The notes under the pieces: model-generated
The model's input: the letters and a program-made list of their open reading frames with translations, nothing else
What the model was told of the DNA's origin: nothing
Database searches by the model: none
NCBI GenBank assembly: GCA_025153755.1
Contig: JAOALD010000002.1
Location: 124,001 to 188,000 of the forward strand
DNA length: 64,000 nucleotides
Source: SAR92 clade bacterium H921
GTDB lineage: Bacteria > Pseudomonadota > Gammaproteobacteria > Pseudomonadales > Porticoccaceae
Direction of reading: 5' to 3'
Made by a program: the position numbers and the translations under genes
Shown: in pieces, positions 1 to 64,000 of the stretch
How positions within the stretch are numbered: position 1 is the first letter of the stretch
Layout: every line of letters starts with the position of its first letter

Positions 1-594
1 TTCGTCAAACAGGCGGGCCGAGGCGGCGCGGTATCCTGGCATCAGGACGGCGTAACCCATTGGCAGTCACCCAACTGGGACCTGGGTATCCACGGTTTTA
101 ATTTTCAAGTGCAGCTCTATGATACAACCCCTGCAAATGGGTTATGGATCGTGCCTGGTAGTCATAAGCTGGGACATATCGATATCAAAAAAAGGGTAGA
201 GGACAATGGAGGCGAGCGATTACCGGACGCGATTCCTCTAATCTGTGCACCGGGTGATGTGACCATCGTCAATAGACAGATGCTCCACGGCTCCTTCGCC
301 AATACCTCGGTGGATCAGCGTATGTCTATTACCATCGGCTTTCACCGTCGAGCCTCAGTGCTGGGTCAGCGCAGCGCCCTGGCTATAGAAGGGGGCGATA
401 TTTATGACGAGCAGCGCATATTTGAGCGATCAGCGGTAATTGCCGTGGCCATCGATGCGCGGGCTCAATATTTTCCCAATGAAACTCGCTATTGCTATGA
501 ACCCTTTGTCGGGTTGGAAGAGGACTACCGCTGGAATGACGATACGTTTGAGAGGGTGATACGAAACTACAGCAGTAGGGATTTAGCAATTTGA
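1..594 (+). CDS. Phytanoyl-CoA dioxygenase (PhyH) family oxygenase, 5' partial
   Basis: The frame is open from the first base of the window, so the N-terminus is missing; about 197 codons remain. Family knowledge: PhyH enzymes are non-haem Fe(II)/2-oxoglutarate-dependent hydroxylases. Seen: the iron-binding HxD as WHQDG near the start, the distal histidine in QMLHGSF, and an arginine-containing strand RMSITIGFHRR that would hold 2-oxoglutarate. A GTG at 109 could pose as a start, but the HxD motif lies upstream of it, so the gene begins outside the window. Its TGA overlaps the TTG start of the following MFS gene, which suggests co-translation and a shared substrate. The substrate is unknown. 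Confidence 0.85.
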   Translation, partial: FVKQAGRGGAVSWHQDGVTHWQSPNWDLGIHGFNFQVQLYDTTPANGLWIVPGSHKLGHIDIKKRVEDNGGERLPDAIPLICAPGDVTIVNRQMLHGSFANTSVDQRMSITIGFHRRASVLGQRSALAIEGGDIYDEQRIFERSAVIAVAIDARAQYFPNETRYCYEPFVGLEEDYRWNDDTFERVIRNYSSRDLAI

Positions 595-1892
595 CTGCGC
601 AAGAGACAGACGCCACATCCCGAGACTATGGTTTTTTAATATTTTTGACCCTGATCAATGTATTAAATATCGTCGATCGGCAATTAATTGCCAGCTTGGC
701 TAACTGGATAAAGCCTGAGTTAGGCCTGAGTAATACTCAATTTGGACTTTTAACTGGGCTCGTTTTCCTGTTCTTTTATGCGGTCGCCGGGGTCTTTATG
801 GGTATTTTGGCAGATCGGGTTGACCGAAATCGTTTGATTGCGTTTGGTTTAGTGGTGTGGAGTGCCCTCACAGCCATATCTGGTATGGCAAAAGGGTTCC
901 TCAGTCTCGCCATCCCTAGACTATTTATCGGTATTGGCGAATCAATTATGACGCCAACTGCTATGTCGATACTCTCGGACCGGTTTCCGTCAAAAAATCT
1001 CGGTTTTGCGGCTGGCTTTTACTACATGTCAGCGCCCCTAGGTGTGTCATTGAGTTTATTGATTGCGGCTTATCTTGAGCCCTTGATAGGTTGGCGTGGT
1101 TGTTTTTACGCACTCGGTGCACTGGGCATCCTGTTCTGCATCATTATGGTGTTCTTGAAAGAGACGCCTCGTAAGTCACAAATGAAAAGGCAGGGAAATC
1201 CAGTTAAGTCGCCAGAACTTCCGAGTATTAAACAAATGCTGGTCACGACCTGGAATGCTTTTGCTTGCTCTCCCGCTTTAAAGTTAACGGTGTTCGGCGC
1301 AGTGACTTTTCATGTTTTTTTGGGCGCTGCGATGTTTGAACAGATCTGGTTTGTCGAGGAGCGAGGTTTCGACCCCAATGATATCGCAGAGATAACCGGT
1401 TGGATGGCATTGGTTGCAGGCGTTGCAGGTAACCTTGCAGGTGGTATTGGAAGTGACTATTTTCTGCACAAGACAGGTATCGGTCGGCCGATGTTTATGT
1501 TCTGGATTACGCTGTTCATTATGCCGGTGATGCTTGCCTACAGATTTGTCGACCCTGCATCACCTCTTTTTATGGTTTGCATGTTCCTGGCTCTATTTCA
1601 GTATGGCTGCCTTTTTGGTCCTGTCTTTGGCACAGTTCAGGAGCTGGTTCCGCCTCAGATTCGGGGGACTGTCACCGCTGTTGTCCTTATGATGGTTAGT
1701 GTTTTAGGTATCGGTTTTGGCGTTACTTTTACCGGAGTCTTGGTCGACTGGTTACTCGCCAATAATATTGACAGTCCCTACACCAAAAGCCTGCTGTTCT
1801 GTACCGCAATCTCATTTTTAACCATTCCATTATTTTTCTTCGCTGGAAGGTATTTTGATCGTGATCGGCAGGCACTTAAGGAATGGGTTTGA
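591..1892 (+). CDS. MFS transporter, Spinster-like
   Basis: A 433-residue integral membrane carrier with about 12 hydrophobic segments. The first segment is followed by IVDRQLIASLANWIKPELG and the loop 2-3 motif GILADRVDRNR, as in the major facilitator superfamily, Spinster-type branch. The start is TTG at 591, overlapping the stop of the upstream dioxygenase; AGGGA at 577-581 with nine bases of spacing supports it. The protein is clearly paralogous to the MFS protein at 18138-19466 over its whole length, including the EQIWFVEERGFD region. It probably moves an organic acid or lipid-like compound across the inner membrane; the substrate cannot be read from sequence. Confidence 0.85.
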   Translation: MTAQETDATSRDYGFLIFLTLINVLNIVDRQLIASLANWIKPELGLSNTQFGLLTGLVFLFFYAVAGVFMGILADRVDRNRLIAFGLVVWSALTAISGMAKGFLSLAIPRLFIGIGESIMTPTAMSILSDRFPSKNLGFAAGFYYMSAPLGVSLSLLIAAYLEPLIGWRGCFYALGALGILFCIIMVFLKETPRKSQMKRQGNPVKSPELPSIKQMLVTTWNAFACSPALKLTVFGAVTFHVFLGAAMFEQIWFVEERGFDPNDIAEITGWMALVAGVAGNLAGGIGSDYFLHKTGIGRPMFMFWITLFIMPVMLAYRFVDPASPLFMVCMFLALFQYGCLFGPVFGTVQELVPPQIRGTVTAVVLMMVSVLGIGFGVTFTGVLVDWLLANNIDSPYTKSLLFCTAISFLTIPLFFFAGRYFDRDRQALKEWV

Positions 1893-1938
1893 GTACTTCC
1901 ATATTAATACCTTATTTTGTTCTCAAGAGATTTGCATT

Positions 1939-2883
1939 ATGACCCGCCCCGTTCTAGTGATGATGAGGCCTTTACCCTTGCCTTTACTGTGGGCGAATGG
2001 TGAGGAGATTGAGGTACGTCAATTTCAAGGCGACTTTAGTCTGTTTGAAGGCGCAGCAGTATTGTGTTCAACCGCCCTTGATAGGGTCGATGCCGACTTT
2101 ATAGCCGCTATACCTGATAGCGTAAAACTGATCGCTAATATTGGTACCGGTTATGACAATATTGATCTTGTGGCCGCGACCGCAAAAGGTATTAAGATAA
2201 CCAACACACCTGTGGTTGCTGAAGATACAGCTGATCTAGCCTTCCTATTAATTTTGGCCTCTGCAAGACAATTAACTGCCAATCAAAAATTTTTACGCGC
2301 GGGTCATTGGACCTCGACTCAGCCGGCTACCCATATAGGTAAAACTGCCCATGGGACAACTCTGGGCATTGTTGGTTTTGGGCAAATAGGCCAAGCCGTT
2401 GCCAGGCGCGCAAAAGGCTTCAATATGAATGTCATTTATCACGGCCCCAGTCGCAAACCCGCGGCGGAAAAGCTGCTGGATGCAACATACTTTGAAACGC
2501 TGGAAGAGATGCTCGCCACTGCCGACATAGTCTCTTTAAATTGCGCACTGACCGCGCAAACCAAGCATATTATTAATGCTCAGACGCTAAGTGCTATGAA
2601 GTCAGATGCGGTTCTGGTCAATACAGGACGTGGTGCGCTGATTGACGAGGCTGCTCTTGTGGCTGCTATGAAAGCTGGTCACCTCAGTGCGGCAGGTTTA
2701 GATGTCTTTGAGTACGAACCGGATATTCACTCGGGCTTGCTTGAACTGAATAACGTTACGCTGGCACCACATATAGGTGCTGCAACAGCGCAGTGCCATG
2801 AGGCTATTGGTGCCTGCGCAATTGAAAATATTCTGGCGCAATTTGAAGGCCGTGAATTGATAAGTTGCGTCGATCCACAATAG
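1939..2883 (+). CDS. D-isomer-specific 2-hydroxyacid dehydrogenase (glyoxylate/hydroxypyruvate reductase-like)
   Basis: A 314-residue NAD(P)H-dependent cytosolic oxidoreductase reducing 2-oxoacids. Seen: nucleotide-binding GIVGFGQIGQAVARR near residue 145, and the catalytic triad as Arg in VNTGRGALID, Glu in DVFEYEP and His in APHIGAAT. An in-frame ATG at 1855 is possible but would overlap the MFS gene by 38 bases and add a non-conserved tail. The ATG at 1939, with AAGAG just upstream, begins directly with the family-like MTRPVLVM. It sits between transporter and esterase genes on one strand, so it is probably part of the same catabolic series. The exact 2-oxoacid is not known. Confidence 0.88.
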   Translation: MTRPVLVMMRPLPLPLLWANGEEIEVRQFQGDFSLFEGAAVLCSTALDRVDADFIAAIPDSVKLIANIGTGYDNIDLVAATAKGIKITNTPVVAEDTADLAFLLILASARQLTANQKFLRAGHWTSTQPATHIGKTAHGTTLGIVGFGQIGQAVARRAKGFNMNVIYHGPSRKPAAEKLLDATYFETLEEMLATADIVSLNCALTAQTKHIINAQTLSAMKSDAVLVNTGRGALIDEAALVAAMKAGHLSAAGLDVFEYEPDIHSGLLELNNVTLAPHIGAATAQCHEAIGACAIENILAQFEGRELISCVDPQ

Positions 2884-2915
2884 CCCTTTTATTCAGGAAA
2901 AAATGGATTTCTCTT

Positions 2916-4664
2916 ATGATTATGATTAACACCGATAATGTTTTTGAAACAGCGCTCAAGCTCTTAAATGCGTTTCTAATAGGTGTATGCTGTATTTTTT
3001 TGCTGAGTGCATGTAGCTCTGAAAAATATAAAAGAACAGATGATGAATCTAAATCTATCAGCGCTGAGGTGAGTATCACTGGCGGTTTAATTCGTGGATT
3101 AATCTCAGATAAAAACACTAATTCGCTAAAGCAATATCATGGGATTCCCTTTGCCGCCCCTCCGTTAGGAAAGCTGAGATGGGCACCTCCGGCGCCGGTG
3201 ATTCCTTGGGCCGGGACTTTAGATGCGACCAGTCATGGGCGTTATTGCATGCAGCCTGAGACGACAGGGATAGGTATTTATATTGGTACACGAAGTAATC
3301 CCAGCGAAGACTGCTTGACGATCAATGTATGGACTCGAGCCAATAAGGTTGATGAAAAAAGACCAGTTATGGTCTGGATACACGGAGGTGGATTATTGGG
3401 CGGCGCTGGCTTTGAGCAAAGTGGCGAAGCGCTAACCAAAAAAGGAGTTGTGTTGGTTACCTTTAACTATCGTCTGGGAAGGCTAGGGTTTTTCTCCCAT
3501 CCTGAGCTTAGCGCCGAGAGCCCAAAAGGTGTATCGGGTAATCAGGGATTTAGGGATCAGATTGCTGCCTTACACTGGGTTAAAGAAAATATTACAAAAT
3601 TTGGCGGAGACCCCAATAACATTACTATATTCGGTGAATCTGCAGGGAGCTTTAGCGTCTCGGCTCTTCAGGCAAGTCCTCTTACCAAAGGATTATTCCA
3701 TCGCGCTATAGGGCAAAGCGGTGGGATATTTTGGCCAATGTCGCATCGAAACATGGATAAACCATGGGCTCCCTCAGATGAAAAGCTTGGCATGATATTA
3801 GCAAAAGTTTTAGTTGGAGAGGGCGATAATGCGTCCCTTGATCTATTGCGAGCAACGCCGGCTTATCAAGTTATTGCTGCTGCCGAATCTAGCCCGGCGC
3901 TCAGTGCACTGGAATATATTCCAACAGTGGACGGTGAAGTTCTTCCAGATGAGATTTCCTCTATTTTTGCGAGAGGCGAGCAGGCTGATGTGCCCACTAT
4001 GATCGGCAATAACGCTAATGAGCATAAAGCGGTTATGGATTTATTTACTTGTATAAATGGCAGTGGGGTTGATGGATTTAACCGTTTTAAAATGGGGCTG
4101 TTAGGAGAGGTTTTCGATGAAATTGGCTCTCTTTACCCAAGTGGCAGTGAGCAAACTATTCTCCAGTCTTGGGAGGAGTTCTCAAATGACGTCAACTTTA
4201 CTTATCCCATGAGACTCTGGGCAAGAGCCATGAGTAATGTGAGTAGTGATGTTTACCTCTACTGGTTTAACTATTACCCCCCAGTATTAGATAGACAATA
4301 CAAGGCTTTCCACGGTGGAGATCTTCCCTATGTCTTTGGACAACTTGATATGTTTGGTGGTAATCCAGTGGGTGCTGATTTCGCTGATGCCGATAAAATA
4401 ATGAGTGCCTGGACTCGATTTGCATCCAGCGGAAATCCCAATGGTAAAAATATTGATGGTTGGGAATCCTTCACACCAAGCAATGAAAGTTATTTTATTT
4501 TAGGTCCAGAAAATGCGCCTGCGAGGAATCTTAGAACAGAGAGAATGGGTTTAATAGAAAAGGCATGGGACATTCGTCGAGTTCAGGGAACCGCGTCTTT
4601 GCCAACGGTTATGCCGACTGGCATAAAAGACTTAATGCGTAAATGTAAAGGAGCTAATCCATGA
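2916..4664 (+). CDS. Type B carboxylesterase, predicted lipoprotein
   Basis: An alpha/beta-hydrolase of the carboxylesterase/lipase type B family, about 582 residues from the chosen start. Seen: a hydrophobic N-terminal segment ending in the lipobox LLSAC, so a lipid-anchored envelope enzyme is predicted; the family signature SEDCLTINVW; the oxyanion loop HGGG; the nucleophile elbow FGESAG with Ser near 242; and a late FHGGDLPYVFG that carries the likely catalytic His. The frame is open from 2865, overlapping the previous gene. I favour ATG 2916 (or 2922) because it gives a short lipoprotein signal; no strong ribosome site decides it. The last codons overlap the next esterase (ATGA), indicating coupled translation. 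Confidence 0.88.
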   Translation: MIMINTDNVFETALKLLNAFLIGVCCIFLLSACSSEKYKRTDDESKSISAEVSITGGLIRGLISDKNTNSLKQYHGIPFAAPPLGKLRWAPPAPVIPWAGTLDATSHGRYCMQPETTGIGIYIGTRSNPSEDCLTINVWTRANKVDEKRPVMVWIHGGGLLGGAGFEQSGEALTKKGVVLVTFNYRLGRLGFFSHPELSAESPKGVSGNQGFRDQIAALHWVKENITKFGGDPNNITIFGESAGSFSVSALQASPLTKGLFHRAIGQSGGIFWPMSHRNMDKPWAPSDEKLGMILAKVLVGEGDNASLDLLRATPAYQVIAAAESSPALSALEYIPTVDGEVLPDEISSIFARGEQADVPTMIGNNANEHKAVMDLFTCINGSGVDGFNRFKMGLLGEVFDEIGSLYPSGSEQTILQSWEEFSNDVNFTYPMRLWARAMSNVSSDVYLYWFNYYPPVLDRQYKAFHGGDLPYVFGQLDMFGGNPVGADFADADKIMSAWTRFASSGNPNGKNIDGWESFTPSNESYFILGPENAPARNLRTERMGLIEKAWDIRRVQGTASLPTVMPTGIKDLMRKCKGANP

Positions 4665-5743
4665 GTTTTAGTAAATCAAAAGTGAGGATAACAATGTTTA
4701 GGAGTTTATTTGTGTTCCTGTTGAGCTTCTTTGGCTCAAATTCAGGCTCAGTGGCTTCAGAGGGCTGGGTAGTCCCTGAGAAGCAGTTGTCGGCAGCATC
4801 AGGTCTCAGTGATGAAACTCGACAGTTACTGACAGTGTTGGGTGCATCTCAATTCGATAAGAGAAAAATGACATTGGATGGCGATCTTCGACAGGGGCTT
4901 CTTGGTATCGCAGAGCAAGCGATGTTGCAACAAAAAGACATAACAATTGAAACCCATGAGAGTCAGTTTGGCGTTAAGATCCAAACGTCTGAAATGGCCG
5001 CGGTCAAGGTTTATAAAATTAGTCCTACACAGATTAATACCGCCTTTAAAGGGCGAATTTTTATGCATGCGCATGGTGGCGGCCACTTTTTGGGTGGTGG
5101 CGCTATGGCAGCGCAAGAGGGTGCCATGATCGCCGCTAGCGCGGGGATTGAAGTAGTATCCGTAGACTACACATTGTCAACTGAGGGGCCATTTCCAGCT
5201 GCTTTGAATGATCTGGTTGCTGTTTATCAAGAATTGCTCAAGACCTTTCCCGCCAGTGCCATTGCCGTGGGGGGTACTTCAGCTGGCGGTAACCTGACAC
5301 TGGCAACCGTTCTAAAGCTCAAAGAGTTAAAGCTCAAGGTACCTGGAGCGTTATTTGTCGGTACCCCGAATGCAGATTTATTGTTCACTGGCGACAGTAT
5401 CATCACCAATGAATATGTCGATAATACACTGGTGACTGTGGAAGGTATGATTCGGGCATCTGCCAAGGTATATGCAGGTGAGTATGAGCTTACCAACCCG
5501 CTTATCTCACCATTGTATGGAGACTTCTCTGATTTTCCGCCGACTTACTTGGTTTCTGGCACCAGAGATCTATTGCTGAGTGACACAGTAAAGGTGCATC
5601 GAAAGCTGCGTGACGCAGGGGTGGAAACGGATCTCAATATCTTCGAAGGGATTCCTCATGGGGCCTATTTAGCTGTTCCTGGATCAAGGGAATTTAATGG
5701 CGCGCTAGGCGATCTTAAGACGTTTCTTCAGCGCCATCTGTAA
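4661..5743 (+). CDS. Secreted alpha/beta hydrolase, HSL/acetyl-esterase type
   Basis: A 360-residue esterase of the hormone-sensitive-lipase-like group. Seen: a cleavable-looking signal region within the first 35 residues, oxyanion motif HAHGGGHFLGGG, nucleophile motif GGTSAGG with Ser207, acid residue in SGTRDLLL and histidine in GIPHGAY. Two starts are possible: ATG 4661, overlapping the upstream stop with AAGGAG at 4648-4653, and ATG 4694 with GAGGA at 4684-4688. The first is used here. Together with the upstream lipoprotein esterase it forms a pair of envelope esterases, likely opening an ester or lactone before uptake. Confidence 0.88.
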   Translation: MSFSKSKVRITMFRSLFVFLLSFFGSNSGSVASEGWVVPEKQLSAASGLSDETRQLLTVLGASQFDKRKMTLDGDLRQGLLGIAEQAMLQQKDITIETHESQFGVKIQTSEMAAVKVYKISPTQINTAFKGRIFMHAHGGGHFLGGGAMAAQEGAMIAASAGIEVVSVDYTLSTEGPFPAALNDLVAVYQELLKTFPASAIAVGGTSAGGNLTLATVLKLKELKLKVPGALFVGTPNADLLFTGDSIITNEYVDNTLVTVEGMIRASAKVYAGEYELTNPLISPLYGDFSDFPPTYLVSGTRDLLLSDTVKVHRKLRDAGVETDLNIFEGIPHGAYLAVPGSREFNGALGDLKTFLQRHL

Positions 5744-5815
5744 ACGAGACGCTATAACAGAGGTTTATTAACCAATACCTCTTTGTTAATAGACTTCATT
5801 GGAGCAGCATTGTCT

Positions 5816-5829
5816 TATACCTTAGTAAA
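5816..5829. promoter_or_regulatory. Weak copy of the TATAC-N4-GTATA palindrome
   Basis: TATAC-CTTA-GTAAA matches the five-plus-five dyad seen at 8050, 18111, 19519 and 23162 with one mismatch in the right arm. It lies 30 bases before the dehalogenase-like gene. It is weaker than the other copies and could be chance. Confidence 0.35.
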
Positions 5830-5858
5830 TTTTTTATAATTAGTTTATTGGATACCCA

Positions 5859-6905
5859 ATGAAAGTTCTTCGAACGCCGGACGAGAGATTTAGCGGTCTT
5901 GTCGATTTTCCATTCGCACCTAATTACCTCAATATAGATGATCAGGATGGCGGGACATTGCGAATGCACTACCTTGATGAGGGCCCCGCTGATGGAGAAT
6001 TGGTTCTCTGTATGCATGGCCAGCCTAATTGGAGTTACTCTTTTAGAAAAATGATAGGCCCACTGGCCAGTGCAGGTTTTAGGGTGGTGGTCCCAGATAT
6101 TGTCGGCTTTGGCCGATCGGATAAACCCTCAAAGCGTTCAGATTACACCTTTGACAGACATGTGAATTGGCTGAAAAGCTTTATTGAAGGGCTTGATCTG
6201 GAAAATATTAATCTCATTGCTCAGGATTGGGGTGGGCCAATTGCTCTGCGCAATGTCGCCGATAATCCAGATAGATTTGCGCGTATTCTGGTTACTAATA
6301 CGGGTCTAGGTGATGCAAAAGGGATACCGCTGGAAAAGGCATCTGAGTTGCATAGGCTGTTGAGCGAAACGCCAGTACTGCCTATTGAACAAGTCACTAA
6401 AAATGCCCTTGGTGCAGCAGACGGTCGCCCTGGATTCTTTTATTGGATCAAGCACTGTGACGCCTACGCGGACTTTGACCCTGGGGAAGTTATGCGCTTT
6501 TGGCTAAATGACTGCTCAGACGAAGAGTGCAGGGCCTATGCTGCGCCATTTCCCGACGAGTCCTATAAGCAGGGTGCTCGGCAATTTCCCACACTGGTGC
6601 CGATTATCCCGGATAATCCATCCATTCCTGATAATAAGCGTGCATGGAAGGTACTGGAGAAATTTGATAAGCCATTTCTCACAGCGTTTTCTGCATCGCC
6701 ACTGCCTACAAGAGGTCCCTGTGCAAACTTTCTGGACTTCAAAATGTATAAAAATGAGGCTCCGGCAATAGCGAGATTCCAACAGGACATTCCTGGGGCC
6801 CATGGGTTAAATCACGTCACTATTGCCGATTCGGGTCACTACACTCAGGATGATGCGGGAGAAGAGTTAGCGAGAGTGGCTATTGAGTTTTTTACTACAA
6901 CATAG
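5859..6905 (+). CDS. Haloalkane dehalogenase-like alpha/beta hydrolase (subfamily I type)
   Basis: A 348-residue alpha/beta-hydrolase. Family knowledge: haloalkane dehalogenases use an Asp nucleophile and displace halide. Seen: HGQPNWSYSF at 53-62 (oxyanion/halide loop), nucleophile elbow AQDWGG with Asp123 followed by Trp124, as in DhlA-type enzymes, PDIVGFGRSDKP at about 79-90, and a C-terminal SGHYTQDD carrying the likely catalytic His. An Asp rather than Ser nucleophile makes it a dehalogenase-type enzyme and not an esterase, though epoxide hydrolase-like activity cannot be excluded. A possible operator lies 30 bases upstream. Substrate unknown. Confidence 0.82.
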   Translation: MKVLRTPDERFSGLVDFPFAPNYLNIDDQDGGTLRMHYLDEGPADGELVLCMHGQPNWSYSFRKMIGPLASAGFRVVVPDIVGFGRSDKPSKRSDYTFDRHVNWLKSFIEGLDLENINLIAQDWGGPIALRNVADNPDRFARILVTNTGLGDAKGIPLEKASELHRLLSETPVLPIEQVTKNALGAADGRPGFFYWIKHCDAYADFDPGEVMRFWLNDCSDEECRAYAAPFPDESYKQGARQFPTLVPIIPDNPSIPDNKRAWKVLEKFDKPFLTAFSASPLPTRGPCANFLDFKMYKNEAPAIARFQQDIPGAHGLNHVTIADSGHYTQDDAGEELARVAIEFFTTT

Positions 6906-6980
6906 ATGCCGGTTTGAAATTTCAGAGGTAAAAGCTATCTCTCCATTTCTGGAACACATACAAATATGAGGGTTAATTAA

Positions 6981-7820
6981 ATGGAAACAAAAATGACTAA
7001 CCAAGAAGCATTTGCTAACAAGGTGGTTTGGATAACCGGTGCCTCCGCAGGTATCGGAGAGGAGATGGCTGTGGCATTTGCCCGCAGTGGATCAAAACTT
7101 GTACTCTCCGCACGCAATAGTGAGCAGCTTGAGCGAGTAGAAAAGCGCTGTTACGAAGCAGGAGCCGACCGAGAGAGTGTGCTAGTGATGCCGTTAGATG
7201 TAGTGGATTTGGATGCTATGCCCGGTGCTGTCGATAAGGTTATGGAAGCCTATTCCAGGATAGATGTACTGATCAATAATGCAGGTGTTGGGGTGCGTGA
7301 TTTTTGTACTGAGGTGAAATTAGATCTCTACCGGACAGCGTTAGAAGTTAACCTGATAGGTCCTATTGCATTAACAAAGCAAGTATTACCCATCATGATT
7401 AAGCAGGGTTCCGGTCATATTGCTGGGACATCGAGTGTCGCAGGTAAAGTAGGCATCCCCCTGAGAACGGCTTACTGTGCTGCCAAATTTGGATTGATTG
7501 GCTTTCTTGACGCGCTGCGTGCCGAGGTGGCTTATCACGGCATTAAAGTCAGTACCATTATTCCTGGACTGGTTAAGACTGGTGCAGTCGCCAATGCTAT
7601 GACTGGCGATGGATCGGTGATTGGCGCCGAAGAGGGTGTCATGACTGAGGGTTTGACAGCCGAGGAGGCCGCTGCCGCCATTTTACCGCAGTTGGCTTGC
7701 CATGCAGATGAATTCGTTATTGGTAATTGCGATTCGTCAAAGATGGTCGAGCTAAAACGCAATGATCCGATACAGATTTTTCGGGGCCTTGAGCAGATGG
7801 CAGAAAGTTTATATAGCTAA
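6981..7820 (+). CDS. Short-chain dehydrogenase/reductase (SDR)
   Basis: A 279-residue classical SDR. Seen: cofactor motif TGASAGIGEEMA near residue 20, NNAG at about 98, catalytic Ser in GTSSVAGKVG, and YCAAK (YxxxK) before FGLIGF. The basic pattern SARNSEQLERVEKR after strand 2 hints at NADP(H) use, by inference. ATG 6981 is preceded by GAGGG at good distance; an ATG four codons further in is also possible. It follows the dehalogenase-like gene by 75 bases on the same strand and may oxidise the alcohol that enzyme releases. Confidence 0.86.
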   Translation: METKMTNQEAFANKVVWITGASAGIGEEMAVAFARSGSKLVLSARNSEQLERVEKRCYEAGADRESVLVMPLDVVDLDAMPGAVDKVMEAYSRIDVLINNAGVGVRDFCTEVKLDLYRTALEVNLIGPIALTKQVLPIMIKQGSGHIAGTSSVAGKVGIPLRTAYCAAKFGLIGFLDALRAEVAYHGIKVSTIIPGLVKTGAVANAMTGDGSVIGAEEGVMTEGLTAEEAAAAILPQLACHADEFVIGNCDSSKMVELKRNDPIQIFRGLEQMAESLYS

Positions 7821-8124
7821 ATTCAAGCGTTGTAATCTGTCAGTCCGTTGCCATTTACGTCTGTTGCTGCTTGAGTTATTGAACAGTGGCTGGCCGCCTC
7901 TCTCTTAACCGACAGCAGAGAGGGCATCCTAAAGACAAAAATAAATCCTTTTTGAACCTGCAAATTGTTTTAATAACATAGGGTTATCTATCAATAAAGC
8001 ATTGCTTATAGAAGCGAGGAGTTCGAAACAACATACTTAACAACATCGATATAGCTGACTATATTTTTGGCTTGTAGCGAAGAAAAGAAAAGTATAATAA
8101 ATTCGAACTTAAGAGGGATTTCTA
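7821..8124. other. Intergenic region upstream of a TBDR gene
   Basis: 304 bases without a plausible gene. It contains a seven-pair hairpin at 7897-7923 (CCTCTCT against AGAGAGG, 13-base loop) without a following T run, so it is at best a weak terminator for the SDR. It also holds the palindrome at 8050-8063 and a TATAAT at 8093-8098. Confidence 0.6.
8050..8098 (+). promoter_or_regulatory. Operator-like palindrome and -10 box upstream of TBDR
   Basis: TATAG-CTGA-CTATA at 8050-8063 is a perfect five-plus-five dyad. A good -10 (TATAAT, 8093-8098) follows, with only a poor -35 (TTGTAG, 8072-8077, 15-base spacing). The dyad centre is about 36 bases before the -10, similar to the distal site before the TBDR at 19605. 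That placement could suit an activator; the bound protein is unknown. Confidence 0.55.
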
Positions 8125-10428
8125 ATGAGCATATTTAAACGAGGAAAATTATATCAAGGCGTTGCTTTAAGCTCGCTGCTGATTGCAGGTTTAGGCGCGC
8201 CAACTGTGGCTGCACAAAATGATACTGAACTTGATGAGATCATTGTTACCGCCACCAAGAGAGACGAGCGCCTGCGTGATGTACCGATGGCCATATCAGT
8301 GCTCGGAGAGGATGCCTTAGAAATTGCAGGGATCACTGATTCTCAAGGAATCGCGGATACCATTCCCGGTATGACCTTCAGCACGGCAGGGAACAATATT
8401 AACCCATCGTTCATAGTGCGGGGCATCGGAACCTTGTTGAATCAGGACGATTTGACTAGTCCAGTGGCCGTATACCTAGACGAAATGCCAATGTCGGCCG
8501 CAAAGAGCACGGTCAGAATGGATTTCGGTTTATTTGACGCCGCACGGGTCGAGGTGCTGAAGGGTCCTCAGGGCACATTATTTGGGGCCGGTACCCTTGC
8601 CGGTGCGGTAAGAATCATTTCAAATAAGCCTGACCCAAGTGGATTGTCCTATAAAATTTCCACAGATATAGGTTCGACTAGCGGCGAATTACGTCAGCGC
8701 TACAACGCGATGGTGAATATTCCCATAAGCGAAAATGCTGCTGTGCGTCTGGTTGCTTTCGCAGCTGAAGATGACGGTTGGGTCAATAACCTTAGTGATG
8801 GCACCAACCCAACCAATGGTATGACAAATACGGGATTGCGGGCGCTACTTGGCTGGCAAGTGAATGATCGGTTTAATGCGAATTTCTCATACATGTTTCA
8901 AGACACCGAAATAGACGATGGATCGACAATCAATCCGGCTTTGGGTGAAAACTCCAGAACTGGGTTCGCCAAAGACAGCTCCGATGTTGAGATGTCTATG
9001 TTGAATATGACGCTTGAGTACGATCTTGGTTTTGCCACTCTCACCTCTTCGACTAATTATTCTGAGAATGATGCGGTCATGAAAGCAGATTTGAGCCCAA
9101 TAATTGGCGGCGCGGCCCCGTGGCTACTTCACCGGGAGCCCAGTGATGAGGCTTTTGCTCAGGAGATCCGTCTGGTGTCCAGTTCAGATTCCAGACTGGA
9201 CTGGGTTCTAGGTGGGTTCTTGCTTGACCGACAAACTGAGGTGGCGCAGGTGTTTTATCTCCCGCAGTCATGGGTAGATGCCAGAGGAACCGGCCCAATT
9301 GGGGGCGCTATTTCTACGATGACGGTTGATAACGCTTGGATTTATGGCGGCGACGTCACATATGAGTACAAGGAGACCGCATTCTTTGGGGAGCTCGGGT
9401 ACCAGCTGACAGATACCATTAAAGCCACGGTGGGCTTCAGAACTGGTGACATGGAAAACAGTAATTCGCGTCCAGGCGGCGGTGCGTCCAGTTTTGGCCC
9501 TGTTGGCTCGGTTATTTTTGGGGGGGCAACTTCCTTTGAACCTGTGCCTTACACCGCGGCGTCATACGAGCCGGGTAAAACCAGCAGTAACAACGTGAAG
9601 TTATCTTTGGCGTGGCAGTTTAACGATAACGTGAATTTTTATGCAACAGCCTCGGAGGGCTTCAGAACTAACGAAATCAATCGCGCCGGCTTTTTACCTG
9701 GACTTGACGGTCAGCTGGGGTCTAGTCGCTTAAACCCCGACTCAACCGTTGTGATTCAACAGGTTTCCAGTCCAGATAGTCTTTGGAACTACGAGGTTGG
9801 CATGAAGGCGCAATGGGATTCAGTCACAGCAAACCTTACATTCTACAACATGGTCTGGGAGGATATTCAATTGAGTGCCATGCGCCCAGGAGAACCCGAT
9901 CAATTCATTACCAATGCGGGTGAGGCCAAATCCGATGGGATAGAACTCGAGATATTAGCCGATATCGGGGGCAACTTGGAGCTTGGGGTCAATGTGGCGG
10001 TGCAGGACGCTAGGATTACTCAATTAAGTGAACAAGAGGCTATTTTGACAGGCGCAGCGATGGGCTCTTCTCTTGTCTCGCCAGATCTGCAGCTCTCTGG
10101 ACATTTTAAGTACACTGTGCCCCTAGATAGTGGCAATGAAGCGTTTGCTCGTATGGGCTTCAGTTACACTGATGAGTTACCCAATGGGTTTCCAAATAAT
10201 GTCGGCACCCCGGGCATATTGAATCCGTTTTATGCAGAAACCGATGCCTGGACTAAGGTGGATTTCATCTTAGGTTGGGCGTCTGATAAGTGGTCGGTGG
10301 CGCTTTACGGAGAGAACATATTGGATAACGATGACTCCACCTTTATCATGCAGCAGAATTTTTTCGCCAACAAGCACATGACGCCGCGGCCGCGGACTTT
10401 TGGTATTAGGGTGTCGATGAATCCCTGA
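8125..10428 (+). CDS. TonB-dependent outer-membrane receptor
   Basis: A 767-residue TBDR, an energised outer-membrane transporter. Seen: a signal peptide ending near VAAQN, a TonB-box-like DEIIVTATKR, a plug domain with the family pattern FIVRGIGT and RVEVLKGPQGTLFGAGTLAGAVRI, then a long beta-barrel with regular aromatic strands. The protein ends RVSMNP rather than with the usual terminal aromatic, which is slightly unusual. GAGGG precedes the ATG. The substrate is unknown; the shared operator (8050) with the MFS and TBDR at 18-20 kb suggests a common nutrient system. Confidence 0.93.
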   Translation: MSIFKRGKLYQGVALSSLLIAGLGAPTVAAQNDTELDEIIVTATKRDERLRDVPMAISVLGEDALEIAGITDSQGIADTIPGMTFSTAGNNINPSFIVRGIGTLLNQDDLTSPVAVYLDEMPMSAAKSTVRMDFGLFDAARVEVLKGPQGTLFGAGTLAGAVRIISNKPDPSGLSYKISTDIGSTSGELRQRYNAMVNIPISENAAVRLVAFAAEDDGWVNNLSDGTNPTNGMTNTGLRALLGWQVNDRFNANFSYMFQDTEIDDGSTINPALGENSRTGFAKDSSDVEMSMLNMTLEYDLGFATLTSSTNYSENDAVMKADLSPIIGGAAPWLLHREPSDEAFAQEIRLVSSSDSRLDWVLGGFLLDRQTEVAQVFYLPQSWVDARGTGPIGGAISTMTVDNAWIYGGDVTYEYKETAFFGELGYQLTDTIKATVGFRTGDMENSNSRPGGGASSFGPVGSVIFGGATSFEPVPYTAASYEPGKTSSNNVKLSLAWQFNDNVNFYATASEGFRTNEINRAGFLPGLDGQLGSSRLNPDSTVVIQQVSSPDSLWNYEVGMKAQWDSVTANLTFYNMVWEDIQLSAMRPGEPDQFITNAGEAKSDGIELEILADIGGNLELGVNVAVQDARITQLSEQEAILTGAAMGSSLVSPDLQLSGHFKYTVPLDSGNEAFARMGFSYTDELPNGFPNNVGTPGILNPFYAETDAWTKVDFILGWASDKWSVALYGENILDNDDSTFIMQQNFFANKHMTPRPRTFGIRVSMNP

Positions 10429-10854
10429 TTCGTTTCAAAAGGGGGCTGGTGCGCTTTGTGTGGCGAGCCCCCGCCTTAGACGCTGATGGTTGCTCGTGTA
10501 TTATGTCGCATGTTTTAGGTTTGGTTGACGTGTCACTTTGAGGCCTAGGGCATTTAAACTCTGGGAGCGCTGTGCACTCCAATGCAGTACAGCGGCGCTT
10601 TGATGAGAGCTCGCACTTGGCACACTGACTGACTAATAGCCTCCCGAGTGACATGTATTATCTACTCTATCTTGGCTTTGCGTCGATTGCGAAGCGACGG
10701 TAGATCACTAGGCAAACGGCGAAAAGACCTAGCCTTAAGCCCTTGCCAATGCCAAGCAAAAACGCCACCTTTTGGGTGGCGTTTTTGTTATATTAACCGA
10801 TAATTTGCTCGGGATAGGATCTAAATTTGAAACTTAAGAGGGGTAAATGGTTAT
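10429..10854. other. Gene-free region with hairpins; possible small RNA
   Basis: 426 bases between TBDR and LysR genes. Just after the TBDR stop, GGGGGCT (10441-10447) can pair with AGCCCCC (10466-10472). Further on, CGTCG/CGACG and CTAGG/CCTAG short stems lie at about 10681-10735, directly before a strong intrinsic terminator at 10758-10786. Hairpins ending in an isolated terminator more than 300 bases after the TBDR are compatible with a small RNA of roughly 100 bases. No family was recognised. A minus-strand frame here has no coding character. Confidence 0.35.
10758..10786 (+). terminator. Strong rho-independent terminator
   Basis: AAAAACGCCACC pairs perfectly with GGTGGCGTTTTT around a five-base loop, giving 12 pairs with A and T tracts on either side. 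It can work in both directions. It isolates the LysR gene from the upstream TBDR. Confidence 0.88.
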
Positions 10855-11742
10855 ATGGATATCAGGCAGTTAAAGCACTTTGTCGCGCTTGTGGAAACCG
10901 GAACGGCCCATGCGGCAGCGGATGATCAACATATCTCACAACCGGGGTTAAGTAGCAGTATTAAAAGATTGGAGAACCAGTTGGGTGTCCCACTGTTTGA
11001 GCGGCGAGGTCGAGGCATGGTGCTAAATGCCAGGGGCAGAGACTTTTATCCTCATGCCAAACGAACAATTGAACATCTTCGACTTGCTCAAGCCGAGCTA
11101 AAAGTCAGTGACGCCAGAATTCGTATCGCTCTCGGTGATATCAGATCAAGTGATTTCGTGGGTGAATTAACGACTAACTTAAGCGAGGCGTATCCTTCAA
11201 TTTTTGTGGAATTCTATGAGTCTCACTATGAGACCATTTTCTCGGATCTAGAAGAGGGCATTGTTGATATTGCCTTTGCCAGCATTCCTGCGAATGGCAA
11301 TATACCTTCCTCACTACTTGCTAAATTAATGACTCGTAGTCACTTTAGTGTTTTCTGTGCGTCAGATCATCCATTGGGGAAACTTGACCGTCAGATAACA
11401 GGTAGAGATCTGCAGGCCTACCCCTGGATGTACAACATCAAAGCGCCAGCAATTACGCCTCATTATCCAAAGTTAAAAGAAAGCCCTGGTATCGTTAAAA
11501 ATAAATTAAAAATTGTGGCTATAGATTCGTTGCATATGGGCAAAGAACTAGTCATTAATTCACATTGTCTCTGTCATACGCCAGAGCTTGCAATGGCTGT
11601 CGAGTTACATAAAGGAAAAGTAATAAAACTTAATGTACCCACGAGACAAATTAGCACTGACATAATGGGGTTGCGGCATCGGGATATTAGATCTCCTCTG
11701 CTGGATCAGGTTTTTTCTATAGCAGCGAAGTGCTTTAGTTAA
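10855..11742 (+). CDS. LysR-family transcriptional regulator
   Basis: A 295-residue LysR-type regulator. Seen: an N-terminal winged helix-turn-helix with the family pattern from MDIRQLKHFVALVETG to SISQPGLS-like QHISQPGLSSSIKRLENQLG and LFERRGRGM in residues 1-60, then a periplasmic-binding-like effector domain. GAGGGG lies about 12 bases before the ATG. Such regulators usually control nearby or divergent genes; here the next gene on the same strand is an FAH/hydratase-fold enzyme. It is also one candidate binder of the repeated TATA(G/C) palindrome. Effector unknown. Confidence 0.9.
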   Translation: MDIRQLKHFVALVETGTAHAAADDQHISQPGLSSSIKRLENQLGVPLFERRGRGMVLNARGRDFYPHAKRTIEHLRLAQAELKVSDARIRIALGDIRSSDFVGELTTNLSEAYPSIFVEFYESHYETIFSDLEEGIVDIAFASIPANGNIPSSLLAKLMTRSHFSVFCASDHPLGKLDRQITGRDLQAYPWMYNIKAPAITPHYPKLKESPGIVKNKLKIVAIDSLHMGKELVINSHCLCHTPELAMAVELHKGKVIKLNVPTRQISTDIMGLRHRDIRSPLLDQVFSIAAKCFS

Positions 11743-11833
11743 AAACTACTATAAAAATATAACTCTAAATGGAGTCGAGCAGTTGTGAGGGTTCCGCTTC
11801 TAGTTACAATTTCTTGCTGAGGGTTAATCAAAG

Positions 11834-12610
11834 GTGTTCGATTCGACTGTGCTGGCAGACGCTTTTTTCCACGCTTTTTACTCCAATACATGGCGCCTTG
11901 ATGACTCGTCGGTAGACGGTTTATCCGTTTTGGAATCCTATCAAATTCAGAATCTCGTATGCGAGAAAAGAATAGACCTAGGGGAGAGCGTGGTCGGGTA
12001 TAAAGTAGGATGCACAAGCCAGGCGATTCGCTCTCAATTTGGTATCACAGAGCCTATTTCAGGGCGATTATTTGCGCCTCATGTTCAGGGTGAAGGCATG
12101 CCTATTGATCGGAGAGCATATGCTAATTGTGCCATTGAGCCAGAAATGGTTTTCACTATGGGTTGTGATCTCTTTGGCAGTGACTTCTCTGATCAAGAGT
12201 TAATTGAGGCGATTGATCATGTTAGCCCTGGGATTGAGCTGCATAACTACAGGTTTTGGCATCAGCCTCCAAGCCTACAAGAGCTTATCTGCTCTGGGGG
12301 TATTCATGCGGGTCTAATAGTAGGCAATAGGAAGATGTCTGCAGATATGCTCAATTTTAAGCATGAAGCTTTTTCTGTGTATCAGGATAAAAAGTTGATC
12401 ACATCGGCCCCCGCCAGTGAGATTATGGGAGGACCTCTTGAATCCTTGCGCTGGCTAGTTAATTCGCTCTCCAGCAGCGGAGAGGGTCTAAAAAACGGCT
12501 CTATGGTGATTCCAGGGTCACCGACAGAATTGATCGAAATTAACCATGACTCTGAGATACGGGTGGTTATTGAGAATCTGGGTCAGGTAAGTGCAACATT
12601 TCATTCCTAG
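11834..12610 (+). CDS. 2-keto-4-pentenoate hydratase / fumarylacetoacetate hydrolase-fold protein
   Basis: A 258-residue protein of the hydratase branch of the FAH superfamily (MhpD/decarboxylase-like). Seen: VVGYKVGCTS, the GRLFAPHV region and the metal-binding acidic motif AIEPEMVF, followed by ELHNYRF and the late MGGPLESLRWL. Family knowledge: these enzymes hydrate or decarboxylate 2-oxo-enoic acids made by meta-cleavage of aromatics. The start is GTG at 11834, with GAGGG about 12 bases upstream. It lies 91 bases behind the LysR gene, which may regulate it. Which reaction it performs cannot be told. Confidence 0.8.
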   Translation: MFDSTVLADAFFHAFYSNTWRLDDSSVDGLSVLESYQIQNLVCEKRIDLGESVVGYKVGCTSQAIRSQFGITEPISGRLFAPHVQGEGMPIDRRAYANCAIEPEMVFTMGCDLFGSDFSDQELIEAIDHVSPGIELHNYRFWHQPPSLQELICSGGIHAGLIVGNRKMSADMLNFKHEAFSVYQDKKLITSAPASEIMGGPLESLRWLVNSLSSSGEGLKNGSMVIPGSPTELIEINHDSEIRVVIENLGQVSATFHS

Positions 12611-12684
12611 TTGATGACTCCGTTGGCCACAGTTTTATACAGTCCATCGCACAGTATTATTTCGAACCCAGATTAGAACTCATA

Positions 12685-13479
12685 TTAGAACAATGAATTA
12701 TGCTGACCCCCGTCAATAACAATATTCTGCCCAACGATATAGCGCGATAATGGACTGCATAGAAGAGCGGCCATGGGGGCCATATCTTCGGCATTGGCTG
12801 CGAAGCCTGCAGGGATTTTGTTATGTTGTTGGAAGTGCTCGGCAATAACATCATTATCTAGCTCAAGACTAAATGCCTTGGCGTAAGCGGCAGTATTTTC
12901 CTCTGAGCCCTCTGTCGCAAACATCCCTGGCAATATGTTATTAATATTCACGCCGTACTGTGCGATCTCTCGGGAGACACTGGCAGTGTAATTAATTAAA
13001 GCCGATCGAGCAGGCCCAGACATCAGGCGCCAGATCATCGGATTTTTAGCTGAGAATGTCGCGATATTTAATAGCCTGCCCCAGCCTTTGTCTTTCATCT
13101 GAGGAATATAGTGGCGCATAATTTCAATGGGACCTAGCAGTGCTGTCTCAATTGACTCGCGCCACATTTCAGGCGTGACCTGCAGAAAGTCTCCATTGGG
13201 ATCTGGTGGTTTGATGGTAATGGCGACAATATCGGGGTCTGGGCAGGCCGCAAATAATATTGCCCGGCCCTCATCGGTTGATGAATCAGCAACGATGGGC
13301 GTTACTGTAGTCGCGTATGTTTGCGAAATTTCTTTTGCGGCCTTTATCAGCCTTTCTTCACGCCGCGCCGATATATAGAGCTCAACACCGGCTTCAGCTA
13401 ATCGTTCAGCAGTGGCTCGTCCCATGCCAGCGCTACCGCCAGCCATCAGTGCTTTTTTTCCTGCAATTCTAAGGTCCAA
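12685..13479 (-). CDS. Divergent SDR-family protein lacking the YxxxK catalytic pair
   Basis: A 264-residue SDR-fold protein with cofactor loop MAGGSAGMGRATAERLA and the C-terminal YIVGQNIVIDGGQ ending. The usual active-site Tyr-x-x-x-Lys after ATFSAK is absent: the stretch reads RLMSGPARSALINYTASVSRE, as in a divergent branch of FabG-like proteins. The start is TTG, chosen because AAGGAG lies about seven bases upstream and no ATG fits better. It is convergent with the hydratase-like gene and is followed upstream on the same strand by a DsbA-like and an acyl-CoA synthetase gene. Function uncertain; it may use a different acid-base residue. Confidence 0.78.
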   Translation of the reverse strand: MDLRIAGKKALMAGGSAGMGRATAERLAEAGVELYISARREERLIKAAKEISQTYATTVTPIVADSSTDEGRAILFAACPDPDIVAITIKPPDPNGDFLQVTPEMWRESIETALLGPIEIMRHYIPQMKDKGWGRLLNIATFSAKNPMIWRLMSGPARSALINYTASVSREIAQYGVNINNILPGMFATEGSEENTAAYAKAFSLELDNDVIAEHFQQHNKIPAGFAANAEDMAPMAALLCSPLSRYIVGQNIVIDGGQHNSLF

Positions 13480-13580
13480 TCTCTTCTCCTTTGTATAAAT
13501 TAGCGACTAAATATAACCACATCAAAAATGCCTTGTGATCCATCACTAAGGGCATCAGCGCTCGAGTTAAAGTCGGCTGA

Positions 13581-14954
13581 TCAGGTTTTACCCTTTCTCA
13601 ATTGTCGTTGAATCTCGTCAGCGATACGCCATAGACGATCCTGCCCCCAAAGAGCGAGCAGCTCAGTGCCGTCGGCATCAAGAAGTCTAAAGCTTGGTGT
13701 CCCCCAGATGCCGGCATCATAGAGACATAGCCTATTCTCTTCTAACATACGCTCTCCCTCGGGATCACCCAGTCGAGCTCTGGCTTGGTGCCAGTCCAAA
13801 CCCGCCTGTTCGACAACTTTACGCAGTCCTCTGGTATTATTGGTATTGACGCCATTAACAAATGCACAGGCATAGAATGCGCTCATCAGCTCGGCTGCTT
13901 TACCTTGCTCAGTAGCCCAGGGCAAAAGGGAACAGCAGAGCCTGACTGGCTCGCCTACCGGATCATAGATATTGCCAAAGGGTACACCGGCAACACGAGC
14001 CTCACGTCCGGTATCCCAAAAGATATAGGGACCTTTGATGGCTGTAGTTGGAACGCCTCTCATCACCATAGGCAGAACGGGTCGAAGCACCAATTTGACG
14101 CCAGTTGCTTTGGCCAGAACGACGGTTCGATCAAAAACAATTGAACTGTAAGGGCTGCGTAGGGTTGGGAAAAACTCCAGCGTCAGCGTGCCGCTGTCTC
14201 GCAGCGGGCCAGCAGGTGTTTCAGGTCTGGCCGCTATGAGGGGTTGTCCAGGCTGACTATCTGCATTCAGCTCAGCAAGACGTGTTTCAAGATGGTAGAG
14301 CCGGTCAACACCCCAGTACCATTCGCCTGCATAATAAAACATGGCGCCTGAATAATGTTTTAGCTGCGCCCGCCTCGCATTGCCTATGGCAATTTTCTCG
14401 GCAACTTCATTCGATGCCAGCGAGCCATATTGCTTATCCAGAGCCTGTAAATTTTTCTTGTCATCCGACCACAGCGCCTGACCTACCTGTGCAGCGCAGG
14501 CTACAAAGTGATCACTGTCCTGGGCAGCCAGGATGGCGTTAGCCGCCTGTGATAGTTGTCTGTCGGGAGGGTCCGAGCGCTGTGCAAATGCTAGGCCGTA
14601 ATAGTCGGCAATTTGATGAGCGTCATAGCGCGATAACCTCATCAGCATGTCGAGTTCTGGGGCGTTATCTCCCGGCGGCTCGCTGACTAAAAAACAGGTG
14701 AGTTCGATATTGTAGCGAGCCACAAAAGCCTGCAAAATCTGTGCGGCCAGATGGCTGTAGGGATCATCGACATAGTGGAAATACTCGACTCTGTGAGGCG
14801 ATTTCTCCTGCACTCTTTTCCTTTCCTCCTTGATACGCCTTTTATCAGTGCCAGCGAAGCTGACATAATTCTTTAGCATCTGCGATGCTATCCAGCGTTT
14901 GTAAGCTGGTGGATCCATGGTAGATACGCCACCCTGCTCTTTGAATCGTACCAT
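13581..14954 (-). CDS. Tandem DsbA-like / 2-hydroxychromene-2-carboxylate isomerase-type protein
   Basis: A 457-residue protein with two thioredoxin-fold DsbA-like halves. The first begins VEYFHYVDDPYSHLAAQ (about residue 55), the second LTLEFFPTLRSPYSSIVFDR (about residue 265), and it ends with AGIWGTPSFRLLDADG. Family knowledge: HCCA isomerases are glutathione-dependent kappa-class-like enzymes with Ser in place of the first Cys. Here both halves have S in (D/S)PYS and no CxxC, which fits an isomerase/GST-kappa role and not a disulfide oxidase. ATG 14954 is preceded by GAGGGAG with nine-base spacing; a TTG at 14963 would leave no spacing. It sits 43 bases after the acyl-CoA synthetase gene, likely in one operon. 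Confidence 0.75.
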   Translation of the reverse strand: MVRFKEQGGVSTMDPPAYKRWIASQMLKNYVSFAGTDKRRIKEERKRVQEKSPHRVEYFHYVDDPYSHLAAQILQAFVARYNIELTCFLVSEPPGDNAPELDMLMRLSRYDAHQIADYYGLAFAQRSDPPDRQLSQAANAILAAQDSDHFVACAAQVGQALWSDDKKNLQALDKQYGSLASNEVAEKIAIGNARRAQLKHYSGAMFYYAGEWYWGVDRLYHLETRLAELNADSQPGQPLIAARPETPAGPLRDSGTLTLEFFPTLRSPYSSIVFDRTVVLAKATGVKLVLRPVLPMVMRGVPTTAIKGPYIFWDTGREARVAGVPFGNIYDPVGEPVRLCCSLLPWATEQGKAAELMSAFYACAFVNGVNTNNTRGLRKVVEQAGLDWHQARARLGDPEGERMLEENRLCLYDAGIWGTPSFRLLDADGTELLALWGQDRLWRIADEIQRQLRKGKT

Positions 14955-14997
14955 TTGTGACAACTCCCTCGTATTATTTTAAACAGGTTTGCCAGAT

Positions 14998-16938
14998 TTA
15001 TGCGTTCGCATCGATTAATTCCCAGTGCTGGGTGAAGTGCTTTAGCACCTCCGGCAGTTGACTGCGAAAATCATCTTTGCCATCGGTGGCAATAGCTTCA
15101 AGCATGACTTTAATACCAAGACGTTTGTCATCGGCAATATGAAGCATAAATTCCGTTTCGGAAAATGCAGCTTTTAACGCTGTTTGGAAGGCGACTTTTA
15201 TTGCTCTTTTTCTAAGTTCTGGTTTGTATATTTTACCTACAGCGGTCAAAGGCAGGACATCACAGATGGTGACATCTACCGGTGCGGCCGCTCGTTCGCT
15301 AATATGATCACGGGCGAAAGCTTTTAATTCATCTTCACTGGCGGTGGCTCCCTCTACTAACCGCACAAACGCTACCGGAACCTCTCCTGAGTGGGTGTCA
15401 GGGCGACCTACTGCAGCTGCTACCTCGACCGCAGGGTGAGCTGCGAGCGCGTCCTCAGTGACCAGAGGATCGATATTATGGCCGCCTCGAATGATCAAGT
15501 CCTTGGCGCGTCCCACTAGCCAGAGATAGCCCTCTTCATCTAATCGGCCCATATCGCCACTGTTAAATAAATCATCTTCGGGCCATACAGCCAGATTGGC
15601 CTGTTGCTGCTTATAGCCGGGGAAAGTACTTATTCCCGAGTGCAGAATCGCGCCTATTTCGTTAGTGTCACAATCTTTAATGATATTGCCACTGTCATCG
15701 ATATTGGCGATTCTAATTGTCTGGTAGGGGATGCGCATTCCCACCGACCCGATTTTGCGATCACCAAAAAAATAATGCGTCGTTGCCACGGCGATGGTCT
15801 CTGTCATGCCATAGCCCTCCATAATGTCAGCGCCAGTACGCCGGGCAAAATTTTCCAACAAACTTACCGGCATAGGGGCCGCACCGCAGCCGCAATTGAG
15901 AAGACTGGAGGTGTCAAAATTATCAATGGGTCTTTCCAGCAAAGTGGCATATATTGTGGGTACAGCGGCAAAGAAGGTGATGCTGTATTGTTCAATCAGG
16001 CGCCAGAAATCTTCAATAAGCTGCGGATTGCGAAAGCCATTAGGGCCGGCAAGAATGACTTCGCCAGCTCCCAGAATTGCATTTAAAGCGGTGACGAACG
16101 CTGCATTCACATGGAATAGGGGCAGGGTGCAGAGAATTTTGTCACAGTCTGAAAAACCATTACTGGTTTTTCCGCGCGGCCCTGTCAGCTGCATTTGGCA
16201 GACGTTAAGCACCTGCATTCGATGTGTGTGTTGCGCAAGTTTTGGCGCTCCTGTGGTGCCCCCAGTGTGAAAATATGAGGCTATTTCATCTCCGGTTATT
16301 GGCCGATCGAATATCAGTCGATCGGCTGGTTGTTGCTCTGTCACTTGGGCCCAGCTCAGGCTGTCCTCGGCAACACTTGCGCCAACCGTGATGATGGACT
16401 CTAGACTTGGAACCGCATCTTTTGCCAACAGGGCTTTGCGCCAAAGCTCTTCGCCTCCCGGCTCTGTTGGTGCCAGAGTCACAAGGATTCGAGCATTTGC
16501 CGATCTCGCGATGCTAGCGATATGCTCGACTTCTAGATAGGGATTGATGGGGGCAGCGATACCAGCTATTTGCGCTCCCCAAAGGCCAAATAACAACTGT
16601 GGAACGTTGGGCAGCAAAAAAATAACTGACTGATCTGCCTGTAATCCTAAGTCATGGAATAAATTGGCGGCCCGATTGACTTCCTGCTGGTACTGGAGAT
16701 AGCTCCAGCGGGTTGGTCTATCGGATGCGCTGCCATTTGGCAGATAAGTTAGCGCTACTTCGTCGGGGAAGAACTCGCTCGTGAGCGCTAGCGCATCGCG
16801 AGGAGACTGGCAGGGAAATCGCTCATCAGCCGGTATTTGCTCGATCTTTTCAATATCCTTGTTGTTGCGGAGGAATTCCGGATCACTCGTAAATCGACGT
16901 ATAAAGTGTTCCCTCAGCTCAGTCCGGTTGTTGGGCAT
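14998..16938 (-). CDS. Acyl-CoA synthetase (AMP-dependent)
   Basis: A 646-residue ANL-superfamily acyl-CoA ligase that activates a carboxylic acid through an acyl-adenylate. Seen: phosphate-binding loop HTGGTTGAPKLAQHTH, YGMTET motif, DLIIRGGHNIDP hinge and a C-terminal VGKIYKPELRK with the catalytic Lys. It is longer than a standard 550-residue ligase because of an N-terminal extension and a 60-residue C-terminal tail. GAGGA precedes the ATG at correct distance. It heads a - strand operon with the DsbA-like and SDR genes. Acid substrate unknown. Confidence 0.9.
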   Translation of the reverse strand: MPNNRTELREHFIRRFTSDPEFLRNNKDIEKIEQIPADERFPCQSPRDALALTSEFFPDEVALTYLPNGSASDRPTRWSYLQYQQEVNRAANLFHDLGLQADQSVIFLLPNVPQLLFGLWGAQIAGIAAPINPYLEVEHIASIARSANARILVTLAPTEPGGEELWRKALLAKDAVPSLESIITVGASVAEDSLSWAQVTEQQPADRLIFDRPITGDEIASYFHTGGTTGAPKLAQHTHRMQVLNVCQMQLTGPRGKTSNGFSDCDKILCTLPLFHVNAAFVTALNAILGAGEVILAGPNGFRNPQLIEDFWRLIEQYSITFFAAVPTIYATLLERPIDNFDTSSLLNCGCGAAPMPVSLLENFARRTGADIMEGYGMTETIAVATTHYFFGDRKIGSVGMRIPYQTIRIANIDDSGNIIKDCDTNEIGAILHSGISTFPGYKQQQANLAVWPEDDLFNSGDMGRLDEEGYLWLVGRAKDLIIRGGHNIDPLVTEDALAAHPAVEVAAAVGRPDTHSGEVPVAFVRLVEGATASEDELKAFARDHISERAAAPVDVTICDVLPLTAVGKIYKPELRKRAIKVAFQTALKAAFSETEFMLHIADDKRLGIKVMLEAIATDGKDDFRSQLPEVLKHFTQHWELIDANA

Positions 16939-17238
16939 TATTGATCCTCAATCCATATTAGAAAAGTAAACAGTTATCCGCTCAACAGCTGGCGATACGT
17001 TGTTTGTCAAACTGCATGAAACGCGAGCTTGGGTCACCAGTCTATAAAGATTTGGATATTAAATGATAAGAAACTGTTATTCTCAAGAAGCTGGTCAGCC
17101 CGATCATTTATGGGCACAGGGACTATTTTGAGAGAGGATATGAGAGGCTGGCGCAAAATATTATCAGTCTAGCTGGCCAATGGTGACAGGCCACTGTGCC
17201 GTGACCAAGGGCCAACAGTATTGGCCTCGAAAGCTACT
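16939..17238. other. Intergenic region between acyl-CoA synthetase and TetR genes
   Basis: 300 bases, both flanking genes on the - strand. Near the TetR end, GGCCAA (17210-17215) and TTGGCC (17221-17226) form a short perfect hairpin with a five-base loop, without a T run on either side. No gene or clear promoter was seen. Confidence 0.5.
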
Positions 17239-17880
17239 TTAGGGCCTTGGCAATTTTATGTAACTGGAGAATATTTTTTCGATATCGTCAATAACATTAA
17301 GACTTTCAGCGAGTAGCGCATGGTTAAAATCGAGGATATCTTTAGCAGTGTCCAAACCAGCACTTCGTTTCATAGCGGCTTCATTTCCTGACCACAGCAT
17401 GCAGGCTACCAGGCGTGGTAGCCGATTAATTTTTGGATCCATCTCAAAATCTTGGGCCAGGTATTCTGCCAGTAGATCTTCGTAACCCGAATAAACAACA
17501 AGCAGATAATTATCATTTAATAGAGAGGAGGCCGAACGAACTTGTTCCTGTTTATAGGTGCCAATGCCGAGATCGGTAAGGTATGAAACAGTGTCTTCAA
17601 TCCATTGCCGCCAAATTGCGAAGGTGGATTGACTTGGGAATTTCTCTTCAAATCTTGTTCTACAGTCTTTTACAACTATCTCAGCTGAGGCTATTGCAAG
17701 CTCTTCCTTAGTTTTGAAATGTTTATAAAGTGTCTGTACATGCACGCCAGCATGGCTGGCAACATCGTTAAGAGTGGTACTCATGTGGCCATTGCGAGAG
17801 AAGAGCGTTGCTGCTGCCACCACTAGTTTTTCGCGATTCTGGTTTTTCTTTAGGGTACGTTTCGGGTATTCAACCGGCAT
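17239..17880 (-). CDS. TetR-family transcriptional regulator
   Basis: About 213 residues from the chosen ATG. Seen: an N-terminal helix-turn-helix typical of TetR, running from LVVAAATLFSRNGHMSTTLNDVASHAG to VQTLYKHFKTKEEL, followed by a helical ligand-binding domain. The frame is open upstream to a TTG at 17925, but that extension has no family character; AAGAGA sits about nine bases before ATG 17880. The gene is divergent from the MFS gene at 18138 with a perfect palindrome between them. It is therefore the leading candidate for the protein that binds the TATA(G/C)-N4-(G/C)TATA sites, by inference. Confidence 0.88.
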   Translation of the reverse strand: MPVEYPKRTLKKNQNREKLVVAAATLFSRNGHMSTTLNDVASHAGVHVQTLYKHFKTKEELAIASAEIVVKDCRTRFEEKFPSQSTFAIWRQWIEDTVSYLTDLGIGTYKQEQVRSASSLLNDNYLLVVYSGYEDLLAEYLAQDFEMDPKINRLPRLVACMLWSGNEAAMKRSAGLDTAKDILDFNHALLAESLNVIDDIEKIFSSYIKLPRP

Positions 17881-18110
17881 AACATAAGTCTCTTTGGGCT
17901 GTAAGATAATCTCAGATGCAACCAAAAGTCTTCCGGTCAGATCCTAGTTTCTGTTCTTTTTGCTCTTCTTAATTACTTTTAGCGGTTGAGCGTGATTTTT
18001 ACTAGTCGTAATAAAAACTGCTAATTTGCCATTATATTCGCTTTGTTTGTCGATGGGAAACCCCGTAGTTTAGCGAGCGTATCAGCATAGAAAACTGTGT
18101 CTTTGTTTGG

Positions 18111-18124
18111 TATAGTTAACTATA
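18111..18124. promoter_or_regulatory. Perfect palindromic operator in TetR-MFS divergent region
   Basis: TATAGTTAACTATA is a complete 14-base palindrome. It lies just before the MFS gene and about 230 bases before the ATG of the divergent TetR gene. The same dyad recurs before three other genes of the window. Confidence 0.65.
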
Positions 18125-18137
18125 TTAATATAAAAAA

Positions 18138-19466
18138 TTGCCACCGCGCTTAAAGTTGGTCGTGCCCTTGCTTAAAAATCATAATGAACATGAATCTGTG
18201 CGAGCCGCTGACATAGGATTTCTGCTGCTCCTTACCTTACTCAATGTTATTAGCTATATCGATCGCCAAATGATCGCCAGTTTTGCAAATTGGATTGTCC
18301 CTGAGTTAGGGCTGAGCAATTTTGAGTTTGGCTTGGTGACTGGAATTGCATTCCTGTTTTTTTACGCAATCGGTGGCCTGTTTATGGGGGTAGTTGCCGA
18401 TCGTGTTAATCGTACTCGCCTGATTGCTTTTGGTCTTGGGCTTTGGAGTCTTCTCACCATATTTTCTGGTGCAGCGAAGAGTTTGGTCACGCTAGTGGTG
18501 CCACGGATGTTTATAGGTGTTGGAGAATCCATCTTAACCCCAGCCTCGCTCTCATTGTTAGGCGATAGATTTCCGGTCAGATGGCAAGGTTTGGTGGTGG
18601 GTATTTACGGAATGGGCGTGTCCATTGGCTTGGCGGCTAGTTTATTTATTGTCGCCTATGTGGAGCCCTGGTTAGGCTGGAGAGGGTGCTTTTACGCCCT
18701 GGGCGCCATTGGGTTGTTGCTGACCTTATTTATGCTTTTTCTCAGAGAGACGCCCAGAAAAGTCATGACGCCACAGTCAGCAGCTGCTGATCAGAGCTTC
18801 TCCGTTAAAGCTACGATAAGTTCTCTGCGAGAGCTGTTGGTTGCATCGCCTTCATTGGTTGCGACAATTGCTGGCGCAATGCTGTTCAGTTTGATTCTTG
18901 GTGCCACTGGCTTTGAGCAGCTGTGGTTGGTGCAGGAGCGAGGCTTTGATAGAAGTGAAATTGCCGCAACAACTGCATGGATTTCGATAGTTGCAGGAAT
19001 TTTAGGGAGTATATTTGGTGGTTATGGGGGTGATTTATTTCTGCGATGGACGGGGATTGGCAGGCCATCCTTTTTGGCTCTCATTATGATCTGTCTTGCG
19101 CCAATGGCTCTAGCCTATCGCATGATTGAACCAGATAGTCTCTGGTTTTGGGTGGGCGTATTTGTTATGTACTTCCAACTTGGTTGTTTCTATGCCCCGG
19201 CATTTGCCACTATTCAAGAATTGGTTCCAGCTAACAAAAGGGCTACGGTGGTTGGTTTTGTTGTACTGATGATCCAGCTGGCAGGCATTGGTGTGGGCAA
19301 TACAACGGCTGGACTTATGATTGACAAACTTCAGCAAGCGGGCGTTGCAGAGCCATATTCGGTCACCCTGATTACTTATACGCTAATTTCATTATTATCA
19401 ATTCCTATGTTTGTATTTGCCGGTCGCCGGTTTAAGCGGGACAAGCAGGCGCTTCGAAAACTATAG
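18138..19466 (+). CDS. MFS transporter, Spinster-like (paralogue of 591-1892)
   Basis: A 442-residue carrier with about 12 membrane segments. It shares with the MFS protein at 591 the motifs IDRQMIASFANWIVPELGLSN, GVVADRVNRTRLIAFG and EQLWLVQERGFD. The open frame begins with TTG at 18138; GTG 18162 or TTG 18168 would give an N-terminus more like the paralogue, and no ribosome site decides it. It lies directly after the palindrome at 18111 and is divergent from the TetR gene, a usual arrangement for a regulator controlling a transporter. The next gene is a TBDR, so outer- and inner-membrane steps for one substrate may be encoded here. Confidence 0.85.
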   Translation: MPPRLKLVVPLLKNHNEHESVRAADIGFLLLLTLLNVISYIDRQMIASFANWIVPELGLSNFEFGLVTGIAFLFFYAIGGLFMGVVADRVNRTRLIAFGLGLWSLLTIFSGAAKSLVTLVVPRMFIGVGESILTPASLSLLGDRFPVRWQGLVVGIYGMGVSIGLAASLFIVAYVEPWLGWRGCFYALGAIGLLLTLFMLFLRETPRKVMTPQSAAADQSFSVKATISSLRELLVASPSLVATIAGAMLFSLILGATGFEQLWLVQERGFDRSEIAATTAWISIVAGILGSIFGGYGGDLFLRWTGIGRPSFLALIMICLAPMALAYRMIEPDSLWFWVGVFVMYFQLGCFYAPAFATIQELVPANKRATVVGFVVLMIQLAGIGVGNTTAGLMIDKLQQAGVAEPYSVTLITYTLISLLSIPMFVFAGRRFKRDKQALRKL

Positions 19467-19518
19467 GTTACAGAATGATAGGTAAAATAAACTATTGCAT
19501 TCAATACAAATCGGCGTC

Positions 19519-19569
19519 TATACTTAGGTATATAACACTATACCAAAGTACTCATCCAGTTATTATAAT
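19519..19569 (+). promoter_or_regulatory. Two phased operator-like dyads and -10 box before TBDR
   Basis: TATAC-TTAG-GTATA (19519-19532) is a perfect dyad. A partial second copy TATAC-CAAA-GTACT (19539-19552) lies with its centre exactly 20 bases away, two helical turns. A TATAAT follows at 19564-19569 with no recognisable -35, the region a -35 would occupy being covered by the second site. This is compatible with activator-dependent or tightly controlled transcription. Confidence 0.55.
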
Positions 19570-19604
19570 TAGAAGCTGGTTTTATAAAGAAGAGGGGAGA
19601 TGTA

Positions 19605-21776
19605 ATGAAAAATAATTTTAAAAGCCGGCCTTGCGCTCTGTTCGCGGCCCTAAGTTTGTTAATGCCAGCCGCCGCTGTTAGCGCTGATCTTGAGGAAATT
19701 GTTGTTACCGGCCTCAAGCGTGAGTCAACGGTAATGGAAACAGCCAGTGCAATTACTGCCCTGAGTGCAAGCGATCTAGCAGCAAAAGGTCTCAGCGATA
19801 TAAGGCAGATTCAATATGCTGTGCCGAGCCTACATTTTGGCGAATCTTACAACAACCGTAATATTTCAATTAGAGGCATAGGCGGGTTTCTGGAGCAGCC
19901 AGGGGTCATTACCAGTATCAATGGCGTGACACAGTCCAATGACGCGAGCTCTCAGCTAGGTCAGTTGGACCTTGATCGAGTTGAGGTACTCAGAGGGCCG
20001 CAAGGTACTCTTTATGGCCGAAATGCAGTTGGTGGAGCGGTGAACTTCATTGCGGCGAGCCCAACCGATGAGGTGTATGGCAAGGTCATGTTCGGTTTAG
20101 CAGATTTTGACCAAACCTCTGCTGAGATCGTTCTCAGTGGTCCCATATCTGATTCTATCGGCGTCCGTCTGGCTGCTAGTCATCTCGATGCTGGCGAGGG
20201 ATGGATTGAAAACCTGATGCCGGGAAACGATGACCTGATGAAGGGTGAAAAAACCAATGTCAGGCTTATTGTGACAGCGGAGCTAAGCGATTCGCTCGAT
20301 GCGGAACTATTGCTCGGGCGCAGTGAGCAGACTGGTCGATGGACCCATTGGGCTATGATTAAAGAGGATATACCTTTTGGTGTCGCAACTTTTTTACCGG
20401 CGGTAAGCGTTAGAGACAACCCTGAAGGTGACCCCATTTTATCTACCGAAGAGCCGCACAAAGTGTATATGCGTGGGCCGACTAGTACAGATCGTGAAAT
20501 GGAGATCTACAGCTTGACGCTAAACTGGGATCTAGAGGATTTTTCCGTTAAATCAATTACTTCACAGCAAGATTGGAGCAATGCGGAACAAACGCCTGCG
20601 GATTCGACCAGTAGCGGCATTCTGATGAGATCTTCTGAGGGAACTAACAAGACATTTTCACAAGAACTCACCCTATCGGGCCAAACTGACAAGCTCAACT
20701 GGATAGTCGGTGGTTTTTACATGGATGATGAGCGGACTGATATGCTAGATATACAGTTCCAAGAGAATATTGCTTTTGGATTTGCACCTTTCTTCAATAA
20801 TAGTCGGCCCCTTTATGAAAACGAGGTGACCGCAGTGTTTGCAGATGCCACGTATTCAATGTCCGAAGATGTTCGCTTGGGTTTGGGCGTGCGTGATACG
20901 ACAGAGAAGAAAGTACATAGCACCTTTGCTGCTGGTTTTATGCCTTTCTGTGGTGGGGCCGAACCGTTCATTCAAAAATGGGAAGACTCTCAGACGACTA
21001 TGAGGGCCTCTGCAGAGTATGACGTGTCAGAGAACAGTATGATGTATGTTTCCTATTCTGAGGGTTTTAAGGCGGGTGGCGCCAATAATGGCGACTGCAA
21101 CGCTCCATATAGCCCGGAAACCTTAGAGGCCTCAGAAATAGGCTTCAAGGCGAGTTTAGCAGATGGCTCAGCCACGCTTAGAGTGGCGGCCTTCCAATAT
21201 GACTATTCTGATTTCCAAATTTTGCAAGTCAAGAATTTTGCTGCGAACTATCTTAACGCAGATGAGGCTGACATTACCGGGATTGAGTTGGAGTTCACGT
21301 CAGCCATTGGCGACCGCTGGCTTGTCAACGCGGGTTTAACTATTCTCGAGAGTGAGTATGGAAAATTCTTGCAGGAGGACTTGTCTGTCTTCAATGGCGT
21401 GCCAGTTCAGATAGAAGGCAATTCTCTAAATAACGCACCTGATATGAGTATGATTATAGGTGTGACGTATGATACTGAACTCGGCTCCGGCGGCAATTTG
21501 GCTCTTAGCCTAGATGCGGCTTATCGCTCGCGAGTTTACTTTAGAGAGTTCGGCAATAGACTTGACTCCCAAGACGGGTATGCGATCGTTAACTTCAATG
21601 CCAATTGGGTGAGTGCTGACGAAGATTATGCTGCACGCTTCTTTGTTAGTAACCTGACGGATGAAGCTCATGTCACTGGGATGTATGCGCTACAAACTAC
21701 CTATGGGCGTCAGGGAACCTGGAACATGCCGCGCCAAGTTGGCTTTGAGGTAACCAAGTTCTTCGGAGCACGCTAA
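19605..21776 (+). CDS. TonB-dependent outer-membrane receptor
   Basis: A 723-residue TBDR. Seen: a signal peptide ending near AVSAD, a TonB-box-like LEEIVVTGLKRE, plug motifs ISIRGIGGF and RVEVLRGPQGTLYGRNAVGGAVNF, a barrel with the EGFKAGG turn near residue 485, and a C-terminal VTKFFGAR. GAGGGGAG lies before the ATG. It follows the MFS gene by about 140 bases under its own operator sites, and a long terminator hairpin ends it. Probable partner of the MFS carrier; substrate unknown. Confidence 0.93.
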   Translation: MKNNFKSRPCALFAALSLLMPAAAVSADLEEIVVTGLKRESTVMETASAITALSASDLAAKGLSDIRQIQYAVPSLHFGESYNNRNISIRGIGGFLEQPGVITSINGVTQSNDASSQLGQLDLDRVEVLRGPQGTLYGRNAVGGAVNFIAASPTDEVYGKVMFGLADFDQTSAEIVLSGPISDSIGVRLAASHLDAGEGWIENLMPGNDDLMKGEKTNVRLIVTAELSDSLDAELLLGRSEQTGRWTHWAMIKEDIPFGVATFLPAVSVRDNPEGDPILSTEEPHKVYMRGPTSTDREMEIYSLTLNWDLEDFSVKSITSQQDWSNAEQTPADSTSSGILMRSSEGTNKTFSQELTLSGQTDKLNWIVGGFYMDDERTDMLDIQFQENIAFGFAPFFNNSRPLYENEVTAVFADATYSMSEDVRLGLGVRDTTEKKVHSTFAAGFMPFCGGAEPFIQKWEDSQTTMRASAEYDVSENSMMYVSYSEGFKAGGANNGDCNAPYSPETLEASEIGFKASLADGSATLRVAAFQYDYSDFQILQVKNFAANYLNADEADITGIELEFTSAIGDRWLVNAGLTILESEYGKFLQEDLSVFNGVPVQIEGNSLNNAPDMSMIIGVTYDTELGSGGNLALSLDAAYRSRVYFREFGNRLDSQDGYAIVNFNANWVSADEDYAARFFVSNLTDEAHVTGMYALQTTYGRQGTWNMPRQVGFEVTKFFGAR

Positions 21777-21784
21777 CCGAGTGG

Positions 21785-21821
21785 GGCTCAGGCAGAGCTG
21801 TTTAAAAGCTGTGTCTGAGCC
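21785..21821 (+). terminator. Terminator-like hairpin after TBDR
   Basis: A long hairpin (GGCTCAG outer arm against CTGAGCC, inner GAGCT against AGCT, with one mismatch and a G-T pair) closes over a loop near TTTAA. It is followed by TGCTTTCTGTCT, a poor T run, so efficiency is uncertain. Confidence 0.6.
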
Positions 21822-21952
21822 TGCTTTCTGTCTAGACGTCTGTGTACATATATGGTCTGCCGCGTCGGCTACGAGCCGTCATTGCGGCAGTGCCGACTTT
21901 GGTATCCCTGAGTAAACTATCTAGCTGTTGAGCAGCTATCCAAGTATATTAA

Positions 21953-23065
21953 ATGATGCCAACTGACAATAAGAATAATGCTATGGCTGAGCTTGACGTT
22001 ACATTGCCGGGAAGACTGGGCAATCCTGAGATGACGCTGTTGGATGACCCCAGACTAGATCCGCGAATTCTTGAGGCCTTTGCCTCTATGGTCCCGCCAT
22101 CAGAGGATTTGTTACCGCCCGCATTAAGCCTTGATCCGAGCTATCAAGAGAGTCTAACTTTTGTTGGTTACATGCACAGTCTGATGTGCAGTCAATACGC
22201 TTCAGCTGAAGCTCAAATGCCTCTGTTCAGCAATATTAATTCTTCGCAAACGGTGATTCCTGGGCCTGCTGGAAATGATATTGATTTATTTATAGATAGA
22301 CCAAACCACAGTTTAGAAAGTCTGCCATGTATTGTTCATTTACACGGTGGCGGTATGTCATTTGATTCGGCTAAAAACCCCCATACGGTCAGGTGGCGTA
22401 AATCCTTGGCTCAAATGGGTACAGTCGTGGTTGGCGTTGAATTTAGTAGCGAAACTCTTCAAGAAGAGAATCAACCTTTTCCCGCTGGACTAAACGACTG
22501 TGCTGCAGCGGTCCACTGGGCTCAGGACAATAAGGATCAGCTAGGGATTTCCTCATTGATCGTTATTGGAGAATCTGGCGGCGGTAACTTGGCGGTAGCC
22601 ACTGCTTTGAAGGCAAATATCGAAGGTTGGGTTGATGCTATTGACGGGGTCTACGCTATGGCACCCATGATCTTGGGTTTTTATGGAGGAACTCCTCCAG
22701 ATTTAATGTCGTGGCGGGAAAATCTTAATTATCAAGGATCTCTAGAAATGATTCGCGCTATGACCAAGGTTTATGATCCATTGGATCAGCATGAGACTAA
22801 CCCCATGGCCTGGCCTTTCCATGCAGGCGAGGATTGTTTGCGCGGTCTACCCCCCCATATGATTCTCAATTATGAGTTAGACCTTATTAGAGATGATGGC
22901 ATCACCTATGCCCGCAATCTCCGAGCTGCGGGAGTTGAGGCTACCTCGATCACGGTGGCAGGCATCCACCATGTTCCAGAGATAGCCATGCCTGATGCGG
23001 TGCCTGAATTAACCCGAGACACCATCTCCTCCATTGTGGCGTTTGCCAAGGGGTGCGTACGTTAG
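21953..23065 (+). CDS. Alpha/beta hydrolase, HSL-type esterase
   Basis: A 370-residue cytosolic esterase with no signal peptide. Seen: HLHGGGMSFDS as oxyanion loop, GESGGGNLAVATAL with nucleophile Ser208, and a late GIHHVPE with the likely catalytic His. ATG codons at 21953 and 21956 are both possible. It is one of three HSL-type hydrolases in the window (others at 4661 and 36315). It follows the TBDR at 19605 and precedes the selenoprotein promoter, so it may hydrolyse the imported ester. Substrate unknown. Confidence 0.87.
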   Translation: MMPTDNKNNAMAELDVTLPGRLGNPEMTLLDDPRLDPRILEAFASMVPPSEDLLPPALSLDPSYQESLTFVGYMHSLMCSQYASAEAQMPLFSNINSSQTVIPGPAGNDIDLFIDRPNHSLESLPCIVHLHGGGMSFDSAKNPHTVRWRKSLAQMGTVVVGVEFSSETLQEENQPFPAGLNDCAAAVHWAQDNKDQLGISSLIVIGESGGGNLAVATALKANIEGWVDAIDGVYAMAPMILGFYGGTPPDLMSWRENLNYQGSLEMIRAMTKVYDPLDQHETNPMAWPFHAGEDCLRGLPPHMILNYELDLIRDDGITYARNLRAAGVEATSITVAGIHHVPEIAMPDAVPELTRDTISSIVAFAKGCVR

Positions 23066-23138
23066 TCGCAGAGCTTGATGGGCATGTTAAATATTTATGC
23101 TTATGATCTGGGAGACAGTGCCCTATCCATCAAAGCGC

Positions 23139-23185
23139 TTTACTTTTACCGCCTATTTAAATATAGTTAGATATACTTAAGTGGG
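23139..23185 (+). promoter_or_regulatory. Promoter with overlapping operators before the selenoprotein gene
   Basis: TTTACT (23139-23144), 17 bases, then TATAGT (23162-23167) makes a plausible promoter. TATAG-TTAG-ATATA (23162-23175) covers the -10. A second half-degraded copy, TATAC-TTAA-GTGGG (23172-23185), is centred ten bases further on. The overlap with the -10 suggests repression. Confidence 0.5.
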
Positions 23186-23209
23186 TGGGAATTTTCTAAA
23201 GGAGTTCAC

Positions 23210-23746
23210 ATGATTAAATTTGTTGATCCCAGAGGGGAAGTTGCAACGCCGGAGCAATCGTATGATCTGTCCCGGGATTTGCGCCTCAATGACGGCGAAG
23301 GCATCACCGTGGCATTACTTGCCAATGGTTTTCCTGATTCCGAGTTGTTTACTAAAAAGGTGGGTCTGGCGCTGGAGAAGCGACTACCCAAGGTTCAAAC
23401 GCTTTTTTGGAATAAACACAATGCGGGGACTGCCGCCAATGATGAGATGCTCGATGAAATTTTTCCCCAGTGTGATGTTGCGGTGGCGGCATACGGACAC
23501 TGAGGCAGTTGTACTACCGGCACCGTGCGTGACGGATACAACATTGCTCAGCGAGGATTTCCGGTGGTATCACTGATTACTGAAGATTTTTGGGATCAGG
23601 GACAATTTGTCGCCAAATCACTGGGCATGCCAAATGTTCCCAGAGTTAAGTTACCACATCCTGTAGCTGGTTTGGGAGAGGCAAAAATTGAGGTTATTGC
23701 AGCCAGCATTATTGAGGAAATATTGAATAGTTTTGCCAATGAGTGA
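23210..23746 (+). CDS. UGSC-family selenoprotein (in-frame TGA read as Sec98)
   Basis: Two open stretches, 23210-23500 and 23504-23746, lie in the same frame and are split only by TGA at 23501-23503. Read as selenocysteine, the product is 178 residues with the motif GHUGSCTTGTVRDG, U at position 98, a UxxC redox motif. Family knowledge: UGSC-containing seleno-oxidoreductases are known largely from marine metagenomes, with Cys homologues elsewhere. Seen: an AAAGGAG ribosome site before ATG 23210, Rossmann-like strands (ITVALLANG, CDVAVAAYG, FPVVSLITED), and a SECIS-like hairpin just after the TGA. selA, selB and tRNA-Sec lie 9-13 kb downstream. The end overlaps the next gene, so they are co-translated. 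Precise reaction unknown; thiol redox chemistry is inferred. Confidence 0.9.
23501..23535 (+). promoter_or_regulatory. Sec TGA codon with bacterial SECIS-like hairpin
   Basis: The recoded TGA (23501-23503) is followed by a stem-loop at 23517-23535: CCGGCAC against GTGACGG with one G-A mismatch and a five-base loop CGTGC. The loop carries GT about 22 bases after the TGA. Bacterial SECIS elements place a GU-containing apical loop at roughly this distance inside the coding region, where SelB binds it. Confidence 0.7.
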
Positions 23747-24821
23747 TTTTTTAGAAGCTGAAAACGAAGAGATGGCGCTGGAGCAACTCCATGATATGGG
23801 TTGCACAGATGGCCTGCCTGTCGTAATTCCCACGCAGGAGCGAGTTGTTCGCTGCATTCTCGCCACTGGGTTAGATGGCGATATGGTGCTCGGTGAATTA
23901 GGTCCGGGTATGGGCATTGCCACGGTAGAGAAAGTGGCCACGGCAGCCGTGATGGCAGGCTGTAAGTCTGACTATATGCCGCTGGTTGTCGCTGCTGTAA
24001 AAGCGGCGGCCAAGCCGGAGTTTGATCTCTCGGAATTACAGGCAACTACTCACTGCACGGCGCCGCTAATTATTATTAATGGTCCGGCTCGTGAAACCTG
24101 TGGGCCGGTCGCATCGGGCTACGGCGCGCTGGGCCCCGGGCACCGAGCGAATGCCAGTATTGGTCGCGCGCTGAGGCTCTGTCTGATTAATATCGGCGGC
24201 GGTAAGCCAGGAATTTCCGATATGGCAATCCATGGCCATCCAGGAAAATTCACCTATTGTCTGGCAGAGGCAGAAGAGGAATCACCCTTTCCGCCGATGC
24301 ATACCAGTCTGGGTTTTGATGAAACTGATAGTGTTGTCACTCTACTAGGTTGTGAAGCGCCGCACTCCTGTCTTTATAGCGACAATGCAGATGACCCTGA
24401 GGATGCTGAAAAGCTCCTGAAAATTCTGTCCGTTGGCCTGACCAATATCGCGACCAATAATGCTGTTTTTGCCTCGGGAATGGCGCTAGTTTGTCTAGGC
24501 CCCAAGCACGCAAATGTGTTGGCCCGCTCTGGTCATAGCAGAGAGTCGATACAGCAGAGGCTCTGGGAACTGACGCATCTTTTAAAAGCCGATCATATCC
24601 GTTATGGCGGTGAATTCGGTAAAGCTTTTAGAGATAACCCCGAGGGCACTTATCCTGCGTTTAAAGTCCCACAACATATTCTGGTGATGGTCGCCGGCGG
24701 TGTCGGATTGTATTCGATGGTGATGCCGAACTGGGGTGGGGCAGGTCATCAAAATTCCGCAGTCAGTGTGCAGGTTGAAAGTGATTTCTTTTGCGCTATC
24801 CCAGGATTGGGAGGCGCTTAG
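23739..24821 (+). CDS. Conserved protein of unknown function, partner of the UGSC selenoprotein
   Basis: A 360-residue soluble protein that I cannot assign to an enzyme family. It starts with the recognisable pattern MGCTDGLPVVIPTQERV and has conserved-looking Cys and His (HCTAPLIIINGPARETCGP, GAGHQNSAVSV near the end) and a glycine-rich GPGHRANASIGRALRLCLINIGGGKPG. ATG 23739 overlaps the selenoprotein stop by eight bases; a TTG six bases earlier is less likely. The tight overlap argues that the two proteins act in one complex or reaction. No transmembrane segment or signal peptide. A metal- or thiol-dependent enzyme working with the selenoprotein is a guess only. Confidence 0.8.
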   Translation: MSDFLEAENEEMALEQLHDMGCTDGLPVVIPTQERVVRCILATGLDGDMVLGELGPGMGIATVEKVATAAVMAGCKSDYMPLVVAAVKAAAKPEFDLSELQATTHCTAPLIIINGPARETCGPVASGYGALGPGHRANASIGRALRLCLINIGGGKPGISDMAIHGHPGKFTYCLAEAEEESPFPPMHTSLGFDETDSVVTLLGCEAPHSCLYSDNADDPEDAEKLLKILSVGLTNIATNNAVFASGMALVCLGPKHANVLARSGHSRESIQQRLWELTHLLKADHIRYGGEFGKAFRDNPEGTYPAFKVPQHILVMVAGGVGLYSMVMPNWGGAGHQNSAVSVQVESDFFCAIPGLGGA

Positions 24822-24889
24822 TGTCCCAAATAATATTAAATTTGGTTTTTAGAGTTTCAATCTAAACCGCAGTCATTAAGGAAATTTTG

Positions 24890-25999
24890 ATGGATCCAAT
24901 TACATTGTATGGAGGCGCATTTTCTCTCTACACCGGGCGAGCACGCAGCTATTTAATAAAATCTAAAATTGATTATAGAGAGGAGCCGCACTCCTCAGCG
25001 TACTTTTACGACGTAGTGCTACCAAAGGCTGGAGGTCGACGTGGGATACCCACTATCGAATTCCCCAATGGTGATGTTATCCGTGATGGCGTTGCGATAA
25101 TAGATTATTACGAAAGTACCAATGGTGGAAAATTTTCCCCTGAAACCCCGAAGCAACGAATTTTAAGTCTGCTATTTGATGTGATCGGTGCCGAGGGCAT
25201 GTTGCGGCCTTGCATGCATTATCGATTTAATCAGGGTGAAGAGGAGGGCGAGTTTCTCTCCTTTCATTTTTCTACCGTCTATCCCGAAAAAAATGGTGCT
25301 AAAGACAGAATTGCCTTTATTAAAAGTACCGTTTTGCCAGCTTGGGGTGTAAGGCCCAATACCAAAGATCTTATTGAAACCATGCATTTGAAGACATTAA
25401 AAAAATTGAATGCACACTTTTCCATCTATCCCTATCTGTTCGGAAATAAACCCAGTATCGGTGATTTTGGCATGATAGCTCCTCTATACGGGCATCTTGG
25501 CAGAGACCCTGTGCCGCTTTCATTAATGCAAATAAATGCGCCCAGATTGTTCCGGTGGGTTGAGAGGATGAATAGATCAGAGCCAGATATTGGTGAGTTT
25601 GCGGATAAAAGCACCAACTATCTCGCTAATGATGAGATTCCTGAAACGCTCATTGATGTGCTTAAGCACTTTGCGACAGATTTTATTCCAGAAAGTGTGG
25701 CGGCTTATAACTGCGTAAGTCACTGGCTAGAGGCAAATAAAGATTTATCTGCCGGCACTGTGGCTGAGCGAGAGGTCGGGAGCTGCGCCTTTGAGATTGA
25801 TGGTATCGAGATCAATGCGGTTGCTCAGCCATTTCGGTTCTATTTACTGCATCGCCTACAAAAGGAATTTGATAGCTTGAACGACGCAGACAGAGAAGAT
25901 GTGCGCCAGGTGCTGAAGGATTGTGATATGGACGAGGTGCTCAACTTAAGGCTATCTCGTGAAATGGGCAGAGCGAATAATCTGGAAGTCTGGCTTTAA
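24890..25999 (+). CDS. Glutathione S-transferase-like protein
   Basis: A 369-residue protein with a thioredoxin-fold GST N-terminal domain (LYGGAFSLYTGRARSYLIKSKIDYREEP, then GRRGIPTIEFPNGDVIRDGVAIIDYYE, carrying the cis-Pro and the S/D pair that binds glutathione), a helical C-terminal domain, and an added tail of about 110 residues. ATG 24890 has AAGGA at good spacing; the TTG one codon earlier is not needed. Its stop overlaps the SDR start as TAATG. A glutathione-handling protein beside a selenothiol protein suggests shared thiol chemistry, by inference. Confidence 0.8.
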   Translation: MDPITLYGGAFSLYTGRARSYLIKSKIDYREEPHSSAYFYDVVLPKAGGRRGIPTIEFPNGDVIRDGVAIIDYYESTNGGKFSPETPKQRILSLLFDVIGAEGMLRPCMHYRFNQGEEEGEFLSFHFSTVYPEKNGAKDRIAFIKSTVLPAWGVRPNTKDLIETMHLKTLKKLNAHFSIYPYLFGNKPSIGDFGMIAPLYGHLGRDPVPLSLMQINAPRLFRWVERMNRSEPDIGEFADKSTNYLANDEIPETLIDVLKHFATDFIPESVAAYNCVSHWLEANKDLSAGTVAEREVGSCAFEIDGIEINAVAQPFRFYLLHRLQKEFDSLNDADREDVRQVLKDCDMDEVLNLRLSREMGRANNLEVWL

Positions 26000-26778
26000 T
26001 GCAAAATCCAGGCGATACAGATGGCCAGCGGCTCAAGCACAAAACTGCTTTGATTACCGGTGCCAGTCGCGGCATTGGTTATGCCATTGCCAAGTCGTTT
26101 GCTAGTCAAGGGGCAAACTTAGTTCTCAGTGCCTTTAATGAAGCCGGGCTTGTGAAAGCCAAGGCCGAACTTGATGACTACGGTGTGGATATCTCCTACC
26201 TGGCCACGGATATTAGTTCGCCAGATTCAATAGAAGCGTTATTTGCTTTTGCCGTGGAGCGTCATCCACAGCTGGATATACTGGTCAACAATGCCGGTAT
26301 TCACATTGCAAAACCTTTTACCGATCACAGTTTGGACGAGTTTGATCACCTGATGAAGACTAATGTCTACTCGGTTTTCCAACTCACTCAACAGGCGATT
26401 AGACATATGCAAAAGTTGGGTCGCGGCAAGGTCATCAATGTGGCCTCTGTAGCTGGTCTGCGGGGCAGTATGAATTCGGCGGCCTACAATACTTCAAAGC
26501 ATGCAATTGTGGGCCTAACCCGCTGTGTAGCACTGGAGAATGCAAAGAATGGCATCAATGTTAATGCCATCTGCCCTGGCATTGTCGAGACCGACCTTAT
26601 TAAAGGGGTCGAACAGAGTATGGAGACCCAAGGCATGCCACCTGAGGAGTTCCGCGAGCGAATGCTTGCTCAAATAACCATTGGCAGGCTGTTACAGCCA
26701 GAGGAAATAGCCAATATAGCGGTCTTTCTCGCCAGCAGTGAATCCGATGGCATGAGCGGTGAGACTATCAGTATTTAG
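25999..26778 (+). CDS. Short-chain dehydrogenase/reductase (FabG-like)
   Basis: A 259-residue classical SDR. Seen: TGASRGIGYAIAKSFA, the NNAG motif, catalytic Ser in NVASVAGLRG and YNTSKHA (YxxxK). The ending MSGETISI stops a few residues earlier than the usual INVDGG ending of the family, but the core is intact. One-base overlap (TAATG) with the GST-like gene. Predicted NAD(P)-dependent oxidation of a hydroxyacid or hydroxyacyl intermediate in the selenoprotein operon. Confidence 0.87.
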   Translation: MQNPGDTDGQRLKHKTALITGASRGIGYAIAKSFASQGANLVLSAFNEAGLVKAKAELDDYGVDISYLATDISSPDSIEALFAFAVERHPQLDILVNNAGIHIAKPFTDHSLDEFDHLMKTNVYSVFQLTQQAIRHMQKLGRGKVINVASVAGLRGSMNSAAYNTSKHAIVGLTRCVALENAKNGINVNAICPGIVETDLIKGVEQSMETQGMPPEEFRERMLAQITIGRLLQPEEIANIAVFLASSESDGMSGETISI

Positions 26779-26816
26779 CGGCAAAAGACCCAATAAAAGA
26801 CCACAGCGAGTTTTAA

Positions 26817-29237
26817 GTGACTGCACAGAACACTATTAAAAATTCACCCTTTCAGGACCTTCTGGTCGTCGACATTGGAGGCACAGTTGCCAGTGGCTAC
26901 GCCGGTAAGCTATTTGTTGATTATGGGGCGAGGGTAGTCAACCTGGAACCAGCGCAGGGGTTTTCTACTCGCCGGGTTGAGCCCCTATTCAATAATGGCA
27001 ACAGTGCTATTCACGGGTATCTTCATGCCAATAAGGAAAGTGTATGCTGCGATGATCCCCTGACGGGCCATCCAGCCATTGCCGCTGCAGATTTGGTGCT
27101 GCTGGACCTGAGTACTTTGCCCTCATCTGTATCCGTTGATGATTTTGATACTAATGTCTGCGCTATTAGTTGGTATGGATTGAATGGGCCCTACGCTGAT
27201 TTTAACGGCTCCGATGCGGCGATTTATGCGTTCACTGGCCTGATGCAGGGTGTCGGCGAATCGCAGGGTCCACCGATTATTCCCACGGGGTACCAGCCAC
27301 AAATTGTAGGTGGCTTGAGTGCTTTTAATGGGGCGGCAGGCTATCTATTGGGTCAGCACCTCAAGGGAGATGACAAGCCCGCCGCTTTTTGTCTCGATGC
27401 CTCAATCTGGGAGGCTAACATGTGCCTTACCGATATTGGCGCGGCCATGAGTTTTAATCGGGAACCCCTGCCGCAAAGAATGGGTATCAATCGATTTGCT
27501 CCAACATATCCTCTGGGTATATGGCCTTGCAAGGACGGCTGGCTGGGGGTGACTGTGCTCAATCCTGCGCAATGGTTCGCTTTTTGTGAATTATTAGGGC
27601 TGGATGACTTTGCTGCTGAACCCAAATATCACAACAGCATGGCCAGATTAGAGGATGTGGAAATACTGGAGCCTCGAATTCTTGAGGCCCTGTCACAGTG
27701 CAGTGCCGAGGATCTGTTCTACAGAGGGCAGGGTATGCGTATTCCACTTGCGCGGGTGCCTACCATGGAAGAGTTATTTACGGTTGACCAATATGTTCAG
27801 CGTCAGGCTTTTAGTGAATACAGCATCGAGGGTGAAACCTTTCAAGCGCCTTCCTGCCCCTTTAGACTGCTGGAGACACCGCCACTGTACGGTGGAGATG
27901 CTGCCAACCTTGGCGCAGATAATCAGAGCTGGGACACAGGCAGCCTATCGGCCAAAGATTCACTGGATACGAGTCGATGCGCCAGCAAGAGAGGCGGGGA
28001 CTCAAGTATCCCGCAAGGACCACTTGAAGGCATTACCATTGTCGACCTTTCAATGGGCTGGGCAGGGCCATTGGCTACACGCAATCTGGCTGATTTGGGT
28101 GCCACCGTCATTAAAATAGAGAGTTGCACCCGTTTTGACTGGTTTAGAAGCTGGGAGGCCAGTCAAGAGTGGATAGACAACAATGGCGCTGAGAAAGAGG
28201 TACGATTTATTAATCTCAACCGCAATAAACTGGATGTCACTCTGGACTTTGAATCGAAAGCGGGCAGAGATTTACTACTGCGATTAGTGGCTAAAGCAGA
28301 CGCCGTGATTGAAAACTACTCTGGCGCTGTACTGCCTAAACTTAAACTGAATTATCCGATTCTCAGAGAGGTTAATCCTCAGTTGGTGATGGTGTCCATG
28401 CCCGCCTTTGGCGGTACAGGGCCCTGGGCTAAATTTCGTGCCTATGGTTCTACCGTTGAGCAGTCGGCAGGGTTGCCCCATTTGCAGGGCAGTGAGCACC
28501 AGCCACCGACCATGCTGCATGTTGCTTTTGGTGATGCTATTGCCGGTCTCTATGGCAGCGCTGCGCTGCTCACGGCTCTTTTTCATAAAAAGAAAACTGG
28601 CCAGGGCCAGTTTGTAGATCTCAGTCAGGTCGAGTGCCTGTTGCCCCATGCAGTGCATGGTGTGGTGCATCAGTCGATCAATAATAAGCCACCTTTGCGT
28701 TGGGGAAGTTTTCATCCGGACTATTTTATTCATGCTGTCTTTGCCTGCGAGGGCGAAGAGCAATGGATACTGATTCAAGTGGAAACCGAACAGCAGTGGA
28801 ATTCAGCCGCCGAGCAAATACCGACTCTCCAGCAGTTTGATAAATTAAGCCCAGACCAGCGGCGGGCTAAGTTTGAAGATATACAGCAATCTGTGACTGA
28901 TTGGACTGCGACCCAGCAGGCTCGGGGATTGATGCATCAACTGCAATCCGCCGGTGTGACCGCAATTGCCCTCAACAGTGCCTCAGACTTAATGGATGAC
29001 CCCCATCTGCTTGCTCGTGGCTATATGCAATTTATTAAGCAAGACTTTATGGGTGAGCAGCCCCATCCCAGTTCTCCCTGGAGACCGGGCAGGGAGGCGA
29101 TTCCGATCAGGACTCCAGCGCCGACATTAGGGCAACATAACCAGCAGATACTGGGTGGGCTTTTGGGACTCTCAGACAGTCAATTAGAAATATTAAATCA
29201 AGACGGCATCATTGGTAACAAACCACGACTTGCCTAG
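26817..29237 (+). CDS. Fused two-domain type III CoA-transferase (CaiB/BaiF family)
   Basis: 806 residues, twice the usual ~400: two class III CoA-transferase domains in one chain. The first runs to about residue 385 (start LLVVDIGGTVASGYAGKLFVDYGA; candidate catalytic Asp in CLDASIWE). The second starts near 402 (GITIVDLSMGWAGPLATRNLADLGA; catalytic Asp in FVDLSQVE). Family knowledge: these enzymes move CoA between carboxylic acids and normally form interlocked dimers, so a fusion could mimic the dimer. The start is GTG at 26817 with only a weak ribosome site. It lies 38 bases after the SDR gene, in the same operon, and is followed by an acyl-CoA carboxylase. Confidence 0.88.
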   Translation: MTAQNTIKNSPFQDLLVVDIGGTVASGYAGKLFVDYGARVVNLEPAQGFSTRRVEPLFNNGNSAIHGYLHANKESVCCDDPLTGHPAIAAADLVLLDLSTLPSSVSVDDFDTNVCAISWYGLNGPYADFNGSDAAIYAFTGLMQGVGESQGPPIIPTGYQPQIVGGLSAFNGAAGYLLGQHLKGDDKPAAFCLDASIWEANMCLTDIGAAMSFNREPLPQRMGINRFAPTYPLGIWPCKDGWLGVTVLNPAQWFAFCELLGLDDFAAEPKYHNSMARLEDVEILEPRILEALSQCSAEDLFYRGQGMRIPLARVPTMEELFTVDQYVQRQAFSEYSIEGETFQAPSCPFRLLETPPLYGGDAANLGADNQSWDTGSLSAKDSLDTSRCASKRGGDSSIPQGPLEGITIVDLSMGWAGPLATRNLADLGATVIKIESCTRFDWFRSWEASQEWIDNNGAEKEVRFINLNRNKLDVTLDFESKAGRDLLLRLVAKADAVIENYSGAVLPKLKLNYPILREVNPQLVMVSMPAFGGTGPWAKFRAYGSTVEQSAGLPHLQGSEHQPPTMLHVAFGDAIAGLYGSAALLTALFHKKKTGQGQFVDLSQVECLLPHAVHGVVHQSINNKPPLRWGSFHPDYFIHAVFACEGEEQWILIQVETEQQWNSAAEQIPTLQQFDKLSPDQRRAKFEDIQQSVTDWTATQQARGLMHQLQSAGVTAIALNSASDLMDDPHLLARGYMQFIKQDFMGEQPHPSSPWRPGREAIPIRTPAPTLGQHNQQILGGLLGLSDSQLEILNQDGIIGNKPRLA

Positions 29238-29252
29238 CGCTAAGGGTTATTA

Positions 29253-29325
29253 CAAACCAATGGCGACAATCAAAGCCATTAGCGACAATTAAAAGCCATT
29301 AACGATAATTAAAGGCTATCAGCGG
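29253..29325 (+). repeat. Short imperfect tandem repeat, period 20
   Basis: About 3.5 copies of a 20-base unit resembling AAAGCCATTAGCGACAATTA stand between the CoA-transferase and carboxylase genes; the last is degraded. It contains no hairpin of note. It might space the two genes or bind a protein. Confidence 0.7.
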
Positions 29326-29336
29326 GGATAAAATTT

Positions 29337-32300
29337 ATGCAGTCTCAAGGAATACTTATTGCCAACCGAGGCGAGATATCAATCCGAATTGCGCGCGCCG
29401 CAGCGGATATGGGTATCAGGTCGGTAGCCGTTTACTCGAGCGATGACCAAACCAGCCTGCACACCAAGATTGCCAATGAAGCCCTGTTAATCCCCGGCAC
29501 AGGTGCCAAAGCCTACCTTGATATTGAGCAGATTATACTGGCAGCTCAAGCAGCCAACTGTGATGCTATTCATCCGGGATACGGATTTTTATCAGAGCGC
29601 GCAGACCTGGCTGCAAGCTGTGCGGCGGCAGGAATTACCTTTATAGGGCCGAGTGAAGCGCACCTAAAACTATTCGGTGACAAAGGTGCCGCAAGGCGGG
29701 CAGCGATTGACGCCGGTGTGCCGGTGTTAGCGGGAACGGATCATGCTGTGACCCTAGAGCAGCTGACTGAATTTTTCGATACTGTCAATGGGTCCATTAT
29801 TATCAAAGCCGTTGCCGGTGGCGGTGGCCGCGGCACTCGCATCGTGCACAAAAAAGAAGATCTCGACGAGGCCTTTGCGCGATGCCAGTCTGAAGCGATG
29901 GCAGCCTTTGGCCTCGGCGATGTCTATGTCGAAGAATTTTTGGCGCGAGCCAGACATATTGAAGTACAAATACTGGGTGATTCGATGGGTAATATCGTTC
30001 ACTTTGGAGAGCGGGAGTGCTCTGTTCAGCGGCGCAACCAAAAAGTCGTCGAAATTGCGCCGGCGCCGAATTTATCCGCCAGTCTGCGCGACAAGATTAT
30101 TAGTGCCGCGGTGAGTTTTGCTCAGCAGCAACAGTATACAAGCCTCGGCACCTTTGAGTTTTTAGTCGATGACAGCTGCTCAAATACTGGCGATTCCGGC
30201 GACACAATCGCCGATAATCAGTTTGTCTTTATCGAGGTCAATGCTCGGCTACAGGTCGAGCATACAGTGACCGAGGAAGTTACAGGTTTCGATCTGGTAC
30301 GCGGTCAGATACAGATTGCTCTCGGATCTTCGCTTGCCGACCTTGGTCTCGATGCCAAGGCATCGCCGCGCATATCCGGGTTTGCCATACAGGCCAGGGT
30401 CAATTTAGAAACCATCAATAGCGATGGCACTGTTATGCCAGGCTCTGGCACCTTAGCCAGATATGAACCGCCCAATGGTCCCGGTGTGCGCACTGATGGC
30501 TTTGGCTATGTCGGTTACAACACCAGCACCGCATTTGATTCGCTGCTGGCCAAAGTGATTGTCCACGAACGCTCAGCGCAGTTTAAAGATGCCGCCAGAA
30601 AAACGATCAGAGCACTCTCTGAATTCCATCTGGAGGGGGTCAGAAATAATATTTCCTTTGTCAAAAATATTATCTCCCACCGCGACTTTATCGAAGGGGC
30701 TATCCACACGCGCTGGGTTGAGGAGCAGATCGATCAGTTAACCACCGACTGGCAGGGTCCAGACCTCTTTGTGGCCTCAGCGCCCACTGATAAGGCCAAT
30801 GATGGTTTTGCCGGTGCGAGGGTCGACACCAATGACCCTCTGGCCCTGTTTACCCATCAAAACGCATCGCTACAGGCGACAGCAAATGAGCCTCAGAGCA
30901 TCGACACGCCCGATGGACTGCAGGCGGTCTGTTCACCCATTCAGGGCACTATTGTTGCCATTGAGGCTGGGCTCGGTGAGCAGGTCAGAGCCGGTGACGC
31001 AGTGGTAATAGTCGAAGCGATGAAAATGGAGCATGTTATTGTCGCTGAGTGCGATGCGGTTGTTCGCCAAGTGACGATGCAAGTAGGTCATGTTGTTCGG
31101 GAAGGGCACCCAATTCTATTCCTTGAAGAAGCGGAAGTAGCAGAGCGAGACGAAATTTATAAAGAGCAGTTAGATACGAATTATATTCGCCCCGACTTAC
31201 AGGAAAACTTTGATCGCCATGCCTATACCCTGGACGAACAGAGACCCGAGGCAGTGGCAAAAAGAAGGGTGCGCGGTGGTCGTATGGCTCGGGAAAATAT
31301 TGCCGAATTAGTCGATCAGGGCTCCTTTAAAGAGTACTGGCCGCTGGTGGTTGCCCGCCAGCATCAGCGCCATGATATGGAGACATTACGCAAGCGCACT
31401 CCGGCGGACGGACTGATCGGTGGAACCGCTACTATTAATGCAGACCTGTTCGGCGATGAGGCCTCCTCGGCCATGGTGGTGCATTACGATTACACAGTGC
31501 TGGCAGGGACTCAGGGCGGCAGAAACCACTACAAACAAGATCGACTGTTTGAACTCGCTCTAAGATTTCGCATGCCTTTGGTACTGTTTAGCGAGGGCGG
31601 CGGCGGACGTCCAGGAGATGATGATCTGGGTCCCGGTGTCTCCTTTGATACCCATACATTTACGCAGTTTGCCAAGCTTTCGGGTGCGGTTCCGATGATT
31701 GGTGTTAATCATGGGCGTTGCTTTGCCGGCAATACCGTATTGCTGGCCTGTTGCGATGTCATTATAGCGACCAAAGATTCCACCATAGGTATGGGTGGTC
31801 CAGCAATGATCGAGGGCGGTGGTCTGGGTGTCTACACGCCCGAAGAGGTGGGCCCTATGTCATTCCAGGTGCCCAATGGAGTGGTTGATATTCTGGTTTA
31901 TGACGAAGCTGAAGCGGTATCGGTGGCGAAAAAATACCTGTCCTACTTTCAGGGAACTATTGATCGTTGGGAAGAACCAGATCAGCTGAGTTTGCGCCAC
32001 GTTATCCCTGAAAATCGACTGCGGCTCTACGACATGCGGGAGGTTATCGAGACGCTGGCAGATCTCGATTCGGTGTTAGAAGTCAGAGAAAAATTTGGTA
32101 TTGGAGTTATCACTGCATTTATCCGCATCGAGGGTAAACCCATGGGAGTGATCGCCAATAATCCCCACCATCTCTCCGGCGCTATTGATTCAGATGGTGC
32201 CGACAAAGGTGCCAGATTCCTGAAATTATGTGATGCTTTTGATATTCCCATTCTCAGCCTGATGGACTGTCCTGGGCTAATGGTTGGGCCGCAGGTTGAG

Positions 32301-32741
32301 GCCACTGCACTTGTTCGTCATTCCGCGAGAATGTTTAATACGGGGGCAAATATAACTACGCCAATGTTTGGTGTGGTTGTGCGCAAAGCTTATGGTCTGG
32401 GCATTCAGGCTATGTGTGGTGGCAGTTCATCCCTTGGCCTGCTGACCGTTGCATGGCCCACGGCTGAATTTGCGGCAATGAATATTGAGGGCAGCGTCAA
32501 GCTGGGCTTTCGCAATGAGTTGATGGCCATCGACGATCCCGAGGAGAGAAATAGAGTATTTAATGGCAAAGTAGAAGAGCAGTACGAGCGGGCCAAGGCA
32601 GTGAATGCCGCAGTGGGTGGTGGGCTTGACGATGTAATTGATCCAGCGGAGACAAGATCATGGATTGCCGAGGGTTTAAAAAGACTGCCTCCGGTACCAT
32701 TGCGAACCGATAAAAAACACGCTTTTATAGATACCTGGTAG
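29337..32741 (+). CDS. Single-chain biotin-dependent acyl-CoA carboxylase (BC-BCCP-CT)
   Basis: 1134 residues that join all parts of an acyl-CoA carboxylase. Residues 1-450 form biotin carboxylase (ANRGEISIRIARAA; ATP-grasp loop AVAGGGGRGTRIV; FIEVNARLQVEHTVTEE). Residues about 525-600 form the biotinyl domain with EAMKMEH, Lys563 being the biotin site. Residues about 620-1134 form the carboxyltransferase (VRGGRMARENIAELVDQG; GVNHGRCFAGN; QVEATALVRHSARMF). Most bacteria split these into two or more subunits. It carboxylates an acyl-CoA using bicarbonate and ATP; which acyl-CoA is unknown. Its place behind a CoA-transferase suggests a catabolic acyl-CoA and not fatty acid synthesis. No clear ribosome site apart from a GGGG stretch. 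Confidence 0.9.
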   Translation: MQSQGILIANRGEISIRIARAAADMGIRSVAVYSSDDQTSLHTKIANEALLIPGTGAKAYLDIEQIILAAQAANCDAIHPGYGFLSERADLAASCAAAGITFIGPSEAHLKLFGDKGAARRAAIDAGVPVLAGTDHAVTLEQLTEFFDTVNGSIIIKAVAGGGGRGTRIVHKKEDLDEAFARCQSEAMAAFGLGDVYVEEFLARARHIEVQILGDSMGNIVHFGERECSVQRRNQKVVEIAPAPNLSASLRDKIISAAVSFAQQQQYTSLGTFEFLVDDSCSNTGDSGDTIADNQFVFIEVNARLQVEHTVTEEVTGFDLVRGQIQIALGSSLADLGLDAKASPRISGFAIQARVNLETINSDGTVMPGSGTLARYEPPNGPGVRTDGFGYVGYNTSTAFDSLLAKVIVHERSAQFKDAARKTIRALSEFHLEGVRNNISFVKNIISHRDFIEGAIHTRWVEEQIDQLTTDWQGPDLFVASAPTDKANDGFAGARVDTNDPLALFTHQNASLQATANEPQSIDTPDGLQAVCSPIQGTIVAIEAGLGEQVRAGDAVVIVEAMKMEHVIVAECDAVVRQVTMQVGHVVREGHPILFLEEAEVAERDEIYKEQLDTNYIRPDLQENFDRHAYTLDEQRPEAVAKRRVRGGRMARENIAELVDQGSFKEYWPLVVARQHQRHDMETLRKRTPADGLIGGTATINADLFGDEASSAMVVHYDYTVLAGTQGGRNHYKQDRLFELALRFRMPLVLFSEGGGGRPGDDDLGPGVSFDTHTFTQFAKLSGAVPMIGVNHGRCFAGNTVLLACCDVIIATKDSTIGMGGPAMIEGGGLGVYTPEEVGPMSFQVPNGVVDILVYDEAEAVSVAKKYLSYFQGTIDRWEEPDQLSLRHVIPENRLRLYDMREVIETLADLDSVLEVREKFGIGVITAFIRIEGKPMGVIANNPHHLSGAIDSDGADKGARFLKLCDAFDIPILSLMDCPGLMVGPQVEATALVRHSARMFNTGANITTPMFGVVVRKAYGLGIQAMCGGSSSLGLLTVAWPTAEFAAMNIEGSVKLGFRNELMAIDDPEERNRVFNGKVEEQYERAKAVNAAVGGGLDDVIDPAETRSWIAEGLKRLPPVPLRTDKKHAFIDTW

Positions 32742-32821
32742 CAAAATTAATGGTTTACGAGATCTTCGCTTTAAACTAAGTTTGTTGGTCTCAAAAGTTA
32801 ATTATTTGATAAGAAGGCGGC

Positions 32822-34240
32822 ATGGATATACCGAAAAGCCACTCCATAGATAAGACGGATATTCGACGCAGGTTGCCCTCTGTCGATACTGTCTTACAGG
32901 CATCTGACTCTCTTTTACAGCATTGGGGTAACAGCAGAGTCGGTATGGCTATTCGTGCCGAACTTGCGGGGCGTCGGGAGTATCTTGCCGCAGAGATTGA
33001 TTTAGATGTCAGTGTTGAATCTATTATTGAGTCTGTGCGAAGCAAGCTAGCGGCAGCGGACGATTCGAGTCTAAAGCCAGTGATCAATCTTACTGGTACT
33101 GTCTTGCACACCAATCTAGGCCGAGCGGTACTTCCTCAGCAGGCAATCGACGCTATGGCCCAGGTGGCAGCGATGCCTACTAACCTGGAGTATGACCTCG
33201 CCAGCGGCGGCCGTGGTGAGCGCGATGACCATGTTGAAGCATTGATCTGTGAGTTGATTGGCACCGAGGCTGCCACTGTAGTCAACAATAATGCCGCCGC
33301 ACTTTTACTGGTATTAAATACCCTCGCCGAGAATGCCGAAATACCCGTATCCCGCGGTGAGTTGGTTGAGATCGGCGGCTCATTTCGAGTCCCGGATATT
33401 ATGCAGCGATCAGGCTGCACTCTAGTGGAAGTGGGCACCACTAATCGAACCCATCTCAAAGACTATCAACAGGCTATAAATCCTCGTACAGCACTGTTGA
33501 TGAAGGTGCACACTAGCAACTATGCGGTTGAGGGATTTACCGCAGCAGTTGATGAGCCTGAATTGGCTGCGCTGGCTCAAGAGCAGGGTTTGCCCTTTGT
33601 GGTCGATCTGGGCAGTGGAAATTTAATTGATTTTACGGCCTATGGGCTCCCCCATGAACCTGTGACGGGCAGTGCCATTGAGCATGGCGCCGATGTGGTT
33701 ACCTTTAGTGGTGACAAGTTATTGGGTGGCCCCCAATGTGGCATTATCGCAGGGCGTAAGGATCTTATAGATCGAATTCGCAGCAACCCCCTTAAACGCG
33801 CGCTGCGCCTGGACAAAATTACCCTGGCCGCGCTTTCTGAGGTGCTTAAGCTTTACCGTCACCCAGAGCAGTTAGCTGAAGAGTTACCAACCCTGCGCTA
33901 CCTGACCCGAGATGTCAGTGATATTGAAAAACAGGCGCTTCTGCTTGCGCCCGCGCTAGCAGAAAACTTGCCCAGTGCCTATACAGTGATAACCCAGGCT
34001 TGCCTGAGCCAGATCGGCAGTGGCGCTCTGCCTGTGCAGAATATTCCCAGTTTTGGCCTAGCCATCACCGCCAACAGCGATGCGCAATTACGAGCTCTGT
34101 CCGATGCCTTTCGACAGTTACCCTGTCCAGTGGTGGGTCGTATTAATGATAAGAAACTACTGCTCGATTTACGTTGCCTTGATGGTGAGTCTCAGTTTGT
34201 TGAACAGAGCGGTAAATTAAAAGAGCTGCTCGCGTGCTAG
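32822..34240 (+). CDS. selA: L-seryl-tRNA(Sec) selenium transferase
   Basis: A 472-residue PLP enzyme that turns Ser-tRNA(Sec) into selenocysteinyl-tRNA(Sec) with selenophosphate. Seen: an N-terminal LPSVDTVLQ region, the family stretch INLTGTVLHTNLGRAVLP, YDLASGGRGERDDHVE and the PLP-lysine motif FSGDKLLGGPQCG with Lys299. Length agrees with bacterial SelA. AAGGCGG lies directly before the ATG. Its end overlaps selB by seven bases, so translation is coupled. Together with selB and tRNA-Sec downstream it supplies the machinery for the selenoprotein at 23210. Confidence 0.97.
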   Translation: MDIPKSHSIDKTDIRRRLPSVDTVLQASDSLLQHWGNSRVGMAIRAELAGRREYLAAEIDLDVSVESIIESVRSKLAAADDSSLKPVINLTGTVLHTNLGRAVLPQQAIDAMAQVAAMPTNLEYDLASGGRGERDDHVEALICELIGTEAATVVNNNAAALLLVLNTLAENAEIPVSRGELVEIGGSFRVPDIMQRSGCTLVEVGTTNRTHLKDYQQAINPRTALLMKVHTSNYAVEGFTAAVDEPELAALAQEQGLPFVVDLGSGNLIDFTAYGLPHEPVTGSAIEHGADVVTFSGDKLLGGPQCGIIAGRKDLIDRIRSNPLKRALRLDKITLAALSEVLKLYRHPEQLAEELPTLRYLTRDVSDIEKQALLLAPALAENLPSAYTVITQACLSQIGSGALPVQNIPSFGLAITANSDAQLRALSDAFRQLPCPVVGRINDKKLLLDLRCLDGESQFVEQSGKLKELLAC

Positions 34241-36165
34241 TGGCGACAGCTGGTCATGTTGATCATGGCAAGACCTCTGTTGTAAAACATCTCTCCGGTG
34301 TTGATACCGATAGCCTCGAGGAAGAAAGGCGACGGGGGCTGACGATAAATCTGGGTTATGCCTATCTGCATGCAGACGCTGATACCAGAGTTGGCCTTAT
34401 TGATGTCCCAGGCCACAGCCGCTTTATCAATACCATGATTGCCGGGGTAAGCGGCATTGATCTGGCTCTGATAGTGGTGGCCGCCGATGAGGGTCCAATG
34501 CCACAAACCATGGAGCATCTTGAGGTACTTCGGCTATTGGGCATTGGCCAGTATGCAATTGTTATTACTCACATCGACAGGGTGGAACGTCCTCGGGTAG
34601 TGCAGGTCACTGAAGCAATGCAGTCTGCAATGGGCATGCAATGGCCAGTTTTTCAGGTGAATAATATAGATGGCTCTGGAGTCGATGATTTAAAAAGCTA
34701 TCTTTTACGGATGGCAGTAGAGCAGAGTGCTAAATCTCGGGAGGGATATTTCCGCTTATCTATTGACCGTAGTTTTTTACTCAATGGCATTGGGCTTGTG
34801 GCCACTGGTACGGCTATGTCAGGTTCAGTCTCAGAGGGTGATAAATTGTTTTTGCTGCCTGGATATCGAGAAGTCAGGGTGCGAGCGGTACATTCTCAGA
34901 ATCAAAAATCTGCAATAGGTCAGGCGGGTCAACGCTGTGCGCTGCAGCTGGCAGGCATTGACAGGAGTCAGATAAATCGGGGTGATTGGCTCCACGCCAG
35001 CGCCCAAACTCAGGTCTCCAATCGACTCGACGTCAGGCTCGAAATGTCTGATCGGCTGTCCTTCAAGGTTAGACATCTTTGTCCAGTAAAGCTCTATATT
35101 GGCGCCAAGTTGCAACCCGCCAAGCTGTATCTGTTGGAGCGAAAAACCGATGGCAATCAGCTGGAAGCAGGCAGTCGGGTGCTAGCGCAGCTTATTATTG
35201 ATAGCCCAATTAGCTGCTGTCGAGGCGATAGATTTATCCTGCGCGATAGCAGTGAATCGACCACATTGGGAGGTGGCATAGTGCTGGACCCCCATGCTGG
35301 CTACAATCCAAAGTTAAGCGACAAGGGCAAGAATTATTTGCTGGCCATGGAATTGCCAACCCCGCAGGAAACTCTACAAAAGCTAATTATCGACCAGCAG
35401 CAAACGGTGAATCTCAGCCAGTTCAAACAGGCTTGTAATTTGCAGGACGCAGATTTGGCCGCCGTGCTGCAACAAGCTGATCTGCCGGATAAAACCAAAG
35501 CATTTTCTCTTCGGGGGCAGGAGTATTTGGTCGCTAAGCAATACTGGGAAAACGCTGAAAAAGTTATGGTCGACGCTGTCAAGGGCTGGCATAAAGAAAA
35601 TCCCGCTGCCGAGGGTATTCAGTCCGGCGCGCTGTTAGCGGGCTTAATACCAGTTACAGATAAGAGCCTGTACTGGCGCGTACTCGATAACCTGGTGGAA
35701 CGAGCTGTGTTAAGTCGGTCCAATGGCTGTATCTGTCTAGAGGGCTTTAGATCTCAGCGCTCTGCTGAGGAGAGGCACCACTGGCAACTTATCGAACAGG
35801 CCCTGAGTCATTACAGTAATCAAATACCTACTCTGGCGGATTTGCAAAACGATCTGCAACTCGATGATAAAACTGTCCAGAGGGTTTTGCAGCGAGCAGT
35901 TGTCGAGGGTCGAGTTTTCAGGTTAGGTGCAAAGCGTTTTGTGCTATTCCAACAGCTCAGCCGATTTGCCCAGGGAGTGAACCAATTTGCCATTGCCAAG
36001 CCTAGATTTTCTGTTGTAGATATTAAAAACCATCTGCAACTGGGGCGTAATTCCTCTGTTGAACTGCTGGAGTACTTTGATCTTATAGGCTTCACCAGAC
36101 GCCATGGGCAGAGTCGAGCAGTGCTAGACGCAACAATACCCGACAGGATTTTCACAATGAAATAA
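34234..36165 (+). CDS. selB: Selenocysteine-specific elongation factor
   Basis: A 643-residue GTPase that carries Sec-tRNA(Sec) to the ribosome and binds SECIS hairpins through its C-terminal winged helices. Seen: P-loop TAGHVDHGKTS, switch region RGLTINLGYAYL, DVPGHSRFI (G3) and ITHIDR in the NKxD position, where SelB proteins are variable. The EF-Tu-like domains 2/3 follow, then about 270 residues of winged-helix repeats. The start is GTG at 34234 inside the selA end. tRNA-Sec follows within ten bases, which is an unusually compact triad. Confidence 0.97.
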   Translation: MLVATAGHVDHGKTSVVKHLSGVDTDSLEEERRRGLTINLGYAYLHADADTRVGLIDVPGHSRFINTMIAGVSGIDLALIVVAADEGPMPQTMEHLEVLRLLGIGQYAIVITHIDRVERPRVVQVTEAMQSAMGMQWPVFQVNNIDGSGVDDLKSYLLRMAVEQSAKSREGYFRLSIDRSFLLNGIGLVATGTAMSGSVSEGDKLFLLPGYREVRVRAVHSQNQKSAIGQAGQRCALQLAGIDRSQINRGDWLHASAQTQVSNRLDVRLEMSDRLSFKVRHLCPVKLYIGAKLQPAKLYLLERKTDGNQLEAGSRVLAQLIIDSPISCCRGDRFILRDSSESTTLGGGIVLDPHAGYNPKLSDKGKNYLLAMELPTPQETLQKLIIDQQQTVNLSQFKQACNLQDADLAAVLQQADLPDKTKAFSLRGQEYLVAKQYWENAEKVMVDAVKGWHKENPAAEGIQSGALLAGLIPVTDKSLYWRVLDNLVERAVLSRSNGCICLEGFRSQRSAEERHHWQLIEQALSHYSNQIPTLADLQNDLQLDDKTVQRVLQRAVVEGRVFRLGAKRFVLFQQLSRFAQGVNQFAIAKPRFSVVDIKNHLQLGRNSSVELLEYFDLIGFTRRHGQSRAVLDATIPDRIFTMK

Positions 36166-36170
36166 GACTT

Positions 36171-36264
36171 GGAAGAGCGACGCCCCCGGTGGGGTGCCTG
36201 GTCTTCAAAACCAGTGAGGTGCCATTGAGGTGCCTGGTGGGTTCGACTCCTACCTCTTCCGCCA
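36171..36264 (+). tRNA. selC: tRNA-Sec (anticodon TCA)
   Basis: A 94-base tRNA with acceptor GGAAGAG pairing CTCTTCC, encoded GCCA end, long six-pair D stem (CGCCCC/GGGGTG), anticodon stem CTGGT/ACCAG around loop CTTCAAA with TCA at 36205-36207, large extra arm (GGTGCC-type helix) and T loop TTCGACT. The length, extended arms and UCA anticodon define selenocysteine tRNA. It begins five bases after the selB stop. Confidence 0.97.
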
Positions 36265-36314
36265 CTAAACGCATTTTTATAAAACTATAAAAATTAAAAG
36301 GGTGAGCAATAACG

Positions 36315-37286
36315 ATGAATATAGAATTAGTTGACACTGAGTTAGCGGAGTCTCTTAAATTATTTCCCGACTTAGATATCTGGACAGACCTGGTAAAAAC
36401 AAGGGAGATGGGTGCCCAGATGCGCGCCAAGATGATCGGTAATCTACCGCCAATAGAGGCTGTTGAGTCCGAGGACTATTGGCTTCAGCAGGCCGATGGC
36501 CCGGAGGTTTGGGTTCGCGCTTATGGGCCTGAAAATCAGCTAGAGCCATTACCCGCACTCCTTTGGATTCATGGGGGAGGCTACTGCCTGGGGTCGATGG
36601 AAGCCGATGACCATATGGTGCGTCAAATGGTCCGTGAAGTGGGCTTGGTGGTTATTTCTGTGGACTATCGGTTAGCTCCAGAGCATCCTTTTCCAGCGGC
36701 TTTAAATGACGCCACCACTGCCCTGCAATGGTTGGCAGATAATACAGATACGCTAGCTATCGATCCGGCGCGTATTGCCATTGGCGGTATCAGCGCCGGT
36801 GCTGGGTTGGCCGCTGGTGTCGCGCTATATGCCAGGGATAAAACAGATATACGGCTGGCTTTTCAGTTTCTGCTCTGTCCGATGATTGATGATCGCTGCG
36901 TTACAGCCTCGAGCCATATGATTACTGACAAACGCGTGTGGAATCGGAATTCTAATTTGATTGCCTGGCAACATTATCTGCATCGCGATAAAACCTCTGA
37001 ACAAGAGCCTTACATAGAGGTATCTGAGTATGCTGCCGCCAGTCGGGCAACAAGCCTTACTGGTTTGCCTCGGGCCTATATTGCGGTGGGTTCAGTGGAT
37101 GCCTTTGTCGATGAAAATCGAGACTATGCCCAGCGTCTCGCTGCGGCTGGAGTGAGTACTCAGTTCGAAGTTTTTGAGGGAGGCTTTCATGGATTTGAAT
37201 TTATTGCCCCTGGTGCTGGATTATCTAAACATGCTCGAGAAAGTCATTACGCTGCCCTGAGAAGTGCGCTGTTTGATGTGGAGTAA
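36315..37286 (+). CDS. Alpha/beta hydrolase, HSL/acetyl-hydrolase type
   Basis: A 323-residue cytosolic esterase. Seen: oxyanion motif IHGGGYCLGS, SVDYRLAPEHPFPAALND (a strong family signature), GGISAGAGLAAG with nucleophile Ser160, acid residue in GSVDAFVDE and histidine in GGFHGFE. GGTGAG precedes the ATG. It lies just after tRNA-Sec and ends at a strong bidirectional terminator shared with the convergent TBDR. Substrate unknown; short-chain esters are usual for the family. Confidence 0.9.
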   Translation: MNIELVDTELAESLKLFPDLDIWTDLVKTREMGAQMRAKMIGNLPPIEAVESEDYWLQQADGPEVWVRAYGPENQLEPLPALLWIHGGGYCLGSMEADDHMVRQMVREVGLVVISVDYRLAPEHPFPAALNDATTALQWLADNTDTLAIDPARIAIGGISAGAGLAAGVALYARDKTDIRLAFQFLLCPMIDDRCVTASSHMITDKRVWNRNSNLIAWQHYLHRDKTSEQEPYIEVSEYAAASRATSLTGLPRAYIAVGSVDAFVDENRDYAQRLAAAGVSTQFEVFEGGFHGFEFIAPGAGLSKHARESHYAALRSALFDVE

Positions 37287-37342
37287 TATAACGACTGAAA
37301 AAACAACCTATTGCTTGGTCACCATCTACATAGCATTTGGGT

Positions 37343-37376
37343 AAAAAAAACCGCGGCCTAGGCCGCGGTTTTTTTT
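37343..37376. terminator. Strong bidirectional terminator
   Basis: An eight-base A tract, the palindrome CCGCGGCCTAGGCCGCGG and an eight-base T tract. It serves the esterase on + and the TBDR on -. A nearly identical element ends the paralogous TBDR at 53683-53713. Confidence 0.92.
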
Positions 37377-37391
37377 AGACTAATGCTTTAC

Positions 37392-39854
37392 TTAGAAATT
37401 CATGCGAGCGGTAAGCTGAACAGTTCGCGGTGGATCAATCATCTTGAAATAAGAGCCATTAAATCCCTGAGGTCCCAGTGGAATGTCGTTTCCCCACATA
37501 AAGGTATCTTCGCTAGTCAGGTTTTTACCAATTACAGCGATCTGCCACTGATCGCCAGCAGCAATAGCGATACGAGCATTAAGCTTGCCGAAGCTGTTTT
37601 GGATCAGGTTCTCATCCAAGTCGGCGGCGACCATAACATCGTCGCTCCAGTTATAGTCTAAGCTTGCACTCAGGAGTACACCTGAAGACAACCGAGTCTC
37701 ATAGTTGATGCCGACGTTTGCCGTGTACTCAGGAGCAAACTGCAGGGGCTGGCCGCTAAGGTCTTGAGTGCATCCGCGACCTGCCACCAACGTTTGTGCC
37801 AGATTACAACCAGCGCCCGGGAATGACTTGTAAGTCGCATCCAGATAAGCAAAGGCACCGTTGAGAGTGATTTCCTCAGTCAAGCGGAACAGCACATCGG
37901 TCTCAATACCTTGCACTTCAGACTCAGCTGCGTTACCCACTACAAAGCCTGCATTGCCGTCAAAAGTGGACACCTGAACGTCTTCATAGGTGCTCATATA
38001 AGCAGCGATATTAAGTCGACCACGACCATCCGCGAGATCAATTTTGGCGCCAAGCTCTACCGTTTCAACTGACTCATCTTCGAAATCGGCAAGATCATCG
38101 GTAACGCCAGCAACAGTTTCAACTTCACGGCCCAGCCCGTTATCTTCGTCAAAGCCACCGGCTTTATAGCCGTTGCCGATTTCCAAATAGACCATGGCAT
38201 CATTGTTCATATCCCACTGGAAATTAACATGGCCAGTGATATGGTCCTCTTCGCGCTGACGCGTGTAGCTATGAGCCGCTGCCAGATTAAGAGCATTTTT
38301 GTACACTAAATTTAGCGCGGGTACTGGTATCCTCGGGGTGTCTGTCGCCTGATCTGCATATCCATTAGCCTGCAGCCAGTCGTTTAAATAGCCAATTGTG
38401 GCGCTTTTGGACATTTCTTTTTCGTCCTCCGAGTAACGCAAACCAGCCGTAATGCGGAAGCTATCACTGAGATGATAGGTACCTTCGGCAAACACCGACC
38501 AGCTATCTGCATCCTGTTGGAAGGAACCCAGAGCTGTGGCATCTAGAATACCGCTTTGCGCAGCAGGACTTAAACTCCCACCCAAAACTGCGGCTGCAAA
38601 ACTTGCACCGCCCAGATTTGGGTTGGGTGCGTTAAGCAGGCCAAATATACCACCTTGAACCGGCGCTACTGCTGATAGATCGACATGTGTATAGCGTTGG
38701 TTCGAAAGTTCTTCACTTTGATAAAAGGCACCAGTGAGATACTCGAACTTATCGTCGCTTGGCGAGCTGATAATAAGCTCGGCACTGAGTTGCTCGTGTT
38801 GCTCGTTGCGACCACGATTTAGAAATTTTAGCGGGCTGAAATCTGAGTCCAGGCTATTATTAAACTCATAGTCGGTGTAACCCATAACGGCTTTAATACC
38901 ATGCTCACCTAGGGCGCCATCAAATGTAACCTGAAAGATATTTGACTCGTTGTCATCGTATATCGGCATATTGCGAACGTTTTGAGTATAGCTTGTGTAA
39001 CCAAAGCCAGCTTCAAAATTGGTCGCACCGAAGGCTGTGCCATAGAGCGCAGCTGCTCCACCAGTCGCCAGACTAGTGTCAGTTTTGGCAGTCAGTGCCT
39101 GGCGGCCAATAACATCGACAAAGCCATGTTCAGCTTTGATGGTGGCAGTCCAGTCTTCGTTAATATCAATGGCCAGTGTAGCGCGGGCATAGACGCTGTC
39201 TTTTTGAGGGCCATCTTCGCCATCGGCAGCGAGATTGCGCACATAGCCTTTATCTTCATAGGAACGCACAGCCAGACGGCCGCGAACTGCATCACCCAAT
39301 GGGCCTGAGATCACAGCAGTGACCGTCTGGGCTTCTACTTCACTGGTATATCCTGCGCTAACATAGCCTTCAAACTCTTCGGTAGGCTGTGCTGTAGTGA
39401 TATTAAGTGCTCCAGCAATGGTGTTTTTGCCGAACAGTGTCGATTGTGGGCCCTTGAGAATCTCGACACGCTCTAGATCAAGGAACTGACCTCTAGCACT
39501 GCGGCCACGACCAAAGTAAACACCATCTACGAAGGTGCCAACGGACTGTTCAAAACCATAGTTAACCCCTGAGCCAATACCGCGAATAAATATCTGCGTA
39601 CCAGTAGAGGCTTCTCCCATATGAACGTTAGGAATATATCTACTCAGATCTTCCATCGAATTAATCGATTTGTTCTCTATTTGTTCTCCGTCGATGACCG
39701 AAATAGCGATAGGAACTTCTTGCAGTCCTTCGGCGCGCTTGGTCGCGGTGACGATGATCTCCTCAAGTGTTAAATCTTGCGCCAGAGTCGGTGCACTCAA
39801 AGCCATGGTCAGCGTTGCCGCTGTCGTGTTTAAGAGCCTAGTTGATTTTTTCAA
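37392..39854 (-). CDS. TonB-dependent outer-membrane receptor (paralogue of 53735-56167)
   Basis: An 820-residue TBDR. Seen: a signal peptide ending near PTLAQ, a TonB-box-like LEEIIVTATKRAEG, plug motifs IFIRGIGSGVNYGFEQSVGTFVDGVYFGRG and RVEILKGPQSTLFGKNTIAGALNI, a barrel, and a C-terminal VQLTARMNF with a terminal Phe. The start is TTG at 39854 with AAGGGG about eight bases upstream; no ATG is near. It is very similar along its length to the TBDR at 53735. Operator-like dyads lie upstream at 39876 and 39980. Likely the uptake gate for the 37-53 kb catabolic block. Confidence 0.94.
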   Translation of the reverse strand: MKKSTRLLNTTAATLTMALSAPTLAQDLTLEEIIVTATKRAEGLQEVPIAISVIDGEQIENKSINSMEDLSRYIPNVHMGEASTGTQIFIRGIGSGVNYGFEQSVGTFVDGVYFGRGRSARGQFLDLERVEILKGPQSTLFGKNTIAGALNITTAQPTEEFEGYVSAGYTSEVEAQTVTAVISGPLGDAVRGRLAVRSYEDKGYVRNLAADGEDGPQKDSVYARATLAIDINEDWTATIKAEHGFVDVIGRQALTAKTDTSLATGGAAALYGTAFGATNFEAGFGYTSYTQNVRNMPIYDDNESNIFQVTFDGALGEHGIKAVMGYTDYEFNNSLDSDFSPLKFLNRGRNEQHEQLSAELIISSPSDDKFEYLTGAFYQSEELSNQRYTHVDLSAVAPVQGGIFGLLNAPNPNLGGASFAAAVLGGSLSPAAQSGILDATALGSFQQDADSWSVFAEGTYHLSDSFRITAGLRYSEDEKEMSKSATIGYLNDWLQANGYADQATDTPRIPVPALNLVYKNALNLAAAHSYTRQREEDHITGHVNFQWDMNNDAMVYLEIGNGYKAGGFDEDNGLGREVETVAGVTDDLADFEDESVETVELGAKIDLADGRGRLNIAAYMSTYEDVQVSTFDGNAGFVVGNAAESEVQGIETDVLFRLTEEITLNGAFAYLDATYKSFPGAGCNLAQTLVAGRGCTQDLSGQPLQFAPEYTANVGINYETRLSSGVLLSASLDYNWSDDVMVAADLDENLIQNSFGKLNARIAIAAGDQWQIAVIGKNLTSEDTFMWGNDIPLGPQGFNGSYFKMIDPPRTVQLTARMNF

Positions 39855-39875
39855 TGATATTCCCCTTTAAATCAA

Positions 39876-39889
39876 GTGCCTCAGGGCAC
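39876..39889. promoter_or_regulatory. GTGCC-N4-GGCAC dyad in TBDR leader
   Basis: A perfect five-plus-five inverted repeat with a four-base spacer, 22 bases before the TTG start of the TBDR. It could be an operator or a hairpin in the mRNA leader close to the ribosome site. It has the same geometry as the TAGCC-N4-GGCTA elements but a different arm sequence. Confidence 0.4.
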
Positions 39890-39971
39890 AGTTTATTATG
39901 TGGACTGCAGAAGCTAGGTTGATATATTCAACGCTACTTATCTTATTAGCGTAACATAACAGTAGGCTGTC

Positions 39972-40000
39972 TTGACTTCTAGCTAATTGGCTAGAATGTT
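39972..40000 (+). promoter_or_regulatory. Promoter-like element with TAGCY-N4-GGCTA operator
   Basis: TTGACT (39972-39977), 17 bases, AATGTT (39995-40000). The spacer holds TAGCT-AATT-GGCTA (39980-39993), one mismatch from the common dyad. It points towards the FAH-family gene; it could also affect the divergent TBDR. Confidence 0.5.
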
Positions 40001-40066
40001 ATGACCACTCGGTCATGAAGCCGCAGGTATTGCAATGGGATGACGGGCAACGCTGTTTTAAACCGG

Positions 40067-40095
40067 TTGCTTTTATTTAGCCGTCTGGCTAATAT
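40067..40095 (+). promoter_or_regulatory. Promoter with TTAGCC-N4-GGCTAA operator between -35 and -10
   Basis: TTGCTT (40067-40072), 17-base spacer, TAATAT (40090-40095). The perfect six-plus-six dyad TTAGCC-GTCT-GGCTAA covers 40077-40092, filling the spacer. It would drive the FAH-family gene 36 bases downstream. The placement is typical of a repressor site. Confidence 0.68.
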
Positions 40096-40130
40096 TATCG
40101 TATATTGATAATGTTATTGAGGTGGGTGTT

Positions 40131-41057
40131 ATGGGGTTTAGGTTGGCAAATATCGGCGGCAGGGCGGCTCTGGTTTCCGATGAGTCTTACTATGATCTGG
40201 AGAAAATAAGTCATGGTGATTTTTCACAGGATCCGATGCAAGCGCTTGAGGCGCTCTCAGAGCTATCTGCGCTCGACGCTCAATTAGAACATTTTGAGCC
40301 CAGTGGCCAGCTTGCGGATATCGAGCTTGGCCCCCCAGTGCCAAACCCCAAAAACTGTTATGCGGTGGGGCTTAATTATCGCAATCACGCCGAAGAATCG
40401 AATATGGCGATCCCCCCGGTACCCATGGTGTTTACTAAGCATTCCTCGTGCATAAGTGGTCCCACTGCCGATATTGAAATGCGCAGTGATTATGTTGATT
40501 ACGAAGCCGAGCTGGTGGCAGTTATCGGCAAGCCCGGCAAGGACATTCGTCGGGAGGATGCTTGGCAACATGTGGCCGGTCTCTGTGTGGGGCAGGATAT
40601 TTCTGATCGTCCGATGCAGTTTAGCGCGGCTCCGCCACAGTTTAATCTAGGTAAATCCTTTGATACCTTCGGCCCCATAGGTCCGGTATTGACTTCGCTG
40701 GAGTCCTTAGACGATTACCATTCTATGGAAATACGCTGTGACGTAAGTGGGCAGCTGCGGCAGAGTGACAATGTAGATGATCTAATTTTCGATATTCCTT
40801 TTATAATTGCCTATCTGTCTGAAATTGTGACCTTAAATACCGGAGATGTGATTTTCACCGGAACGCCAGCCGGTGTTGGTGTTATCGATGGCAAATATCT
40901 GCGCGATGGCGAAATACTAACCACCAGCATTGAGGGGCTTGGAACTCTGCGCAATCGCTGTGTGAGGGTAGCTGACCATTCTCGCGCAGATATCGTACCC
41001 GAGGCCTTTTCTAAGCTGGTGGCTGCAGCCCGTGAAAAGGCCGCTGCGCATAAGTGA
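40131..41057 (+). CDS. Fumarylacetoacetate hydrolase family protein
   Basis: About 308 residues. Seen: the family stretch NPKNCYAVGLNYRNHAEES, VFTKHSS, the metal-binding VDYEAELVAVIGK (Glu/Glu/Asp ligands), GQDISDRPMQ, GKSFDTFGPIGP and GDVIFTGTPAGVG. Family knowledge: FAH enzymes hydrolyse C-C bonds of acylpyruvates, such as fumarylpyruvate, at the end of gentisate-type routes. ATG 40131 is preferred over GTG 40122 because GAGGTG sits about six bases before it. It has its own promoter with operator and is convergent with a GST-like gene. Confidence 0.9.
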   Translation: MGFRLANIGGRAALVSDESYYDLEKISHGDFSQDPMQALEALSELSALDAQLEHFEPSGQLADIELGPPVPNPKNCYAVGLNYRNHAEESNMAIPPVPMVFTKHSSCISGPTADIEMRSDYVDYEAELVAVIGKPGKDIRREDAWQHVAGLCVGQDISDRPMQFSAAPPQFNLGKSFDTFGPIGPVLTSLESLDDYHSMEIRCDVSGQLRQSDNVDDLIFDIPFIIAYLSEIVTLNTGDVIFTGTPAGVGVIDGKYLRDGEILTTSIEGLGTLRNRCVRVADHSRADIVPEAFSKLVAAAREKAAAHK

Positions 41058-41085
41058 GCCTCTGCACGGTTAAAGGTTATCGAGC

Positions 41086-41946
41086 CTAAATGCCGGTGAC
41101 CTTTTCCAGGGTTGTATTGGTTATTGCTTGATAGGTCTGGGTCAGAAAGCGGATAACTTTTAGGGGAAGTGGGTCTGCCACTTCTTTTGCAATTTCGGGG
41201 CGATAGAGCAGGGACTGGTACCAGGCCTCCAGACCCGGGTGTAAGCGCTTGAAGGGGTAGCCGGTTGATTTTAGGCGGTGAGCGTAAATAAACCAGACTA
41301 TATCGATGATAGTGATTCTATCACCCAATAGAAATTCTTGATTGGCAAGCTGCGCTTCCAATGATGTAAATTTTCGTTTAAATCTCTCTACTGAGTTGGT
41401 GGCCTGTTCTGGGGTAATACCCTGTTTTGCCAGATCGCGCCAAAAGGCAAGCTGCACCTGTTTATGACTGTCTTTTTTCCCCTCTACGGTGCCTTCGCTG
41501 GATGCTAGTGTATCAAGAGCCTCGGGCGGTTTGCCGACCAAAAATTTTGGCAGGGAGAAGCCGAAGGTCAATGTCCGCAAATCGAGGTGCAAATCATTCT
41601 CGGCGTTGAGTTGCTCTAAAACAGATTCCCTCTGCTGGGCAGGAATTAATTTTGGGGTCTCGAAGCGGTCATCGAGGTAGCTGACAATATCATTGCTCTC
41701 GATATGTACTTCGCCGTCATGTATCAGTGTCGGAAGAAGCCCGCGAGGATTAATACCAAGATACCATTCGCTGTAGTTTTTAGCTTTTAATAAATTGATC
41801 GGGTGTGACACCCAGTCAACGCCTTTGAGATTGAGCACGATACGCGCTTTTTGAGAGCATGAGGAGCTGCTGAAATGAAAGAGATGTAATCCCTTCCATT
41901 CTGTGACTTCCTTGGTTTTGATGTCTTTGGAGTATAGTTTAACCAT
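41086..41946 (-). CDS. Glutathione S-transferase family protein
   Basis: About 286 residues from ATG 41946 (the open frame extends 15 codons further, without family similarity). Seen: N-terminal thioredoxin fold beginning LHLFHFSSSSCSQKARIVLNLKGVDW with Ser/Cys at the active position, then INPRGLLPTLIHDGEVHIESNDIVSYLDDRF containing the cis-Pro and the E-S glutathione contact, and a helical C-terminal domain. In a ring-cleavage block with an FAH enzyme, a maleylpyruvate-isomerase-like or dehalogenating role is plausible but not shown. AGGAG lies 11 bases upstream. Confidence 0.82.
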   Translation of the reverse strand: MVKLYSKDIKTKEVTEWKGLHLFHFSSSSCSQKARIVLNLKGVDWVSHPINLLKAKNYSEWYLGINPRGLLPTLIHDGEVHIESNDIVSYLDDRFETPKLIPAQQRESVLEQLNAENDLHLDLRTLTFGFSLPKFLVGKPPEALDTLASSEGTVEGKKDSHKQVQLAFWRDLAKQGITPEQATNSVERFKRKFTSLEAQLANQEFLLGDRITIIDIVWFIYAHRLKSTGYPFKRLHPGLEAWYQSLLYRPEIAKEVADPLPLKVIRFLTQTYQAITNTTLEKVTGI

Positions 41947-42107
41947 GTTAGTAGTCGCTCCTAATGTCTCTCTGTAACCCCAGAGTAACAAGCAGTAATA
42001 TTATCGCTGCTGTTACCACTGTAAGCATTGGATTCCAGCCGTTGAGCAGCGAGGGAACGCCGCACTGTCTGTCGGCTAGCCCACTCTTGTTTTAGGCTGA
42101 ATATTGG

Positions 42108-43616
42108 TTAGTTCTTATTTTTGGCATTTTCAATGGCGGCTTCAGCCCAGGGTATACGATCTTCAGGGCCCCCAAAGGTATCCATATCAAATAGAATTTC
42201 CATAATCTCGACGCCTCGCTCTTCACCGGCGGGCCAATTTGCAATGATTTTCTGCATCTCGGTAACGCGCTCGGGATACTGAGCTGATAGATCGATGCTT
42301 TCAGTGGGGTCGGTGAATACGTTGTAGAGTTCCAACCTATCGCCAGTAATTAACTTCCATGGCGGTTGATACAGAGAGGTATTGTCAAAGCCGGTGACTA
42401 AATAGTCTGGTTTTCTGGTTATCTCGCCCTTGGATAGCGAACGCCATTGAGATGCGCCATCAATATCGTCTGGGATGTCGTCGGATCCGCCAACGGCTTC
42501 TAGCAAGGTTGGCAGTACATCCGAGACAGAGATAAATTCATTATGGGTGCCTGGGTTGATCTGGTTGGGCCACCAGAGAAGGGCGGGCACTCGCACACCG
42601 CCCTCTAAAGTGCTTGTTTTGGTCCCTCGCAGAGTTCCATTGTCGCTGCCGCCATCATAGGAGAATTTGGCAAATTCCTCGAGGGTACTAAATGGTACTG
42701 GCCGATCAAAAAAGAATGTCCCTAGGTCGGCAAGCTTTCTTAATGTGGATGCAAGTTCCGCTTCGCCGCCTATTAACCCACCGTTGTCGCTGGCAAACAG
42801 TATTAGAGTGTTGTCGAGCATATCGCGTTTTTTAAGCGCCTCGATAACACGGCCAATTTGATGATCTAATTCCGACACCATGGCCGCATGGACACGCCTA
42901 TTGGGATTGCTGATCTGACTGTATTTATTGATGCCCGCCTGTGGGGCCTGATTGGGCATATGGGGTGCGGCCATCGCCAGATAGAGAAACAACGGCTGCT
43001 GTGATTGGTACTCTTCGATTAGGTGAACGGCTTCATCGCCCAACAGATGAGTTGCATAACCCTCTTCGCGAACGGTGCTGCCGTTGCGCTGCCAGTCATG
43101 CCCGCCACCATGGTTGTGATCCCAGTAGCCAATACCACCACTTAGAAAACCATAAAAGTGCTCAAAGCCCCTTGCCGGGGGCGCATAGGCGGGGATGTAG
43201 TTACCCAGATGCCATTTGCCGACCATCAGACTTTGATAACCCAGAGCATTGAGGTACTGAGGCAGAATTTGCTCATCCAGGTCCAGACCAAGTTGCTGAT
43301 TTTTAGCAATAGCCCTGCTGATGCCTAACTTTCTAGGGGATTTGCCTGTCATCAAGGCGGCTCTGGTAGGGCTACAGGTAGGCTGAGCATAAAAACGGTC
43401 AAGCTCAAGTCCCTCGGCAGCAAGACGGTCAATATTGGGCGTATTAATTTCGCTACCATGGTAGCCGACATCATTCCAACCTAGGTCATCAGCTAATATC
43501 ATTACAATATTAGGTCTTGGGGGGTTGGCTTCAACGGCATAGGCCGAGCCATAAATGTTAAGTAGTAGAGCTGCGACAAGCCCCATAGACTGGAAACTGA
43601 ATTTTAAAATTTGCAT
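42108..43616 (-). CDS. Sulfatase (arylsulfatase type), secreted
   Basis: A 502-residue enzyme of the type I sulfatase family, which hydrolyses sulfate esters with a formylglycine made from Cys. Seen: a signal peptide ending near SAYAVEA, metal ligands ILADDLGWND (Asp43, Asp44), the modification motif CSPTRAALMTGKSP with Cys81, VGKWHLG, and ASDNGG late in the catalytic domain. A periplasmic location is predicted. It is preceded by the longest copy of the TAGCC dyad (43644-43671). No ribosome site is obvious. Likely removes sulfate from an imported aromatic or sugar sulfate. A maturase for the Cys was not seen in the window. Confidence 0.92.
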   Translation of the reverse strand: MQILKFSFQSMGLVAALLLNIYGSAYAVEANPPRPNIVMILADDLGWNDVGYHGSEINTPNIDRLAAEGLELDRFYAQPTCSPTRAALMTGKSPRKLGISRAIAKNQQLGLDLDEQILPQYLNALGYQSLMVGKWHLGNYIPAYAPPARGFEHFYGFLSGGIGYWDHNHGGGHDWQRNGSTVREEGYATHLLGDEAVHLIEEYQSQQPLFLYLAMAAPHMPNQAPQAGINKYSQISNPNRRVHAAMVSELDHQIGRVIEALKKRDMLDNTLILFASDNGGLIGGEAELASTLRKLADLGTFFFDRPVPFSTLEEFAKFSYDGGSDNGTLRGTKTSTLEGGVRVPALLWWPNQINPGTHNEFISVSDVLPTLLEAVGGSDDIPDDIDGASQWRSLSKGEITRKPDYLVTGFDNTSLYQPPWKLITGDRLELYNVFTDPTESIDLSAQYPERVTEMQKIIANWPAGEERGVEIMEILFDMDTFGGPEDRIPWAEAAIENAKNKN

Positions 43617-43643
43617 GATGTGGGCCGACTGGTTTTTATTAGA

Positions 43644-43677
43644 ACTATTTTAGCCGATAGGCTAAAATAGTCAATCA
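43644..43677 (-). promoter_or_regulatory. Long perfect TAGCC-N4-GGCTA operator in sulfatase promoter
   Basis: The arms extend to 12 perfect pairs: ACTATTTTAGCC, spacer GATA, GGCTAAAATAGT (43644-43671). Read on the - strand, TTGACT lies at the distal end (43672-43677 with overlap into the arm) and an A/T-rich AAAATA stands about 17 bases on, so the dyad fills the promoter spacer. The start codon is 28 bases away. Confidence 0.68.
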
Positions 43678-43764
43678 CATGTTTGAAGGTCTACCTATTT
43701 ATCAGGATGGTATTACTCAGAGCCACTCAGATTCCCTTGCTTGCATAAAAACACATATCTATTC

Positions 43765-43778
43765 TAGCCGTCAGGCTA
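43765..43778. promoter_or_regulatory. TAGCC-N4-GGCTA operator copy
   Basis: TAGCC-GTCA-GGCTA, perfect five-plus-five arms, about 100 bases further upstream of the sulfatase than the main site. No clear promoter surrounds it; it may act as an auxiliary site for looping. Confidence 0.55.
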
Positions 43779-43928
43779 ATTTGTTGGGCGTGAGTTTCTC
43801 CCCTGCTGGGCATTAGTTTTCTTGAATAGCGCTATTTCAGTGTAACTTTGCGAGCATCAAAAATGTTGGGGCTACCAGTGTCGAATGACTTTATGGATGA
43901 TTTTGTTTTACAGCAGGCAGTAATAGGC

Positions 43929-45509
43929 CTAGGTTAGCTGAATTTTTAATTGATCAATCAGCTTGCCCAGCTGGTCTTTTAAACTCTCAGAGCTGTCTGT
44001 ATAACAGAGCCCATAAATCTGCCTGTCCGGCCTCAGTAGGGCTAATGCAACGTTATTATCTTCGGCCCAGCGCTGCAGTAGGCCCTCTTTATCGATACCC
44101 TGACCCTGGTCTCCCAGATGAAAACCGGTTACAGGTGCCTGTAAGAAATCGGTATTTTGTTGGCTGAGCAATGGGCCGGGGTCGGTATTAAATCCAACAA
44201 CTGAAAATTCATTATCGAGCAGGCTATCTAGTAGAACGCAATCGCCATTACTTAGGGTGACCATACTTTGACGCAGCATGTAGCGATCGAGTGAGTGTGG
44301 ATCCTGAGCAAAAATACCATCCCCGAGCCGCCACTGCTGACCAAATTTAATCGAGGATACAAGTACCGGAATTAATCGTCCGAGCATCAAAAATAGGTCA
44401 CGGGCCAATGCTTTTAGGGGATTGCGCGTTTGAATAATATCGCCATGGGTAATAGCCAGCTTAATCACTTCCTCTACATGGGGCCGCCGTTCACTATGAT
44501 AGCTATCGAGAATCCTAGCATCCCATTGGCCGCTTAATACGCCAGCAAGCTTCCAGTTTAGATTGTATGCATCCCGTATACCCGAGCAGAGCCCCTGACC
44601 TAGAAATGGAGGCATTTGATGAGCGGCATCACCGAGCAAAAAGACTCTTCCTTTTTTAAATTGATCTGCCAGCAGGGCATGGAAGCGATAAACTTTTGCC
44701 CGAATAAGACTGCCATCTCGCTCGTTAAGCTGACTGTTAAGTCGACCAATATGGGGGGCCATCAGAGCGCGAACATTATCTTCATTTTCAACATCCCCAT
44801 GGTCATCAGTATCATTAAGCATAAACTCCCAGCGTATATGGCCTGGTTCGCAGGGAATAAGTGATGTAGGCCGAGTTGGGTCGCAAATTTGATAGGCCTC
44901 ATCTTTGATCTGGATACTTTTATCCAAAATCAGATCACAGACTAGCCAGGGTTCGTCGCAGCCCAAATCCTGCAGCCCAAAGCCGCCCAATTCTCTTGTG
45001 CTGCTCGAAGCTCCGTCACAGCCCAGCAGGTAGGAGCATCGAACATGCTGCGCCTCTGAACCGTTGATATCGGTGATCTTAAGAGTTACTCCAGAACTGT
45101 CCTCATGGAATTCTTCGAGCTGCCAGCCAAGAAATTGATCAACTGAATCGCAATCATCGACAGTTTCTCGAAGATACTTTTCGAGTTGGGGTTGCGAAAA
45201 AAACGTACTGTTGGCCCAGTAGTGAACTCTGTCAGATTCCGACAGATCCTGATGAAGAAGCGTCCAGTTAAAGCCATTGAGGAATGAAATAAATCCAAGC
45301 TCACGACCGGCTTCCTTGATTCTTTCATGCAGCCCTTGGGATTGAAAAATTCGCATGACCTCGCCATCGTAATGGACCGCTCGAGGAATTTCATAGATAT
45401 CCAGATTAGGCTCTACTACTACTGTCTTAATGCCTTGCTTACCTAGCAAAGAGGCCATCATCGCGCCGGTGGGTCCATAGCCAATAATTGCAACATCGTA
45501 ACTTTTCAT
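43929..45509 (-). CDS. FAD-dependent aromatic hydroxylase (MhpA/PheA-TfdB type)
   Basis: A 526-residue class A flavoprotein monooxygenase. Seen: FAD-binding YDVAIIGYGPTGAMMASLLGKQG at the N-terminus, the DG-type motif LLGCDGASSSTRE, and RVFLLGDAAHQMPPFLGQGLCSGIRDAYNLNWKL, which is the family signature; the C-terminal thioredoxin-like domain seems to be present. Family knowledge: adds OH to phenolic rings with NAD(P)H and O2. The frame is open to 45593, but that tail spans the operator and promoter at 45543-45571, so ATG 45509 is the start. Likely prepares a diol for the extradiol dioxygenase at 50834. Confidence 0.9.
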   Translation of the reverse strand: MKSYDVAIIGYGPTGAMMASLLGKQGIKTVVVEPNLDIYEIPRAVHYDGEVMRIFQSQGLHERIKEAGRELGFISFLNGFNWTLLHQDLSESDRVHYWANSTFFSQPQLEKYLRETVDDCDSVDQFLGWQLEEFHEDSSGVTLKITDINGSEAQHVRCSYLLGCDGASSSTRELGGFGLQDLGCDEPWLVCDLILDKSIQIKDEAYQICDPTRPTSLIPCEPGHIRWEFMLNDTDDHGDVENEDNVRALMAPHIGRLNSQLNERDGSLIRAKVYRFHALLADQFKKGRVFLLGDAAHQMPPFLGQGLCSGIRDAYNLNWKLAGVLSGQWDARILDSYHSERRPHVEEVIKLAITHGDIIQTRNPLKALARDLFLMLGRLIPVLVSSIKFGQQWRLGDGIFAQDPHSLDRYMLRQSMVTLSNGDCVLLDSLLDNEFSVVGFNTDPGPLLSQQNTDFLQAPVTGFHLGDQGQGIDKEGLLQRWAEDNNVALALLRPDRQIYGLCYTDSSESLKDQLGKLIDQLKIQLT

Positions 45510-45542
45510 GTTTTGGAGCCTTACGCGGACAAATTTTAAGCG

Positions 45543-45571
45543 CATATTAGCCATTTGGCTATTTTTGTCAA
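45543..45571 (-). promoter_or_regulatory. Promoter with TAGCC-N4-GGCTA operator for the hydroxylase
   Basis: On the - strand: TTGACA (45566-45571), 17-base spacer, AATATG (45543-45548). The dyad TAGCC-ATTT-GGCTA (45548-45561) lies between them. The start codon is 34 bases on. Confidence 0.7.
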
Positions 45572-45669
45572 GAAAGGGATTGGCGAAAACCAAACAAAGT
45601 TTTACTCGGACTGTTTGTTGGTACTAATTAGTCCTGTGACTGGTGGAAAAAAATCAATGATTAACTTCC

Positions 45670-45698
45670 TTGACATAAACTAGCCGAATGGCTAACGT
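45670..45698 (+). promoter_or_regulatory. Promoter with TAGCC-N4-GGCTA operator for the mmsA-like gene
   Basis: TTGACA (45670-45675), 17-base spacer, TAACGT (45693-45698). The dyad TAGCC-GAAT-GGCTA (45681-45694) sits in the spacer, with one base touching the -10. Confidence 0.66.
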
Positions 45699-45874
45699 GC
45701 TGAACCCAGGCTTTATAATGAAAGACTTCAGATTAATTTAAGGTGTTTCGTAGAGTTCAATAACGCAGCCAAAGCCCTGCAGAATAGGGTTTGGATACTG
45801 CATTAGATATGACAGGACGCCGTCGATAGGTTTTCACTACAGCTTAAATCGGAATAGAGAGAGGTGAATTTTTT

Positions 45875-47353
45875 ATGATTAATCATTTTATAAATGGGGC
45901 AGCAGTTGCGGAGGGGGGGTATCCTTCAGATCTTTTTAATCCATCAAACGGTTGCAAAATCGGTACTGTCCTAAACGGTGGGGCCGATGAGCTGGATTTG
46001 GCCGCACAGGCTGCCCACACAGCTTTTCAATCTTGGTCAACCACAGGCTTGGGTTATAGAGCAAATGTGCTTTTAGCCTGCCGTCAGCAGGTTATGGATC
46101 ATCGCGACGAGCTTATCGAAATTTGTGTGGTTGAAGCGGGCAAGACATTTGCGGATGCTGCTGCTGAGGTTGATAAAGGTATTGAGGGACTTGCCTATGC
46201 TGCGAGTGTTGGCAGTTGGTTGCGCTCCGCGACAACACAAAACGTTTCATCGGGAATTGATGTTGTTGACGCTCGCTACCCAATTGGCGTTGTCACTACA
46301 GTCAGTCCATTTAATTTCCCCGTTATGATCCCATTGGTGCAATGCGCCATGGCAATTGCATGCGGGAATACTGTGGTTGCAAAACCAAGCGAAAAAGTCC
46401 CCTCAGCCTTTCGTTTAATCGCTGAGCTTATGCACAGAGCGGGCTTGCCCAGTGGCGTTTTAAATGTGGTGAACGGCGGTCGCGAAGTAGTTGAGTCGAT
46501 GATCGAGCATTCCAGAGTGGCCGGATTAAGCTTTGTTGGCAGCACACCAGTGGCCAAACATTTAAGGATTAGGGGCATTGAGAACGATAAGCGAGTGCAG
46601 GCATTTGGCAGTGGTAAAAATCATATGATTGTACTGCCTGATGCGGATTTGGATATGGCCGCAGATGCGGCAGTATCAGCCGCCTATGGTGCCGCAGGTC
46701 AGCGTTGTATGGCAATCTCGGTGGTCGTCGCTGTGGGTGATATAGGCGATCAGTTGGTGGCTAAAATTGCTCAGCGTATTCCCGATATTGTCGTTGGTTC
46801 AACGGCAGATAGTGCTGTCCAGCTGGGCCCGGTGATTAGTCCCGAAAGCAAGCAGCGGATTCATGGCTTTATCGAAGGCGCAGAGTCCTCCGGCGCGTCA
46901 CTTGTCATCGATGGACGTCTGCAGGACGATCAAGGCGGATGGCTAGTAGGTGCTAGTCTTGTCGATCATGTAAAGCCTGGCATGCCAGTCTACGATCAAG
47001 AGGTGTTTGGTCCGGTGCTCTGTATTGTTAGAGCGTCAACGTATAAAGAGGCAATGGACATTGTGGCAAGTCATCCGCTGGGTAATGGTGCCGCTATATT
47101 TACCCGCGATGGTGGCGCTGCCAAGCGTTATGCAAATGATATACAGGCGGGAATGGTTGGCATCAATGTGCCTATACCTGTGCCACCTTGGAGCCATAGT
47201 TTTGGCGGCTGGAAGGCTAGTGCGTTTACCGACAGCAAAATTAGCGGCCCCGAGTCCCTGAATTTTCACACTCGAATTAAAGCGATTATCAGCCGCTGGC
47301 CAGATCCGGCGGAAAGTAAAGTCGATCTGGGTTTTTTAAAGACCGATAGCTAG
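45875..47353 (+). CDS. mmsA: CoA-acylating methylmalonate-semialdehyde dehydrogenase-like
   Basis: A 492-residue aldehyde dehydrogenase of the MmsA type, converting malonate- or methylmalonate-semialdehyde to acyl-CoA with NAD+ and CoA. Seen: FINGAAVAEGG start, VSPFNFPVMIPL, KPSEKVPSA, NVVNGGREVV, FVGSTPVAKH, catalytic GAAGQRCMAIS with Cys278, and YDQEVFGPVLCIVRA. GAGAGAGG lies before the ATG. Regulated by the same dyad as the hydroxylase; it may finish breakdown of a small aldehyde from ring cleavage, or serve another role. The symbol is by family only. Confidence 0.85.
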   Translation: MINHFINGAAVAEGGYPSDLFNPSNGCKIGTVLNGGADELDLAAQAAHTAFQSWSTTGLGYRANVLLACRQQVMDHRDELIEICVVEAGKTFADAAAEVDKGIEGLAYAASVGSWLRSATTQNVSSGIDVVDARYPIGVVTTVSPFNFPVMIPLVQCAMAIACGNTVVAKPSEKVPSAFRLIAELMHRAGLPSGVLNVVNGGREVVESMIEHSRVAGLSFVGSTPVAKHLRIRGIENDKRVQAFGSGKNHMIVLPDADLDMAADAAVSAAYGAAGQRCMAISVVVAVGDIGDQLVAKIAQRIPDIVVGSTADSAVQLGPVISPESKQRIHGFIEGAESSGASLVIDGRLQDDQGGWLVGASLVDHVKPGMPVYDQEVFGPVLCIVRASTYKEAMDIVASHPLGNGAAIFTRDGGAAKRYANDIQAGMVGINVPIPVPPWSHSFGGWKASAFTDSKISGPESLNFHTRIKAIISRWPDPAESKVDLGFLKTDS

Positions 47354-47361
47354 GGAGCCAC

Positions 47362-47389
47362 GGCAACTGCCGCACTGATAACAGTTGCC
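47362..47389 (+). other. Hairpin after the mmsA-like gene
   Basis: GGCAACTG and CAGTTGCC pair perfectly around a 12-base loop just after the stop. No T run follows, so it is not a standard terminator; it may protect the mRNA 3' end. Confidence 0.45.
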
Positions 47390-47412
47390 AGCAACAAATA
47401 TCGATGATAAGT

Positions 47413-47441
47413 TAGCCAAATGGCTATTAGCCATTTGGCTA
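47413..47441 (+). promoter_or_regulatory. Double TAGCC-N4-GGCTA operator before TBDR operon
   Basis: Two perfect dyads, TAGCC-AAAT-GGCTA (47413-47426) and TAGCC-ATTT-GGCTA (47428-47441), are separated by one T. The pair together is a perfect 29-base palindrome. TATATT follows at 47440-47445 as a possible -10. This is the densest operator of the set and precedes the TBDR-GST-dioxygenase-nitroreductase run. Confidence 0.72.
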
Positions 47442-47491
47442 TATTGCAAATAGCTAAAAATATTGAAAAGCCAACATCTGAGGGGAGTAGC

Positions 47492-49756
47492 ATGAGAAAA
47501 AAACTAATTATTAGCGCTATTGGCGCTCAGCTGATTATGATGCAGGGGCTTGAGGCTGAGACTCTTGCTCTTGAGGAAGTAATAGTAACCGCAGAGAAAA
47601 GAGAGCAGAGCTTGCAGGATGTGCCTGCCTCAATCTCAGCGTTCTCAGCATCTCAGATCGAGCAGGCTGGATGGGACGATATATCCCAGCTTGAAACCAG
47701 TATCCCCAGCGTATCCATGGGTGGTGATGGTGATTCACGACCCTTTATTTTTATACGAGGCGTAGGCTCTCGCAAGTTTGACCTCGGCTCCGAAGGCTCG
47801 GTTGGTGTGTTTGTTGATGAAATCTACAATGCTCGCTTTTCATCGGCTCTCTCGGGTATTGTCGACATTGAGCGCATCGAAGTGCTGAAGGGCCCTCAGG
47901 GGACTTTGTACGGGCGCAACACCATCGGCGGTGCGGTGTCACTATATACGGTAGAACCAACGGATGAATTTGAAGCACGGATTAAAGTGGCCGCTGGTTC
48001 AGATGGCTATAGCCGTGTGGGTGGATTTGTATCTGGCGCACTGTCGGAAAATTGGGTCGGCCGTTTAGCTGCGTCGACGCGTTCGGACGACGGCAATATG
48101 ACAGAGGTTCTGTCTGGAAAAAATGATGGACAAGATGCCGATGCTGTTCGACTTAACCTGATAGGCCAGTTGTCCGACAAGACCAGCCTCGAATTCACTG
48201 CGCAGAGCACTACGCTTGATCAAAATGGCAGGCTTGCTCAGGCCAACGGTGAAATGGGGCCATTTGGCCTTTACCAGTTGGGCCATGCTCTGCCGCTGCC
48301 CGTTCTGCCCGCACCTTTGCGAGCCAATATTATGGCCGGAATACAGGCTGGAACTGTCGCCGACATTCTGCGCGAAGCTGCTCTTGATCCGCGCAATGTA
48401 AAGATGGATCGTCCCGGATTTTCCTTTCTTGAGACAGATCTAGTTTCTCTTAAGCTCGAGCATGAATCCGATAATTTCTTATTTACATCGATTACCAGCC
48501 GCACCAGTGACGAGCTGCATGAAGAAACCGATTTTGAATCAACCACTCGGGATGCCATTTGGACTGATGTTGTTCAGGACAGTCGACAAACAACTCAGGA
48601 ATTCCGATTTACGTCCGTTGATGGCGGCATGGGAACTATGGATGATCGACTTACTTGGGTATTGGGTCTGTATTACTTTAACGATAAAGGCTACAGGAAA
48701 GACGATTACTCTGTGGAAGAGCAGGGCAATATTCCGCCTCAGTTCTATCAGGCTGCCAGCGTAGATTTTAGTCAGTCGCGTCAGGATTTGACTCTCGATA
48801 ATAAGAGCTTTGCTCTGTATGGACAGGCGACCTATGCGCTGACAGATCAGCTCAATCTGACGCTTGGTATTCGACGCAGTGAAGATGAAAAAGATGTGAT
48901 CACGCAGATGATCACCAACACACCAGGTTATCCATTTGTTGCAGCACCTTTTACCCTTCCTCAAACACTTGAGTACAGCTCTACTGATCCCAAGCTAAGT
49001 ATTGATTATGCGATCAATGATAACTCGATGGCCTACATTACTTATGCCAGTGGCTATAAAAGTGGCGGCGCCCAGTTTGCCAGTTGGGCCGAGGCTGGCA
49101 ATGTTAATGGCTTTGAAAAAGAGCAGCTGGACTCTCTCGAAATTGGCTATAAAGGGCGCCTAATGAATGATCGCCTGCAATTGAATGTGGCGGCTTATCG
49201 CTATGATTATACAGATCAGCAGGTGCAAACCATTGTCGTGATTAATGGCGCGCCGTCTGGTTTGACGAGCAATGCTGCCGAGAGTGAGATGGATGGTTTT
49301 GAACTCGAGATGAATTATCTGCTGACCAGCGCATTGAGAGTTGACTTTAACTACTTCAACCAGGATGCAGTGTTTGGCAGTTTTGAGGATGTAAGTGGCT
49401 CTAAGACGGGCAATCCAATGCAGTTCGCCCCGGAGAATGCTTACACGGTGGCGTTAAATTATGCGCCCGACACTGCAATTGATCTTCAATTACGCGCTGA
49501 ATATAGCTACAAGGACGAATTTCAGTTTGATGCGGGCAACCGTGACATCTCTCTGGAGCCTGAGCACAGTGTCGTCAACCTGACTGCCTCAATGAACCTC
49601 AATGATTCAACCTCGCTACGGCTGTACTGTGATAACTGTTCCGATGAGCTAATGCGAACCCAGGTAACCACTTTTGCTACGACACAGGGTGGTGGTGGAC
49701 GCAGTATTTATGGTCCAGGTCGACGCGTTGGAGCCGAGATTAGTTATAATTTTTGA
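47492..49756 (+). CDS. TonB-dependent outer-membrane receptor
   Basis: A 754-residue TBDR. The open frame begins at 47420, but that would put coding sequence over the double operator. ATG 47492 has GAGGGGAG upstream and starts a proper signal peptide, MRKKLIISAIGAQL. Seen: TonB-box-like LEEVIVTAEKREQ, plug FIFIRGVGSRKFD and RIEVLKGPQGTLYGRNTIGGAVSLY, barrel with ASGYKSGG, C-terminal EISYNF with a terminal Phe. A long terminator-like hairpin follows, so downstream genes would depend on read-through or their own promoter. Likely imports the aromatic substrate of the block. Confidence 0.93.
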   Translation: MRKKLIISAIGAQLIMMQGLEAETLALEEVIVTAEKREQSLQDVPASISAFSASQIEQAGWDDISQLETSIPSVSMGGDGDSRPFIFIRGVGSRKFDLGSEGSVGVFVDEIYNARFSSALSGIVDIERIEVLKGPQGTLYGRNTIGGAVSLYTVEPTDEFEARIKVAAGSDGYSRVGGFVSGALSENWVGRLAASTRSDDGNMTEVLSGKNDGQDADAVRLNLIGQLSDKTSLEFTAQSTTLDQNGRLAQANGEMGPFGLYQLGHALPLPVLPAPLRANIMAGIQAGTVADILREAALDPRNVKMDRPGFSFLETDLVSLKLEHESDNFLFTSITSRTSDELHEETDFESTTRDAIWTDVVQDSRQTTQEFRFTSVDGGMGTMDDRLTWVLGLYYFNDKGYRKDDYSVEEQGNIPPQFYQAASVDFSQSRQDLTLDNKSFALYGQATYALTDQLNLTLGIRRSEDEKDVITQMITNTPGYPFVAAPFTLPQTLEYSSTDPKLSIDYAINDNSMAYITYASGYKSGGAQFASWAEAGNVNGFEKEQLDSLEIGYKGRLMNDRLQLNVAAYRYDYTDQQVQTIVVINGAPSGLTSNAAESEMDGFELEMNYLLTSALRVDFNYFNQDAVFGSFEDVSGSKTGNPMQFAPENAYTVALNYAPDTAIDLQLRAEYSYKDEFQFDAGNRDISLEPEHSVVNLTASMNLNDSTSLRLYCDNCSDELMRTQVTTFATTQGGGGRSIYGPGRRVGAEISYNF

Positions 49757-49775
49757 ATGTTTTCCCCCCAAATAT

Positions 49776-49824
49776 GGGATAGCTGGTGACGGAGGCATCT
49801 GTCTCTGGCTATCTCATATTTTTT
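49776..49824 (+). terminator. Rho-independent terminator after TBDR
   Basis: A hairpin of about 15 pairs (GATAGC with GCTATC outside; GACGGA with TCTGTC inside, including wobble pairs; loop GGCA) followed by a run rich in T ending in six T. Confidence 0.72.
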
Positions 49825-49911
49825 AGCGCAATCAACTAGATACAGAGTTCTAAAATACTCTTAAATAGTGCCTTTAATTAGGCTGTTTCTTGAAATGAAG
49901 ATTTTAATTTT

Positions 49912-50784
49912 ATGGCGATTAAATATACCGAAGAATTTGAACTGTATAGCTATGGTGAGTCCTTGGCTTCTCAAACTGCTAGAGTAGGTCTGGCCGAAAA
50001 GGCCATTGACTACAAGCAAAACCGCGTCGGGCTTGAATCGACTGGAGAGCATTTGCAAAAGGCCTACAAGGCAATTAATCCCGCGTCACTGGTTCCGACT
50101 CTGGTACACAATGGTCAGCCGATCTATGACAGTGTAAAGATTCTTGAATACCTCGATTCTTTTGCGCCCAATCAGGGTGCAACTTTATTTCCTGCAGACA
50201 GTGAAAAAAATGCTCAGGTTCGGGCGCTAGTTAAAGAGTTCTCTCTCGATGAAACTGTTGAGATCGGTGAAAATTTTGGCACATGCATGGCTGGCCTGAG
50301 TACTCAGATGCTCGCTTATCTACTCTGCAAGCGTCCTTTTTGGACCGTCGTCTGGGACTATCTGACCAAGCATCCATCCAGAGACCGAGTGCCTATTTTT
50401 ATCTTGATTCGTGTGTTGGGAAAGCCGCCAGGATTTAAATACAGAGAATTTGTCAGCGGGGTTGCCAAGGGAGTGATCTTTATTGAGAAGACATTATCCC
50501 ATGGCGGACCCTTTATCGCCGGTGAGTACTCCGCTGCCGATGTGCTGCTCGCGCAGGGTTTCCATCGTTTGGAGATTACCGCTTTCCATAAAGTACTCGA
50601 ATCGGATCAGTTTCCAAATATAAAACAGTACTGGCCAAGATTGCAGCAGCGCGAAAGTTATAAAGCGGGAATTCTCGACTATGAAGAAGACGAGTGGAGC
50701 GAATGTAAAGCCGCATTATATGGGGAGGGCGAAAACCCCGATATCGAGTATTTTTGGTCAGAGGTTAAAAGGTTTAGCCAATAA
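49912..50784 (+). CDS. Glutathione S-transferase family protein
   Basis: A 290-residue GST-like protein. Seen: N-terminal FELYSYGESLASQTARVGLAEKAIDYKQN with Ser in the active position, NPASLVPTLVHNGQPIYDSVKILEYLD (cis-Pro and D-S glutathione contact), and a long helical domain ending GPFIAGEYSAADVLLAQGFHRLE. It differs clearly from the GST-like proteins at 24890 and 41086. It stands 49 bases before the ring-cleavage dioxygenase gene, consistent with a glutathione-dependent isomerase or dehalogenase step in the same pathway (inference). Confidence 0.82.
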   Translation: MAIKYTEEFELYSYGESLASQTARVGLAEKAIDYKQNRVGLESTGEHLQKAYKAINPASLVPTLVHNGQPIYDSVKILEYLDSFAPNQGATLFPADSEKNAQVRALVKEFSLDETVEIGENFGTCMAGLSTQMLAYLLCKRPFWTVVWDYLTKHPSRDRVPIFILIRVLGKPPGFKYREFVSGVAKGVIFIEKTLSHGGPFIAGEYSAADVLLAQGFHRLEITAFHKVLESDQFPNIKQYWPRLQQRESYKAGILDYEEDEWSECKAALYGEGENPDIEYFWSEVKRFSQ

Positions 50785-50833
50785 TAAACCTCGCCTTGTT
50801 GCCTATAAATGAAACTGTAAAGAGGACAATCAA

Positions 50834-51916
50834 ATGAGTGAACCGATTTGTAAAGTTGCAGATATCATCTTTGTACGTTTTGAACTTGTGGATCTGAAAC
50901 CACAAAAAGAGTACATGGAACATTTTGGCATGTTACTGGCGTACGAAACGGAAGACGCGATTTTTTATCGTGGCACAGGTACGGCACCCTATTGTTACGT
51001 AGCCACAAAAGGCCAGAGCAATCGTTTTATTGGGACCGCTTATCGCGTCGATGCACTCTCTGATCTCGAGGCATTGGCCGCGGCAAAGGGGGTTAGCATC
51101 GTTGCAAATACCGAGCCTGGCGGTGGCCACAAGGTAACGCTTATAGATCCCGATAATATTGAGATTGAGGTTTACTACGGTATGCAAATGGCTGAGCCCA
51201 TATCGATTAATCCAATTATGCTTAATACGGGTGTCGATAAGCCCAGAGAAAATACTCTGCAGCGCTTTGGCCGAGGTTCCGATGAATGGCAGTTACACGA
51301 AAACCGTTGGGTATATGAGCTGACCTCCAAGGTAAAGCGGCTGGGGCACACAGCCATCAATGTAGCTGACGCAGCAATATCCGTTGATTGGTATGCCAAT
51401 ACACTCGGCTTTTTGATCAGTGATAATTTGCTTGCTCCAGATGGCCCTCATTCTATCGGTGCCTTTATGCGCTGTGATCAGGGTGATCTGCCTGTCGATC
51501 ATCACACGTTGAATAACGTGCAGTTCTTAGGTGAGCCAAAGCCTGCATTTGGGCATGCTGGCTATGAGGTAACCGATTCGGTGGATGATCTGATGGCTGG
51601 TCACTACCATATGAAAACCGTCGATAAGTATTACCATGAATGGGGTATTGGGCGTCACCTATTGGGTAGTCAAATGTACGACTATTGGCGCGACCCCAGC
51701 GGCTTTACCCATGAGCATTGGACCGATGGTGATCTTCTCAATGCCTCTATCCCTGCCACGGACACGCCAGCCAGGGATCTTATTATGGCTCAATACGGGC
51801 CCGAAGCTCCCGCCTCTTTTGGCGCTACCATGCCCAGTGAAGAGGTCGATGACTTTAGAGCAGCAACCCCGAGCTTGACCGATATAGTCAAGATGATGGA
51901 ACAGCAACCAAAATAA
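50834..51916 (+). CDS. Two-domain VOC-family extradiol-type dioxygenase
   Basis: A 360-residue protein with two vicinal-oxygen-chelate modules (about 1-120 and 165-300). The second keeps the likely Fe ligands: His in RLGHTAINVAD, His in FGHAGYEV and Glu in FTHEHWTDGD. Family knowledge: type I extradiol dioxygenases open catechol or hydroquinone-type rings using Fe(II) and O2. AGAGGACAA precedes the ATG. The co-directional GST and nitroreductase genes and the hydroxylase and FAH genes nearby support ring cleavage. It is longer than the classical ~300-residue catechol 2,3-dioxygenase. The ring substrate is unknown. Confidence 0.82.
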   Translation: MSEPICKVADIIFVRFELVDLKPQKEYMEHFGMLLAYETEDAIFYRGTGTAPYCYVATKGQSNRFIGTAYRVDALSDLEALAAAKGVSIVANTEPGGGHKVTLIDPDNIEIEVYYGMQMAEPISINPIMLNTGVDKPRENTLQRFGRGSDEWQLHENRWVYELTSKVKRLGHTAINVADAAISVDWYANTLGFLISDNLLAPDGPHSIGAFMRCDQGDLPVDHHTLNNVQFLGEPKPAFGHAGYEVTDSVDDLMAGHYHMKTVDKYYHEWGIGRHLLGSQMYDYWRDPSGFTHEHWTDGDLLNASIPATDTPARDLIMAQYGPEAPASFGATMPSEEVDDFRAATPSLTDIVKMMEQQPK

Positions 51917-51928
51917 GTGAGATTCGAT

Positions 51929-52660
51929 ATGAGTGGTTCAAACAAGCAATCAATTTCTGCTCAGGAACTTGCGGCTGCCGCAGGTATGCAACGCCGACTC
52001 CATGGTGGAGATAATGTGCAGTCTGACCATGTGTTGGCGGCACAAAATACATTTAGTGAGATGAAAAAACGTTACACAGCACTAAGCGATGATCATCTCG
52101 ATTTACTGTTTAGAGAACCGAGGACACAGTATGCCTGGCAGGACAAAGAGGTTAGCGAAGACCTGCTGCGTACCCTTTATGATCTAACCAAAATGACATC
52201 TACTAGTGTCAACTCTTGCCCTGGACGTTTTATTTTTCTGCGCTCAGAAGAGAGTAAAGAGCGACTTAGACCGACATTAACGGGTAATAATGTCGAGAAG
52301 ATAATGGGAGCTCCGGTGGTTGCGATTATTGCTCATGATAATGCTTTCTATGAGCGATTGGATCAACTCGCCCCCTATGCTGATCTTAAACCCATGTTTG
52401 TCGATAAGCCGGCCTACTGCGAGGCTACAGCGTTTCGCAATGGCACCTTGCAAGGTGCTCAGTTGATGATGGCCGCACGTGCGCTGGGACTCGACTGTGG
52501 CCCCATGTCGGGTTTTAATAATCAGCTCGTTGACGAGGAATTTTTTGCCGGCACCACAGTGGTTTCAAATTTTCTTTGCTGTCTGGGTTATGGCGATCCG
52601 AGTCGTATTTTCCAGAGGCTTCCCCGACTCGAATTTAATGAGGCCTGTGAGTTTTTATAG
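51929..52660 (+). CDS. Nitroreductase-family FMN oxidoreductase (RutE/malonic semialdehyde reductase-like)
   Basis: A 243-residue flavoprotein. Seen: LLFREPRTQYAWQDKEVSEDLLRTLYDLTKMTSTSVNSCPGRFIF, and GTLQGAQLMMAARALGLDCGPMSGFNN, which are typical of the RutE-like branch that reduces malonate semialdehyde or quinone-like substrates. The frame is open to GTG 51917, right after the dioxygenase stop, but ATG 51929 begins a better N-terminus. Co-transcribed with the dioxygenase. It may reduce a small semialdehyde from the pathway; uncertain. Confidence 0.85.
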   Translation: MSGSNKQSISAQELAAAAGMQRRLHGGDNVQSDHVLAAQNTFSEMKKRYTALSDDHLDLLFREPRTQYAWQDKEVSEDLLRTLYDLTKMTSTSVNSCPGRFIFLRSEESKERLRPTLTGNNVEKIMGAPVVAIIAHDNAFYERLDQLAPYADLKPMFVDKPAYCEATAFRNGTLQGAQLMMAARALGLDCGPMSGFNNQLVDEEFFAGTTVVSNFLCCLGYGDPSRIFQRLPRLEFNEACEFL

Positions 52661-52958
52661 GATTAGCTAGTTATCTGTCTGGTCACTCGGGCTAGACTTA
52701 GGGATCAAATGCTTTGTCACTGTATCTCAGGGCTATGCTGTCCAATGGTATTCAAGGGTCGTCCAATCAAGCCATTAAGGGATGTAGATGGTGGCGATCC
52801 AGACTCAATCTGAGATGAGATACGTCTATATAAGTATTTCCCCCATAGTCTGTGACAGGTGTTTTGCTTCCGTCTAAGAGGAAATTTAAGTTGTTCTGCC
52901 CTATGTAGCGCCAATGTATTATAATTTTGAACTCCAAAATAAAAGCTCTAACCTGACT

Positions 52959-53537
52959 ATGACTACTTCTGAAAAACAGCACAATCCGTCAATGCGCGGT
53001 CGCGTTAATGTTGAGGACAAACTCCTCAAAGCCGCCTGTAAACTGCTGGCTCAAAAAGGTTCCAAAGGTGTTTCCAACAGAGATATTGCCAAACATGCAG
53101 GGGTCAATCATGGTCAAATTCATCATTATTTCGGCAGTAAGCGGGGCTTGCTTGAAGCCGCCATCTCGAAACTCGCCCACGAACACTGGGACCATACCCA
53201 ACGCGATGGTACGTCTCCCTTGGCATTGGGCAAGGATCAAACCTATATTTTGGCGGTAATTCGCTGCGCTATCGATGGTGATTTGGACTTGGCGACACTA
53301 GAATTGCGAGAAAATATATCGGTGCCTAGGCAATTATTACAAAAGTTCTGTGACAATAAAGACCCGTCTGAGACTGAGACCGACGTAAAAGGCCAATTGG
53401 CCGCGGCCATGGCAATCGAAATGGCTTGGGCCGTTTTAGAGCCATATATCAATGCTACCCTGAATGTGAAAGCCAATGAGGTCGATATCGTAAAACAGAA
53501 AATAGTCGATATTTTGGTATCGATAGCAGATTACTGA
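52959..53537 (+). CDS. TetR-family transcriptional regulator
   Basis: About 192 residues; ATG codons at 52914, 52959 and 52992 are all possible and no ribosome site decides. Seen: the DNA-binding domain KLLKAACKLLAQKGSKGVSNRDIAKHAG with VNHGQIHHYFGSKRGLLEAAI, then a helical effector domain. It closes the + strand part of the catabolic block and is convergent with the TBDR at 53735. It is the best candidate for the protein that binds TAGCC-N4-GGCTA, because TetR proteins bind such short palindromes; no copy of the dyad was found before its own gene. Confidence 0.87.
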   Translation: MTTSEKQHNPSMRGRVNVEDKLLKAACKLLAQKGSKGVSNRDIAKHAGVNHGQIHHYFGSKRGLLEAAISKLAHEHWDHTQRDGTSPLALGKDQTYILAVIRCAIDGDLDLATLELRENISVPRQLLQKFCDNKDPSETETDVKGQLAAAMAIEMAWAVLEPYINATLNVKANEVDIVKQKIVDILVSIADY

Positions 53538-53682
53538 ACCGCCGTTATAAAGCAATAGCCACGCAAGGGCTTTATGTTTTCATAAAATATTGATTTAGTT
53601 GGATATTGAAGATGTAGGAAGATTCATCAAATATTGCAAATTTCCATACCAAGGCGTAAATACTAAATCTAAATTGGTGAGC

Positions 53683-53713
53683 AAAAAAAACCGCGGCCAA
53701 GGCCGCGGTTTTT
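53683..53713. terminator. Strong bidirectional terminator
   Basis: Eight A, then CCGCGGCC-AA-GGCCGCGG, then five T. It serves the TetR gene on + and the TBDR on -. Almost the same sequence as the terminator at 37343-37376. Confidence 0.92.
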
Positions 53714-53734
53714 CATGAACTCTAATGTCGTCTC

Positions 53735-56167
53735 TTAGAAATTCATACGGGCAGTGAGCTCAACAGTGCGCGGTGGATCTATCATCTTGAAGTATGCGCC
53801 ATTGAAGCCCAGATTTCCCAGTGGCATATCATTACCCCACATGAAAGTATCTTCACTAGTAAGGTTTTTGCCAACCAATGAAAGCTGCCATTTGTCGCCG
53901 CTGGCAAATGAGATACGTGCATTGAGTTTGCCATAGCTCTCCTGAACCAAGTTTTCATCCATGTCTGCAGCTACGTTCACATCATCCGTCCAGTTATAGT
54001 CCAATCCGGCAGTAAGTGACAGACCCGAGGATAACTCAGTGGCATAGGTAATACCTACATTGGCAGTGTAGTCCGGAGCAAACTGCAATTGTTTGCCAGT
54101 CAAATCCTGTGTACATCCAGTGGGGCCACCGTTTGCTATCACTTGCGCGACGTTACAGCCGGCACCAGGATAGGATTTGTATTTGGCGTCCATGTAAGCA
54201 AATGCACCATTAATGGTAATTTCTTCAGTTGCGCGGTAGAGAACGTCTGCTTCGATACCCTGGACCTCTGATTCGGCTGCGTTGCCTACAACAAAGCCGG
54301 CAGTGCCATCAAAGGTTGACACCTGAACATCCTCATAGGTGCTGGAAAATGCAGCAACATTCAAACGTCCCCGACCATCAGCGAGATTGATCTTGGCGCC
54401 AATTTCGATGGTCTCTACGGTCTCGTCTTCAAAGTCGGCTAGGTCATCGGTAACGCCATTGACTGTTTCTAATTCGCGACCCATGCCATTGTCTTCATCA
54501 AAGCCGCCCGCTTTATATCCATTACCAACCTCAAGATAAACCATGGTTGCGTCACTCATGTCCCACTGAAAGTTAACATGACCCGTAACATGGTCTTCGC
54601 TGCGCTCACGCTCATAGGAGTGATTCTTGGCTAGCTTAAGTGCCTGACTATATATAGCGTTCAACTGAGCAGGCGCCAACGTAGCTGATGGAGCGGTTGG
54701 GTCTAAGTAGGATATAACAGCACTTTTGGACATTTCTTTGTCGTCTTCAGAATAACGTAAGCCGGCGGTAACGCGGAACGCATCGCTGATGTGGTAGGTT
54801 CCTTCGAAAAAGACTGACCAGCTATCGGCATCTTGCTCAAGGTTGTTGATACCTCTACCATCCAAAATACCATTATTGGCAATGGGCGACAGGTTGCTAC
54901 CCACAACTGCCTGAGCAAAACTAAAGCCACCTAGTAATGGATTCGGTGCATTTAAAAGCCCGAAAATGCCGTTTTGAAGGGTGGGTGCAGCCGAAGGAAC
55001 AACTAAGCTGTAGCGATCATGAGAAAGTTCTTCAGTTTGATAGTAAGCGCCAGCCAGGTATTCGAATGCATTATCGCTGGGTGAACTCAGAATGAACTCA
55101 GCGCTGATTTGCTCATGCTCTTCGTTGCGTCCGCGGTTGATTAGTCTGAGCGGACCATAGTCAGAATCCAGGCTATTAATGAATTCATACTCGGTGTAAG
55201 CGACAACTGCTTTAATACCGAATTCCCCCATGGAGCCATCGATATTCACCTGCATTATGGTGGATTCGGTGTCATCAAATAGTGGAGCATCATTAATATT
55301 TTGCTGGTAGTTGGTGTAACCAAAACCAGCTTCAAAATTAGGTGATCCGAACGGTGAGGCGTAAAGCCCGACCGCAGGCCCAATAGCGGGGTTAACTTCT
55401 GAAATTATTTCCTGGCGACCCAATACATCATGGTAACCATATTCCGCTTTAACGGTAGCAGTCCAATCCTCTGTAAGATCAATTGCGAGGGTTCCGCGAA
55501 CATAGACACTTTCGTTTTGCGGGCCATCTACTCCTGAGGCCGCCAGATTGCGAACATAGCCCTTATCTTCATAGCTACGTACGGCTAAACGCCCGCGAAC
55601 TGAATCGCTCAGTGGGCCGGAAACTACGCCAGTCACTGTCTTAGCTTCGAGTTCACTGGTGTATCCTGCACTCACATAGCCTTCGAACTCCTCGGTCGGT
55701 TGGCCTGTGGTGATGTTGATTGCACCGGCAATGGTATTTTTACCGAATAGAGTCGATTGGGGGCCCTTCAGGACCTCAACGCGCTCTAGATCAAGGAATT
55801 TGCCCCGTGCGCTGCGGCCACGACCAAAGTAAACGCCATCGACGAATGTGCCGACTGACTGTTCAAAGCCATAGTTTACCCCTGACCCAATACCCCGAAT
55901 AAAGAGGTTAGTCCCGCCGCTAGCTTCTGCAACATGCACATTGGGCATGTAGGCGGAAAGATCTTCCATTTTAGTTAGTCCTTTGGCACTTATTTCCTCC
56001 CCGCTCATCACTGAGATAGCGATGGGGACTTCTTGAAGCCCCTCTGCGCGCTTAGTTGCAGTGACGATGATTTCCTCAAGCGTTAAGTCCTGAGAAAGTG
56101 AAGAAGTGCTTGCGGCCAAAGCCATCGTGGCGGCTGCAGTGTACGAACTGAGAGTGAGTTTTTGCAT
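53735..56167 (-). CDS. TonB-dependent outer-membrane receptor (paralogue of 37392-39854)
   Basis: An 810-residue TBDR. Long stretches match the TBDR at 37392: LTLEEIIVTATKRAEGLQEV, LFIRGIGSGVNYGFEQSVG, VLKGPQSTLFGKNTIAGAINI and the ending PPRTVELTARMNF. They differ mostly in surface-loop regions such as residues 385-490. Signal peptide present; AGGGGA precedes the ATG. The matching terminator shows that the duplicated segment reached past the stop. A different dyad (56224-56238) stands upstream, so the two copies are probably regulated differently and may import related compounds. Confidence 0.94.
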   Translation of the reverse strand: MQKLTLSSYTAAATMALAASTSSLSQDLTLEEIIVTATKRAEGLQEVPIAISVMSGEEISAKGLTKMEDLSAYMPNVHVAEASGGTNLFIRGIGSGVNYGFEQSVGTFVDGVYFGRGRSARGKFLDLERVEVLKGPQSTLFGKNTIAGAINITTGQPTEEFEGYVSAGYTSELEAKTVTGVVSGPLSDSVRGRLAVRSYEDKGYVRNLAASGVDGPQNESVYVRGTLAIDLTEDWTATVKAEYGYHDVLGRQEIISEVNPAIGPAVGLYASPFGSPNFEAGFGYTNYQQNINDAPLFDDTESTIMQVNIDGSMGEFGIKAVVAYTEYEFINSLDSDYGPLRLINRGRNEEHEQISAEFILSSPSDNAFEYLAGAYYQTEELSHDRYSLVVPSAAPTLQNGIFGLLNAPNPLLGGFSFAQAVVGSNLSPIANNGILDGRGINNLEQDADSWSVFFEGTYHISDAFRVTAGLRYSEDDKEMSKSAVISYLDPTAPSATLAPAQLNAIYSQALKLAKNHSYERERSEDHVTGHVNFQWDMSDATMVYLEVGNGYKAGGFDEDNGMGRELETVNGVTDDLADFEDETVETIEIGAKINLADGRGRLNVAAFSSTYEDVQVSTFDGTAGFVVGNAAESEVQGIEADVLYRATEEITINGAFAYMDAKYKSYPGAGCNVAQVIANGGPTGCTQDLTGKQLQFAPDYTANVGITYATELSSGLSLTAGLDYNWTDDVNVAADMDENLVQESYGKLNARISFASGDKWQLSLVGKNLTSEDTFMWGNDMPLGNLGFNGAYFKMIDPPRTVELTARMNF

Positions 56168-56488
56168 GATTATTCCCCTATAATTTTATATGCGTTGACA
56201 CACTTTTAACTCTATTTTGTTTTGGCATAATGTATGCCGAATCAACTATACATTCGAATCTGGTGGTTCGCTACCTAATTTTGATTACGAAAATTGAATA
56301 ATTTTGGTGTTAAGCATTTTATTTGGAGGTCACAGAGACTTTTTGAGTGCCTTATAGCGTGCGGGAAAAGACTCCTAGCAAGGACTGAGTACCCATAAAT
56401 ACGCCTATAACTTTCATTGCCAGAGACTAAAATGATATTTGTCGGATATGATATGCTCAAATATAAGTACCAATAACTAAAGGCCTCG
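56168..56488. other. Divergent region between TBDR and FAD-oxidase genes
   Basis: 321 bases with no coding character except a minus-strand frame that I regard as chance. Contains the GGCATA dyad listed separately. No strong promoter could be fixed. Confidence 0.55.
56224..56238. promoter_or_regulatory. GGCATA-N3-TATGCC dyad upstream of TBDR
   Basis: A perfect six-plus-six inverted repeat with three-base spacer; arms extend to eight of nine positions (TTTGGCATA against TATGCCGAA). It lies about 57 bases before the TBDR start. Candidate operator of an unknown regulator. Confidence 0.5.
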
Positions 56489-57865
56489 ATGCAAACTTTA
56501 ACCGAAAGACTGAATGAGCTCCTAGACCCCTCGGCCATGTTTCTGGGGGACGATATAAGCCAGAGATACCATGCTGATTGGAGTGGTGCCTATCCCTGTG
56601 CTCCTGAGATGCTACTGAAGCCTAAAACTACCGAACAACTGTCCGCAATAATGGCCCTGTGCCATGAATATAATCAGCCTGTTGTTGTGCAGGGTGGCTT
56701 GACGGGTCTAGCTGGCGGGGCTACACCTCAAAATGGTGAATATGCTATTTCCCTTGAGCGTATGAATGGCATAGAGGATATCGATGCAATGGCAATGACT
56801 GCTACTGTTCTTGCGGGAACGCCATTGCAGGTTTTGCAAGAGGCGGCGGATGAGCATGATTTGTTTATGCCATTAGATCTCGGTGCTCGCGGTAGTTGCA
56901 ATATTGGCGGCAATGTCGCTACCAATGCCGGCGGCACCGAAGTTATTCGTTATGGTATGACTCGTGCATTAGTACTTGGGCTGGAAGTGGTTTTGGCCGA
57001 TGGTACAGTGATAAATGCTCTGAATAAAATGGTCAAAAATAATTCTGGCTACGACTTAAAACACCTATTTATTGGCTCTGAGGGCACCCTAGGTATTGTT
57101 ACCAGAGTGGTGGTTCAGTTGCAGCCAAAAATCATGGCTTCCCATACAGCCCTCTGTGCTATTGACGACTACGAATCTGTCACTAAATTGTTAGTAGAGC
57201 TCAAGCGCAGTTTAGGCTCTGGCCTAACCGGTTTTGAACTGATGTGGGCCAACTATTTCAACAAGGTGCTAGAGGTTGAGGCGGATTTGCAGAGCCCCTT
57301 TGCTGAAGACCATCACTTTTATCTGCTAGTTGAGTATAAGAACAATGCAACTACTGAGGGTGCAGAGCGATTTGAAACCGAACTTTTTGGCCACCTAGAG
57401 GCCGGGCTTTTGGCTGATGCGGTAGTGGCTCAGTCCCATCAGGATGCAGAAGAATTCTGGCGTATAAGAGATGGTATCGGGGAGCTATTTAAAGTATTGG
57501 GGCCAGTATCTAATCAGGATGTGAGCCTGCCAATTAATGAAATTGGTATTTTTGCTAAAGACCTGGAGGCACGTCTGAAAACCAAATACCCAGATATTGG
57601 GGTGCTACTGTTTGGTCATATTGGTGACAACAATCTACATGTTTGCGCCTATACTGGTCTTGAAGAAGACAAGTCGCGCATCAATGAAGATATTATGTTG
57701 ATGATTGGAGAGTATTCTGGCGCGATTACCGCAGAACACGGTGTCGGTGTGCTAAAACGAGATTTTCTTGAGCAATCGCGGAGTCCCGAGGAAATTGCTC
57801 TGATGCAAACCATTAAGTTGGCCATGGATCCCAGAGGGATTCTTAACCCGGGCCGAGTTATTTAG
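56489..57865 (+). CDS. FAD-linked oxidase, GlcD / D-2-hydroxyacid dehydrogenase type
   Basis: A 458-residue flavoenzyme of the VAO/PCMH family. Seen: an FAD domain with VVVQGGLTGLAGGATP and LGARGSCNIGGNVATNAGGTEVIRYG, NNSGYDLKHLFIGSEGTLGIVTRV, and a C-terminal cap with LLFGHIGDNNLHV and ITAEHGVGVLKRDFL (metal/substrate His). Family members oxidise D-lactate, glycolate or D-2-hydroxyglutarate. No obvious ribosome site. It stands alone between the TBDR and a 348-base gap. Exact substrate unknown. Confidence 0.9.
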   Translation: MQTLTERLNELLDPSAMFLGDDISQRYHADWSGAYPCAPEMLLKPKTTEQLSAIMALCHEYNQPVVVQGGLTGLAGGATPQNGEYAISLERMNGIEDIDAMAMTATVLAGTPLQVLQEAADEHDLFMPLDLGARGSCNIGGNVATNAGGTEVIRYGMTRALVLGLEVVLADGTVINALNKMVKNNSGYDLKHLFIGSEGTLGIVTRVVVQLQPKIMASHTALCAIDDYESVTKLLVELKRSLGSGLTGFELMWANYFNKVLEVEADLQSPFAEDHHFYLLVEYKNNATTEGAERFETELFGHLEAGLLADAVVAQSHQDAEEFWRIRDGIGELFKVLGPVSNQDVSLPINEIGIFAKDLEARLKTKYPDIGVLLFGHIGDNNLHVCAYTGLEEDKSRINEDIMLMIGEYSGAITAEHGVGVLKRDFLEQSRSPEEIALMQTIKLAMDPRGILNPGRVI

Positions 57866-58213
57866 GTTAATCGATTACTGGCTTTACAAGGATGGTTTTA
57901 CCTATGATTAATACGTTGGGGTTGTGAATGCATATGCAAATAAGTTCACCCCAGACTTATCTATACAACTATTTGTACCTTAGCTAGCGGAGGGTATGTA
58001 TGCCCGCACTTTTGATTGTTGTTACGAGACCTAAAAGATAGAGAGTAAAAAGTATCGGCTATTTAAGGCAATATACCTGTGTTCGGTTTGGCGGCGGCCA
58101 CAAATTACAAAGTATTAAAAGTAAAACAAGATACTGCCGTAGGCCGTTTAAAATAATAATTTATCTAGCCTTTAAGTAAAAATTCGTCAGTATAAGAATA
58201 TTACACCGGCTTA
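57866..58213. other. Gene-free region
   Basis: 348 bases. A GGAGGGT followed by ATG near 57989-58000 opens a frame of only about a dozen codons, which I do not accept as a gene. No hairpin, repeat or known operator was seen. Confidence 0.5.
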
Positions 58214-59161
58214 GTGACTGACACCAAGAGATCCTCTATGCACTACTTTCGTCCTCTTTATCCCTTCCTGTTAGGGTTGGTTTTAATCTTATCTACCTCA
58301 ACATTTGATCATCTAGCCCTACTAAATACTTTCGGTCAGACCATTTTGTTCGCTCTAGTAGTATGCATTCCTATTTGGCGCACCGGGCGTATGAGCTATG
58401 TAGATATCGGCTGGCCCTGGGGTCTGGTTTTACTTGGCATTATCAGCCTGGTATATAGCGAAGGTTATTGGTTGCGCTCTGTTATTGTGAGTTCGGTGAT
58501 TATCCTTGTTGGGTTGCGTATGGGTTTGGGCGCACTAAAGATGTGGCGGTTAGGTCTGCTGAACAAGGAATTTCCACGCTATCAATACCAGCGTATTGTT
58601 TGGGCCAAACAGGGCAAAGACAATACAGCTTTAGCTTTACAGGTGGATGCTATCTCTCAAGGGCTGGCAAATGCATCCTTTCTTGCATTCCCGGTACTTA
58701 TTATTGCCTCCAATAAAAGCGAACAGTTTGTGCTACTGGAAATAGTAGGGCTGGTAATTTGGGTTTTGGCTTTTGCTATGGAGTCTATTGCTGACTTGCA
58801 AAAAGTAGGTTTCCTCAAAGCTATGAAGAGGGCCGGTAAGGAACGCCAGGTGTGTAATGTTGGTTTATGGAAATACTGCCGGCACCCCAATTACTTTGCG
58901 GAATGGATGGTTTGGAACGGTCTGATAATCGCTGCAATTCCATCCTGGTTGGCGCTCACAGGGGCTGAAACCGAACCAGTGTGGTATCTGCTTGGGTTGG
59001 GTCTGCTGCTGGCCTCGAGATTTATGTACGCCACATTAGTCTACATAACGGGTGCTATTCCCTCTGAACATTTTTCAGTGGACAAGCGCCCAGGGTATGC
59101 CGACTATCAACGGCAGACCAATCGCTTCTTTCCCGGGCCGCGAAAAACGATCCGTGAGTGA
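58214..59161 (+). CDS. DUF1295 / steroid 5-alpha-reductase-like membrane protein
   Basis: A 315-residue polytopic membrane protein with six to eight hydrophobic segments. Seen: YVDIGWPWG in an early loop and the C-terminal signature GLWKYCRHPNYFAEWMVWNGL, shared with the DUF1295 and isoprenylcysteine methyltransferase/5-alpha-reductase-like families. The start is GTG at 58214, or ATG 58238, which would shorten it by eight residues; no ribosome site decides. The next gene begins 12 bases after, suggesting an operon. Its reaction is not known; a lipid reductase or methyltransferase role is speculative. Confidence 0.85.
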   Translation: MTDTKRSSMHYFRPLYPFLLGLVLILSTSTFDHLALLNTFGQTILFALVVCIPIWRTGRMSYVDIGWPWGLVLLGIISLVYSEGYWLRSVIVSSVIILVGLRMGLGALKMWRLGLLNKEFPRYQYQRIVWAKQGKDNTALALQVDAISQGLANASFLAFPVLIIASNKSEQFVLLEIVGLVIWVLAFAMESIADLQKVGFLKAMKRAGKERQVCNVGLWKYCRHPNYFAEWMVWNGLIIAAIPSWLALTGAETEPVWYLLGLGLLLASRFMYATLVYITGAIPSEHFSVDKRPGYADYQRQTNRFFPGPRKTIRE

Positions 59162-59173
59162 TTTAAACTATAT

Positions 59174-59605
59174 ATGGTGCAATTTATGAGAATTCTATTT
59201 GTCTTGATCACATCTTTATGGGGCACAACTATCTGGGCTGAGCCGGTCGCCGAGATCTCTGGGTTGTGGAATACATTCGATAAAACTGGCACGCTTCGAT
59301 CTACTGTGGAGATTAGAATAGAAGATGAGAAGTTATATGCCACCGTGGTCAGCATACATAATCAGGCCGAGAAGAACCCAATCTGCGAGAAGTGTGAGGG
59401 TGACCTATATGGCCTGCCTGTGATTGGTATGGAAGTGATTAATGGGCTTACTTTAAAGAATGATATCTGGCAGCAAGGCACTGTGTTTGATCCAGAAACG
59501 GGCAATAGCTATAAGGGTAAGGTCTGGTTGGACAATGATGTACTGTCTGTCCGCGGCTATCTAGGCTTTGTCTACCAAACAAAATTTTGGCAAAGGGCCT
59601 TATAA
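59174..59605 (+). CDS. DUF2147 family periplasmic protein
   Basis: A 143-residue secreted protein. Seen: a signal peptide ending at IWAEPVAE, and the family core SGLWNTFDKTG, GTVFDPETGNSYKGKVWLDND and LSVRGYLGFVYQTKFWQR, which form a small beta-sandwich. ATG 59174 or 59186. Two Cys in CEKCEG are notable. Family function is unknown. Close behind the DUF1295 gene. Confidence 0.87.
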   Translation: MVQFMRILFVLITSLWGTTIWAEPVAEISGLWNTFDKTGTLRSTVEIRIEDEKLYATVVSIHNQAEKNPICEKCEGDLYGLPVIGMEVINGLTLKNDIWQQGTVFDPETGNSYKGKVWLDNDVLSVRGYLGFVYQTKFWQRAL

Positions 59606-59693
59606 ACTAAGACTGCCCAGTGGTAGCCCATTAACAGATACAGAGTACAGAAATGATTGTTTCGACTAACAAAGAATACTAGCAGGGGCGAGC

Positions 59694-60437
59694 ATGATGA
59701 GAGGGTTAATTAATCGTAAAGCTATTGTAACTGGCGCGGCATCGGGAATCGGAGCTGCAATTGCCAAGCGATTTTGCGATGAAGGTGTCAACGTACTAGC
59801 TGTTGACCTCAATGAGATTTCCTGGGCCGAACAATACGAGACTGTGACACCAGTGCAATTGGATGTCACCAGCGAATCCTTGGGCGAGGTCATCATTAAA
59901 AACATCAATCACCATTTTGGCGGAGGCTGCGATATTTTGGTCAACGCCGCTGGTATAAGTGTGGTGTCGCCCTTTGATGATCCTGACAGTGGAGTATGGG
60001 ACAAAACTATGGCGATCAATTTGGATGCGGTAACCCTATTAACCCGAGCAGTACTGCCGTTTCTTAAAGATTCTGGGCAAGGGCGAATTATTATGATTGG
60101 TTCAATATGTTCACAGTTCGCACCAGCGGGAATGTCGGCGTACACCGTATCCAAGCATGCGATACTTGGCCTTACACGAGCTCTTGCCTCTGAGTTTGGT
60201 GGCCATGGTATTACCGTAAACTGTATCCAACCGGGAGCGATAGTGACTGGCATTACTGCGGAACAGTTTGAGGGAAATACAGCTTTTAGGGAACATTGGG
60301 AAAACAAAGCGGCGCTGGGAAGGCTCGGTCAACCAGACGATATTGCACCCTTGGCTGCATTTTTGGCCAGTGAGGAAGGCAGCTTTATTTCAGGCCACGG
60401 AATCTATGTCGATGGCGCGGCCATGCAGGCGGGCTAA
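59694..60437 (+). CDS. Short-chain dehydrogenase/reductase (FabG-like)
   Basis: A 247-residue classical SDR. Seen: VTGAASGIGAAIAKRF, acidic end of strand 2 (AVDLN, suggesting NAD), NAAG in place of NNAG, catalytic Ser in MIGSICSQFAP, YTVSKHA, and the C-terminal ISGHGIYVDGAA. ATG 59694 and 59697 are both possible behind GGGGCGAG. Convergent with the HxlR gene. Substrate unknown. Confidence 0.88.
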   Translation: MMRGLINRKAIVTGAASGIGAAIAKRFCDEGVNVLAVDLNEISWAEQYETVTPVQLDVTSESLGEVIIKNINHHFGGGCDILVNAAGISVVSPFDDPDSGVWDKTMAINLDAVTLLTRAVLPFLKDSGQGRIIMIGSICSQFAPAGMSAYTVSKHAILGLTRALASEFGGHGITVNCIQPGAIVTGITAEQFEGNTAFREHWENKAALGRLGQPDDIAPLAAFLASEEGSFISGHGIYVDGAAMQAG

Positions 60438-60461
60438 AGTAGTTTGAGGGGCTAACACGGA

Positions 60462-60803
60462 TTATCGAGCTAGGTTATCTCTGGCGATAGATTCCATCAG
60501 GTCTTTGTATTCCGTGCTCCATCGACACAGAGAAACCATCACTGGCATAAAAGATTGGCCAAATTCCGTCAGGGAGTACTCTACCTTCGGCGGTATCACC
60601 TCGAACACCCTACGGTCGATCAATCGGTCTCTTTCCAGTTCTCGTAGCTGCTTGGTTAGCATTTGCTGAGTGATAGGGGCGAGGATTCGTTTTAGCTCGC
60701 CAAATCTCACTGGCTTGTCGCGCAGATTATAGATAATAGCGATCTTCCATTTTCCGCCTATCAGACTTAGGGCTGTGGTCACTGGGCTTTTGCATTGCGT
60801 CAT
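60462..60803 (-). CDS. HxlR-family winged-helix regulator
   Basis: 113 residues. Seen: the early conserved Cys4 and the family pattern ALSLIGGKWKIAIIYNL, RFGELKRILAPITQQMLTKQLRELERDRLIDR, and VEYSLTEFGQS. HxlR proteins often sense reactive electrophiles or aldehydes through that Cys. Divergent from the MDR oxidoreductase gene at 60929, its probable target. A dyad and direct repeats lie directly upstream of its start. Confidence 0.92.
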   Translation of the reverse strand: MTQCKSPVTTALSLIGGKWKIAIIYNLRDKPVRFGELKRILAPITQQMLTKQLRELERDRLIDRRVFEVIPPKVEYSLTEFGQSFMPVMVSLCRWSTEYKDLMESIARDNLAR

Positions 60804-60827
60804 AGTATGTATTTATATACCAGTATG
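60804..60827. promoter_or_regulatory. Repeat/dyad at the HxlR start (probable autoregulatory site)
   Basis: AGTATG occurs at 60804-60809 and again at 60822-60827, 18 bases apart. GTAT-N8-ATAC (60805-60820) forms an interrupted dyad. The element touches the HxlR start codon and lies between the two divergent genes. HxlR proteins bind such A/T-rich interrupted dyads. Confidence 0.45.
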
Positions 60828-60928
60828 ATTATTATGTCTACTTGTGTAAACCATCCCTTTAGACCTATTATAAAACCTCACAAATAGTGATCGAATATAA
60901 ACATCAAATTGAGAGGGGTTGAGCCACA

Positions 60929-62065
60929 ATGTCAGAGCAAAAGTCAAAAGAAATACGGTCAAAGATAACCAGTGAGGGTGTATTAGAGTTATCTATCTTT
61001 ACCGGGGATATGCCTACACCTGGCGAAAATGATGTGGTGATCAAAGTAGAGGGCTCGCCCATTAATCCTTCGGACCTAGGTCTTTTGATCAGTTTTGCCG
61101 CTGACTTAGATACCTTGGCGACATCCGGCGAGGGTCACGAGGCCGTCACTACCATGAGAATACATCCGGGGCTGATGGGCGCAATGAAACCAAGACTAGA
61201 TGACTCTATGCAGGTAGGTAATGAGGGTGGTGGTAAGGTTGTGGATGCCGGCGCCAATGCCAAGCATCTGATTGGTAAAACTGTTGGTGTTGCTGGCGGT
61301 GCTATGTACAGCCAGTATCGCTGTGTGCCTGCACAGAGCTGTCTGGTAATGGATGACGGCACTACGGCTGCAGAAGCGGCATCTTCATTTGTCAATCCAC
61401 TCACGGCGCTGGCGTTCGTTGAAACCATGAAAATGGAAAATCACAGTGCCTTACTCAATACCGCTGCGGCCTCAAATCTGGGACAGATGCTAGTTAAGAT
61501 TTGCCAAGACGATGGAGTTCCACTGATTAATGTAGTCAGGAAACCGGAACAGGTAGAAACTCTTAAAAAGCTTGGTGCTGAGTATATTTGCGACACTAGT
61601 GATCCCGACTTTATGACCAGTTTAGTTGACGCGCTGGTAGCAACTGGCTGCACGCTGGGCTTTGACGCCACGGGCGGCGGCAATGAAGGCAAGCTTCCCG
61701 GACAGATACTAGCCGCAATGGAAATTGCCGCCAACAAAACTGCCAAGGAATACAGTCGCTATGGTTCAGATACCTACAAGCAGGTCTATATCTATGGTGG
61801 TTTAGATATGCAGCCCACGGTATTAAACAGAACATTTGGTATGCAATGGGGACTTGGCGGCTGGCTGTTAACGCCAATGATCGGACGCATCGGTATGGAA
61901 CGGTTTGGTGCCATGCGTCAGCGTGTTGCAAAAGAGATTAAAACCACCTTTGCCAGTCATTACACCCGGGAAATATCGCTGGCAGAAATGCTCCAACCAG
62001 AGATCATTAGAGGCTATGCAAAGCAGGCTACTGGTGAAAAATACCTGATTAATCCTCACAAATAA
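60929..62065 (+). CDS. MDR-family oxidoreductase (quinone-reductase/alcohol-dehydrogenase-like)
   Basis: A 378-residue medium-chain dehydrogenase/reductase. Seen: GroES-like N-terminal domain with GSPINPSDLG, VGNEGGGKVVDAG, a Rossmann domain around residues 180-260 (NTAAASNLGQMLVKICQ, VRKPEQVETLKKLGAEYI) and DATGGGNEG. The zinc-binding Cys cluster of alcohol dehydrogenases is not seen, which fits a quinone oxidoreductase or enoyl-reductase type. GAGAGGGG precedes the ATG. Divergent from hxlR-type gene, so probably induced by an electrophile. Confidence 0.88.
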   Translation: MSEQKSKEIRSKITSEGVLELSIFTGDMPTPGENDVVIKVEGSPINPSDLGLLISFAADLDTLATSGEGHEAVTTMRIHPGLMGAMKPRLDDSMQVGNEGGGKVVDAGANAKHLIGKTVGVAGGAMYSQYRCVPAQSCLVMDDGTTAAEAASSFVNPLTALAFVETMKMENHSALLNTAAASNLGQMLVKICQDDGVPLINVVRKPEQVETLKKLGAEYICDTSDPDFMTSLVDALVATGCTLGFDATGGGNEGKLPGQILAAMEIAANKTAKEYSRYGSDTYKQVYIYGGLDMQPTVLNRTFGMQWGLGGWLLTPMIGRIGMERFGAMRQRVAKEIKTTFASHYTREISLAEMLQPEIIRGYAKQATGEKYLINPHK

Positions 62066-62094
62066 TCAATAACAATTAAAAAGAGAAAATTATT

Positions 62095-62598
62095 ATGCCT
62101 GATATGACTTTGCTAGGTTGGTTTCACACAATAATGGGAATAGGAGCGTTGGTAACGGCGTTTTACACCCTGTTTAAATACAAGGTAATTTCTCTGGAAA
62201 CCAAGTCAGGGAAGCTGTACGTGTTGATAACCATTATTGTTGCCGGCTCTGCCTTGGGGATATATAACCAGGGTGGCTTTGGTATCGCACATTGGCTCGC
62301 GGTCTTGACCCTGGTGGCCGCTAGTGGCGGTATTATTATGGAAAAGTTTAAGTGGTTTGGCCGATTTTCTATGTACTTTCAGGCCCTGGGGTACTCAAGT
62401 ACGCTACTGTTTCATATGATCCCAGCGATCACTGATTTTTTACGCCGGCTACCTCTAGGTGATCCGTTCATTGACTCCTTCGAAGATCCGCTTTTGGCTG
62501 GATTTCATCAGGCATTTTTACTGATTTTTGTGGTGGGCATCGTTGTGCAGTTCCGCTGGTTAAATAAGACCACGTCTGTGGACAGTGACGCTGCTTAA
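62095..62598 (+). CDS. Small integral membrane protein of unknown function
   Basis: 167 residues with four or five hydrophobic segments (about 5-25, 42-58, 63-82, 92-112, 135-155). Two histidines near membrane ends (WFHTIMG, LLFHMIP) and GFHQAF might bind haem or metal, by inference. AAGAGA lies before the ATG, 29 bases after the MDR gene, so they are likely co-transcribed. It resembles DUF2306-like proteins in general layout, but I cannot assign it firmly. Confidence 0.75.
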   Translation: MPDMTLLGWFHTIMGIGALVTAFYTLFKYKVISLETKSGKLYVLITIIVAGSALGIYNQGGFGIAHWLAVLTLVAASGGIIMEKFKWFGRFSMYFQALGYSSTLLFHMIPAITDFLRRLPLGDPFIDSFEDPLLAGFHQAFLLIFVVGIVVQFRWLNKTTSVDSDAA

Positions 62599-62621
62599 AG
62601 CCCATATATACTAGGATCTAA

Positions 62622-62664
62622 GGGGCAGCAGGCACATAATGCCTGTGTGCCCTCAGCCTCTTTT
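62622..62664 (+). terminator. Terminator-like hairpin between convergent genes
   Basis: GGGGCAGCAGGCA can fold against TGCCTGTGTGCCCT around loop CATAA with a small bulge, followed by a T-rich stretch with four T. It separates the small membrane protein gene from madM. Confidence 0.6.
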
Positions 62665-62818
62665 GCTAAACCTTTTTGACAGGCCAATGCCATTAAATTA
62701 GCCCGAATAGGCTAGCATAACGACCTTCCTGGCTGAGATTGTGTCTCTAGCCGTCGATTTTGACAATTAGACCCTGAGCGAGTCAGGTTGAACTCAGGGG
62801 AATCATTGATCAGATAGT

Positions 62819-63583
62819 TTAAGCCAGTGCCCTGACAATCAAAAATAGTAGCGACGGCGCTAAAAGACAGCCCGCGCCAGTATAAAATGTTGCGGTCATG
62901 GCTCCGTAGGGCACCAGCTTGGGGTCAGTTGCTGCAAGGCCAGCGGCAACACCACTAGTTGTGCCCATAAGCCCACCATAGATCATCGCCGAATAGGGGT
63001 TATTCAGGCCAATGCGGTTGGCGACAAATGGGGTACCTACCATTACCAGCACTGATTTTGTGAGGCCGGCAGCCACACTGAGGGCAATGACGTCTGAACT
63101 GGCCCCCAAAGCTGTTCCTGTGACTGGGCCGACTATATAGGTCGCGGCGCCAGCGCCAATGGTGCTAATAGCCACTGGGTCTGTATAGCCAAAGCTGACA
63201 GCGACTAAGGCGCCGATAAAAAAGGACAGGGCCACGCCAATAATGACTGAGGCTGCGCCTATCCAACCTGCTTTTTTTAACTCATCGGTTTTAACACCAA
63301 AAGCGGTGGCGACAATGGCGAAATCCCTAAACATGGCACCGCCCATTATGCCGACGCCAGAGAAGATAGCGATATCGGCAAGGCCCTTAGAGCCGCCAGT
63401 ATATTGTCCTCCCAGATAGGCCAATACTAGTCCTATGGTAATGGCCACGGCAGACCCATGTATTTGTCCGCGAGTGAGTTTTTCGGAAAGAAAATAGGAT
63501 AACCACATTAGGAATCCAATAAACAAAAATGCAGTGATCAAAGCATTTTTTGACAAAACAGCGGTGAGGGTTTCAGTCAGCAT
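62819..63583 (-). CDS. madM: Malonate transporter subunit MadM
   Basis: 254 residues, with about eight hydrophobic segments, the usual MadM length. Seen: GLADIAIFSGVGIMGGAMFRDFAIVATAFGV, TIGAGAATYIVGPVTGTALGASSDVIALSVAAGL and a glycine-rich NPYSAMIYGGLMGTTSGVAAGLAATDP, as in the family. MadM with MadL forms a sodium-coupled malonate importer in the inner membrane. It overlaps madL by 11 bases. Malonate decarboxylase genes are not seen within the window. Confidence 0.92.
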   Translation of the reverse strand: MLTETLTAVLSKNALITAFLFIGFLMWLSYFLSEKLTRGQIHGSAVAITIGLVLAYLGGQYTGGSKGLADIAIFSGVGIMGGAMFRDFAIVATAFGVKTDELKKAGWIGAASVIIGVALSFFIGALVAVSFGYTDPVAISTIGAGAATYIVGPVTGTALGASSDVIALSVAAGLTKSVLVMVGTPFVANRIGLNNPYSAMIYGGLMGTTSGVAAGLAATDPKLVPYGAMTATFYTGAGCLLAPSLLFLIVRALA

Positions 63584-63956
63584 TTGAATTTCCTCGCTCG
63601 GCTGCAGGCGTAAAATGGGCCAGCACTGGAATCAGTAAAAAGCTTACCACTACAGCTCCTACACCCGCCAGAAGCGCCATCCAGCCGCCAGACAGAGCAC
63701 CAATTACATTTTGTTTGGCCGCCATGGCAACCACTATCGGAATATACATAGCGCTCCAAAAGTGGATGCCGGACTCCGTTAATGGGCCAAACTGTAATTT
63801 TTTATTGCCTAAGTTAGAAAGGTAGATAAGTAGCAGCATGGCAATACCAATACCCCCAACATTGGCCTGTACACCAATAAAAGACCCTATTAGATCGCCT
63901 ACAAATACTCCGGCGAGCATACAAAAGGCGAGAAGTGCGACGCCATATATGATCAT
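63573..63956 (-). CDS. madL: Malonate transporter subunit MadL
   Basis: 127 residues with four hydrophobic segments. Seen: VALLAFCMLAGVFVGDLIGSFIGVQANVGGIGIAMLLL and ESGIHFWSAMYIPIVVAMAAKQNV, both characteristic of MadL. AAGGGGA lies eight bases before the ATG. First gene of a two-gene unit with madM; upstream control lies beyond the window edge. Partner of MadM in malonate uptake; malonate could link to the semialdehyde-handling enzymes at 45-52 kb, which is speculative. Confidence 0.92.
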   Translation of the reverse strand: MIIYGVALLAFCMLAGVFVGDLIGSFIGVQANVGGIGIAMLLLIYLSNLGNKKLQFGPLTESGIHFWSAMYIPIVVAMAAKQNVIGALSGGWMALLAGVGAVVVSFLLIPVLAHFTPAAERGNSNAD

Positions 63957-64000
63957 TGAGATGTCCCCTTATTGAGTTGTTATTTAAGCGATGGTTTGGT

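Follow-up and report, generated by a model that had tools for sequence, protein, structure and literature searches.

UGSC proteins rank with the most common selenoproteins of the sea, accounting for 8.2% of 4324 selenoprotein genes in one survey. Proteins in which a UGSC domain is joined to another conserved domain (UGSC/Unknown_1) were already reported in the accessible text of the 2008 GOS survey. The available portions of PMC2398784, PMC13188914, PMC7539508, PMC9312934, and PMC9402790 give neither a tested function for UGSC nor thioredoxin as its reductant, which agrees with the original statement that UGSC-type proteins have no settled function. Glycine reductase, to which UGSC is likened here, is a multi-protein reductase that contains a selenoprotein and is linked with thioredoxin, as far as the available part of its description goes. 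The GrdB/PrdB proteins (PF07355) have the UxxC active-site motif in common with UGSC, whereas UGSC has no PF07355 match and its partner protein matches no Pfam family. GrdB is classically linked with anaerobes; the hosts of UGSC include marine bacteria, Roseovarius, Arthrobacter, and haloarchaea.

The window analyzed here, a stretch of 64,000 nucleotides from a 2.57-Mb genome assembly, encoded a protein that matched the UGSC family (PF24696, NF041046; GOS 2008) over nearly its whole length and carried the UGSC motif. It differs in that it scored below the NCBIfam naming cut-off and was encoded with its partner in two overlapping genes where other members are fused; the two domains joined in the GOS fusions, the second of which is probably the partner, are separate genes in the window. 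The family itself is already known; what is new is that the pairing is a rule, that thioredoxin is linked to it, and that the fold prediction and a 16-copy radiation are added. Taken together, the genes suggest a two-part, thioredoxin-recycled selenoenzyme that would function in a CoA-linked catabolic operon, a reading to which we assign a probability of about 0.6. The pairing, the likely thioredoxin reductant, and the predicted non-thioredoxin fold open the function of UGSC to a short list of assays, in which the partner is a second gene that needs to be co-expressed with UGSC.

Structure and family membership of the UGSC gene

23200..23204, + strand: AGGAG ribosome-binding site, 5 bases 5' of the ATG, read from the sequence
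23210..23746, + strand: UGSC-family selenoprotein gene, 178 amino acids, terminal TGA at 23744-23746, PF24696 match
23501..23503, + strand: codon TGA of selenocysteine 98, forming UxxC with Cys101; Sec or Cys at this column in 28/28 homologues

The two same-frame stretches that had been proposed to be joined by a TGA into the motif HUGSC were recovered at 23210-23500 and 23504-23743, and the joined translation around codon 98 reads ...AAYGHUGSCTTGTVRDG.... A ribosome-binding site had been claimed before the first stretch only; AGGAG was found there, none was seen by eye close 5' of the GTG at 23525, and motifs resembling AGGAG were seen by eye 5' of several of the 13 window-type UGSC genes that are compared below. 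The joined protein matched PF24696 at residues 5-174 with 145.8 bits (cut-off, 25) and is therefore a member of this Pfam family. Because its separate halves also matched, with 51.4 and 70.4 bits, the TGA interrupts a single domain of which the halves are the two parts. On the NCBI equivalog model NF041046, the protein scored 103.1 bits, which is below the cut-off of 125. Its active-site motif, U98-G-S-C101, is that of the UGSC type. The alignment of homologues at residue 98, which had been proposed as a check, comprised 25 sequences with Sec and 3 with Cys, so that no homologue lacked both at this column, and Cys101 was invariant. The identification as a UGSC selenoprotein is thus supported by the PF24696 score, a local SECIS, and Sec machinery encoded downstream.

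Close relatives of the window UGSC gene were found in a SAR92-clade record (96%) and a Porticoccaceae record (94%), and the protein of SAR92 clade bacterium H231 is 96% identical to that of the window. A sample of 112 genomes of the same family contained 19 genomes with UGSC, of which 17 carried an in-frame TGA (TGA-type) and two were of the Cys type, and 93 genomes without UGSC. The count of UGSC genomes was reduced from 20 to 19 by the removal of G034, which had a sub-threshold PF24696 match only. Sub-threshold matches in frames of 496-555 amino acids (L021, L023-L026) were also discarded; the four that were read (L021, L023, L025, and L026) resembled FAD-dependent oxidoreductases by eye. 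A second UGSC-like match in one genome (L022, G109:C14) contained a TGA and a TAG and is perhaps a decaying copy. The expectation that automatic annotation would split such a gene was borne out in a relative, in which a plasmid gene of Paracoccus ferrooxidans was deposited as two "hypothetical proteins." In this plasmid (CP038202.1, L144), the UGSC gene with its in-frame TGA occupies positions 8381-8950, the partner adjoins it, and selA and selB are situated within 8 kb.

Selenocysteine machinery

32822..34240, + strand: selA, TIGR00474, 579.6 bits (cut-off, 267.9)
34234..36165, + strand: selB, TIGR00475, 399.1 bits (cut-off, 242.25)
36170..36263, + strand: tRNA-Sec (UCA), ARAGORN; RF01852, 69.3 bits (47)

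As originally noted, these three genes were located downstream of UGSC on the same strand, at a distance of 9.3-12.7 kb. A selD gene (437.4 bits) was present elsewhere in the same genome, which therefore contains the complete gene set expected for a bacterial selenoprotein. Among the 112 same-family genomes, SelB exceeded its cut-off in 13 of the 17 TGA-type genomes, in neither of the two Cys-type genomes, and in four of the 93 without UGSC. The four remaining TGA-type genomes were G001 (64% complete), G056 (75%), G103 (78%), and G100 (92%), and G056 yielded an interrupted SelB match of 238.2 bits. This selB match (L122:12571-14518) contained four TGA and one TAG codons and was situated near a TGA-type UGSC gene, reflecting either an assembly error or a recent loss.

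The SECIS hairpin

23505..23547, + strand: predicted bacterial SECIS hairpin (RNA) of -12.8 kcal/mol; the G of its loop CGUGC follows the UGA by 22 bases
23517..23535, + strand: 19-base SECIS core, invariant in 13 genes; no other invariant run in the gene exceeds 5 bases

The proposed stem-loop with GU in its loop about 22 bases after the TGA was present, with the loop at 23524-23528. The SECIS was assessed by a home-made hairpin scan and a codon comparison. Folding of the window hairpin as a single sequence was not beyond chance, as 43 of 200 shuffles folded as well, and the corresponding values were 16 of 200 for a longer stretch and 4 of 30 for codon shuffles; weight was therefore placed on the codon comparison and on paired base changes. 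Codons 104-108 (GGC ACC GTG CGT GAC), all five of which are degenerate, were identical in 13/13 window-type genes, the proteins of which are approximately 96% to 47% identical to the window UGSC and include several close kin. Outside codons 98-112, none of the 38 comparable codons (those with a conserved degenerate residue) was invariant in these 13 genes. Furthermore, the 19-base invariant run coincided exactly with the apical stem-loop. These results indicate that the predicted SECIS is conserved as an RNA element in the window-type genes.

The hairpin scan detected a bSECIS-like hairpin in 53 of 54 Sec genes, but codon shuffles often gave one too. L044 was the gene that yielded no such hairpin in the scan, L029 and L073 folded worse than the means of their own shuffles, and the hairpins picked for L003 and L029 differed from that of the window. 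Paired base changes were evaluated in two divergent groups of 8 and 12 of the 54 genes, which were chosen by hairpin type, with near-copies such as L040, L064, and L065 omitted. Since these sequences had also served to draw the structure, the counts lean towards it. In the group of eight, 93.8% of cells were paired, with changes on both sides of the stem, and the covariation score was equalled in one of 500 shuffles; the number of pairs with both sides changed was reached by 24 of 500. In the group of 12, 88.1% of cells were paired and no shuffle out of 500 equalled the covariation score; the outermost pair was missing in 8 of the 12 sequences, and 140 of 500 shuffles had as many further pair types. 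The hairpin in the mRNA after UGA 98, together with the SelB and tRNA-Sec encoded downstream, would thus almost certainly insert selenocysteine at this codon of a working gene.

The partner gene

23739..24821, + strand: partner gene; its likely ATG overlaps the UGSC stop (ATGAGTGA); without a match in Pfam or NCBIfam

The pairing of the UGSC gene with a partner gene is a rule across bacteria and archaea. Of 56 stretches, 55 had the partner adjacent to UGSC (at most 240 bases away on the same strand) or fused to it in one protein, and the lone exception had a contig edge 7 bases 3' of UGSC. These stretches were taken from genomes, from SAR92, Porticoccaceae, Halieaceae, and Luminiphilus records, and from plasmids of Alpha-, Beta-, and Gammaproteobacteria, Actinomycetota, and haloarchaea; some of them share a genome (e.g., L027 and L105; several of G443) and are not independent. 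The gene caller skipped the partners in L091, L100, L103, and L104 in the gene-order listing, and the domain survey of the 56 stretches includes them. An ATG overlapped the UGSC stop in 13/13 window-type genes by eye, with the contig of L008 ending just after it. UGSC and the partner were both confined to the same six of 369 class genomes, and the 17 partner genomes of the same-family sample were all among the 19 UGSC genomes (0/93 others). Tblastn matched the partner in 24 plasmid records and UGSC in only 11, and in each of the 12 records examined of the 24, a domain profile located UGSC next to the partner.

Searches of Pfam, NCBIfam, and the PDB gave no match for the partner product, and its alignment contained no invariant Cys. 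Fused UGSC proteins, which are about 480-650 amino acids long, have a C-terminal half that is homologous to the partner. The partner is probably the "Unknown_1" of the 2008 GOS survey, judging from the part of that survey available. The fusions suggest that UGSC and the partner form a physical complex. In L148 and L153 (haloarchaea) and in L104, a single UGSC gene was accompanied by two partner-like genes, as if for a three-part complex.

Predicted fold and relation to GrdB/PrdB

The structural model of UGSC (mean pLDDT, 93.9) was an alternating strand-helix domain with a flavodoxin/Rossmann-like order, in which Sec98 follows the third strand and Cys101 is part of the initial turn of the helix after it. 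The structural matches listed for this model were largely flavodoxin-, CheY-, and Rossmann-like, and no thioredoxin entry was among the 50 matches listed in each of two structure searches. The fold is predicted to be flavodoxin-like, and not thioredoxin-like as the literature supposed. A model of a fused UGSC-partner protein (mean pLDDT, 85.1; pTM, 0.88) gave fold-search matches that were dominated by the UGSC domain. PDB sequence searches with UGSC and with the partner returned no convincing match, and the search with three PF07355-type proteins returned none.

A distant kinship of UGSC with GrdB/PrdB is likely but unproven. An hhalign comparison with PF07355-type proteins, represented by 16 of 17 loci (L125, in a wrong frame, was omitted), gave a P of 1.5e-4 and a probability of 51% with the UxxC motifs in register, and seven unrelated controls gave P values of 0.014-0.48. 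An earlier profile comparison with only three PF07355-type proteins was weak (E, 0.03; probability, 1.7%). The UGSC profile reached PF07355-type proteins only at an E of 0.061, intermixed with unrelated proteins, in a table headed by N-terminal fragments of UGSC that the decoys contained. The HMM support is therefore one-way, from the reverse search with a PF07355-type profile, and even there the window UGSC protein was absent among the matches listed. None of the 28 UGSC members matched PF07355 at an E of 5 or better, which places them outside that Pfam family. Several same-family genomes encoded PF07355 (GrdB/PrdB-like) proteins whose UxxC motif includes an in-frame TGA (L054-L057 and L059-L063), and none was found in the genome of the window. 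These selenoproteins (e.g., L054 and L056) have the same TGA-x-x-Cys motif, which aligns with the UGSC motif, but at about 390 amino acids they are longer than UGSC.

Link to thioredoxin

Four partner proteins (L101, L112, L116, and L118) were fused to an N-terminal CxxC domain, the profile of which matched PDB thioredoxins with a best E of 1.3e-5. Pfam assigned no thioredoxin-like family to the four whole proteins at 1e-3, and their N-termini alone gave a weak match in two of four (best, 0.00059). On an Arthrobacter plasmid, the genes were arranged in the order trxB, trxA, partner, UGSC; on a Roseovarius plasmid, trxB directly followed the UGSC-partner pair; and on a Variovorax plasmid, trxB was situated upstream of the pair with two genes between. 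All four of these trx genes exceeded the NCBI cut-offs. Such genes were present in 3 of 10 annotated plasmid neighbourhoods of UGSC, with none listed in the other seven. These arrangements point to thioredoxin as the likely reductant that recharges UGSC. No trx gene was found among the scanned genes of the window row, and thioredoxin there would therefore be the general one of the cell.

Gene neighbourhood

24887..25999, + strand: GST-like protein, GST_N_3 25.8 bits, GST_C 24.4 bits
25999..26778, + strand: short-chain dehydrogenase (SDR), adh_short 205.8 bits
26817..29237, + strand: family III CoA-transferase, 806 amino acids, CoA_transf_3 452.1 bits in three stretches
29337..32741, + strand: protein of the single-chain biotin-dependent acyl-CoA carboxylase type, 1134 amino acids, with biotin carboxylase, biotinyl, and carboxyltransferase domains

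The gene order in the window was TonB receptor, alpha/beta-hydrolase, UGSC, partner, GST-like protein, SDR, family III CoA-transferase, biotin-dependent carboxylase, selA, selB, and tRNA-Sec. L105, L028, L106, L109, L110, and L031 repeat this order up to selA or as far as the stretch extends, and L107 repeats part of it. A shorter row consisting of UGSC, partner, SDR, CoA-transferase, and carboxylase was identified in L029 and L030. Of the 10 annotated plasmid neighbourhoods, 5 also had CoA-transferases near UGSC and its partner. The 806-amino-acid CoA-transferase, with its three domain-matching stretches, corresponded to two ORFs in some relatives (L109 and L031).

A second locus type in the genus of the window (L115 and L122) had the order partner, UGSC, KAS III-like gene, selA, selB. 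The KAS III-like gene directly followed UGSC (L115:9557-10588; L122:10080-11108), and its best NCBIfam match, at 73.3 bits, was below the cut-off of that model. The Cys of the encoded protein is in what we take to be the usual GCxG context. GrdC of glycine reductase has a likeness to KAS III. The neighbour families of the 16-copy genome described below and of the other loci revealed no common pathway in scans of 80 of 96 and 74 of 87 neighbours, respectively.

Proposed function and alternative explanations

UGSC and the protein encoded by the gene that overlaps its stop probably function only as a pair. An attack of the selenolate on a substrate that is bound together with the partner would yield an Se-S bond for thioredoxin to reduce; we consider this scheme somewhat more probable than its opposite. 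The chemistry might be a reductive bond cleavage, as in glycine or D-proline reductase, within a pathway ending in CoA esters, but we offer this analogy tentatively, with the odds against it.

These proposals presuppose that UGA 98 is decoded. That the TGA is a real stop, in a pseudogene, through an assembly error, or with a truncated product of 97 amino acids, would be compatible with a single sequence whose hairpin alone does not exceed chance. However, the in-frame TGA recurs in 17 of the 19 UGSC genomes of the family sample, 19 invariant bases underlie the hairpin, the second half is conserved in the same frame, and an ATG overlaps the final stop in 13/13 genes, which together make this explanation extremely improbable. 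The UxxC motif could also belong to a stand-alone thiol/selenol oxidoreductase or peroxidase that has a thioredoxin-like fold and acts in redox defence, and the 2008 GOS survey, in its available part, puts the UGSC family with Trx-like proteins. We regard this role as unlikely, since the high-confidence model has alternating strands and helices and its listed matches are largely to flavodoxin-, CheY-, and Rossmann-like structures, and since a constant partner and a row of catabolic genes better suit a metabolic enzyme.

It is rather unlikely, too, that UGSC and the partner form a redox-linked pair that performs no GrdB/PrdB-type cleavage, serving for example as a thiolate-dependent isomerase, as a dehydrogenase partner, or as an acyl carrier to the nearby CoA enzymes. 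The KAS III-like gene after UGSC in L115 and L122 and the CoA-transferases and acyl-CoA enzymes that recur near UGSC would fit such a pair, but the linkage with Trx/TrxB points to a supply of electrons.

Genomes with multiple UGSC genes

UGSC and its partner, together with thioredoxin, might constitute a widespread and unrecognised class of two-part Sec/Cys reductases, distantly derived from a GrdB/PrdB domain and distributed in marine and soil bacteria and haloarchaea. This class would have radiated in two related gammaproteobacterial genera, with up to 16 TGA-bearing genes per genome, several of them with apparent signal peptides and each perhaps with its own substrate; we propose this as a speculative extension that has less than an even chance of being correct. 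The largest bacterial selenoproteomes named in the available part of a 2026 review comprise 57 and 63 genes. The 3.5-Mb gammaproteobacterial genome G443 contained 16 UGSC-family genes with one in-frame TGA each (L034, L038-L045, and L079-L084). Two relatives of G443, one of the same genus, harbored seven and eight UGSC genes, and the other 50 of 53 genomes of the order had none. The 15 genes that were read of the 16 in G443 were fused to the partner domain, and several of the N-termini were signal-peptide-like by eye.
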